Positions 1 to 30,539 of a stretch of DNA of 30,539 nt are shown in pieces; positions within the stretch are counted from its first letter, which is position 1, and each line of letters opens with the position of its first letter. The position numbers and the translations under genes are program-made. The stretch comes from a virus: positions 1 through 30,539 of IMG/VR virus record IMGVR_UViG_3300047300_000456; one strand, given 5' to 3'. The notes under the pieces were generated by a model. It saw only the letters and a program-made list of their open reading frames with translations, was not told the origin of the DNA and searched no databases.

Positions 1-219
1 GTCTTTCTTCTTTATACCTGTTGTTATTGTATTAAAGCAATGCTTACAAATTTTAGTAATTCTTGTATTTCCATTGCTCATAGTTGCTAAGTAAGGCTCG
101 AAGTCATGTTTACAAATATTAATTACATTGGTTCTTCCACAGGAAAAACAATAGCAACCTTTAAATAAGTGTTTTTCTATAATGTGTAAGTCATCACTAT
201 TACAATTTGTGCAATTCAT
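1..219 (-). CDS. Zinc-ribbon protein, partial (C-terminus outside window)
   Basis: Frame open for 73 codons from the ATG at 219-217 to the window edge, beginning MNCTNCNSDDLHII. Cysteines occur as CTNC, CYCFSC and CKHC, spaced like a double zinc ribbon. Such small cysteine-pair proteins are common in phage early regions and usually bind nucleic acid or protein, but no specific function can be assigned. The start lies only six bases after the T-tract of the hairpin at 226-255, so its expression probably depends on read-through of that terminator or on a structural switch in the leader. The C-terminus is unseen. Confidence is good that it is coding, low for function. Confidence 0.6.
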   Translation of the reverse strand, partial: MNCTNCNSDDLHIIEKHLFKGCYCFSCGRTNVINICKHDFEPYLATMSNGNTRITKICKHCFNTITTGIKKKD

Positions 220-225
220 AATATT

Positions 226-255
226 AAAAAACCCCAGCGATGCCAGTCACTGGGG
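226..255 (-). terminator. Intrinsic terminator after the early operon
   Basis: On the minus strand a CCCCAG/CTGGGG stem (232-237 with 250-255) closes a 12-nt loop and is followed directly by six T (226-231). It lies after the nuclease gene ending at 320 and ends six bases before the ATG at 219, so it could act as an attenuator for the next gene. Confidence 0.7.
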
Positions 256-257
256 TC

Positions 258-303
258 GGTTGAACTTAATCAACCCAATGCGTTAAATACTGGCATATTT
301 AAC
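258..303 (-). ncRNA. Structured leader: two hairpins ahead of the terminator
   Basis: Two perfect hairpins stand upstream of the terminator on the minus strand: GTTAAATA/TATTTAAC (282-303, 8 bp, loop TGCCAG) and GGTTGA/TCAACC (258-275, 6 bp). The first loop is complementary to CTGGCA inside the terminator loop (extended match ATGCCAGT/ACTGGCAT), so a loop-loop contact or pseudoknot is possible. I do not recognise a known riboswitch or ribozyme class. Confidence 0.4.
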
Positions 304-319
304 ACATCGGCTATAATTT

Positions 320-751
320 TCACAAAGATAACACTTTGTCAAATATTACAAAAAACTCTTCAGGACTTCCGCAAAACTCATAAATCCCCCCAGCTTTCCG
401 CTCACGTTCCTGCTCCTTTAGCTGGTGTTCGGAAGGCTTGTCACGACCAATTTTCACCTCTATCATGGCACTTCTCCCTAATACTGTCATAGAAATATCA
501 GCCGTCCCTCGCCTTGTTGTGCCCTTGATCCACTTGTCCCCAATCTTGCGGCCTGTGGTACTTATCCTTGTGGCGCGGTATCCTGACCAATTGACGTAAT
601 TTATAATAAAGTTAGTTAGTCCGTTCGCCTTTGCCACTTGTGGCATCTTTGGAGGCGTATAATGGCCGTTTCTATAAGCATTGGGATATTCAGTCGCAAA
701 CCACTTCTCATGCGCTTGTTGGTATCTCTGCTTGCTTTCGTTGTATGTCAT
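320..751 (-). CDS. PD-(D/E)xK nuclease, VRR-NUC-like
   Basis: 143 aa. The core motif is readable: GTAD with Asp85, then IEVK with Glu98 and Lys100 after a short hydrophobic strand, and a following helix with Gln110. This is the D-(x)n-ExK metal site of the VRR-NUC/Holliday-resolvase-like endonuclease fold. In phages of this type such stand-alone nucleases sit with recombination genes and are thought to act on branched or replicating DNA; the true substrate is unknown. It is the last gene of the early operon, followed by the terminator at 226-255. The ATG at 751 overlaps the upstream HTH gene by 44 bases; the next in-frame Met (residue 36) would remove conserved-looking N-terminal sequence, so I keep the longer start. 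Confidence 0.75.
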   Translation of the reverse strand: MTYNESKQRYQQAHEKWFATEYPNAYRNGHYTPPKMPQVAKANGLTNFIINYVNWSGYRATRISTTGRKIGDKWIKGTTRRGTADISMTVLGRSAMIEVKIGRDKPSEHQLKEQERERKAGGIYEFCGSPEEFFVIFDKVLSL

Positions 752-947
752 TTCGGTAAAGTTTCCAATCTTGTAATATTATCCCAATTCGAGCCTCATG
801 CTTCCCCACCAACCGTCCTATCTGCTTATAGCTCCAATCGTTTTCCATCCATAGTAAGGTAATGAGGTGCTCAAGGCTTCCGTTGAAATGCTGGTCAATA
901 AATAGCCGAGCGCGGAGGTAGATGTGATGTTGAGCGGTGAGGGTCAT
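708..947 (-). CDS. Small helix-turn-helix protein
   Basis: 79 aa. The segment WSYKQIGRLVGKHEARIG (about residues 38-55) has the pattern of a helix-turn-helix: a short helix, a turn at LVGK and a recognition helix, as in sigma-70 region 4 or Trp-repressor-like folds. A small DNA-binding role is therefore likely, perhaps early gene control, but no target is evident. The ATG at 947 shares its A with the TAA that ends a degenerate upstream frame (TAATG), which suggests translational coupling. The 3' end overlaps the nuclease gene by 44 bases. Confidence 0.6.
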   Translation of the reverse strand: MTLTAQHHIYLRARLFIDQHFNGSLEHLITLLWMENDWSYKQIGRLVGKHEARIGIILQDWKLYRNDIQRKQAEIPTSA

Positions 948-1073
948 TACATAAATTTATCAAAAGGAAATATTTTTGCTTCATCATCAAAGTCGTGATT
1001 AAAATCTTAAATCAAGTCTTTGTCTTTTAGATGGAGTTGAAAGTCTATCAATAGTTCAAATTCTTTTTGTTTT
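947..1073 (-). pseudogene. Degenerate 3' coding remnant with in-frame stop
   Basis: A frame +1 relative to the upstream 79-aa gene reads KKQKEFELLIDFQLHLKDKD, then LI, a TAA at about 1006-1004, then DFNHDFDDEAKIFPFDKFM up to the TAA at 949-947. The acidic, aromatic-rich composition looks like a real protein end, not noise. No ATG opens it; the link to the upstream gene would be a shift in the run A8-C-A5 at about 1063-1077. I read it as a decayed or frameshifted end, with sequencing error in the homopolymer as an alternative. Confidence 0.3.
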
Positions 1074-1295
1074 TTTTAAAATCCAATGTTTACCGAATCC
1101 ATTTAAGTACATATCTACTATATCATCGTTGTCTGTTTCCAACATCATTGGACTATCTTGAGCGACTTTATTCATCCAATTTAAAAAATCTATTAAATCT
1201 TGTTTTTCAAGTTTTTGAGCTTCATCAATAATGTGAGAAGGGTTTTCTTTATAGTTGTTTTTTAACTGACCTATTACATATTCTAATGCTTTCAT
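1056..1295 (-). CDS. Hypothetical 79-aa early protein
   Basis: Acidic, helical-looking protein beginning MKALEYVIGQLKNNY, with no motif I recognise. The start is preceded by AAAAA (AAAAAATGAAAGC), the A-rich context favoured in Bacteroidota. It overlaps the zinc-ribbon gene upstream by 47 bases. The C-terminus WILKKTKRI falls in a run of A residues, and the +1 frame continues as a protein-like sequence, so the natural protein may be longer. Confidence 0.5.
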   Translation of the reverse strand: MKALEYVIGQLKNNYKENPSHIIDEAQKLEKQDLIDFLNWMNKVAQDSPMMLETDNDDIVDMYLNGFGKHWILKKTKRI

Positions 1296-1443
1296 TTTTT
1301 AAGTTTTTTAGTTCTGTTCTCCAATTTTTTAAATACTCCGACCAACAAATTCGACACATATAACTTTTGCCATCAGGCTTGCGAATGTTTTTGTGAAACC
1401 AAAATAGCTCCTTTTCTTCGCGGCATACTTTGCAGATTTTCAT
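1249..1443 (-). CDS. Zinc-finger protein, two CxxC pairs
   Basis: 64 aa, beginning MKICKVCREEKELFWFHKN with a second pair CRIC at residues 30-33. The layout CKVC-x4-F-x-K-x-C-x2-C followed by W and Y resembles the small phage zinc-finger proteins related to the N-terminal part of HNH-type genes, but the HNH catalytic residues are absent. It probably binds nucleic acid; no specific role can be given. The start lies inside the 3' end of the preceding zinc-ribbon frame (71-base overlap), which is unusually long for this compact genome. The clear cysteine pattern supports this frame as the real one in the overlap. Confidence 0.6.
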   Translation of the reverse strand: MKICKVCREEKELFWFHKNIRKPDGKSYMCRICWSEYLKNWRTELKNLKNESIRICNRSVKKQL

Positions 1444-1561
1444 TGTTATGCGTATGACAGTTTGGACAAATGGGGAGGCTTTTCTTACCTCCCCTTATTG
1501 TTTGCGTGAATAGTTTGCGACAGTTACGGCACTTGATCCACTTGGCGGTGATTTGCTTCAT
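1373..1561 (-). CDS. Zinc-ribbon protein
   Basis: 62 aa from ATG 1561-1559, one base after the TAG of the SSB-like gene, which decides the start; an in-frame upstream Met would run 47 bases into that gene. CRNC and CPNC pairs (about residues 11-14 and 32-35) form a zinc ribbon around a basic linker with RGGKK. Residues after CHTHNN overlap the next gene by 71 bases and read as low-conservation basic sequence, so the functional part probably ends near residue 40. Role unknown; likely nucleic-acid binding given its place beside SSB-like and RecT-like genes. Confidence 0.5.
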   Translation of the reverse strand: MKQITAKWIKCRNCRKLFTQTIRGGKKSLPICPNCHTHNNENLQSMPRRKGAILVSQKHSQA

Positions 1562-1562
1562 G

Positions 1563-1853
1563 CTAAAATGGGAGATCATTCGTGTACTCCTGTGCCACCG
1601 TACTCCCACTCACAAATACCTGCTCTTGCTTTTTCTCCGGTGCCTTCAAGTTACCTATATACACCTTCGGAGCTTTAGCATCTCGCTGCTCTTTTGTTTG
1701 ATTAATTTGGATACTTCCGCTGTTTCCGTATTGATCAGGTGCTTCGTTAAGCCAAACGGTAATGTTTAGCCACTTGTTGCCGTTCTTGTCAGTAGTGATG
1801 GCTTCCTTTGGAATCTTGCTGAGGTTGATACCTCCGTTGAGAAATTTGTTCAT
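1563..1853 (-). CDS. SSB-like early protein
   Basis: 96 aa. It begins MNKFLNGGINLSKIPKEAI, has a middle strand-rich part (WLNITVWLNE) and ends in NDLPF. A short acidic-to-hydrophobic tail ending in PF is the hallmark of single-stranded DNA-binding proteins (DDIPF in E. coli SSB), where it docks partner enzymes. The length is shorter than a full bacterial SSB (about 170 aa) but fits phage OB-fold proteins. Its place among RecT-like and nuclease genes fits a recombination and replication role. I infer ssDNA binding from the tail and context; the OB fold itself is not proven. Confidence 0.5.
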   Translation of the reverse strand: MNKFLNGGINLSKIPKEAITTDKNGNKWLNITVWLNEAPDQYGNSGSIQINQTKEQRDAKAPKVYIGNLKAPEKKQEQVFVSGSTVAQEYTNDLPF

Positions 1854-1857
1854 TGTT

Positions 1858-2037
1858 TTAGTTTAAAAGATCAATAATATCATCAAGTGATGAGTTAACG
1901 TAAAACGTAGTCTTTTCAAGGTCATTCATTACGATGGCAGAGTTGCCTTGTTCGGTAACAACAGTAGCCCGAATGTAAAGAATGCCACTGATTGAAATTA
2001 GCACCCTGCCGACCCTTATTGCGTTTATGCTTATCAT
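1858..2037 (-). CDS. Hypothetical 59-aa protein
   Basis: ATG at 2037-2035 overlaps the TGA of the preceding gene as ATGA; the frame reads MISINAIRVGRVLISISG and ends DDIIDLLN before TAA at 1860-1858, four bases upstream of the SSB-like start at 1853. Strand-rich with an acidic helix at the end; no motif recognised. Tight coupling on both sides and protein-like composition support it as a real gene. Confidence 0.6.
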   Translation of the reverse strand: MISINAIRVGRVLISISGILYIRATVVTEQGNSAIVMNDLEKTTFYVNSSLDDIIDLLN

Positions 2038-2510
2038 TTCAAAGTAACGGTTACGGTGGTGGTGGATGTTTTGGAAGGTGGGTATATGTGGGAAATCACT
2101 CCATCTTCTGAAACTACTTCAATCCCCTCAACAGGTATCATCTTGATGAACTCCTGGCGTTTCTTGATTTTTTCATCCAGCTCCGAGCGTTGTGTCATAA
2201 GTTCCAACAGCTCCAAATCTCCGCACTGCTCAAAGTTATATTTCACGCCTGCCTCTCGGATAGCAAGCTTGGCGTTCACCTTGTCGAAGGTCTTGCCGTA
2301 CTTTTCGGCTTCGGTAATGCAAGCCGCTTTGAAGTCCTTATTGCCCGTTATTTTGTCGATTATCTCTTCCATGCACTTTAACGTTATAAGTGCCTTAATC
2401 GGGTCTTCATGGCCGTCTAAAATGCGTTCTATGGCATCTGTGACAAAGCGTTGTCTTTCGCCCTTGTCGGTGTAAAAGAGCGACAGGACGCTGGTAGTTG
2501 TTAGTTCCAT
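2034..2510 (-). CDS. Hypothetical helical early protein (158 aa)
   Basis: Begins MELTTTSVLSLFYTDKGERQ. Mostly alpha-helical, with a charged C-terminal half (MTQRSELDEKIKKRQEFIKM) that could form a coiled coil, then a Thr-rich tail. The start at 2510 is chosen because it carries the ACACAATG leader seen before other early genes and lies four bases after the preceding stop; an in-frame Met at 2591 would overlap that gene by 77 bases. Similar proteins accompany RecT-like genes in Bacteroidota phages, which suggests a recombination accessory role, but I cannot name a family. Confidence 0.6.
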   Translation of the reverse strand: MELTTTSVLSLFYTDKGERQRFVTDAIERILDGHEDPIKALITLKCMEEIIDKITGNKDFKAACITEAEKYGKTFDKVNAKLAIREAGVKYNFEQCGDLELLELMTQRSELDEKIKKRQEFIKMIPVEGIEVVSEDGVISHIYPPSKTSTTTVTVTLK

Positions 2511-2514
2511 TGTG

Positions 2515-2697
2515 TTATGTGTGTTTAAGAAAGATGGATAAAATATGAGCTGAATCCGCATCGAGTGAAAAGTAATTGTTTCCGTCCGCATCTTTAATGG
2601 TTAGGACTATTTCATCCTTAGTGCGTTCAGCTTCGATATAACAAGCCCCCTCTTTTATCTGGAGCTTGTTATTGGTTACTGTGATTTCCTGGCTCAT
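2515..2697 (-). CDS. Hypothetical 60-aa protein
   Basis: Begins MSQEITVTNNKLQIKEGACY and is rich in beta-type residues (IVLTIKDADGNNYFSLDA). It overlaps the RecT-like gene stop by four bases (ATGA at 2697-2694), indicating translational coupling. No recognised domain; context suggests an accessory of the recombination gene. Confidence 0.6.
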   Translation of the reverse strand: MSQEITVTNNKLQIKEGACYIEAERTKDEIVLTIKDADGNNYFSLDADSAHILSIFLKHT

Positions 2698-3341
2698 TCG
2701 GTATCGTTTACAACATTATGAAAAGCATTCATTGCATTCTCAATGGCCTTGCGCTGGTCTTCGGTGAGGTTGAAGTTATCGAGGCATTTCTGCCCTACTT
2801 CCATTTCACCCTCTGTGATGCGTTTAATAGCTTGCAAGAGCTGTTTGTCGGTAATATCAGGCTTGATGTCGACCATCTCCTCAGGAACATATACAGGCTG
2901 CTCATAGATGTCGGGAGTGTACCATTTCACGCCATTACTCATAGCACGGGCGAAGAGCATATTGCGTGGGAACTTGTCGAGGTTCTTTGTGCCTGCTTTT
3001 TTGGCATCGTCGATGGTGAAGGTGCTTACTCCCAAAGATTCCTTGCCTTGGAAGAATTCAATGGAACAAGCCTTGTCGTCGTGTTGCTTCACCTTGTAGT
3101 CATACTTGCCGAATGACTTAACCCTTGCTGCCATAAGCCCTGCACCTACCACTGGTTTGCCAGCGATGATGTGAATGCCGTTCATGCTAGCCATTGGACT
3201 GATGCCCATTTCCTGACCGGCTAAGATCTTGACGACGGCTTGATGGACGCTTTTAATGTCCTGGAATAGCCCGCTTTTAAAGAAGACTTCACCGATGGAT
3301 AACGCATCGGCTGCGGTTCTGACGATTTCGTTGTTTTTCAT
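2694..3341 (-). CDS. RecT-like ssDNA annealing protein
   Basis: 215 aa. The N-terminal part (LSIGEVFFKSGLFQDIKSVH ... KILAGQEMGISPMASMNGIH) and the motif DKFPRNMLFARAMSNGVKWY (about residues 122-141) match the layout of RecT/Bet-type single-strand annealing proteins: an N-terminal helical part, a central beta core and an aromatic-rich segment. Such proteins pair phage ssDNA ends with homologous strands during recombination and repair. Length is near the lower end for RecT (about 270 aa) and close to Bet (261 aa). A promoter-like site lies just upstream (3359-3388), the start carries ACACACA directly before ATG, and SSB-like and nuclease genes follow, completing a recombination module. Confidence 0.6.
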   Translation of the reverse strand: MKNNEIVRTAADALSIGEVFFKSGLFQDIKSVHQAVVKILAGQEMGISPMASMNGIHIIAGKPVVGAGLMAARVKSFGKYDYKVKQHDDKACSIEFFQGKESLGVSTFTIDDAKKAGTKNLDKFPRNMLFARAMSNGVKWYTPDIYEQPVYVPEEMVDIKPDITDKQLLQAIKRITEGEMEVGQKCLDNFNLTEDQRKAIENAMNAFHNVVNDTE

Positions 3342-3358
3342 TGTGTGTGATGTTTTTG

Positions 3359-3388
3359 TAAATGTACTAAATTAACTATTCTGAAAAA
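3359..3388 (-). promoter_or_regulatory. Early promoter candidate
   Basis: Minus strand TACATTTA (3359-3366) fits the Bacteroidota -7 pattern TAnnTTTG except for the last base. The -33 region 18 nt upstream is only T-rich (TTTT), so it is weaker than the copies at 4724 and 6601. It lies 17 bases ahead of the RecT-like ATG with the same ACACACA leader. Confidence 0.45.
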
Positions 3389-3531
3389 AGTTTTTTTATC
3401 GCCCTTGTAAGGCTTCCGTGTTGTTGCTTCAAACCTTGCGCCTGATCAGGCTTAAGGTATACATAATAAGATTTTACCTTAGTTGCTGGATCTTTGCGCG
3501 GTCTTCCTCTTTTTTTCTTAGTTTTGTTCAT
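3376..3531 (-). CDS. AT-hook DNA-binding protein
   Basis: 51 aa beginning MNKTKKKRGRPRKDPATKVK. KKRGRPRKDP is a textbook AT-hook (GRP core flanked by basic residues) that inserts in the minor groove of AT-rich DNA; the rest (YYVYLKPDQAQGLKQQHGS) looks like a small helical domain. It probably modulates DNA structure or transcription. The ATG at 3531 is preceded, five codons up in frame, by ACACACA-ATA-AAA at 3546-3544, where other early genes have ACACACA-ATG, so the ancestral start may have been there. The gene 3' end overlaps the candidate promoter of the RecT-like gene. Confidence 0.65.
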   Translation of the reverse strand: MNKTKKKRGRPRKDPATKVKSYYVYLKPDQAQGLKQQHGSLTRAIKKLFSE

Positions 3532-3547
3532 TCGAACGTTTTTTATT

Positions 3548-3591
3548 GTGTGTGTCCCCTTGCTTAGTGCAGGGGGTTTTTGTTTACACAC
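3548..3591 (+). terminator. Large hairpin with T-tract on the plus strand
   Basis: CCCCTTGC/GCAGGGG (one bulged T, 5-nt loop, 3556-3575) followed by GTTTTT, flanked by GTGTGT and ACACAC that could extend the stem. The T-run is on the plus strand, where I see no gene, so it may instead act in the minus-strand RNA by folding the ACACACA leader of the AT-hook gene. Confidence 0.35.
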
Positions 3592-3603
3592 GGTTAAAAA
3601 TTG

Positions 3604-3672
3604 CAGCCAAGGCAAGATTCAAACTTGCAACGGAAGCTATCGCCACCGCTTTATCAATTAAGCTACTTGGCC
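3604..3672 (-). tRNA. Degenerate tRNA-like gene 1
   Basis: A 7-bp acceptor (GGCCAAG/CTTGGCT with one G-U), a D-arm GCTT-AATTGATA-AAGC with A14, G18 and A21, and a perfect T-arm GCAAG-TTTGAAT-CTTGC can be drawn, discriminator G, no encoded CCA. The central 19 nt are 3-4 short for a normal anticodon arm plus variable loop, U33 is missing and the T-loop has T for C56. I cannot assign an anticodon. It may be decayed or a tRNA mimic. Confidence 0.5.
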
Positions 3673-3744
3673 ATGTGCTGTCTTTCCAGCTGTCATCCAC
3701 TTGCAAGCTGTTCCTACTTGCCAATCCTCTTATGGCCGATTTTG

Positions 3745-3834
3745 CAGTCAGGACAGGATTCGAACCTGCTCTCCCCCGAAGGGGAGTGTTGTACTGCCCC
3801 CGAAGCGGCAGTGACCCCCAGTGGCCACCTGACT
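3745..3834 (-). tRNA. tRNA-like gene 2 with UUCG-capped central hairpins
   Basis: The acceptor AGTCAGG/CCTGACT is perfect, the T-arm is CAGGTTCGAATCCTG plus a G-U pair, and the D-arm GCC-ACTGGG-GGT has a 3-bp stem as in class II tRNAs. Between them lie two strong hairpins: ACTGCCGC-TTCG-GGGGCAGT (one G-G mismatch) where the anticodon arm should be, and CTCCCC-TTCG-GGGGAG as a long variable arm. A normal 7-nt loop with U33 cannot be drawn, though CTTCGGG with a bulge would give anticodon TCG. Length 90 nt, discriminator G. Decoding function is doubtful. Confidence 0.55.
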
Positions 3835-3842
3835 ATTTAATT

Positions 3843-4025
3843 TTAAATATACTTTTTAATGTCTTCATACTTAATTTCTGTAATAGTATCTTCCATTATT
3901 TCCCTATTCATAGAATCTACTACAATTACAGAATAATATCTTCCATTTAATTCATAAACCTGATAGGCTGAATTTTTAATCCATTTACCTTCACCAATAA
4001 ACTTTGCATCATCTAAATTTATCAT
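3843..4025 (-). CDS. Hypothetical 60-aa protein between tRNA-like genes
   Basis: Begins MINLDDAKFIGEGKWIKNSA and ends EIKYEDIKKYI. Alternating hydrophobic residues (YYSVIVVDSM) suggest a small beta sheet followed by a helix. No known domain. It fills the space between tRNA-like genes 2 and 3 with almost no margin on either side, on the same strand, and has an A-rich upstream region, all of which favour a real gene. Confidence 0.55.
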   Translation of the reverse strand: MINLDDAKFIGEGKWIKNSAYQVYELNGRYYSVIVVDSMNREIMEDTITEIKYEDIKKYI

Positions 4026-4046
4026 AACTTTTATTTTAATTGTTAG

Positions 4047-4144
4047 TAGTCAGGACAGGATTCGAACCTGTAGTAGTGATTCGCTTACATGTGACTATCA
4101 CTATTATTCACCAAGGCTAACGGATACCATTCCGCCACCTGACT
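4047..4144 (-). tRNA. tRNA-like gene 3 with oversized central region
   Basis: The first 11 bases (AGTCAGGTGGC) and the T-arm plus acceptor end are the same as in tRNA-like gene 2. D-arm GCGG-AATGGTAT-CCGT is good, with GG at 18-19. The T-arm ACAGG-TTCGAAT-CCTGT is perfect, discriminator A. The 48-nt centre is too long for class II; it contains TAGTGAT/ATCACTA (7 bp, 16-nt loop) and a weak 17-nt arm with loop CTTGGTG that would read TGG (Pro) but has only 3 of 5 pairs. Identity uncertain. Confidence 0.5.
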
Positions 4145-4193
4145 AATTAACGCCAGCCGTAGAAACGACCGGCCATTGCTTACTATACCTCAT

Positions 4194-4331
4194 CTATACC
4201 AATTCGCCTTCATAAATCCACGCCCAGGACAAAGCCCCTTCGGTGGACTTTATAATGTCATCAGCTTCCTTGATGCTGTCCGCTTGAATGATTTTATATT
4301 CGGACGCAAAGGTGTACAAGTACTTTTTCAT
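4194..4331 (-). CDS. Hypothetical 45-aa protein
   Basis: ATG 4331-4329 overlaps the stop of the preceding gene (ATGA). The frame reads MKKYLYTFASEYKIIQADSI and ends SWAWIYEGELV, TAG at 4196-4194. The pattern of a beta strand, a helix (DSIKEADDII) and a Trp-rich end looks like a small folded protein. No function recognised. Confidence 0.6.
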   Translation of the reverse strand: MKKYLYTFASEYKIIQADSIKEADDIIKSTEGALSWAWIYEGELV

Positions 4332-4513
4332 AGTGCTTCAATTTTATTGTATGGAAGGAAGTAATCAGGTACTAATAGTCCTGCAAATGTTGTTTTGATT
4401 CGATCATCCAGCTCTTGGTAGGCTTCGGAGTTTATCGCTATCTTCTGAGGCGAGCGGTAGAACTTCAAAATGTAAGCTCCAATAATTTGGTGAAGTTGCT
4501 GTTCAATTGTCAT
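4328..4513 (-). CDS. Hypothetical 61-aa protein
   Basis: Begins MTIEQQLHQIIGAYILKFYR; mostly helical with no membrane segment and no motif I recognise. It overlaps the upstream 29-aa peptide by 11 bases and the downstream 45-aa gene by ATGA, so it is one link in a chain of coupled small genes running from the promoter at 4724-4753. Confidence 0.55.
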   Translation of the reverse strand: MTIEQQLHQIIGAYILKFYRSPQKIAINSEAYQELDDRIKTTFAGLLVPDYFLPYNKIEAL

Positions 4514-4592
4514 ACCAATCGCGTTTTATTTCCTCCCATCCTACAAGCATACCGCCTACGAGTAAGATGCAAAGGGGAATTATTAAAGACAT
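4503..4592 (-). CDS. 29-aa membrane peptide
   Basis: Frame MSLIIPLCILLVGGMLVGWE followed by a short charged tail, TGA at 4505-4503. Residues 3-18 form one hydrophobic segment. It overlaps the preceding 40-aa frame by 10 bases and the next gene by 11, consistent with coupled translation. Small single-span peptides are common in phage early operons; role unknown. Confidence 0.4.
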   Translation of the reverse strand: MSLIIPLCILLVGGMLVGWEEIKRDWYDN

Positions 4593-4705
4593 AGGCCAAG
4601 TATTACCAGCACTGCGGCTGCGATGAGTAATGCAATGTCGCGTTTGGTCGGGTTGTACTCTGGCTCAACCTCGAATTTCCATTGGATGTTTTCGTTCTTT
4701 TTCAT
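4583..4705 (-). CDS. 40-aa single-span membrane protein
   Basis: Frame MKKNENIQWKFEVEPEYNPT, then KRDIALLIAAAVLVILGLCL to the TAA at 4585-4583. The N-terminal half is charged and the last 18 residues form a membrane span, so the protein probably sits with its N-terminus in the cytoplasm. It is the first gene after the promoter at 4724-4753 and has the leader ACACACA immediately before ATG, as in the other early transcription units. Too short for most gene callers. Confidence 0.55.
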   Translation of the reverse strand: MKKNENIQWKFEVEPEYNPTKRDIALLIAAAVLVILGLCL

Positions 4706-4723
4706 TGTGTGTTTTTATTTTTA

Positions 4724-4753
4724 TAAATGTACGAAATGTTTTTGAACTGCAAA
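4724..4753 (-). promoter_or_regulatory. Early promoter, Bacteroidota type
   Basis: Minus strand TTTG (4750-4753) and TACATTTA (4724-4731) separated by 18 nt, close to the TTTG/TAnnTTTG consensus of the Bacteroidota primary sigma factor. The -33 context AATAATTTTG is the same as at 6627-6630. The ATG at 4705 follows after 18 nt with ACACACA directly before it. Confidence 0.6.
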
Positions 4754-4754
4754 A

Positions 4755-5084
4755 TTATTTTTCAGGCCCTACAAACATTATATCCTCACCTCTAATGATC
4801 ATATCTATCAAGGTTTCCACCACTTCTCGCTGCGCTGGGTTCAGTAGTCGTATGCGGTCGCTGATGGCATCAACGGTCATAACATCACTTTGCAGCTCGT
4901 CACGGATGGCATTGCGCACATCATCAGGGAAGTGGATAGAGGCTTGAAAGTCGTTTAGGATGTAGTCCAACCTATTAATATAATTTCGCAGGATGGGCTT
5001 GCTTAACGCCCGATTGAAATCAAGCCCAAACTCCTTTGCTATTTTTATGTGGTGCAGGAATGCGACGAGTGAGGTGGCTTTCAT
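4755..5084 (-). CDS. Hypothetical 109-aa protein
   Basis: Begins MKATSLVAFLHHIKIAKEFG and is helical throughout, with the segments RLDYILNDF and REVVETLIDMIIRGEDIMF. No catalytic or binding motif is visible. It starts two bases after the zinc-finger gene stop at 5087 and its own 3' end overlaps the -33 context of the promoter at 4724-4753, so it ends the transcription unit started at 6601-6630. Function unknown. Confidence 0.6.
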   Translation of the reverse strand: MKATSLVAFLHHIKIAKEFGLDFNRALSKPILRNYINRLDYILNDFQASIHFPDDVRNAIRDELQSDVMTVDAISDRIRLLNPAQREVVETLIDMIIRGEDIMFVGPEK

Positions 5085-5086
5085 GT

Positions 5087-5386
5087 TTAGAATTTATAGT
5101 AAGGGTCATGCTCAAAATACAGCGATGCTTCGCGCTTGTCATGGATGGCCTTGTTGGTGCAAGTGATGCAAATCTCACGCTTGTTGTCGCTTTTGCCGTA
5201 ATAACTGGCAAGGCTTTTATTCACCTTGCATACCGTGCAAACTTTCTTCGCTCCGTTGTACTTGCGCTCGTTACGTTCTTGGGAAATGCAGTCGTAACAA
5301 ACGCTGGCGTAGTTATCTTTGTTTTGCGGTGCTATCTGGAAGCGTTCGTAATCTTTTAGTTTTTTACATCGTAGGCAGGTTTTCAT
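5087..5386 (-). CDS. Double zinc-finger protein
   Basis: 99 aa with four CxxC pairs: CLRC and CYDC in the first half, CTVC and CITC in the second, each pair followed by aromatic and basic residues. The two halves (MKTCLRCKKLKDYERF and KKVCTVCKVNKSLASY) look like repeats of one module, each a treble-clef-like zinc finger resembling the N-terminal part of phage HNH genes, but the HNH histidines are missing. Probably a nucleic-acid-binding early protein. It shares ATGA with the upstream membrane peptide. Confidence 0.65.
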   Translation of the reverse strand: MKTCLRCKKLKDYERFQIAPQNKDNYASVCYDCISQERNERKYNGAKKVCTVCKVNKSLASYYGKSDNKREICITCTNKAIHDKREASLYFEHDPYYKF

Positions 5387-5478
5387 TTCAATCGTTTTAT
5401 TTCGTTATCTACTATAATTGCCAGCACCAGCACGCCTACAAAGGCTACAAGTGCCATGATAAAACTAACTGTTATCAT
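5383..5478 (-). CDS. 31-aa membrane peptide
   Basis: Frame MITVSFIMALVAFVGVLVLA followed by IIVDNEIKRLK; TGA at 5385-5383 overlaps the next ATG (ATGA). Residues 3-22 form a single membrane span with a basic cytoplasmic-type tail. The start at 5478 overlaps the MazG-like gene by 14 bases; an internal ATG at 5457 would give 24 aa. Coupled on both sides. Function unknown. Confidence 0.45.
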   Translation of the reverse strand: MITVSFIMALVAFVGVLVLAIIVDNEIKRLK

Positions 5479-5902
5479 TGATTCGTTGTTTTAGGCGTTC
5501 GATTTTAGCTTTTTTTATTTTCTCGATTCCGTTGTTGACATCAAACAAATATGCCATTTGTTCCAACATGATGATGCAGTCGGCTATTTCTTCCCTGATA
5601 GCTTCCTGGTTCTCGGCTCCCAAGAGGTTCTTGCTCAGTTCCTTTTGTAGTTCTGACATTTCCTCGATGGCCTTGACCATTTGCTTATCCGCTCCGAAGT
5701 GCTCGGTAGCCTTAGCCGTGTATTCATCGCCTATTATGGAACGTTGCAAATACATACATGCATCAAGCAGTTCCTCGTACAAATGTTTTTGCCAATCTAA
5801 AGGTGAAAGATCAGTTCTATCTACGGTAGTGCCATACTTATTTAATCCTCGTTGCTCACGATGTGAAAGGTCACGAATGACGGCTTCAAGTGTTTTACTC
5901 AT
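5465..5902 (-). CDS. MazG-like nucleotide pyrophosphohydrolase, tandem helical halves
   Basis: 145 aa. The C-terminal half has the MazG signature: EEMSE (Glu80, Glu81, Glu84) and EEIAD (Glu104, Glu105, Asp108), which bind Mg and hydrolyse NTP or dNTP to NMP plus pyrophosphate. The N-terminal half (RGLNKYGTTVDRTDLSPLDW, then EELLD at 43-47) resembles the DUF550-type dATP/dGTP pyrophosphohydrolase domain seen in phages. Phage enzymes of this sort adjust nucleotide pools or lower host (p)ppGpp; which applies here is unknown. It sits in the first early unit, overlapping the 71-aa gene upstream by 8 bases. Confidence 0.7.
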   Translation of the reverse strand: MSKTLEAVIRDLSHREQRGLNKYGTTVDRTDLSPLDWQKHLYEELLDACMYLQRSIIGDEYTAKATEHFGADKQMVKAIEEMSELQKELSKNLLGAENQEAIREEIADCIIMLEQMAYLFDVNNGIEKIKKAKIERLKQRINDNS

Positions 5903-6110
5903 TATCCAGTTGTTTTATTATTTGATGAAGTTCAAAATGTTTGTCGCGGATACGCTCCAATATTTCAGCGTAATCTTCAGCATCGCATTGCCTACGAGCT
6001 TGTTGAAACTTGTGAACGTACAAGTCCTCGTCATGGCGTAGCTCTGTGTATTTGGACTCAAGCATTGTTAGCAAGTCCTCGCGGAAATAGTCTGGTACAT
6101 TAATTTGCAT
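5895..6110 (-). CDS. Hypothetical 71-aa coiled-coil-like protein
   Basis: Start at ATG 6110-6108 (MQINVPDYFREDLLTMLESK), inside the last codons of the preceding 53-aa gene; a Met farther up would overlap that gene almost completely. Rich in charged residues with heptad-like spacing of hydrophobics (YAEILERIRDKHFELHQIIK), so probably a helical or coiled-coil protein. No function recognised. Ends eight bases inside the MazG-like gene. Confidence 0.5.
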   Translation of the reverse strand: MQINVPDYFREDLLTMLESKYTELRHDEDLYVHKFQQARRQCDAEDYAEILERIRDKHFELHQIIKQLDNE

Positions 6111-6261
6111 GGCGAAAGTTTTTTCCTGTGTGGGTAGTGTTTTTAGCGTTGTCGATAGCTTCGGCAGCTGTGCGAGCCTTGATGTAGATGGTGTTTGTAC
6201 CACCAATTTTGCGGTCGTACACGATGGCGTAAATCTGAGTGGGCTGTGGTTGCTTTTTCAT
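6100..6261 (-). CDS. Hypothetical 53-aa protein
   Basis: Frame MKKQPQPTQIYAIVYDRKIG, then TNTIYIKARTAAEAIDNA and TAA at 6102-6100. A beta-beta-alpha layout (YAIVYD, TIYIKA, then the helix TAAEAIDNAK) is seen in small phage proteins. The start has the leader CTACACACA before ATG. It overlaps the next start at 6110 by 11 bases and fills what would otherwise be an empty stretch. Confidence 0.6.
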   Translation of the reverse strand: MKKQPQPTQIYAIVYDRKIGGTNTIYIKARTAAEAIDNAKNTTHTGKNFRHAN

Positions 6262-6281
6262 TGTGTGTAGTTTTATTTTGA

Positions 6282-6581
6282 TTAGTTAAATTTAGAACCA
6301 AGGCAAGCGCGCTGATAGGCAGCTTGTGTGCCATGGCCGAACCAGTCGAAGGTATGGTTTGGGTCATTGCTGATAGCCTCAACTTTAGCGCGTTGCTCCC
6401 ATTTTGCGTCGTTGTTTTTTGCTGCATTTTTGCGGTCACGAAGAACAGCTTTTTCGGCAATGTCGCGGAGTTGTTCTACTGTGCAGGGGGACTTTTTGCT
6501 GATAGCAAATTCGATTTGCTTTTCGATGCGTGCGATTTCTTCGGTAGTGAATGGGGCGGGTTTTTTGCTGTACTTATTCAT
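6282..6581 (-). CDS. Hypothetical 99-aa protein, first early gene
   Basis: Begins MNKYSKKPAPFTTEEIARIE. Basic and helical N-terminal half, then KWEQRAKVEAI and the aromatic segment HTFDWFGHGT. No family recognised. It is the first gene after the strongest promoter in the window (6601-6630), 20 bases from the -7 element, with ACACACACA directly before ATG, so it is probably made early and in quantity. A second long frame across 6143-6460 on the same strand is rejected as a shadow. Confidence 0.6.
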   Translation of the reverse strand: MNKYSKKPAPFTTEEIARIEKQIEFAISKKSPCTVEQLRDIAEKAVLRDRKNAAKNNDAKWEQRAKVEAISNDPNHTFDWFGHGTQAAYQRACLGSKFN

Positions 6582-6600
6582 TGTGTGTGTTTTGATATAT

Positions 6601-6630
6601 CAAAGATAAGCATTTTTGTATCACTACAAA
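6601..6630 (-). promoter_or_regulatory. Main early promoter, exact Bacteroidota consensus
   Basis: Minus strand TTTG (6627-6630) and TATCTTTG (6601-6608), which matches TAnnTTTG exactly, with an 18-nt spacer. The start point would be near 6594, giving a short leader that ends ACACACACA before the ATG at 6581. It faces the early block and lies just after the late-operon terminator structure. Confidence 0.75.
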
Positions 6631-6650
6631 ATTATTTTTACCCATTTATA

Positions 6651-6711
6651 AAAAACTACTTAAATAAGTAAGCCCCACCCATAGAAATGGGCAGGGTAAA
6701 CGACTGCTTAC
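6651..6711 (-). terminator. Terminator-like nested hairpin after the lysis genes
   Basis: Minus strand: an outer GTAAGC/GCTTAC pair (6668-6673 with 6706-6711) encloses CCC/GGG and CCCAT/ATGGG stems (6674-6696). A small ACTTA/TAAGT hairpin (6658-6669) and a T-run (6651-6655) follow. It ends the late transcript about 50 bases after the endolysin gene and insulates the early promoter. Confidence 0.55.
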
Positions 6712-6759
6712 ATGAGAAAAAAAACAACGAAAAAACCGGTAACTCAGCAGTCAATCCTT

Positions 6760-7272
6760 CTAACCTTCGTTCGTTGATACTATCCCTTGCTCAGGCAGTA
6801 CTATCTTTCTTACATTCCATGGGATTACGCTGTACGCTGGTCGACGTGGTTTGTACAAGCGGGTTTTATCAATGCGTACAATTGAAACAGCATTTCCCTG
6901 GTTGCCACCAAGTACATGATAAAAGTACTTATCCTCTCCAACATACAGCCCTACATGGCCGCCTCCATTGCGCTTGAAGGTCAGCACATCGCCAAGCATT
7001 GGCTCAACAACAGGCACTCCCCATTCAGCCCAACTTAAAGCCCAAAGCGGGTTCTTAGCAGGAATGCGCTCGGCTCTTTTCATAATTACCGCCATAAATA
7101 GTCCACACCAAGGTATCTCATCCGCATTGTAAGCTGTTAGGCTCAGCTCTTCCGCCCATCCCATTATCACCGGGTTGTGTTTGGTGCCAGCTATTTCTTT
7201 AACGCCTATCAGCTCAATAGCCTTGAGCAGATGGCGTGGAGCTTGTTCGAGGTGCAACCAGTCGTAATTCAT
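6760..7272 (-). CDS. Endolysin, NlpC/P60-CHAP-type peptidase (TIGR02594-like)
   Basis: 170 aa. The catalytic pattern of a cysteine peptidase of the NlpC/P60-CHAP group is readable: Cys56 in IPWCGLFM, His106 in GGGHVGLY and Asn124 in LGGNQGNAV, the layout of the TIGR02594 family. Such enzymes cut peptide bonds in peptidoglycan. There is no signal peptide, so it needs the holin to reach the wall. It is the last gene of the late operon, overlapping the previous membrane gene by four bases, and is followed by the terminator-like structure at 6651-6711. Confidence 0.75.
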   Translation of the reverse strand: MNYDWLHLEQAPRHLLKAIELIGVKEIAGTKHNPVIMGWAEELSLTAYNADEIPWCGLFMAVIMKRAERIPAKNPLWALSWAEWGVPVVEPMLGDVLTFKRNGGGHVGLYVGEDKYFYHVLGGNQGNAVSIVRIDKTRLYKPRRPAYSVIPWNVRKIVLPEQGIVSTNEG

Positions 7273-7580
7273 TTAAATATGCGATTGTAGAATGTGTTGA
7301 AAGTAAGATTCCAAACAATGCCGATATAAACAAACGGAAACCATCCGTGGCCGTTATACAGCACAATAGCACCGGCCAGCGAAAGGATCATGCAGGACTT
7401 TGCGAGGTGCCAGGCATCAACTGGGTAGCTACCGATGCGTTGGCAGTACTTCCAAGATTCGCGCTTGTACCAAAAGCGCGCATTCCAATGCCTGAACCTG
7501 GAGGAATAATAGCGTTCATGCTCCACGGTGTCCATGAACGCGTTAAAGATGGCAGCTATGGCAATAAGTAAGTAGCTCAT
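7269..7580 (-). CDS. Membrane protein in lysis cassette (103 aa)
   Basis: Start at ATG 7580-7578, which overlaps the preceding stop as ATGA and replaces a longer in-frame start with a basic, unlikely N-terminus. Hydrophobic segments lie at residues 1-16 (MSYLLIAIAAIFNAFM) and in two stretches of the last third (CMILSLAGAIVLY and WFPFVYIGIVWNL). A His/Arg/Tyr-rich region lies between them. No family known to me. Its place between the endolysin and other membrane genes suggests a lysis accessory. Confidence 0.6.
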   Translation of the reverse strand: MSYLLIAIAAIFNAFMDTVEHERYYSSRFRHWNARFWYKRESWKYCQRIGSYPVDAWHLAKSCMILSLAGAIVLYNGHGWFPFVYIGIVWNLTFNTFYNRIFK

Positions 7581-7771
7581 TTCGGTTTCTTTCCGAAAAT
7601 GAACATTGAAACCAAACAACCTACGTCTACAAGGAATAGTCCTATCGCCCAACCTTCGAGCATTCGGCCGAGGTTTCCGTCTGAAGTGTTTTCACTCCAT
7701 CCGTACAAGATAGCAGAAATAACAGCTAAAGCGATGCCGACAATAAACGCAGTTAATTCGTTGTATTTCAT
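7577..7771 (-). CDS. Two-span membrane protein, possible second holin
   Basis: 64 aa from ATG 7771-7769, chosen because it overlaps the stop of the spanin candidate as ATGA. Two membrane spans: AFIVGIALAVISAILYGW and GWAIGLFLVDVGCLVSMFIF, joined by a short polar loop (SENTSDGNLGR), with a basic C-terminal end GKKPK. Size and topology fit a class II holin or antiholin. The assignment is from topology and neighbours only. Confidence 0.5.
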   Translation of the reverse strand: MKYNELTAFIVGIALAVISAILYGWSENTSDGNLGRMLEGWAIGLFLVDVGCLVSMFIFGKKPK

Positions 7772-8205
7772 AAGTATCGTTTTACAATAAAATAAATCGC
7801 TCCACATAGGGCAAGGATCAAAAACCATTTGCGCCACCTATTTCTTGATTCAGTTGTACCTTCAAGTTCACGCTGTAAAATAGCCAGCTTGCCATTTATT
7901 TCCACTATCCGAGCGCTATCTATTACCGTGGTAGTGATTGTAGTGGTCGTGGAAACGCAAGGCTTTATTTTGGCTTTAATGACCTTGTACAAAGTGTCAT
8001 GCGTTTCAATATACATACTATCTATGTACGCAACAAGCTCCGTGTTTATTGTGGTGTCATGTACATAACTTGTGTCGTGTGTGATGATGGGAGGGAATTT
8101 ATCCGCGCAGTATGTAGCGGCCTCTGTAGGATGTTTATCCAGCCATTGGGTAACCTTGCTTTGGGTGGTGCATGAGGCAAGTAATATGATAAACAAATAC
8201 CTCAT
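7768..8205 (-). CDS. Unimolecular spanin candidate (lipoprotein with C-terminal span)
   Basis: 145 aa. The N-terminus MRYLFIILLASC ends in a lipobox with Cys12 as the lipidation site. The C-terminus has a membrane span, KWFLILALCGAIYFIVKRYL (126-145), ending in basic residues. Between them is a periplasm-type region with Thr-rich strands and a helix (IVEINGKLAILQRELEGTTE). A lipid anchor in the outer membrane plus an inner membrane span in one protein is the layout of u-spanins such as T1 gp11, which fuse the two membranes in the last step of lysis. It lies next to the holin and endolysin genes, which supports this. Not confirmed by similarity. Confidence 0.6.
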   Translation of the reverse strand: MRYLFIILLASCTTQSKVTQWLDKHPTEAATYCADKFPPIITHDTSYVHDTTINTELVAYIDSMYIETHDTLYKVIKAKIKPCVSTTTTITTTVIDSARIVEINGKLAILQRELEGTTESRNRWRKWFLILALCGAIYFIVKRYL

Positions 8206-8414
8206 TTCTTAAATAGATTTGTTACCTGCTCACCAAACACCGTACCACTGACCCATATCAGCATATAGAAGAGCTGATCCCCTATCGTTGGACTTAGAGC
8301 CTTACCAGTAGTTAGGTTTGTGATGCAATGGGCAATGAACATTGCAAGCAGGATAAACATTACCACACGCTTGCTGGATAGTGAGCCGTTGATGTCGGTA
8401 AGGACTTGTTTCAT
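8202..8414 (-). CDS. Holin candidate
   Basis: 70 aa with two membrane spans: residues 17-33 (VVMFILLAMFIAHCITN) and 47-62 (QLFYMLIWVSGTVFGE), a short loop between them and basic residues at the end (LFKK). This is the size and topology of small class II holins, which open the inner membrane and release the endolysin at a set time. ATGA overlaps on both sides tie it to the XhlA-like gene upstream and the spanin candidate downstream. Confidence 0.6.
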   Translation of the reverse strand: MKQVLTDINGSLSSKRVVMFILLAMFIAHCITNLTTGKALSPTIGDQLFYMLIWVSGTVFGEQVTNLFKK

Positions 8415-8638
8415 TTATCTTGTTTTTTTTCCAAGGCAATCATTACTTTTTCAAGTTTAGCATAAATGTTATCGATTTTCTCTTCAATGCGGCTATCCTG
8501 GCTCTCAACATGAGCAATAGATTTTTCGAGCGAAATCATTCTAATTTCAATCTCTTTAATCTTTGTTTGCGTGTTTACCCAAACGCCCACAAGACCGCCT
8601 AACATTCCAAGCACTGCCAACACTTGCGACATTTCCAT
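8411..8638 (-). CDS. XhlA-like membrane protein with coiled coil
   Basis: 75 aa. An N-terminal span (MEMSQVLAVLGMLGGLVGVW) is followed by a long charged helix with heptad spacing (IEIRMISLEKSIAHVE ... DNIYAKLEKVMIALEKK). XhlA proteins have a helix and one span but usually in the reverse order, so this is only a loose resemblance. XhlA works with a holin in PBSX lysis; the direct link to the holin candidate here (ATGA overlap) supports a similar accessory role, as inference. Confidence 0.5.
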   Translation of the reverse strand: MEMSQVLAVLGMLGGLVGVWVNTQTKIKEIEIRMISLEKSIAHVESQDSRIEEKIDNIYAKLEKVMIALEKKQDK

Positions 8639-9025
8639 CTATATTCCTATTAGTTTGTAAAAAATCGGATAGTATTCATCCGTTTCAACTTGCTCGATTA
8701 GCTCCACTATATTAGCTTCGCCCCAAAATGGTTTAACATCAATCTCTTTCTCAGCCTCGAGCATCTCTGTTAGCTCCTTATTAAACTCCAACACATTCTC
8801 AGGTTTCAAAACAATGTTTTGGTCTTTTTCTTCACCGTACTTCTTGTAAAGCTCTAATCGTTGCTCTTCGTATGTCTTATTTTCCTCGGCCGTCATTTTA
8901 CTAATTCGGTGTAAGAAAATCTTTAATTTCATCGGCATTTTTTGCGCCAATAAGCCTTTGCTTTGTTTTTGGATGCCGTTCAGTTCGTAGTGCAAGGCTA
9001 CGATTTCATGTAATTTTAAATTCAT
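8639..9025 (-). CDS. Conserved phage protein, late region
   Basis: 128 aa beginning MNLKLHEIVALHYELNGIQK. Helical, highly charged, with KGLLAQKMPMKLKIFLHRI and a Glu-rich C-terminal half. From memory, proteins of this layout are found just ahead of lysis genes in Bacteroidota phages, but their role is unknown; a structural or chaperone role is possible. It directly abuts the XhlA-like gene without overlap. The 62 bases upstream of the start hold no feature I can name. Confidence 0.55.
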   Translation of the reverse strand: MNLKLHEIVALHYELNGIQKQSKGLLAQKMPMKLKIFLHRISKMTAEENKTYEEQRLELYKKYGEEKDQNIVLKPENVLEFNKELTEMLEAEKEIDVKPFWGEANIVELIEQVETDEYYPIFYKLIGI

Positions 9026-9087
9026 CGTCGTTTGTTTATATAAAATTAAAGTTTTCCAACGTTAGGAAAAACGTTTTTTCACGCTGT

Positions 9088-9480
9088 TCACCACGTTTTT
9101 TTCTTATCGTGAAACGCTTCCTCGAAATGGCCGGTATCTATTTTCTCAATAAGCCAATATAGGCATTTCCCCGCTGTTGTTAGCCGATGTCGGTTCTGAT
9201 ACATGACGCTTGAAATGGTTTCATCAGGATTGCCAAATACCTCAGCTTTTACAATCAGCTTGTTAAACATATAAGCACAAACCACATTGCCCATTTGGTC
9301 GATGCTGTACGCTATAACATACAAGTAAATAAATACTCGCTTGGACTTTATGCACGTCCAAATGAAGCCGATGGGAAATAACACCACTGCCAAGGCTAAA
9401 CTAACAACAAGTAAGAGAATGTTAAGCAACAATCGCTTTGCCTGCTGCCACATAGCTTGCACATTCTGCGAAGTTTGCAT
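9088..9480 (-). CDS. Phage membrane protein with NPDETISSV motif
   Basis: 130 aa. A hydrophobic segment at about 17-45 (LLLNILLLVVSLALAVVLFP) is followed by a second at 50-65 (VFIYLYVIAYSID), then the segment FGNPDETISSVMYQNRH and a C-terminal helix. I know similar proteins from the ends of late operons of Bacteroidota phages, where the NPDETISSV segment recurs; their function is not established. It overlaps the preceding gene by 59 bases in another frame, so the natural start may be internal. Confidence 0.6.
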   Translation of the reverse strand: MQTSQNVQAMWQQAKRLLLNILLLVVSLALAVVLFPIGFIWTCIKSKRVFIYLYVIAYSIDQMGNVVCAYMFNKLIVKAEVFGNPDETISSVMYQNRHRLTTAGKCLYWLIEKIDTGHFEEAFHDKKKTW

Positions 9481-9802
9481 TTCTTATTGTGGTTACGTTA
9501 TCGGCCAAAGTTATCCATTCAGGGTCACCTGACTGCACACCTGCGGTGATTTGTGGTGTCAACAAATCCATCATTTCGGTGTTGGGGCGATTGTAAACGC
9601 CTTCAGGTTGCCTTGACAATTGATTAAAGATGTCAGTGAATTTCTGCACATCTACCGACACATCGCAAATGTCGGTATCAGCTTTGCCTGTGGTTGCTAC
9701 TTTGATAGCATTTACAAGGTCGAAATTATCCTTTAAAACTACTGACCCCAATAAATTAGTGATGAGGTAGAAGTGCCCTGCTTGAAGTTGTATTGTTACC
9801 AT
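9422..9802 (-). CDS. Hypothetical 126-aa late protein
   Basis: Begins MVTIQLQAGHFYLITNLLGS. Mixed alpha/beta with no hydrophobic span. It starts one base after the end of the tail fibre gene, so a role as tail accessory or fibre chaperone is possible; proteins of this kind often follow fibre genes. No motif is recognised. The C-terminus (NANFAECASYVAAGKAIVA) overlaps the next gene by 59 bases. Confidence 0.5.
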   Translation of the reverse strand: MVTIQLQAGHFYLITNLLGSVVLKDNFDLVNAIKVATTGKADTDICDVSVDVQKFTDIFNQLSRQPEGVYNRPNTEMMDLLTPQITAGVQSGDPEWITLADNVTTIRNANFAECASYVAAGKAIVA

Positions 9803-9803
9803 A

Positions 9804-12161
9804 TTAAACGATATTTATTATTCCTAAATTGTTCCACAAATCACCTGTTGAAAGGCCAGCGGATGATGTGGGTAGTGATGACATATTAATGCGTCCGTTT
9901 GATTTTATTGTCATGTGAGCAGTAGATGATCCGCCTGAGGCGAATTTTATATTACCTGTTGTAAAATCGTTAAAAATTGAGATATCACCAGCTCCAGAGT
10001 TGTAAAAACCTAAGTCATTTCCTGTAATTATTTTATAAGTTGTATAGCTTGCAGCAGTTTTAAATAATGAAGCAATTGAACCTGATGCAGTTTCCAATGC
10101 TATACACGCCTGCGTTCCACCTGTGGCTGTAGAATTATTTTTTATTGAAATACCAACAAAAGTAGTAGTGCCAAATATATTTTGTGTCGCTATAGTAGTC
10201 GGCAAAGTAGTTCCTATATTCAACCTATTATTCGTATCATCCCAATACATCGCACTTGCAGCGGTTGATCCGACACGCATTGAGCCGTGAACTTGAAGTC
10301 TATATGCAGGACTTGCACCAGCTGCTATGCTTAATCGTGAGTTGGTAGCATCCCACACCAAATTACTACTCCCCGTCACCGCACTCGTGCCGCTCCAATA
10401 GGTTAGTTGTCCAGCTGTGCCGCTGCCTGTGATGCCGCCACCAAGTCCAGCCCATGCGCTACCAGTGTAATATTGGAAGGCTGCAAGGTCAGTATCGTAA
10501 ACAAGTAATGATGTTGCAGGTGATACAATGGCATTCTTTTGGATAGTGGTCATGTTAGGTAACCTAAACCCTTGAGCAGTAGAATTTAAGTAAAGAATAG
10601 CACTATTATTTCCTGTTGTTGCCCCAAGTACTAAATTTGCACCACCTAAGCACATATAACTTGTGCTGCTTGGATCAAGTCTTACTGCAAGTGAACCATA
10701 ATATAAATCAAGCATCCCCCAACCGCTTGATGTGTATAAACCAGCTCTTAAATTAGACCCATTGAAACTTAGTAAATTACCTACGAATCTTGATTGCCCA
10801 TTCACATCCAACTTGTAAGTAGCTGAACTCGCAGGATCAGCCGTATAGCCTATAACCGTATTACCGCCACCACTGTTCAGTAGGTTATTCCCTACGGTCG
10901 TTTGTAGCGCATTTTGGAAGGTCTTAACGCCTGTAATATTTTCTGCGCCTGCTAAGTGTACGACAAGTGAATCAGTCGCGTAAGTAGTGTTATCGTAGCT
11001 TATAGTTGTGCCTGATGCCTTGACAAATCCTGTACCGTTCAATTGTGGTTGTCCTCCAAGTCCAGCAAGTGTATAAGTAGGAATGTTTAGCGTATTGCTA
11101 ACAAATGTAGAAGCTCCACTGCTTCCTGTTGTGGTGAGAGTTATGGCAGCTTGTGGCGTATATCCTAAAACCGTTGAAATGGATTTGTTTTTCCAAAGTG
11201 TTGTACTGCTCTCATAAACCAACACATCGTTATTGGCTACTGAACTAATCGCAACATCATGAATCTCATTAAGCTCGTAGCCATTCTGAATGCGGTAAAC
11301 TATCGTTCCAAGTGTGGGTGAGGTGCGCACTACTTTGCCGACATAGACAATGTGATTGGGCGCGGATGGCTTTACATTAGTAACATATCCAGCGGTGTTT
11401 GGGTCAAGATAAATAGTATCACCGTCAGCAAGTGTAACCGATGTGAATGGGTTGGTGGCCGTTGTACGCGTATCAAGGTCAGCAAGTGTGCCAATAGTCG
11501 CAACGTAGCCGTCTGCATTATTCGCAATATCCGAAACAACTACGCCAAACGTACCTGCACTTGTTGCTTCACTGTTGGCTTGAGCCTTGACGAAGTTTGG
11601 TCGGTTGCCAGTGCTTCCGCTGATGTATACAATAGTGCCTTTGTACAAGGTGGCACCTGTTGCGTTGCGTCCAATGGTTTGCATTTTCTCAGCCGCATCA
11701 ACTACCCCATTTCCATCGGTGTCATATACCGCACGATTCATGTAAGTGGTGCTATCCACGCTTCCATCGGCCTTCAAGAACTCCGTTGCAAGGCCTCCAG
11801 CTCTGATAATGTTGGTGGCTGTAATGCTATATGCCCCAAGGTTTACGGATGCGGTTGCTCCGGTGTAGGGAACTAAGCTATTGACATATGCAGCACTAAC
11901 AGTATTGAACACGTACTTTGTACCAGCTGTAAACGAAACAGCCGAACCTCCGTTGCTTGATGCTTCGATAGTGGTGCGGGTAAGTACCCCACTTGTCACC
12001 GTTCCTTCGCCTACTTCCCATTCAGTTTCTGAGGCATTGACAATGCAATATTTATAAGTGCCATTGCTAAAAACTTTGTATCCAGTGACAGCACCAGCAA
12101 GAGTAAATGCTCCTGTTCCTGTTGATGTGCTGGTTTCTTTTATTCTATCAAGAAATGTCAT
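9804..12161 (-). CDS. Tail fibre protein with repeat-type shaft
   Basis: 785 aa. The N-terminal domain (FLDRIKETSTSTGTGAFTLA ... AVTGYKVFSNGTYKYCIVNA) is the small tail-attachment domain found in many phage fibres, with the usual end of FTAGTKYVF. The shaft has Gly/Thr/Ser-rich repeats, including GTAGQLTYWSGTSAVTGSSN followed by LVWDATNSRLSIAAG and a related LQVHGSMRVGS segment, as in Bacteroidota tail fibres. Near the end comes SAGLSTGDLWNNLGIINIV. I see no clear S74 chaperone protease at the C-terminus. It likely binds the host surface. It is paired with the esterase adhesin just upstream. Confidence 0.75.
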   Translation of the reverse strand: MTFLDRIKETSTSTGTGAFTLAGAVTGYKVFSNGTYKYCIVNASETEWEVGEGTVTSGVLTRTTIEASSNGGSAVSFTAGTKYVFNTVSAAYVNSLVPYTGATASVNLGAYSITATNIIRAGGLATEFLKADGSVDSTTYMNRAVYDTDGNGVVDAAEKMQTIGRNATGATLYKGTIVYISGSTGNRPNFVKAQANSEATSAGTFGVVVSDIANNADGYVATIGTLADLDTRTTATNPFTSVTLADGDTIYLDPNTAGYVTNVKPSAPNHIVYVGKVVRTSPTLGTIVYRIQNGYELNEIHDVAISSVANNDVLVYESSTTLWKNKSISTVLGYTPQAAITLTTTGSSGASTFVSNTLNIPTYTLAGLGGQPQLNGTGFVKASGTTISYDNTTYATDSLVVHLAGAENITGVKTFQNALQTTVGNNLLNSGGGNTVIGYTADPASSATYKLDVNGQSRFVGNLLSFNGSNLRAGLYTSSGWGMLDLYYGSLAVRLDPSSTSYMCLGGANLVLGATTGNNSAILYLNSTAQGFRLPNMTTIQKNAIVSPATSLLVYDTDLAAFQYYTGSAWAGLGGGITGSGTAGQLTYWSGTSAVTGSSNLVWDATNSRLSIAAGASPAYRLQVHGSMRVGSTAASAMYWDDTNNRLNIGTTLPTTIATQNIFGTTTFVGISIKNNSTATGGTQACIALETASGSIASLFKTAASYTTYKIITGNDLGFYNSGAGDISIFNDFTTGNIKFASGGSSTAHMTIKSNGRINMSSLPTSSAGLSTGDLWNNLGIINIV

Positions 12162-12162
12162 A

Positions 12163-14604
12163 TTAATTAATTAAAAGTGTGTCAACTACTGAAGCAACAA
12201 TAGGAGCCATCAAACTATATCCATAAGTTGTTGGATGCACTCCATCAACAAATAAAGTTGTATTTGTTGCGGAAGAATCAGGGCCAAAGGTCGTATCTGC
12301 GGCAAAGTCTACAAGCGCATCATAAAAGCTATTATCTCCACGAATCAAGGAGGCCGCTACCGCTCTTTTGGCAGCATAACCTGAATTAACACAAGCCAAA
12401 GGTGTGCAAGCTACAACCGTCCAGCCTGCCGCCTTACGAGCATTGCAATAAGTCTTTAAATTGTTGTAAAAAGTAGTACCATCAATTGCGCCACTCATAT
12501 CATTTGTGCCAATTAACACAAATAAAATAGGATTAGAAAAACCATTGTTTAAATAAGTATCAATAGTTGCGGCTCTTGCCGTTAATGTGCTAACTGTAGC
12601 CCCTACGGTAGCTTTATTTTCTGAAAGCACTGGGTAAGTTAGCAACCTATTAGCCATCCTAGGGTAAAGTCCGTTAGCTGTTACGGTGCTAATACTATCG
12701 CCCTCCCACATGATGAAATTATTTGCCCTTGTCATTGTTTGGCCACGAAGTAACATAATACTTTGCAAGGCCAAATATTGGTTATTAACCTGCGATGCAT
12801 CATGTGCTACTGAATAAATAGAGGCATAATGAATCTTTCCTTTGAAACCACGGCCACCTACCAGCGGATTGTCGGCCATTAACAAGCGGCTCAATGCTTG
12901 TGGCGTTATTGTAGCTGCTGTGGTTGCAGCCAAATAGTTATCAATGTATAATTTCAAATTTGTTCCATCATAAGTTGCGGCCAAGTGATGCAATAATCCA
13001 TCTGCTAAATAATTGGTATATGTTTGAACGGTATTGGCGCCAAATTTAAAGTTTGGAGTTATGGAAGAATCCGCGGAAGTACCTGGCCCAATAACAAGCT
13101 GAAAATTTCCATCTAAAAAAGGAGCGTTTAAGATATAACCTTGCTCATTGCTTGTGTCGTAAAGCTCCACTAATGCGTGTACGGAAACATTTGTCAAAGT
13201 TTGTGTAACCTGACTTTGTGCGTGGCAAAACTGATTAATAGTGTTAAGCTCCAATGCCGAACCGCTCCAAGCTGGATCATAAGCCACTTCTTCTATACCT
13301 TCAAATCCTAAAACAAAATCCCATTCAGGACTATTGTAAGTAGTGGCAGATGTGCCGCTATTTATTTTTAGTCCATCAATTAAAATATCTAAGGCTGCAC
13401 CTGCTGTGTTATTTCTTATGGCAATGTTAGTACTTGAACCTGTTGAAGTGAATGTATGCGTTACTTGCGTCCATGCTGTTGTAACAGCTTTATCCGATGA
13501 ATAGCTTGCTGTTGGCCCTTCAAATCTTATGCTTTGCGAGCTGCCTGTGTTGCTCTTAACCCATAAGCTAATAGTATACTGCCCAGCTGGTAATGTTACA
13601 GATTTACGCAAACCAGGTACTTCTCCAATCGCAGGAACCAAAGCACCTGCAAGCGTTTGCATTCTGCTTGCAGTGGTATTTCCTAACCTATTGGCTGCAT
13701 AGTTATCCGTTATTGTGCAATATCCCGAAGTACTTTTGATAAAATAACTTGGGCCATTCCAATAGTTTATGGTGTTAAAATATTGCTCAGGAAAGCCAAT
13801 GATATTATCATCCGAGGTTACCGTTCCTGCAACGTTGTAAACTCTTCGGCCGCTGGCTTCTTCAAAACGCCAATCGGCTACTCTATTGGTTGTGTACAAA
13901 GTAGCTCCGTTTGTAGTGGTAGCGTTGTCGGTAACGTAGTCGCTATCTTTAAAACTTACAGCGGTTGCTTTTAGTCTATAGTAATAAGTCGTAGAAACTG
14001 CAAGCCCCGTGTTATTGTAACTTGTGCCACTACCAGAATAAATTTGCGACCATGAACCAATTCCTGTTAAACTACGTTCAAGTACGTACGTTGTGGCACT
14101 TGGCACTGCATCCCAAGTGATGTCTATTTCTTGATAGTCGATAGTGGTCGCTGTAAAGTTTGCAGGATTCGCTAATGTTGGCAAATCAGCGGGCCCAATT
14201 TGCAAAATGCCGTATGTTTGGTCGAAATCAAAAACAAGTGATTTTCCGTTTTCTAAAGTTAGTTCGCTTCCGTAATCTACCCATCCAATCAGAAGTTCAT
14301 TGTCACTATTGTAAAGCACCGCATACCTGAACGGCCCAATATTGCCGCCAAATGCTGAAAGCGTCGCATCCGCGCAAACAAGTTTATAATTTCCGAGTGA
14401 TTGCGAACTACTTACATTTACTAATGAAAAACCACCAGCGGAATATCCATTGCCTGGCGTTATTTCTATAATGTCGGCCGTATCCAAATCAGTGTAATTT
14501 GGCTCCGTATCGGTTAACATTATTTTAAGCACATCGCTTCCGAGATTGTGCAATCCTTCAGCAACTGCCTCCGTAAAGTTGTAAAATCTTTCAAACGATG
14601 CCAT
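12163..14604 (-). CDS. Tail adhesin with FnIII, carbohydrate-binding, LamG and SGNH esterase domains
   Basis: 813 aa. The domains in order are an N-terminal tail-attachment region (1-135), a fibronectin type III domain (about 137-230, with DITWDAVPSATTYVLERS and TTYYYRLKA), a jelly-roll carbohydrate-binding module (about 265-420), a LamG/concanavalin-like domain (about 450-600) and an SGNH/GDSL hydrolase (633-813). The hydrolase blocks are visible: WEGDSIS (Ser637), GTND (699-702) and DGVHP (787-791, with Asp787 and His790). Such enzymes remove acetyl groups from surface polysaccharides. This suggests a receptor-binding protein that modifies the host capsule or LPS during attachment. It is followed two bases later by the tail fibre gene. 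Domain limits are approximate. Confidence 0.8.
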   Translation of the reverse strand: MASFERFYNFTEAVAEGLHNLGSDVLKIMLTDTEPNYTDLDTADIIEITPGNGYSAGGFSLVNVSSSQSLGNYKLVCADATLSAFGGNIGPFRYAVLYNSDNELLIGWVDYGSELTLENGKSLVFDFDQTYGILQIGPADLPTLANPANFTATTIDYQEIDITWDAVPSATTYVLERSLTGIGSWSQIYSGSGTSYNNTGLAVSTTYYYRLKATAVSFKDSDYVTDNATTTNGATLYTTNRVADWRFEEASGRRVYNVAGTVTSDDNIIGFPEQYFNTINYWNGPSYFIKSTSGYCTITDNYAANRLGNTTASRMQTLAGALVPAIGEVPGLRKSVTLPAGQYTISLWVKSNTGSSQSIRFEGPTASYSSDKAVTTAWTQVTHTFTSTGSSTNIAIRNNTAGAALDILIDGLKINSGTSATTYNSPEWDFVLGFEGIEEVAYDPAWSGSALELNTINQFCHAQSQVTQTLTNVSVHALVELYDTSNEQGYILNAPFLDGNFQLVIGPGTSADSSITPNFKFGANTVQTYTNYLADGLLHHLAATYDGTNLKLYIDNYLAATTAATITPQALSRLLMADNPLVGGRGFKGKIHYASIYSVAHDASQVNNQYLALQSIMLLRGQTMTRANNFIMWEGDSISTVTANGLYPRMANRLLTYPVLSENKATVGATVSTLTARAATIDTYLNNGFSNPILFVLIGTNDMSGAIDGTTFYNNLKTYCNARKAAGWTVVACTPLACVNSGYAAKRAVAASLIRGDNSFYDALVDFAADTTFGPDSSATNTTLFVDGVHPTTYGYSLMAPIVASVVDTLLIN

Positions 14605-14657
14605 ACTTCGAAATAACTAATAATTTATAATTCCCGCCTCATTTATGCGGATTTATT

Positions 14658-15353
14658 TTAGACAGTTTGCGTCAACGTTACCGCTGTGCTGTACATTCCA
14701 TTGGTGCAAATTGGTATCACATAGATAGTATTACTTCCCGCTGTCAATTGGATGGGAATTACCCCAGTTGTTCCACCCGTCCAATCAGTTACCACAACAG
14801 GCGCTCCGTTGATGCTGTAGCCTATGGAATCGCAACCGCTTGAGCTTGCTGTTATGTTAATTTGGTAGTTGTGCGCTGGATCGTCGGCCCTTGTGCTAAT
14901 GTTAGCCGACAAAGTAGCTGTACATGGTGTCTTTGTGTCGAAGATGTCAGGCTCACCCGTTCCCGTGATGCGGAAGCTATCGGTGGTGAATCCTTCAGAT
15001 GGGCCGTTAAGTGATGTGCTTTCAATTATGCCCGCGCCAAAGATAGCCTTCACGTTACTACTTGAATCTTCAAAGGTGATGCGGAAAAGTACTTCATTAA
15101 ACGCTATCTGTTCATTCAGCAAATCAAACGCCACAGCATCGGTTTCGTTTAATTTCATCACACCGTTTAAAGTAACGCTGTAACCAATAGATTGCGGCCG
15201 GTACCGCTTCCAAACTCCATCTCCAACGGTCTTAACGCTTTTAATGTCGGTGGTAAATTCTATTGTAATATCAGTGGCGCAAACAAAATCACGGTAAGCC
15301 CCGTTTTTAAAGACCCTCATAATTGCGTTGCTGCCTAAAACTGGTTCTGCCAT
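14658..15353 (-). CDS. Tail-tube-like protein with C-terminal Ig-like domain
   Basis: 231 aa beginning MAEPVLGSNAIMRVFKNGAY. Residues 1-135 have the strand pattern of tail tube proteins (DITIEFTTDIKSVKTVGDGV ... GYSVTLNGVMKLNETDAVAF ... EVLFRITFED ... DSFRITGTGEPD). The rest is a beta-rich Ig-like module (NYQINITASSSGCDSIGYSI). Tube-fold proteins also occur in distal tail and baseplate parts, and the position between tail tip and adhesin suggests such a role, because the main tube gene is at 19668-20108. Distal placement is inferred from gene order. Confidence 0.6.
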   Translation of the reverse strand: MAEPVLGSNAIMRVFKNGAYRDFVCATDITIEFTTDIKSVKTVGDGVWKRYRPQSIGYSVTLNGVMKLNETDAVAFDLLNEQIAFNEVLFRITFEDSSSNVKAIFGAGIIESTSLNGPSEGFTTDSFRITGTGEPDIFDTKTPCTATLSANISTRADDPAHNYQINITASSSGCDSIGYSINGAPVVVTDWTGGTTGVIPIQLTAGSNTIYVIPICTNGMYSTAVTLTQTV

Positions 15354-15355
15354 GG

Positions 15356-17386
15356 TTATTTAAATATATATGAGAATTCGTCCGTTGTTCCTGTTTGCGT
15401 GCCGTCGCTGCCCCCTGTCAATATCACCTCCTGAAATACTGCCCTAAAATTACCCGTTAGCAAATCTTCCTCCACACTTGGCACCAATATAAATGTCCTT
15501 GTCGGTGAAATATCGCTGAATAAATAACGCTTTGCTAAGTCCAATGGCGCATTGGTGCCGTTTGTAAAATCGCCCTCTATCTTCCAAAATCTACGATAGG
15601 ATTGGTTGTACTTACCGTAATTTATTAACTGTTTCCAATTCAATATTTCCGTGTTTGGATAACGGAAAAATGAAGTAGTAATAAGATACCTCACCGAAGA
15701 AATAGTACAAAATAAAGACCCTTTAATTATCTTCTTAGGACTGTCGGATATTCTCACCGTGTTGCTGTAGGTGTCAGGAAGGTTGCTGCTTTGCGCGTTG
15801 GTATGTTTGTCACCTGCAAGGTTAAAAATAGAGCCTCGGTTGTTTAGTTGCAAATCTATTTTAATATCCTTCAAATACATTTCATTTCCACTAACAGAGC
15901 TAACTCCTCCACGTGCAATAAGAAAATAAACAGTTCCAGCTTCAGGAATTGCGTTACTATCTACACTAACTGTTTTCCATTCATTGGTTGGATCAGGGTA
16001 AATAAAATTAGCAAAGGCTCCGTTTGGATTATTTTGCCAGCTTCCATTACTATCTAAGCAATACCAATCGCCTGTATAAGATCCTGAGGTTCCATTCTTT
16101 AATATTAATAAAAAAGCTGCTCTAATAGGAGCTGTTATGTTATAAGTACTTCCCGTTTTTTCATCAAATTTCATTTTGAACGTAACGGATATATTTATCT
16201 TATCTCCATTATCTACAAAAAAATCGTCGTTATTATTTTGAATATAATTACCTTGATTGCTTGGCGTTGGAGCACTCGTGTCAATAGGTACTACATAATA
16301 GCGGTCGGTCATGTTTCCAAAGCCATCCACAAGTTGCTTAATATATGCGTAAACGCTTGACGGTGTTTTAGATATTGGAGTTCCTTTATAATGCGTCCAT
16401 CCTACTAAATCGTAGCCATTAACCCCACCATTGAATGCCCCAAGGTATTGTAATGCCTGATTGTTGACAAGGTCAGTAGGAACGCTGTAATCAAATTGAT
16501 TTACAACCTGCCTATTAGCGAATAAACTACTGATATTTTGGCTTTCATTTATTGGGTAAATACTTTGTGCCTTCCCAACATTGCTGCCAGTAATTGTGGC
16601 CGTATTGCCTGTGGAAACAACGCCTGCAACAGTGTAGTCCACATAATACCAACTACCGGGTAAATATTGCCGTTCCGCTAATGTCACAATCTGCCATTTG
16701 CCGTTGTGCTGTATAACGTGCGCCCAACCTTGTAAAATAACCTTCAAAGCATCGTAGCAATTTTCATACTCCCCTGGATTCTTTAGCAGCGTCCTTGCGT
16801 GGATTTCAGCTTGATTAAATAGGTCGTAGGTCAGTGCATCGCCTTTGTCCTGCATTGAGTTCCAAAAGTAGCCACAATAGGCTCTAATGGGCAACTCAAG
16901 CTCTGTTTTGCGCAACGCCCCTGCTATGTAGTCGATAAGTAGGTTAAAGTTCGTAAACTCGTCACCGTTCACATCTACAAGCTCATAACCCTTCAAAAGC
17001 CCAATGCCATCGGTGGCGGTTATGTTAATTTCATAGGGTTTATCCTGAAACGGTGCGCTTCCCTCATCTGGAGTAATAAAACCAACAAACCACGTGTAAC
17101 CATTGCTAATTACCTCAACCTTCCACTCGTTGTAGGCCGATGTTATAAATGTTTCCCAAGTGATAGCATCGGTTTCCTCAGTCCATAGCGACAATTGAAG
17201 CTCTTTGCTTAATATGGTTGCATAGCTATCCTGCTCATCCGAAATAGTCGAAACTTGGCACTTAGTAACCTTGTAGCTGTAAGTTGTTGTTGGGATAACG
17301 TCAGGATCAAGTTGGTAAATGTTTATTTCAATCAGTTGCCCCTGTTCATTGGTAAAATCAGCCGTGTATGTTAGGTAATAAGCCAT
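15356..17386 (-). CDS. Distal tail or tail tip protein
   Basis: 676 aa beginning MAYYLTYTADFTNEQGQLIE. The first ~200 residues read like a baseplate hub: strands, then WFVGFITPDEGSAPFQDKPY and the hub-like NITATDGIGLLKGYELVD. The middle has a jelly-roll-like part with repeated strands. It directly follows the tape measure gene (stop and start share a base), which is where distal tail/hub proteins lie in siphoviruses. It probably links the tail tube to the adhesins. Exact family not recognised; Dit- or Tal-like is inferred from position. Confidence 0.65.
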   Translation of the reverse strand: MAYYLTYTADFTNEQGQLIEINIYQLDPDVIPTTTYSYKVTKCQVSTISDEQDSYATILSKELQLSLWTEETDAITWETFITSAYNEWKVEVISNGYTWFVGFITPDEGSAPFQDKPYEINITATDGIGLLKGYELVDVNGDEFTNFNLLIDYIAGALRKTELELPIRAYCGYFWNSMQDKGDALTYDLFNQAEIHARTLLKNPGEYENCYDALKVILQGWAHVIQHNGKWQIVTLAERQYLPGSWYYVDYTVAGVVSTGNTATITGSNVGKAQSIYPINESQNISSLFANRQVVNQFDYSVPTDLVNNQALQYLGAFNGGVNGYDLVGWTHYKGTPISKTPSSVYAYIKQLVDGFGNMTDRYYVVPIDTSAPTPSNQGNYIQNNNDDFFVDNGDKINISVTFKMKFDEKTGSTYNITAPIRAAFLLILKNGTSGSYTGDWYCLDSNGSWQNNPNGAFANFIYPDPTNEWKTVSVDSNAIPEAGTVYFLIARGGVSSVSGNEMYLKDIKIDLQLNNRGSIFNLAGDKHTNAQSSNLPDTYSNTVRISDSPKKIIKGSLFCTISSVRYLITTSFFRYPNTEILNWKQLINYGKYNQSYRRFWKIEGDFTNGTNAPLDLAKRYLFSDISPTRTFILVPSVEEDLLTGNFRAVFQEVILTGGSDGTQTGTTDEFSYIFK

Positions 17387-18999
17387 TATACAAATCTGCT
17401 CCTCCGTGCGCTTGTTCGTTGCTGTTGAAGGTAAATATTTTCACCGCTCAAAACTCCCGTTACAAAGATATTTTGATTGCCACATATTATTGAATCCAAC
17501 TTGTGCAATGGGATTACCGCCTCAGGACCCGCTTCACCAATCAATGCCCTTGTGGGACCGCTGACAATGCCACCGTCTGCAAATTTTAGGCCTGATAGTT
17601 GGCCGAATAAGGCTTTAAATCCTGCTGTAAAATTGGCTGTTTGCGCTCCTGCACCAGCTCCAAAGTTCATGCCACCCGTTGCAGCTCCAATAATCACGGC
17701 CAATATAGCCGCTGTAACTGCAGCTGCAATAAGTTTCTTTATGATTCCAGCAATGGCTTGTCCAAATGCTTGAAATGCACTTTGAGAGCCGCTTAAAATA
17801 TCATCAAATAATTGGGTAAACGCTGGGCCTAATGTTCCTGAAATAGCGTCACCAATTTTATTAAAGGTATCAGCAACTTGCAAACCAGCTGCTTGTAAGT
17901 CTTGTATATTTTTAAGTACACCATTGCCTCCCTTTCCCATCAAGCCAGTGGTACCCTTGCTAAATGCGTTTTCTTGTTCTTGGTTAAGCGTTGCAAGTTC
18001 TTTCCAATAATCGCGCGTTATTCTAACCTCTTCTTTTGTATCCTTGTTTTTTGTTTTCTTTAATGTTTCGCTTTTGGTTTCAACTTCATTATTTCTAACT
18101 TGTTCGGCTGTTAACTGCCTTAAAGCATCTTGCAATACTTTAAGCTGTTGTTCTTGTTGTGTAAACTCTTTATTTAGTCTTGCGATTGATTTGATTGATG
18201 CGCTTGTACCAGTTACGCTCTGAACTACCCCGTTAACGAATGTTTGGAGCGGACTATCTGTGTCCTTTATATTTTGTTGTAAATCTAAGTACGCCTGAGC
18301 TTGTTGTTCAGCTACTTTAGTAATCAATTTCTCAACACCAGCAATCCTTGCTTTTCGTTCTAAAGCTGCTGTAAGTTTGGCAACAGATGCGGCAGCTTCG
18401 GCACTATTAACGTTTTCAAGTGTTAAATTTCCTAAGTACTTTGGATATTCTTGGTTAAGTTTTTTTATTGCTACTTGTCGCTGTTCACTTGAAATGCTCA
18501 AATCTTGTGCAGCACTTAACAAAGCATTAATGCCTGATATTTCCCCTTGTACGCTTGCTACCGCATCCGCATTGGCCTTATTTAGTTGTTGTTGAGCAAG
18601 TGCAGCCGCATCTGTAGAGCTAAACAACGCATCCAATGCCGCACTCAAGCTCCCGTACTTTTGAATGGCCGTAGTAACCAATGCGGAAACCACGCTAAAT
18701 CCAACAGCTATGCCAGCAGGGCCTGCAAGCGATGACGCTAAAGCCTTCAACGCTCCACCTGCGCTGCCAGTTTCTTTCTGCAAAGCACCAAAAGAGCCAA
18801 TCAATGGCTCTAAATTATTCTGAATAGCAATAAACCCAAAAGGCGCATCGCTCGCTACCCTTGATAGGTTTGTGAGCGCGTATTGAGCGGAGCCGCTTGC
18901 TTTCTTGACATCGTTAAGAGCGGCTGTTGCTTTGGAAGTACTCTTTTGTAGCCCATCCGTATTGCCTGTTATTAATATTTCAATTTGCTGTTCAGCCAT
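17386..18999 (-). CDS. Tape measure protein
   Basis: 537 aa. Long helical part with Gln/Ala-rich heptads, a conserved N-terminal segment (SRVASDAPFGFIAIQNNLEP), a hydrophobic stretch near residue 420-440 (AGIIKKLIAAAVTAAILAVI) and a Gly-rich end with FADGGIVSGPTRALIGEAGP that is characteristic of tape measure proteins. At about 1.5 angstrom per residue the tail would be near 80 nm, so a short siphovirus tail. The start overlaps the chaperone second frame by eight bases. The protein is threaded through the tube during assembly and probably helps membrane passage of DNA. Confidence 0.85.
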   Translation of the reverse strand: MAEQQIEILITGNTDGLQKSTSKATAALNDVKKASGSAQYALTNLSRVASDAPFGFIAIQNNLEPLIGSFGALQKETGSAGGALKALASSLAGPAGIAVGFSVVSALVTTAIQKYGSLSAALDALFSSTDAAALAQQQLNKANADAVASVQGEISGINALLSAAQDLSISSEQRQVAIKKLNQEYPKYLGNLTLENVNSAEAAASVAKLTAALERKARIAGVEKLITKVAEQQAQAYLDLQQNIKDTDSPLQTFVNGVVQSVTGTSASIKSIARLNKEFTQQEQQLKVLQDALRQLTAEQVRNNEVETKSETLKKTKNKDTKEEVRITRDYWKELATLNQEQENAFSKGTTGLMGKGGNGVLKNIQDLQAAGLQVADTFNKIGDAISGTLGPAFTQLFDDILSGSQSAFQAFGQAIAGIIKKLIAAAVTAAILAVIIGAATGGMNFGAGAGAQTANFTAGFKALFGQLSGLKFADGGIVSGPTRALIGEAGPEAVIPLHKLDSIICGNQNIFVTGVLSGENIYLQQQRTSARRSRFV

Positions 19000-19369
19000 C
19001 TCTTAAACCTGCTTTAATTTCTAATTGTTTGCGGTTCTCGTACCATTGCTTAAGCTCTTCGCCTTTCAAATCTTTCAGCCTTTTCGGATCACCTGGAAGC
19101 TCCAATAAATCGCTCATCTTAGTGCCTTTCTTCAAATATCCAACAGCGGAATAATAAGCTACAAATCTCGCTCTGTGCCATTCGCCTAATTCACGCTGTT
19201 GGTAGCCTTTGCGACGTGCTGCAAAGTCTTCCATGCTGTACAAATCAAGCTCCCAAGGATGCAACCCCATTTCACCGTATGCCTCGGACGTTAAATCAGC
19301 CCAAGTAAACGGCTTGCTATTGCTGTGTGTCAGCCTTACCGGTTGCCTCCACCGAGAAAGCAGCTGCAA
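18992..19369 (-). CDS. Tail assembly chaperone, second frame (frameshift product)
   Basis: The coding part runs from about 19330 to 18992 (SNSKPFTWADLTSEAYGEMG ... ENRKQLEIKAGLRDG). No ATG opens it; the only start-like codon is TTG at 19369 inside the upstream gene. The frame is -2 (equal to +1) relative to the first chaperone frame, whose stop is at 19319-19317. This is the layout of the lambda G/G-T pair, in which a fraction of ribosomes shift and make a fused protein that binds the tape measure and tail tube proteins. The position just ahead of the tape measure gene fits. It should be annotated as one fused protein with the gene at 19317-19655. Confidence 0.75.
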   Translation of the reverse strand: MQLLSRWRQPVRLTHSNSKPFTWADLTSEAYGEMGLHPWELDLYSMEDFAARRKGYQQRELGEWHRARFVAYYSAVGYLKKGTKMSDLLELPGDPKRLKDLKGEELKQWYENRKQLEIKAGLRDG

Positions 19370-19655
19370 AGGCTGTGGTTACGCTTGTAGCTTGTTCCAT
19401 GCTTAACTCTGAAATCCAGTCTATAAGTTCAGCTTCCGTAAAATCAATCTGTTTCTTCATACTTAAATAATTGCTCATAAGAGCGGCATGAATAATTACC
19501 TTGACGTACTTAAACTGTTCACCGACGTTGGAAGCACCCGCCATTAATAACGGGTCGCTCCCAGTCAGCTCACCTATAAACCGAAGTGTACCAAAATTAA
19601 ACTTTAGGCCTCGTTCTTGCCCTCCGAGGTAAAGGGTCATGTAAGTCTTATTCAT
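19317..19655 (-). CDS. Tail assembly chaperone, first frame
   Basis: 112 aa beginning MNKTYMTLYLGGQERGLKFN. Helical C-terminal half (MKKQIDFTEAELIDWISELS) ending ATGKADTQQ at TAG 19319-19317. It lies after the tail tube gene and before the tape measure gene, as in lambda gpG, and its end overlaps a second frame without its own ATG. A slip site ACACACA (19330-19324) lies seven bases or so before the stop. It is thought to hold the tape measure protein while tail tube subunits assemble. Confidence 0.75.
   Translation of the reverse strand: MNKTYMTLYLGGQERGLKFNFGTLRFIGELTGSDPLLMAGASNVGEQFKYVKVIIHAALMSNYLSMKKQIDFTEAELIDWISELSMEQATSVTTAFAAAFSVEATGKADTQQ
19324..19330 (-). other. Likely -2 programmed frameshift site (ACACACA)
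   Basis: First frame: GAC ACA CAG CAA TAG. When a tRNA on ACA slips back two bases it again meets ACA, and reading continues CAC AGC AAT in the second frame. All three base pairs are kept. The site is two codons before the stop codon, inside the 53-base overlap. A -2 shift is known for phage Mu in the same gene pair. Confidence 0.6.
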
Positions 19656-19667
19656 TGTCGTTATTTA

Positions 19668-20108
19668 TTAAACAGTAGTATCGATAGTGCCGCTGAAGTT
19701 GAATGTAGCTGTAAACTTTACAAGGTCACCCTCAGCACTTGTAACTTGTGCGCTGGAAAAATAGCCAGTTCCTGAAGCGAACACCGCAGTACCAACGCCA
19801 ACGGATCCGCTCACGGCATTTTGATACTTAGCATAAAGTTTGGTCTTATTTACTACCCAACCAGCAATATCATTGTAGCTGTATTCTGAGCCGCCAAGGG
19901 AAGCGTTTACCACACCGCTCACGTTAATAACACCTTCAGGTGTATCAACGGCTGTGAAACTTCCGCATTTGGTTTTTGTAACGTTCACGTTTGCGCTGAG
20001 ATTCAAATCGCTTGAATCCTCGCAAGTGATGGTTTTAAGGCCGGTTGCGCCTGTTGTATCTGTGCTGATTTGCAGGGTAACTATTGACCCTAAAATTTCT
20101 GTTGCCAT
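19668..20108 (-). CDS. Major tail tube protein
   Basis: 146 aa beginning MATEILGSIVTLQISTDTTG. All-beta composition with a small central polar region (WVVNKTKLYAKYQNAVSGSV) and the end AEGDLVKFTATFNFSGTIDT, a strand pattern usual for phage tail tube (and Hcp-like) proteins, which form the inner channel of the tail. It lies between the head-tail genes and the tail chaperone, the normal place for the tube gene. Length is typical for a small siphovirus tube protein. Family not proven by search. Confidence 0.7.
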   Translation of the reverse strand: MATEILGSIVTLQISTDTTGATGLKTITCEDSSDLNLSANVNVTKTKCGSFTAVDTPEGVINVSGVVNASLGGSEYSYNDIAGWVVNKTKLYAKYQNAVSGSVGVGTAVFASGTGYFSSAQVTSAEGDLVKFTATFNFSGTIDTTV

Positions 20109-20117
20109 GTTTGTGAT

Positions 20118-20393
20118 TTATAAAATTGGTTCTTTAAAATTACGATAAACTATTTCGCCATAAGCTATTTTCCCACTTAACACTGCATAAGCTTGAAACT
20201 CCCAAACGCCACTCTGATCAATATCACCGCTCAATACCGAATATATCAAATATTGCGTTGAAGGTGTAGCTGTCCAATAGCCTGTGGTCCCGTTTGGTTT
20301 CTTATACAATATCCTTGCTGTGCTGGCCCCTGTTACGGTGGTTCCGCAATCCAAGGTTATTGTTATGAGTGTTTGTTTATTAAATAAGCTCAT
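20118..20393 (-). CDS. Small beta-rich virion protein
   Basis: 91 aa with a strand-rich Ig-like composition: MSLFNKQTLITITLDCGTTV, then ARILYKKPNGTTGYWTATP, then GDIDQSGVWEFQAYAVLSGK and AYGEIVYRNF. This resembles the N-terminal domain of siphovirus baseplate upper proteins (BppU-like folds), but here it stands alone between head-tail and tube genes, so it may be a decoration or head-tail part. It overlaps its neighbour by ATGA. Confidence 0.55.
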   Translation of the reverse strand: MSLFNKQTLITITLDCGTTVTGASTARILYKKPNGTTGYWTATPSTQYLIYSVLSGDIDQSGVWEFQAYAVLSGKIAYGEIVYRNFKEPIL

Positions 20394-20638
20394 CCTGTAA
20401 TATTTGTATCAAATGTTGATGGCCATCCAATGCCCCTCGTATCAAGCTTGCTCTTATCGGTCAAATTAGGTGCCACAATAGACTTCCATGCCAAAAGCTT
20501 ATAATCATGCACTCCAATATTGAACGTTTGCATATTGACGTTGTAAATGCACGTGTCAATAGTCAGCACAAGCACCCCAGTTGCGCCTGGAAGGGCGGAT
20601 AATGGAGTGGCTGATATTGGTGCAAATCCTAAAGTCAT
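20390..20638 (-). CDS. Hypothetical 82-aa structural-region protein
   Basis: Begins MTLGFAPISATPLSALPGAT and is low in charge, with strand-type stretches (GVLVLTIDTCIYNVNMQTFN) and the end DTRGIGWPSTFDTNITG. No motif. It overlaps neighbours on both sides by four bases (ATGA), which points to coupled translation with tail completion and virion genes. Probably a small virion component; role unknown. Confidence 0.5.
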   Translation of the reverse strand: MTLGFAPISATPLSALPGATGVLVLTIDTCIYNVNMQTFNIGVHDYKLLAWKSIVAPNLTDKSKLDTRGIGWPSTFDTNITG

Positions 20639-21066
20639 TGAATAACCCTATTTCTGAATATCAATGTTTTCTTTATTTCAAATCCGCGCTGTGTTTGGAT
20701 GGCTATATCATCCACCGTGTTAATCAAGCGCGCATACGACAACTTGTAAGGATTATCTATAGTTAGCCCATTGGTTGATACCGTTGGACAAACTATGTCC
20801 ATTATTTGGCTCGCAATGGCTTCAAGAATAGTTTTACTTGTCGCACTTCGCTGGATTGAAACGATTTGTAAATTTATGTCACACTCACCACCAAAATAAG
20901 ACTTTGTATTGCTGCTCGTCATGTTTTGAGTAGTAACCCTTACATAATAGAGCTTATCAGTTTCAACCTTATCATCCACAATAGCCACCTCATCCACACC
21001 GTAAAGTACATTGCCTTCAAGTGCGTTGATATATGCCGCTCGTAGTGATGTGCCGAAGTCTAACAT
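20635..21066 (-). CDS. Tail completion / tail terminator-like protein
   Basis: 143 aa beginning MLDFGTSLRAAYINALEGNV. An alpha-beta layout with a central beta segment (SYFGGECDINLQIVSIQRSA) and a conserved-looking end (LINTVDDIAIQTQRGFEIKK) matches the size and gene position of siphovirus tail completion proteins such as SPP1 gp17 or lambda gpU, which cap the tail tube and join it to the head. It starts at the last base of the gp10-like stop and overlaps the next gene by ATGA. Assignment rests on position and size. Confidence 0.55.
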   Translation of the reverse strand: MLDFGTSLRAAYINALEGNVLYGVDEVAIVDDKVETDKLYYVRVTTQNMTSSNTKSYFGGECDINLQIVSIQRSATSKTILEAIASQIMDIVCPTVSTNGLTIDNPYKLSYARLINTVDDIAIQTQRGFEIKKTLIFRNRVIQ

Positions 21067-21587
21067 TATGGTTGTATATTTTTAAGGCCTTGTTGCAATG
21101 CTGCAATGTACCTTTCTTTTATTATTTGTAACCTGTTTTGGCCGTTTTTTGTTGTAAAGAAAAAAGGGTGCGGTTTCACTCCATTTTTCATAATGTGCCA
21201 CCAAACAGACTTCCAATCTTGCACTCCTTTCTTGCTTGCCCATTGTGCAATGGCTTTCTTGCTGTCCGTTTGCACTGGTGCAGGCCCTTTATACTTTGCC
21301 GCGTAATCGCTCGCTACCCATGATGGCACATGAACTTTTTTCTTTGTGCCAAATTCCATGTAGGGCGCGTAAAACGTCCGTGCTGCAAATGTCAAATTCA
21401 AATCTTTTTGTTCGTAGCTTATCGCATTTTTCAACCTTGCCACGTCAACAGGCGCATCCGCTTGCATCTCACTTTTAATCTTGTTCGCCATGTCCCTTAT
21501 CTCAATAGCCATGTAAGCTTTTGAGTTTTGATTCAACGAACCAAAATAACGCTCTACCTCTTTAATATTTTTAATTACAATGTTCAA
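21066..21587 (-). CDS. HK97 gp10-like head-tail protein
   Basis: 173 aa. The N-terminal helix (EVERYFGSLNQNSKAYMAIE), the segment DAPVDVARLKNAISYEQKDL and the aromatic motif FYAPYMEFGTKKKVHVPSWV are typical of the HK97-gp10 family of tail component proteins, which bind at the head-tail joint. It is followed by HPFFFTTKNGQNR, a pattern common near the end of this family. It overlaps the preceding gene by ATGA. Good match by motif order. Confidence 0.75.
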   Translation of the reverse strand: MNIVIKNIKEVERYFGSLNQNSKAYMAIEIRDMANKIKSEMQADAPVDVARLKNAISYEQKDLNLTFAARTFYAPYMEFGTKKKVHVPSWVASDYAAKYKGPAPVQTDSKKAIAQWASKKGVQDWKSVWWHIMKNGVKPHPFFFTTKNGQNRLQIIKERYIAALQQGLKNIQP

Positions 21588-21916
21588 CTTACTTTAGTCA
21601 ATTGAAACGTGTAAAATCTTCGATCTTCTTTCTGTCTCCAAAAGTTTACTATTTCATAGTTGGCATTGTCAATTAGTACCAGCGTATCCTTCGTAATGTT
21701 ATCCTCCAACGCAGTCTTGTAAAAGCAAACAAAATCGTAATTGTCAGCCATCAAATCTTTCCCATCAACAAGCACCCGACTTCCACCCGTGCGCTCAAGG
21801 CTTCCCCTTGTTGTGCAAAACGTCGTGAAAGATTCCAAGTTTCCCCCTGCATTGTCAGATGTTTTCGTTGGATTCTTAAACGTTGCAATATGCCAAAAGT
21901 CACCTAAGCGAGCCAT
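21584..21916 (-). CDS. Head closure protein
   Basis: 110 aa beginning MARLGDFWHIATFKNPTKTS. The pattern of an N-terminal beta strand, a central loop (RGSLERTGGSRVLVDGKDLM) and the end INNANYEIVNFWRQKE-like (here IDNANYEIVNFWRQKE) is that of the SPP1 gp16/head-tail joining family, which closes the connector pore until the tail docks. It lies between connector and gp10-like genes, as expected. The start overlaps the connector gene by 13 bases. Confidence 0.7.
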   Translation of the reverse strand: MARLGDFWHIATFKNPTKTSDNAGGNLESFTTFCTTRGSLERTGGSRVLVDGKDLMADNYDFVCFYKTALEDNITKDTLVLIDNANYEIVNFWRQKEDRRFYTFQLTKVS

Positions 21917-22461
21917 GATTTCATATTAAATTGAGCCAATAAATTGCGCGCTTGTGCAGAGCAAATGCCTGTTTCGTTGCTATCTCCGCGGTTGCTATAC
22001 CTCCAAACAACCTCTTCAATAATGGCCTGCTTTAATGACTTTGGCACCTTCAAGCCGACAGCGGCAAAACCAGCGGTGTATGAAAACTTTATGAAATCGT
22101 ACAACGGGCTTTCTACATATGGGTAACGGCCACCCTTAACCGTGTAACCAGTTACAGCATCGCCATCGGCATCAACTACCGCAGTAATGGTATCCACAGG
22201 ACCCGCTGGAAGTGCAATGTTTCCGCATTCGTTTCGTACTTCAGCCTCGATTTCCTTTTCAATGATGGAAATATTACAATTCCTTTCAACAGCCTCGCGG
22301 CAATTGGCAATAAGCATCGCAATAAAAGTATCATCGTCGTTAAAGTCGTAATCCTGCGTCGTATCAAACTTCATATTTAGCTGAAATTTGATTTCATCCA
22401 CACTTACTGGTTCTGGGCCGGTTTCTGAAATAACGAAATATTGAGAATCGTTGTACATCAT
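21904..22461 (-). CDS. Head-tail connector protein (gp6-like)
   Basis: 185 aa. The segment SVDEIKFQLNMKF followed by DDDTFIAMLIANCREAVERN and a conserved helical end (LKQAIIEEVVWRYSNRG) matches the gp6/gp15-like adaptor family, which forms the ring under the portal. Beta strands with VDTITAVVDADGDAVTGY lie in the middle. It begins one base before the stop of the small gene upstream and has two Met codons at the start; the first is taken. Position after the capsid gene agrees. Confidence 0.75.
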   Translation of the reverse strand: MMYNDSQYFVISETGPEPVSVDEIKFQLNMKFDTTQDYDFNDDDTFIAMLIANCREAVERNCNISIIEKEIEAEVRNECGNIALPAGPVDTITAVVDADGDAVTGYTVKGGRYPYVESPLYDFIKFSYTAGFAAVGLKVPKSLKQAIIEEVVWRYSNRGDSNETGICSAQARNLLAQFNMKSWLA

Positions 22462-22659
22462 TTACTTTAGTTTTCTTTTGCGTTCAGGCTTTAGCACTTG
22501 GGCTTTATTTTCACTGGTTTCTTCGCCATATGGTTCTATTTTATTCTTTTCTATTAATTCAGTGTATCGATCCGCACTAAATTCAACCACCTCACCAATA
22601 TTATAATATTTGCGGGTAATCTTATCAATAAAGGCGGAAATTATTTTAGCTTTCTTCAT
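22462..22659 (-). CDS. Small phage protein after the capsid gene
   Basis: 65 aa beginning MKKAKIISAFIDKITRKYYN. The layout of two short strands around NIGEVVEFSADRYTELIEKN, then a basic tail (KPERKRKLK), is a recurrent small protein between capsid and connector genes of Bacteroidota phages and related siphoviruses; it may be a head-tail adaptor accessory or decoration. A terminator-like hairpin (22665-22693) stands directly ahead of its start, so its expression, and that of the genes downstream, may be lowered relative to the capsid. Confidence 0.6.
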   Translation of the reverse strand: MKKAKIISAFIDKITRKYYNIGEVVEFSADRYTELIEKNKIEPYGEETSENKAQVLKPERKRKLK

Positions 22660-22664
22660 GTTAT

Positions 22665-22693
22665 AAAAATTAGGGGAGAGTTACCCCTCCCCT
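22665..22693 (-). terminator. Terminator-like hairpin between capsid and connector genes
   Basis: AGGGGAG/CTCCCCT (22672-22678 with 22687-22693), a 7-bp GC-rich stem with an 8-nt loop, followed on the minus strand by AATTTTTAT (T-run at 22665-22669). It lies 7 bases after the capsid stop and six before the next ATG. It may be leaky, so that capsid transcripts outnumber those of downstream genes. Confidence 0.6.
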
Positions 22694-22699
22694 TTATTG

Positions 22700-23815
22700 T
22701 TAGGCGACGTTGCCGAGATCAGCGTAAATTACTGAAGCAGGGAACATGGTGTTAATTTCCTCAAGGCACTCAATACGGGCGGTAATGAGATTCTTTTGTA
22801 CGTTATCACTGTCTTGCTCAAAGAATTCAATCATCAAGCCTTCAGCTTCAACACGCTCCAAGAAAGCTTGGTCGTAAATCAGCACTTTATCGTCTGTAAT
22901 CCAAGGAGCTGCAATGATGGGAACTCCGCTGATTGTCATGCTACCGTTAGGAGCAGTAACCACACCACCTGAACCGCTATAGTATCCATTGGTGTAAGTC
23001 AACTTATTCAGACGGCCCAATTGTGCAGGGTTCACCAAAGCAACAGAAGCATCAAACAAAGCAACACGCTGGTTAGCGATGTAATCAATCAGCTGCTTCA
23101 CGTCATCAGTTTCTGCGGTAGTGGTAGAACCAGTGGCAGCACCTGAAACGGTAGTGAAGAAAGCACTATTCTCAGCCTTGTAAAACTCACGCAGCAACAT
23201 TGTTGGGAGTGTTTGCTGGAAGAAAGGCAAAGACTTAGCCAATTGCTTTGAAAAGCGAGCAAAACCTGATACATACTTTGTAACGGTTTTAACCTCGGTC
23301 AAATCAAAGTCAATCTGAGTTTTAGCACTTCCTTCAGTTTGTGCGCTAATTGAACCTTCACCTGCACTCTCTCTGTAATAAGCCTGCACAAGGGTAGAGC
23401 TGTTTGAGGTTCGAATCAAATCACGGAAGTTAGGCATTTGAGATGGCAGGATGGCGTTGGTTCCATAGTTTACCACGCTGTCACCAGTCAGGTTGTTAGC
23501 AATGGTCATGTTACCAACGGCTTTCAGTTCCATCTTGTAACGGCCACCACCACGGGAAAGAGATTTGCTGAGGTCAGCCCACTCTTCCTTAACCTGGTCA
23601 GCAAAAACTTGGCCGAAAGATTTCTTAGACTGAGCCACCTGAGCCTGCACGGCATTGGCTGCAATCAAAGTGTCGAGAGCCTTTTGATTTTTGTCGGCCT
23701 CATCACGCAAAACATTAACAGAAGATTTAACCTCATTCAGGCCAGCTTCAAAAGCGGCTGCCTTTTCGTTGAAGCCTTTTACGCCAGCTTCGATGGCTTT
23801 TAATTCTTGTTCCAT
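22700..23815 (-). CDS. Major capsid protein, HK97-type
   Basis: 371 aa. The first ~75 residues form a coiled-coil delta-like scaffolding domain (EAGVKGFNEKAAAFEAGLNE, then VNVLRDEADKNQKALDTLIA). The rest has the HK97-fold order: N-arm (MPNFRDLIRTSNSSTLVQAY), E-loop region, a long spine helix (VSGFARFSKQLAKSLPFFQQ) and P-domain parts with TYTNGYYSGSG and the end FEQDSDNVQKNLITARIECL. The scaffold part is probably removed by the protease encoded next to it. Size is typical. It starts six bases after the protease gene stop and is followed by the hairpin at 22665-22693. Confidence 0.85.
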   Translation of the reverse strand: MEQELKAIEAGVKGFNEKAAAFEAGLNEVKSSVNVLRDEADKNQKALDTLIAANAVQAQVAQSKKSFGQVFADQVKEEWADLSKSLSRGGGRYKMELKAVGNMTIANNLTGDSVVNYGTNAILPSQMPNFRDLIRTSNSSTLVQAYYRESAGEGSISAQTEGSAKTQIDFDLTEVKTVTKYVSGFARFSKQLAKSLPFFQQTLPTMLLREFYKAENSAFFTTVSGAATGSTTTAETDDVKQLIDYIANQRVALFDASVALVNPAQLGRLNKLTYTNGYYSGSGGVVTAPNGSMTISGVPIIAAPWITDDKVLIYDQAFLERVEAEGLMIEFFEQDSDNVQKNLITARIECLEEINTMFPASVIYADLGNVA

Positions 23816-23820
23816 TTGTC

Positions 23821-24570
23821 TTAATTAAAAAGTTTTAGGATGTTATCAATTAGAAGCATTTCCTTCGCGTTGTCCGGTACAATGGCGGCAGCCGGTTGTA
23901 TGGTTTCGTTAGTGCTTTGGATTGCTGCAAATAAATTCTTTATACGTTCGTTGAGCATTTGTAACCTCATCTCAAGTAGTTCACCCCCTTCGTCGCTTAT
24001 ATTTCCGTTGCGTAGTGTTTTGGTGCAAAGCTCCAAATCTTTGCTTAGTTTATCCAGCTCATTTTCGGCCTCCTCTTTTGTTATAGACTTTCCAGCGGAT
24101 AAAGTAGGCGTATTAGGATTCGCACCCCATAACACAGCGGAGCCTTCATAGAGCATTACCTCTTTGATGAGGTTGTAATCGGCTCCTTTAACTTGCTCTT
24201 CCTTTATTGTTCTAAATCCAATGGAATGCTCAGTGATGTGGCCTGTCTTGTAAAACTCAAGCACATCATTACCCCAAGTGGTGTTTGGAATATTGGTAAT
24301 GCCAACAAGGTAATCACCCTCAGTGTAAAGGTCACTGAACTTACCTACAGCTGATTTGAGGCTTGGGTTATGGTCGGTTAGGTGCCATATTTGATTTTTA
24401 GCTTTAGGCCCTCTTTCGCTTAGTGTTTTGGTATATGCCCCGTGATCGATAACGTCCCCGTCAAAATCCTTGCTTCCCATTTGTGAGATGGCAACCTTAA
24501 CCCTGCGGTCGTTTTCGCTTACGTCCAAAATACCGCCTTGAATACTTTTAATATTAAAGAAGTTTTTCAT
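23821..24570 (-). CDS. Prohead protease, HK97 family (S78-like)
   Basis: 249 aa. The catalytic His63 lies in IWHLTDH (His67 is an alternative) and Ser116 in TEHSIGFR, the standard order of the HK97 prohead protease. The opening (RRVKVAISQMGSKDFDGDVI ... HGAYTKTL) matches the family. The C-terminal third is a charged helical region (NELDKLSKDLELCTKTLRNG), which may act as a scaffold or be cut off. It trims the capsid N-terminus and scaffold during maturation. It begins directly after the Mu F-like gene. Confidence 0.8.
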   Translation of the reverse strand: MKNFFNIKSIQGGILDVSENDRRVKVAISQMGSKDFDGDVIDHGAYTKTLSERGPKAKNQIWHLTDHNPSLKSAVGKFSDLYTEGDYLVGITNIPNTTWGNDVLEFYKTGHITEHSIGFRTIKEEQVKGADYNLIKEVMLYEGSAVLWGANPNTPTLSAGKSITKEEAENELDKLSKDLELCTKTLRNGNISDEGGELLEMRLQMLNERIKNLFAAIQSTNETIQPAAAIVPDNAKEMLLIDNILKLFN

Positions 24571-25413
24571 TTATTGATTGTTTAGCAAATTTATTAATCT
24601 TTGTGCTGTTCGTGATTGCCTGCGACTCACCGTATATGTCCGCCCCGCTTGACCTATTGGCTTACCATTAGCATCGCGTTTGATACTGTAATCCAAGTGG
24701 CAGCGGCAATTGATTGTTTGGTCAGGCGCGCCATTCGGGTCTCCAGGGTAGGATAGGCCTGGCAGGAATTCCTCGTTCATGTCTACCTTCTTAGTGTCCA
24801 ATTGAACGTGTGCATGGCGGGTTCTGTTGTCATGTACTGCCACCCATTCCTTCCATGTCGCAAAACCAGTTTGTTGCGCTCCCATTTGCGCCCCGAAATT
24901 AATGGCTCTATTGGATTCGGTACGGGCAATCATTCGCGCCCTCCAGCCTAAAAACTGCGAGGTTTCTACTTGTTGCACCAGCCATTCAATGGAATATCCG
25001 TTAAGGATCATTTCGTTTATCTTTTCCTCTATCATCTTGCGGGTAGTGGCCGTGATGGGTACCACTACTTTGTCCATTAGAAATAGAGAGAAATAGTCAA
25101 GTATTTGCTGCGTCCAAGTGGCGTTGAAGCCCATGTTCTTCGCTTGGCGGGATTCTTTACGGAGCTGTTGGTAGGTTTCACCTGCTTTAGCCTTGCCAGC
25201 TGCTAGGTAGAGCTTTTGAATAACCGGACCTATATTGGCATTGATTAGGGTTGTTTGCATACGGTTCTGAGCAACAGCGAAACCGCTGCTTTTGATGTCA
25301 GCGGTAAATGCCTTCACTTGGCTTACTAAAGCCTTGTTGATGCGGTTGTAGAAAAGTTTCTCATACTTCCTTCTGAACCGCTCAGCCTTCCGTATCTTGT
25401 CCCTTCTGCTCAT
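24571..25413 (-). CDS. Minor head protein, phage Mu F-like
   Basis: 280 aa. The Mu F-like core is plain: ARTESNRAINFGAQMGAQQT, then KEWVAVHDNRTRHAHVQLDT, then the segment PGDPNGAPDQTINCRCHLDY with conserved Cys residues. N-terminally it has a long helical region (KYEKLFYNRINKALVSQVKA). Mu F/gp7-like proteins are minor head components packaged near the portal and sometimes ejected. It sits between portal and protease genes as usual. Its start overlaps the 58-aa gene upstream by 32 bases. Confidence 0.8.
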   Translation of the reverse strand: MSRRDKIRKAERFRRKYEKLFYNRINKALVSQVKAFTADIKSSGFAVAQNRMQTTLINANIGPVIQKLYLAAGKAKAGETYQQLRKESRQAKNMGFNATWTQQILDYFSLFLMDKVVVPITATTRKMIEEKINEMILNGYSIEWLVQQVETSQFLGWRARMIARTESNRAINFGAQMGAQQTGFATWKEWVAVHDNRTRHAHVQLDTKKVDMNEEFLPGLSYPGDPNGAPDQTINCRCHLDYSIKRDANGKPIGQAGRTYTVSRRQSRTAQRLINLLNNQ

Positions 25414-25558
25414 AATACTTGAATAAATCTTTGATTTTTTTCGTCATCATGTGTCGCAGGCCGTTTTTCTCTATTCGTTTTAGTGGGCAATCCGTTTTTT
25501 TTATCGGGATGGCCTCGTTTACGATTTCTGTTATTTTATGAAGGTTCTCCGCTGTCAT
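25382..25558 (-). CDS. Hypothetical 58-aa protein between portal and Mu F-like gene
   Basis: Frame MTAENLHKITEIVNEAIPIK ... QKGQDTEG, ATG 25558-25556, TGA 25384-25382. Helical, strongly basic centre (KTDCPLKRIEKNGLRHMMTK). It overlaps the portal gene end by 23 bases and the Mu F-like start by 32 bases, filling the only larger gap in the head module, so it is likely expressed. No motif recognised. Confidence 0.5.
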   Translation of the reverse strand: MTAENLHKITEIVNEAIPIKKTDCPLKRIEKNGLRHMMTKKIKDLFKYYEQKGQDTEG

Positions 25559-26966
25559 AATCTATCATTCCGCTTCCTGATAAATCCGCTTGAATCTGCG
25601 CAAGCTGCGCCTCATCCATGCCTATCAAAATTTCTTGCAGGGTAACTTTGCCACTATCCAGCAAAATCAAATCCCTTGGCAAGTCGGCCGGTACGTCCAA
25701 ATCCATCATTTCGAGTTTATAAGCTTCAGGTACTGGCAACTGTTTTACCCACTCCCATTTAGCGGCCTTATCTTCCTGCAATTCCTGAAAGCAATCTAAA
25801 TCGAAATCAATGTAAACATTTTCCCCTTTCAGCCCCCAATCGCTCTGAATCTTTCTATTCAAGTGGTCACGGGTAGCAATAAGGTGAGGAACTACGCAAC
25901 GTTGGGTAAGAGCTTTCTCCCCTTCCTTTTGGTTGTTGTAGGTCTTGTTTTCGGGATCGTTTAATAGTTGTGAAGGAATGCCCCAAATGTTGGCAAGCCG
26001 CCTCATGTCCAAATCCTCAGCCTTCAAGATGTTTAAATCCACCACGCTATCACCCACCTTAATAAATCCAACTGGGAATCCGCTGGTGGCTATCTTTCCG
26101 CTGTTACCCGCTCCGCTGTATTCGGATGCCAACACTTGCTTAACCGCTTTGGCTTGCGCTAAACCTTCCTCAGGTTGTATCCTATCATCGTTGACAAACA
26201 AAATTCCATCGGCTCCGCCATTTTCAAACTTAGCAGCGGATGCGGTTTTAGCGTAGTTGTTACGGGTAAGATTCTTCAACGCAGCTTTCAGCGGGCTTTG
26301 TCCGTACAAGTGTGAACCTTGCCAATAATACTCAGGGTTCCAGTATTTTTCGTGCAATACTTGATCACGGGTAAAGTTGAGCAGTTCCGTTGCCATTAAT
26401 CGGTAACCAACTACCCTATTAGGAAACCCAAGTGTGGCGAGAATAGTCATATATTGAGCTGGCAAGGCTTGCAATTCAACAGGTACACCCGCATTCGCTC
26501 CCATGTCTAATATATTCGCCCACCAAAACTTATTGCCCGTTAGCATCTTGTAAGCCGCACCATTGGCTACGAAATCGCCAAAAGTTTCGTTTTCATTAGG
26601 CCATTGCAACAGCTCAGCCCATCTTGCTTGACGGCTGTTGTAGTTGGTAATCTCTTCCAGGGATTTCTTTCGATGCTTGGCAGCTGCTCTGTAATCTTTA
26701 GCTGCAAGTGCTGATTTATACCGCTTCATCTCGGCCTCATCCACCACCTTGTAAAGCTCCCATTCGGGCATTCTGAGCTTGTCAGTAACGAGGTTAATAG
26801 CACTGTAAACAATATCATTGGCCCCGTAGCCGTTGCGGATGTAGTTTTCGGAAGTGTCTGCCATCCACACCAGCGATCCATTGACGTAGGCATAGGAACC
26901 GCTTCCCGTTGGAATTGCTTGTTTTATGTTGAAAAGTTTGGCTACCGCCTTTTGAATCGTGTTCAA
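25536..26966 (-). CDS. Portal protein, HK97-type
   Basis: 476 aa. The portal family order is visible: an N-terminal part with YSAINLVTDKLRMPEWELYK, the clip/wing region with NNYAKTASAAKFENGGADGI, and the conserved end IWGIPSQLLNDPENKTYNNQ followed by KEGEKALTQRCVVPHL. Twelve copies would form the ring through which DNA is packed and ejected. It overlaps the terminase gene by four bases (ATGA) and precedes the 58-aa gene. Length is normal for the family (about 400-500). Confidence 0.85.
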   Translation of the reverse strand: MNTIQKAVAKLFNIKQAIPTGSGSYAYVNGSLVWMADTSENYIRNGYGANDIVYSAINLVTDKLRMPEWELYKVVDEAEMKRYKSALAAKDYRAAAKHRKKSLEEITNYNSRQARWAELLQWPNENETFGDFVANGAAYKMLTGNKFWWANILDMGANAGVPVELQALPAQYMTILATLGFPNRVVGYRLMATELLNFTRDQVLHEKYWNPEYYWQGSHLYGQSPLKAALKNLTRNNYAKTASAAKFENGGADGILFVNDDRIQPEEGLAQAKAVKQVLASEYSGAGNSGKIATSGFPVGFIKVGDSVVDLNILKAEDLDMRRLANIWGIPSQLLNDPENKTYNNQKEGEKALTQRCVVPHLIATRDHLNRKIQSDWGLKGENVYIDFDLDCFQELQEDKAAKWEWVKQLPVPEAYKLEMMDLDVPADLPRDLILLDSGKVTLQEILIGMDEAQLAQIQADLSGSGMIDYDSGEPS

Positions 26967-28144
26967 GCTACTAATATTTTGAATTTAAACGCCCCTTGGC
27001 TTGTAAAGATAGCGTATCTCAGCGCATCTGTGATATGATCGTTTTCTTTCACCGGTTCGTCGAGTACCTTTCCATTCTTATCTGTTTTCCATTTATAGGT
27101 CTTAAGCTCATTCATCAGGTTGGAGCTTTGCCTTGTTACATACAATGGCATTGATTTAACCTTCCTTATCCCCTCAGTCACGTCCTTATGAGCTGGTTTA
27201 GCGTTGAATCCAGCTCTCATCAGCTCTTCTATCGTTTTAGGCTCCGCAGCGTCGCAATACAGCGTTTCTGTGCGTCCTATGCCTATTGATTTCAATCTTT
27301 CGATTAGGTCACCCGTTGTGAGCTTCGTTTGGTAGATTATTTCATCCGCATAGTTGGCACCTTCGTAGTGTTCAAGCTTCACCAATGCAGTCGGTACGTT
27401 ATAACCAAAGTCGAGCCCATAGCATACGGCGCCTTTGCCGGGCATTGCATCCGTCACCTTCCAATGGGTGTATATCTGTTCTTGTGATGTGCCTCTCAAT
27501 CCAAGGCCGAACACCTGCCACATTAATGGATCAGCTTCGCGGTAGGATTCGATTACTTCCAACTGTTTAGGCGGAATGTTGGTGATATTATTTCGGTAAG
27601 TGCTGTGAATCTTTATTGCATCGCTCCCATCGGCCACATGGTAACACCAAACATCGAAATCGGAAGGGTTAAGGTCAATAAATACCCGCTCAGTGGTTCT
27701 AATGTCGAGCTGGTCAAAAAGTGGCTTACTCACAAGGTTTGCCTCATTGATAAAAAGCAAATCACGTCCGGAGCCTTTAGCCTTGTCCGGGTCTTCAAGG
27801 CCAATGAATTCAATATAGCTGCCACTCTTGAAATGGTAAACGTTGTCCGTCTTGTTGTGGTCATCCAGGTTGTATATGCCCCAATCTCTGATAATTACGT
27901 CGAAATCCCTCATCGACCCACGTTTGAGATGTGGCAAAGAGTGGCTGCAAACAGAAATGCGCTTGTTAGGCGTAGTGTGTCCAAGTGTAATGAGCAGCTG
28001 CATGATGGAAAAAGACTTGCCTGAACGGCTGCCCCCTTCGTTAACGATGTAGCGCTTACTGGTACGCTTGTAGGCGTCCAAGTTAGCCTTGAAAACAGGC
28101 GTCACCTTAACGGTCTTGTTATGGTAGCGGTTCGCAACCGTCAT
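26963..28144 (-). CDS. terL: Terminase large subunit
   Basis: 393 aa. The ATPase half has Walker A GGSRSGKS (37-44) and Walker B LLFINEAN (129-136). The nuclease half has the acidic residues of the RNase H-like fold: Asp245 in GLDFGYN, Asp298 in YCDAAEP and Asp369/Asp373 in NDHITDALRYA. This is the pBSX/Terminase_3-like group. It packages DNA through the portal and cuts concatemers. It overlaps the small subunit gene by 26 bases and the portal gene by four. Strong assignment. Confidence 0.9.
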   Translation of the reverse strand: MTVANRYHNKTVKVTPVFKANLDAYKRTSKRYIVNEGGSRSGKSFSIMQLLITLGHTTPNKRISVCSHSLPHLKRGSMRDFDVIIRDWGIYNLDDHNKTDNVYHFKSGSYIEFIGLEDPDKAKGSGRDLLFINEANLVSKPLFDQLDIRTTERVFIDLNPSDFDVWCYHVADGSDAIKIHSTYRNNITNIPPKQLEVIESYREADPLMWQVFGLGLRGTSQEQIYTHWKVTDAMPGKGAVCYGLDFGYNVPTALVKLEHYEGANYADEIIYQTKLTTGDLIERLKSIGIGRTETLYCDAAEPKTIEELMRAGFNAKPAHKDVTEGIRKVKSMPLYVTRQSSNLMNELKTYKWKTDKNGKVLDEPVKENDHITDALRYAIFTSQGAFKFKILVA

Positions 28145-28496
28145 CGACTATTTGATTGATGTTAACACCTACTTGCCCGCTCATGTCCAGTTCGCTTCGT
28201 TCGATGTAGCCTCGTTTCTTGCCCTTGGTTTTTAGGTAAAAGATTGTTGCAGTTGTATCTTGATCTTTAATAAGACTGTGCAATTTGTCCTCTACGAAGT
28301 CCAAAACGTAATCAGGCACAGATTCAACTTCGCGCTTATATTCTTCATCCTCCTCCATCCATCTGTAATGAGAGCCGCGACCAATACCAGCAACCTCAGC
28401 AGCTTTTGAAACAATGCCAAGGTTTTTGTACAAGGCTTCCAGCATTGCTTTTTTAGCTGCTTTTGTCCTATTTTGTTCCTGTTCAAGCGCACTCAT
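28119..28496 (-). CDS. terS: Terminase small subunit
   Basis: 125 aa. N-terminal helix-turn-helix (LGIVSKAAEVAGIGRGSHYR at about residues 26-45), then a helical oligomer part (DYVLDFVEDKLHSLIKDQDT) and the typical tail AIFYLKTKGKKRGYIER-like (here TIFYLKTKGKKRGYIERSEL). This matches phBC6A51-type small terminases, which bind the pac or cos site and recruit the large subunit. It lies directly before terL and overlaps it. Start at ATG 28496. Confidence 0.8.
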   Translation of the reverse strand: MSALEQEQNRTKAAKKAMLEALYKNLGIVSKAAEVAGIGRGSHYRWMEEDEEYKREVESVPDYVLDFVEDKLHSLIKDQDTTATIFYLKTKGKKRGYIERSELDMSGQVGVNINQIVDDGCEPLP

Positions 28497-28533
28497 ACAA
28501 CAAAACTAATACAAATCCAAATAATTATCCAAA

Positions 28534-28683
28534 TTAATTTTCATTCACCTGCCCTTGCTGCACCTGTGATGCTGGAGGTGCTATCGGTTCTTGAACCATT
28601 GCCCGAATCTTCGCACCCAGTTCCATATCGTTCGGTGTTTCATGGATCAGGCTTACCGGGATGGTGATGCTGTGGAGTTTCAT
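28534..28683 (-). CDS. Hypothetical 49-aa protein before terminase
   Basis: Frame MKLHSITIPVSLIHETPNDM ... QQGQVNEN. A strand, then MELGAKIRAMVQEPIAPP. In-frame Met codons at 28710 and 28755 would give 58 or 73 aa, but the longest would run into the iteron repeats, so I prefer 28683. No function recognised. It may open the late operon, since it is the first gene after the iteron region. Confidence 0.5.
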   Translation of the reverse strand: MKLHSITIPVSLIHETPNDMELGAKIRAMVQEPIAPPASQVQQGQVNEN

Positions 28684-28734
28684 GAATAGGTGTTTTAGGA
28701 GTTTAAACATGGGGTAAAGGTACGTAAATTTCGA

Positions 28735-28774
28735 TTTACACCATTTACACCACATTTACACCAACTTTACACCA
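28735..28774 (+). repeat. Iteron cluster 1, four TTTACACCA
   Basis: Exact copies at 28735, 28744, 28755 and 28766 (start positions), spaced 9, 11 and 11 bases, all in plus orientation. They reach within 60 bases of the small gene at 28683, so they may also act as an operator. Confidence 0.85.
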
Positions 28775-28787
28775 CGACAAAAAAATT

Positions 28788-28812
28788 GAAACGTAGAACT
28801 GGCGTGCATTTC
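28788..28812. repeat. 25-nt imperfect dyad, copy A
   Basis: Opens GAAACGTAG and closes GTGCATTTC, an imperfect inverted repeat. It agrees with copy B at 18 of 25 positions. Lies between iteron clusters 1 and 2. Confidence 0.6.
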
Positions 28813-28820
28813 AGAGGAAA

Positions 28821-28847
28821 TTTACACCATTTACACCATTTACACCA
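28821..28847 (+). repeat. Iteron cluster 2, three tandem TTTACACCA
   Basis: Three exact 9-mers head to tail with no spacer (28821, 28830, 28839), directly next to the AT-rich core. Confidence 0.9.
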
Positions 28848-28920
28848 CTTTTTCTAAAAGATATATATAACACTATATAGTATATAAATAAATAAGTTAC
28901 TATTACTATTATATAAAAAA

Positions 28921-28938
28921 TGGTGTAAATGGTGTAAA
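28921..28938 (-). repeat. Iteron cluster 3, two inverted copies
   Basis: TGGTGTAAA at 28921 and 28930, tandem, inverted relative to clusters 1 and 2, on the other side of the AT-rich core. The core is thus flanked by oppositely oriented arrays. Confidence 0.85.
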
Positions 28939-28945
28939 AGTGCCT

Positions 28946-28970
28946 CAAACGTAGTGTGGGCGTGCGTTTG
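28946..28970. repeat. 25-nt dyad, copy B
   Basis: Opens CAAACGTAG and closes GTGCGTTTG, with a perfect 6-bp outer stem. The outermost pair is C-G here and G-C in copy A, a paired change. Lies between iteron clusters 3 and 4. Confidence 0.6.
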
Positions 28971-28972
28971 CT

Positions 28973-29014
28973 TTTACACCACGCATGGTGTAAATCGGTG
29001 TAAATGGTGGTAAA
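28973..29014. repeat. Iteron cluster 4, mixed orientation
   Basis: One plus copy at 28973, one inverted copy at 28986 and two degenerate inverted copies (CGGTGTAAA at 28996, TGGTGGTAAA at 29005) reaching the stop codon of the DUF3987 gene. Confidence 0.75.
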
Positions 29015-30539
29015 CTATTCGTTATTTTGAATCTTTTTGGCATAAGTGCCTCGTTTAACCTGATCGAATAATTTTGCAAAAGTTTCCTTTTTCATACATA
29101 TCTCAAACTTCCTGAGTGGCAATCCATGAAGTTTGCAAAGCTCTTTTGCCTGCTTATTGGTAAACTCATTTGGCAGTAAATCGTAGAAATCTTGGTCGTC
29201 CTTTGGTAGCCCTAAATTGATTTCACTGGTAATATTTCCAATTATGCGAATCGTATTTTCTGCATAATAGCGATAAAGTTTGTAAGCCTTGTTCACTATT
29301 TCCACCGTAATTTCAGGAGCAACCATGTTTTCAATAATGGCTAAAATTTGACAAAATCTTGGGAAATAAGCCGACATCTTAGCCTCAGTTCCCATTATGT
29401 ATTGCTCCGCTTTGGTCTTAATTCTATCGTTTGCGTCCCTTATTAGTTGCTTAAATAATGAAGTGTAAAGTACCTTGGCTTCGTTTGTGATGTCGATTTT
29501 CTTCTTATCTACTTTATCATTGTTAAATAAATGGCCAATTTTATAAAGCATAGAAACCAAATCCTTCCATTCATTGCACATTTCTTTCTTTTTTCCAAAT
29601 GGATCAACATCCTCATTTAAATAAATGTAGTCACTATCCACCATTAAGAAACGAGAGGCGAACCCGCTTTGAAGTTTGTCTTCGCTGAAAACGTTTTGTA
29701 GGCGCGTTGGCTGCGTTCCCATAAGCAAGTTAAGGTTAAGGTTAGGAACAACCCTTTCGCGCGTCTCATCGCTTCGTATTTGCGTGTGGCGGCCTCCGCT
29801 GAATGCTCTTGTAAAGAAACTTATCGAATCGTTGTTTTTCTTATATCCTCCAGCGTTCAAAATGGATTCCGCTTCATCCTGGTAAACTCCTATGCCATTC
29901 TTTTGGTGCATAGACTTTGCTATGTAACCTTCAGTTGTTCCGTCTACTGCAATGGGTATATATCTTGTAGGTCTCTTGTCGTTAAATACTTGTTTATTTA
30001 ATGCTGCCTCACGTTTCTTATGCTCCCATTCTTTGACTTCATCGTTGTAAGATTTATCATAATCTTCCTCTACTTCTTTTAGCACATTTTCACACATAAC
30101 TTTAAAGGCTGGTGTTTTTCCAACTGATACTGGAGCCACCATAAGCGCAAAAAGAATGTTTTTTGCATCTCCATTGAAATCAGAATAATAACGAGTGCCG
30201 GCCAAACTGCTAATAGTCCAAAGCCCTGCGGTTGCTACAAATTGAGGTGCCAGTGATCGCTCTTTACAAACATCAAGTATTGATTTCGCTATATTTTCAG
30301 GAAAAACATCCAAAGGGAATCCTGTTTGCTCTTCAGGTTCAGTTATTTCTTCCCCTTGCGCTGTTAATATCATTTTACAAATTTCAGCCACTGTATCCCA
30401 GTCGCGGTCATTCTTATAAAATAAAATAAACGAAGGAGGCAATGCCCAAACATCGTACTCTTCCTTGTTGTGCCATGATGGGAAATCAGGATAGGATCCT
30501 GAAAATAAAAGCAAACGTTTTGTTTTATAATAAACTTTG
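29015..30539 (-). CDS. DUF3987-type replication ATPase, 5' end outside window
   Basis: The frame stays open to the window edge (upstream codons read KVYYKTKRLL), so the TTG at 30514 is not a convincing start and the protein continues beyond 30539. Counting from that TTG, a P-loop-like segment MVAPVSVGKTPAF lies at about 125-137 and a Walker B-like VYQDEA at 210-215. The spacing and the segment FTRAFSGGRHTQIRSDETRE fit DUF3987 proteins of Bacteroidota phages and mobile elements, which often carry a primase-polymerase domain at the N-terminus. It likely acts in replication initiation, as helicase or initiator. The iteron region directly follows its stop codon. Confidence 0.7.
   Translation of the reverse strand, partial: KVYYKTKRLLLFSGSYPDFPSWHNKEEYDVWALPPSFILFYKNDRDWDTVAEICKMILTAQGEEITEPEEQTGFPLDVFPENIAKSILDVCKERSLAPQFVATAGLWTISSLAGTRYYSDFNGDAKNILFALMVAPVSVGKTPAFKVMCENVLKEVEEDYDKSYNDEVKEWEHKKREAALNKQVFNDKRPTRYIPIAVDGTTEGYIAKSMHQKNGIGVYQDEAESILNAGGYKKNNDSISFFTRAFSGGRHTQIRSDETRERVVPNLNLNLLMGTQPTRLQNVFSEDKLQSGFASRFLMVDSDYIYLNEDVDPFGKKKEMCNEWKDLVSMLYKIGHLFNNDKVDKKKIDITNEAKVLYTSLFKQLIRDANDRIKTKAEQYIMGTEAKMSAYFPRFCQILAIIENMVAPEITVEIVNKAYKLYRYYAENTIRIIGNITSEINLGLPKDDQDFYDLLPNEFTNKQAKELCKLHGLPLRKFEICMKKETFAKLFDQVKRGTYAKKIQNNE

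Follow-up and report, generated by a model that had tools for sequence, protein, structure and literature searches.

The repeat array at 28735–29013 of a 30,539-nucleotide viral DNA stretch (IMG/VR record IMGVR_UViG_3300047300_000456, hereafter the window) is most probably the replication origin of a phage, read by the primase–helicase encoded beside it. We put the probability of this reading at roughly 0.87, and both the binding and the replication that it implies are deduced from sequence comparison. A preliminary description had proposed either an origin or an operator, and the first is now strongly favoured because the array follows one initiator-like protein across 47–100% identity while the genes downstream of it vary.

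Within the window, the 9-mer TTTACACCA has 11 exact copies, all inside 28735–28994 and none elsewhere, and no unrelated 9-mer exceeded 3 copies in any 280 nt. Seven plus-strand copies lie left of an AT-rich core: four form an outer block with 9–11-bp spacing (28735–28774; starts at 28735, 28744, 28755, and 28766) and three a tandem inner block aimed into the core (28821–28847; starts at 28821, 28830, and 28839). On the right, two tandem minus-strand copies, also aimed into the core, make up the inner block (28921–28938; copies at 28921 and 28930), and the outer block beside the gene (28973–29013) holds a plus-strand copy at 28973, a minus-strand copy at 28986, and two degenerate minus-strand copies, TTTACACCG at 28996–29004 with one mismatch to TTTACACCA and TTTACCACC at 29005–29013. 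Our recount agrees with the preliminary description on the eleven exact copies, their orientations, and the two degenerate ones, and locates its three spacer-free tandem copies at 28821–28847. With up to one mismatch allowed, the whole window contained 32 matches to TTTACACCA, compared with 10.8 expected and a maximum of 23 in 100 shuffles. The window thus shows the clustered short repeats beside an AT-rich segment that characterize an iteron-type origin. The iteron differs from the DnaA box TTATCCACA; among the relatives, L065 has an array of the iteron ATATCCAC, which is similar to that box.

The core, presumably the unwinding element, measures 73 bp between the inner iteron blocks (28848–28920), not 66 as originally given, and with 88% AT it is, tied within one base, the 73-mer of highest AT content in the window. 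An AT core is also found in the relatives. A conserved element, here called E, was absent from the preliminary description; it flanks the core on both sides, with one copy in each outer-to-inner iteron gap: element 1 is at 28944–28971 (minus strand, GCAAACGCACGCCCACACTACGTTTGAG) and element 2 at 28786–28817 (plus strand, TTGAAACGTAGAACTGGCGTGCATTTCAGAGG). Both are kept in relatives, and one E element per gap is the layout of the family. Motif discovery gave AAACnCAnTnnGG in one clade (score 327 vs. at most 235 in shuffles) and GATaATCAATaaGT in the other (140 vs. a shuffle maximum of 95). Several clade-2 copies of the GATaATCAATaaGT type (L069, L078, and L087) match the IHF consensus WATCAANNNNTTR, whereas the clade-1 element, that of the window included, reads AAACnCAnT..GG instead. 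The element is constant across L073, L078, and L087 although their iterons differ. Our guess is that a host protein of the HU/IHF kind bends the DNA at E. The idea that the E elements are hairpins in general was rejected, as other copies lack such a fold; the right element of L048 reached a z score of −4.3 and the left element of the window −2.1.

The array does adjoin a DUF3987 gene, as first described, but the details of that gene had to be corrected: it lies on the minus strand with its stop at 29015, and the contig end truncates it, so that the 5′ part is absent and the TTG at 30514, listed as its start, is spurious. The remaining 3′ two thirds (29015–30538) encode the DUF3987 AAA+ helicase (Pfam PF13148, E = 2e-34; 119.7 bits vs. 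a gathering cutoff of 27) and a C-terminal winged helix, and PHROGs annotates the protein as helicase/primase. Complete relatives (L020/L044 and L042) have 749–752 amino acids, about 245 more at the N terminus than the window. We modelled L044 with AlphaFold2 (mean pLDDT 79, pTM 0.55); the N-terminal part of the model matched the primase–polymerase of pRN1 ORF904 (3m1m, E = 2.8e-5; 1rni), which points to an AEP-like rather than a Toprim fold. The DxD motif of AEP primases is found in the relatives as CLDFDLK, in the part that the window lacks. The AAA+ part matched SCCmec Cch (5dgk) and MCM helicases, the latter with a Foldseek E of 1.9e-5 and, over residues 322–689, VIA Z scores as high as 15.7; the C terminus showed the winged-helix topology H-E-H-H-E-E at residues 691–746 (block pLDDT about 80–89). 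Folded by itself, the winged helix of the window yielded a model of low confidence (pLDDT 64). A search for a PriCT domain between primase and helicase returned no Pfam match at E up to 1, and a PDB sequence search with profile A2 returned no hits. On the model, the protein would consist of a primase resembling the AEP type, a AAA+ helicase akin to MCM and Cch, and, at its C terminus, a winged helix, with activities predicted from the folds. The last ~62 residues (codons at 29018–29203, minus strand) are the presumed iteron reader, on account of the L044 homologue model and of covariation with the iteron; the RKFEI codons (29099–29113, minus strand), equivalent to columns 721, 724, and 725, mark the start of the presumed recognition helix. 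In L020, an HNH endonuclease gene (236–820; phrog_144) lies directly upstream of the primase–helicase gene, and a homing-type or origin-linked nuclease is conceivable.

Absence of repeat clusters beside DUF3987 genes in related phages had been named as evidence against the proposal; we searched for such clusters and found them. Of 38 IMG/VR stretches that contain the 18-mer TTTACACCATTTACACCA, 6 encode DUF3987 relatives, and exactly these 6 have arrays, with 8–13 copies straight after the stop codon. A profile search extended the set to 51 loci, 48 of them with enough downstream DNA, which span 47–100% protein identity and fall into 20 clusters at 90% protein identity, the window included. The array was located 0–1.3 kb 3′ of the primase–helicase gene in all 48, and extra genes may separate the two. 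For 40 loci the best 7-mer cluster exceeded all 10 block shuffles of the locus; for the remaining 8, 5 of which belong to one protein cluster, the densest 7-mer was not above the shuffles and the array was called by position and layout. The layout, predominant rather than universal among the related loci, consists of outer iterons (10–11-bp spacing), the E gap, an inner tandem pair (8–9 bp), the AT core, and the mirror image of these. On both sides, most copies face the core (rightward on the left, leftward on the right), with exceptions in L065, L068, L056, and L086; in L065 and L086 the iteron orientation is irregular. DNA methyltransferase-like genes adjoin the origin in several relatives, between gene and array in L062 and L075 and after the array in L053 and L090.

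The iteron itself is lineage specific, the forms seen being TTTACACC, TTACACA, TTTGCACT, TTTGCACC, AAAGTTC, GTACACA, TTTACACG, ATTCTCA, TTTGCA, TTTAGCA, TTTAGCAA, TAGTTAC, and AATCCAC. The iteron of P4 is GGTGAACAG, to which those of the window family bear a mere resemblance. Across 24 origins, partial Mantel tests related iteron distance to recognition-helix distance with body distance controlled for (r = 0.33, P = 2e-4); once the winged helix was controlled for, body distance showed no such correlation (r = 0.07, P = 0.22). The P values are approximate because origins share descent and relatives are treated as exchangeable. In a column-wise association with the iteron over 637 columns, columns 721, 724, and 725 ranked 1, 6, and 10; winged-helix columns were mildly enriched in the top 20 (P = 0.046), and unrelated body columns rank high too. 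A KFKN/RFKN helix is paired with AAAGTTC in two distant groups with 55.6% body identity. For pairs with a body identity of 85% or more, which are not independent of each other, mean winged-helix identity was 96.7% within the same iteron class and 80.0% between different classes. In these comparisons, it is the recognition helix of the winged helix, and not the rest of the protein, that tracks the iteron. The array thus appears to have what an iteron-type origin should have, a cognate initiator nearby and repeats that, statistically, covary with its DNA-binding domain. The earlier suggestion that the DUF3987 protein binds the array gains from this covariation, with the amendment that the likely reader is the winged helix and not the DUF3987 domain.

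Reader and origin also appear to have been swapped together between phages. L073 and L078 differ in iteron (TTTGCA and AAAGTTC, respectively) and share 96% identity in the body but 79% in the winged helix. Their DNA identity is 86–98% upstream of −180 from the stop, drops to 65–71% in the winged-helix codons and 28–64% in the array, and is back at 88–96% from +300 to about +600. The same coupled pattern was found between L080 and L087 (TTTGCA vs. ATTCTCA), so that two near-identical pairs each show joint differences in winged-helix codons and array, set in flanking DNA of about 90% identity. An explanation without exchange, namely that the winged-helix codons and the array are merely fast-evolving neighbours that look swapped, seems unlikely to us. 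The two are indeed adjacent and both fast evolving, and no high-identity homologous donor was found for L087, whose winged helix is 69% identical to that of L069. Against it, L073 and L080 have 100% identical winged helices and 82–100% identity over much of the array, on body DNA that at −600 to −300 is only 58–76% identical, and between near-identical genomes the iteron changes wholesale, in every copy. We lean, if only slightly, toward one contiguous exchangeable cassette of winged-helix codons and adjacent origin, its identity set largely by residues 721, 724, and 725 (L044 numbering), that has been swapped repeatedly, possibly in escape from origin-targeting competitors or replicon incompatibility.

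The position of the array directly upstream of the next gene would also suit an operator, at which the primase–helicase or another phage protein represses or activates the promoter of the downstream packaging operon. A TAnnTTTG box, the Bacteroidota-type −7 box, is present close to the end of the array in roughly 11 of 24 related origins, and some members have a T-run or terminator-like stretch between gene and array. The window array has no exact box; it is followed by TACCTTTA (28715–28722, minus strand), a possible promoter of the next operon one mismatch from TAnnTTTG, and a scan of 28400–29300 for sigma-70-type promoters and terminators found none. Moreover, a two-sided symmetric array round a 60–75-bp AT core would be unusual for an operator, and the gene downstream varies between a short ORF, terminase small subunit, DNA methyltransferase, and a ParB-like gene. 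We consider a purely regulatory array improbable. As the TAnnTTTG box often follows the array, a second, operator role such as autoregulation by the initiator is possible. A pac site or a centromere-like partition site, suggested by the terminase small subunit gene near the array in the window, is more improbable still: the array travels and covaries with the winged helix of the primase–helicase, and other genes adjoin it in several relatives.

The origin reading is well supported, and the kept layout, the lineage-specific iteron, the helix–iteron association, and the coupled winged-helix and array differences are seen directly in the sequences. They suggest a mechanism in which the C-terminal winged helix would bind the 9-bp iterons and two initiator groups would assemble on the two mirror-image iteron sets, with the E element in each gap aiding assembly, perhaps when bent by the HU/IHF-like protein. 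The MCM/Cch-like AAA+ domains would then open the 73-bp AT core and load as helicases in the outward direction, and the AEP-like domain would prime. We infer the DNA binding, the melting, the direction of replication, the priming, and the role of E from this arrangement. Cumulative GC skew over the whole window was uninformative, showing a one-way drift with the genes on one strand.

Judged by 29015–30539 and 1–751, the window represents a nearly complete phage genome whose opening point lies within the primase gene, and it contains terminase, portal, and tail genes. A short unassigned ORF sits between the array and the terminase small subunit gene (28119–28496, minus strand; phrog_4044, E = 7.5e-7), the first recognizable gene past the array. 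Because the gene order is a circular permutation of that of L042, the missing ~1.3 kb would probably hold an HNH gene and the primase domain. About 8 kb from its array, L042 encodes a stand-alone DnaA domain IV (621–959, minus strand; Bac_DnaA_C, E = 3.4e-14), a possible tie to host initiation or its control. The family members are metagenomic contigs only: no isolate or host genome was found, two scans of GTDB genomes and a scan with a single protein as query gave no relatives, and phage and plasmid records gave matches at 20–25% identity only. The hosts of this uncultured family are probably Bacteroidota.

The protein family was already known, and what we believe to be new are its origins, their symmetric layout, and the contiguous cassette. 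We found no earlier description pairing DUF3987 with iterons or origins in the literature covered, which leaves out most subscription papers. DUF3987, a widespread family of "unknown function", gains a working context from the MCM-like fold match and a cognate origin. About a dozen natural pairs of reader and iteron on one scaffold, several a few residues apart, make an initiator protein–DNA code testable. The cassette pattern suggests diversifying selection on phage origin identity, as argued for the PLE satellites of Vibrio cholerae, where the specificity part of the initiator RepA and the origin covary and have been swapped repeatedly, and where an anti-PLE nuclease may drive the module swapping (PMC8263062). 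The PLE module takes its specificity from a RepA_N domain at the N terminus and from three iterons of ~30 bp, whereas in the window family the codons of the reader are contiguous with the array.

Among other systems, the PrimQH and All3500 AEP families with DUF3987 share the order primase–helicase–winged helix, and for them the winged helix was predicted to recognize origins and DUF3987 to be a mobile-element helicase (PMC5862659); origins for DUF3987 proteins were not described there. In P4, the single protein alpha binds repeats via a winged helix and then unwinds and primes (PMC4234260), the scheme that we propose here, but the P4 primase is of the Toprim type and that of the window family is AEP-like by predicted fold. 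ORF904 of pRN1 has the domain order of AEP primase, AAA+ helicase, and C-terminal winged helix in common with our proteins, in addition to the primase fold match, and both origins lie 3′ of the gene; that of pRN1 is a stem–loop of ~100 nt without iterons (PMC4234260), in contrast to iterons round an AT core. The SaPI Rep proteins, with a DUF927 or Primase_Cterm helicase, recognize short iterons through the C-terminal domain in an origin directly downstream of rep (PMC7581432). They, and SCCmec Cch2 with its putative origin, resemble our system in having an initiator helicase and an origin just 3′ of its own gene, and covariation supports a C-terminal reading here as well. Homology to Rep and the gene content of an island are not shared, DUF3987 being found here in a genome that encodes terminase, portal, and tail proteins. 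Unlike in SaPI, the primase and the DUF3987 helicase are fused, the iterons are different, and the origin is a fixed mirror image with an E element.
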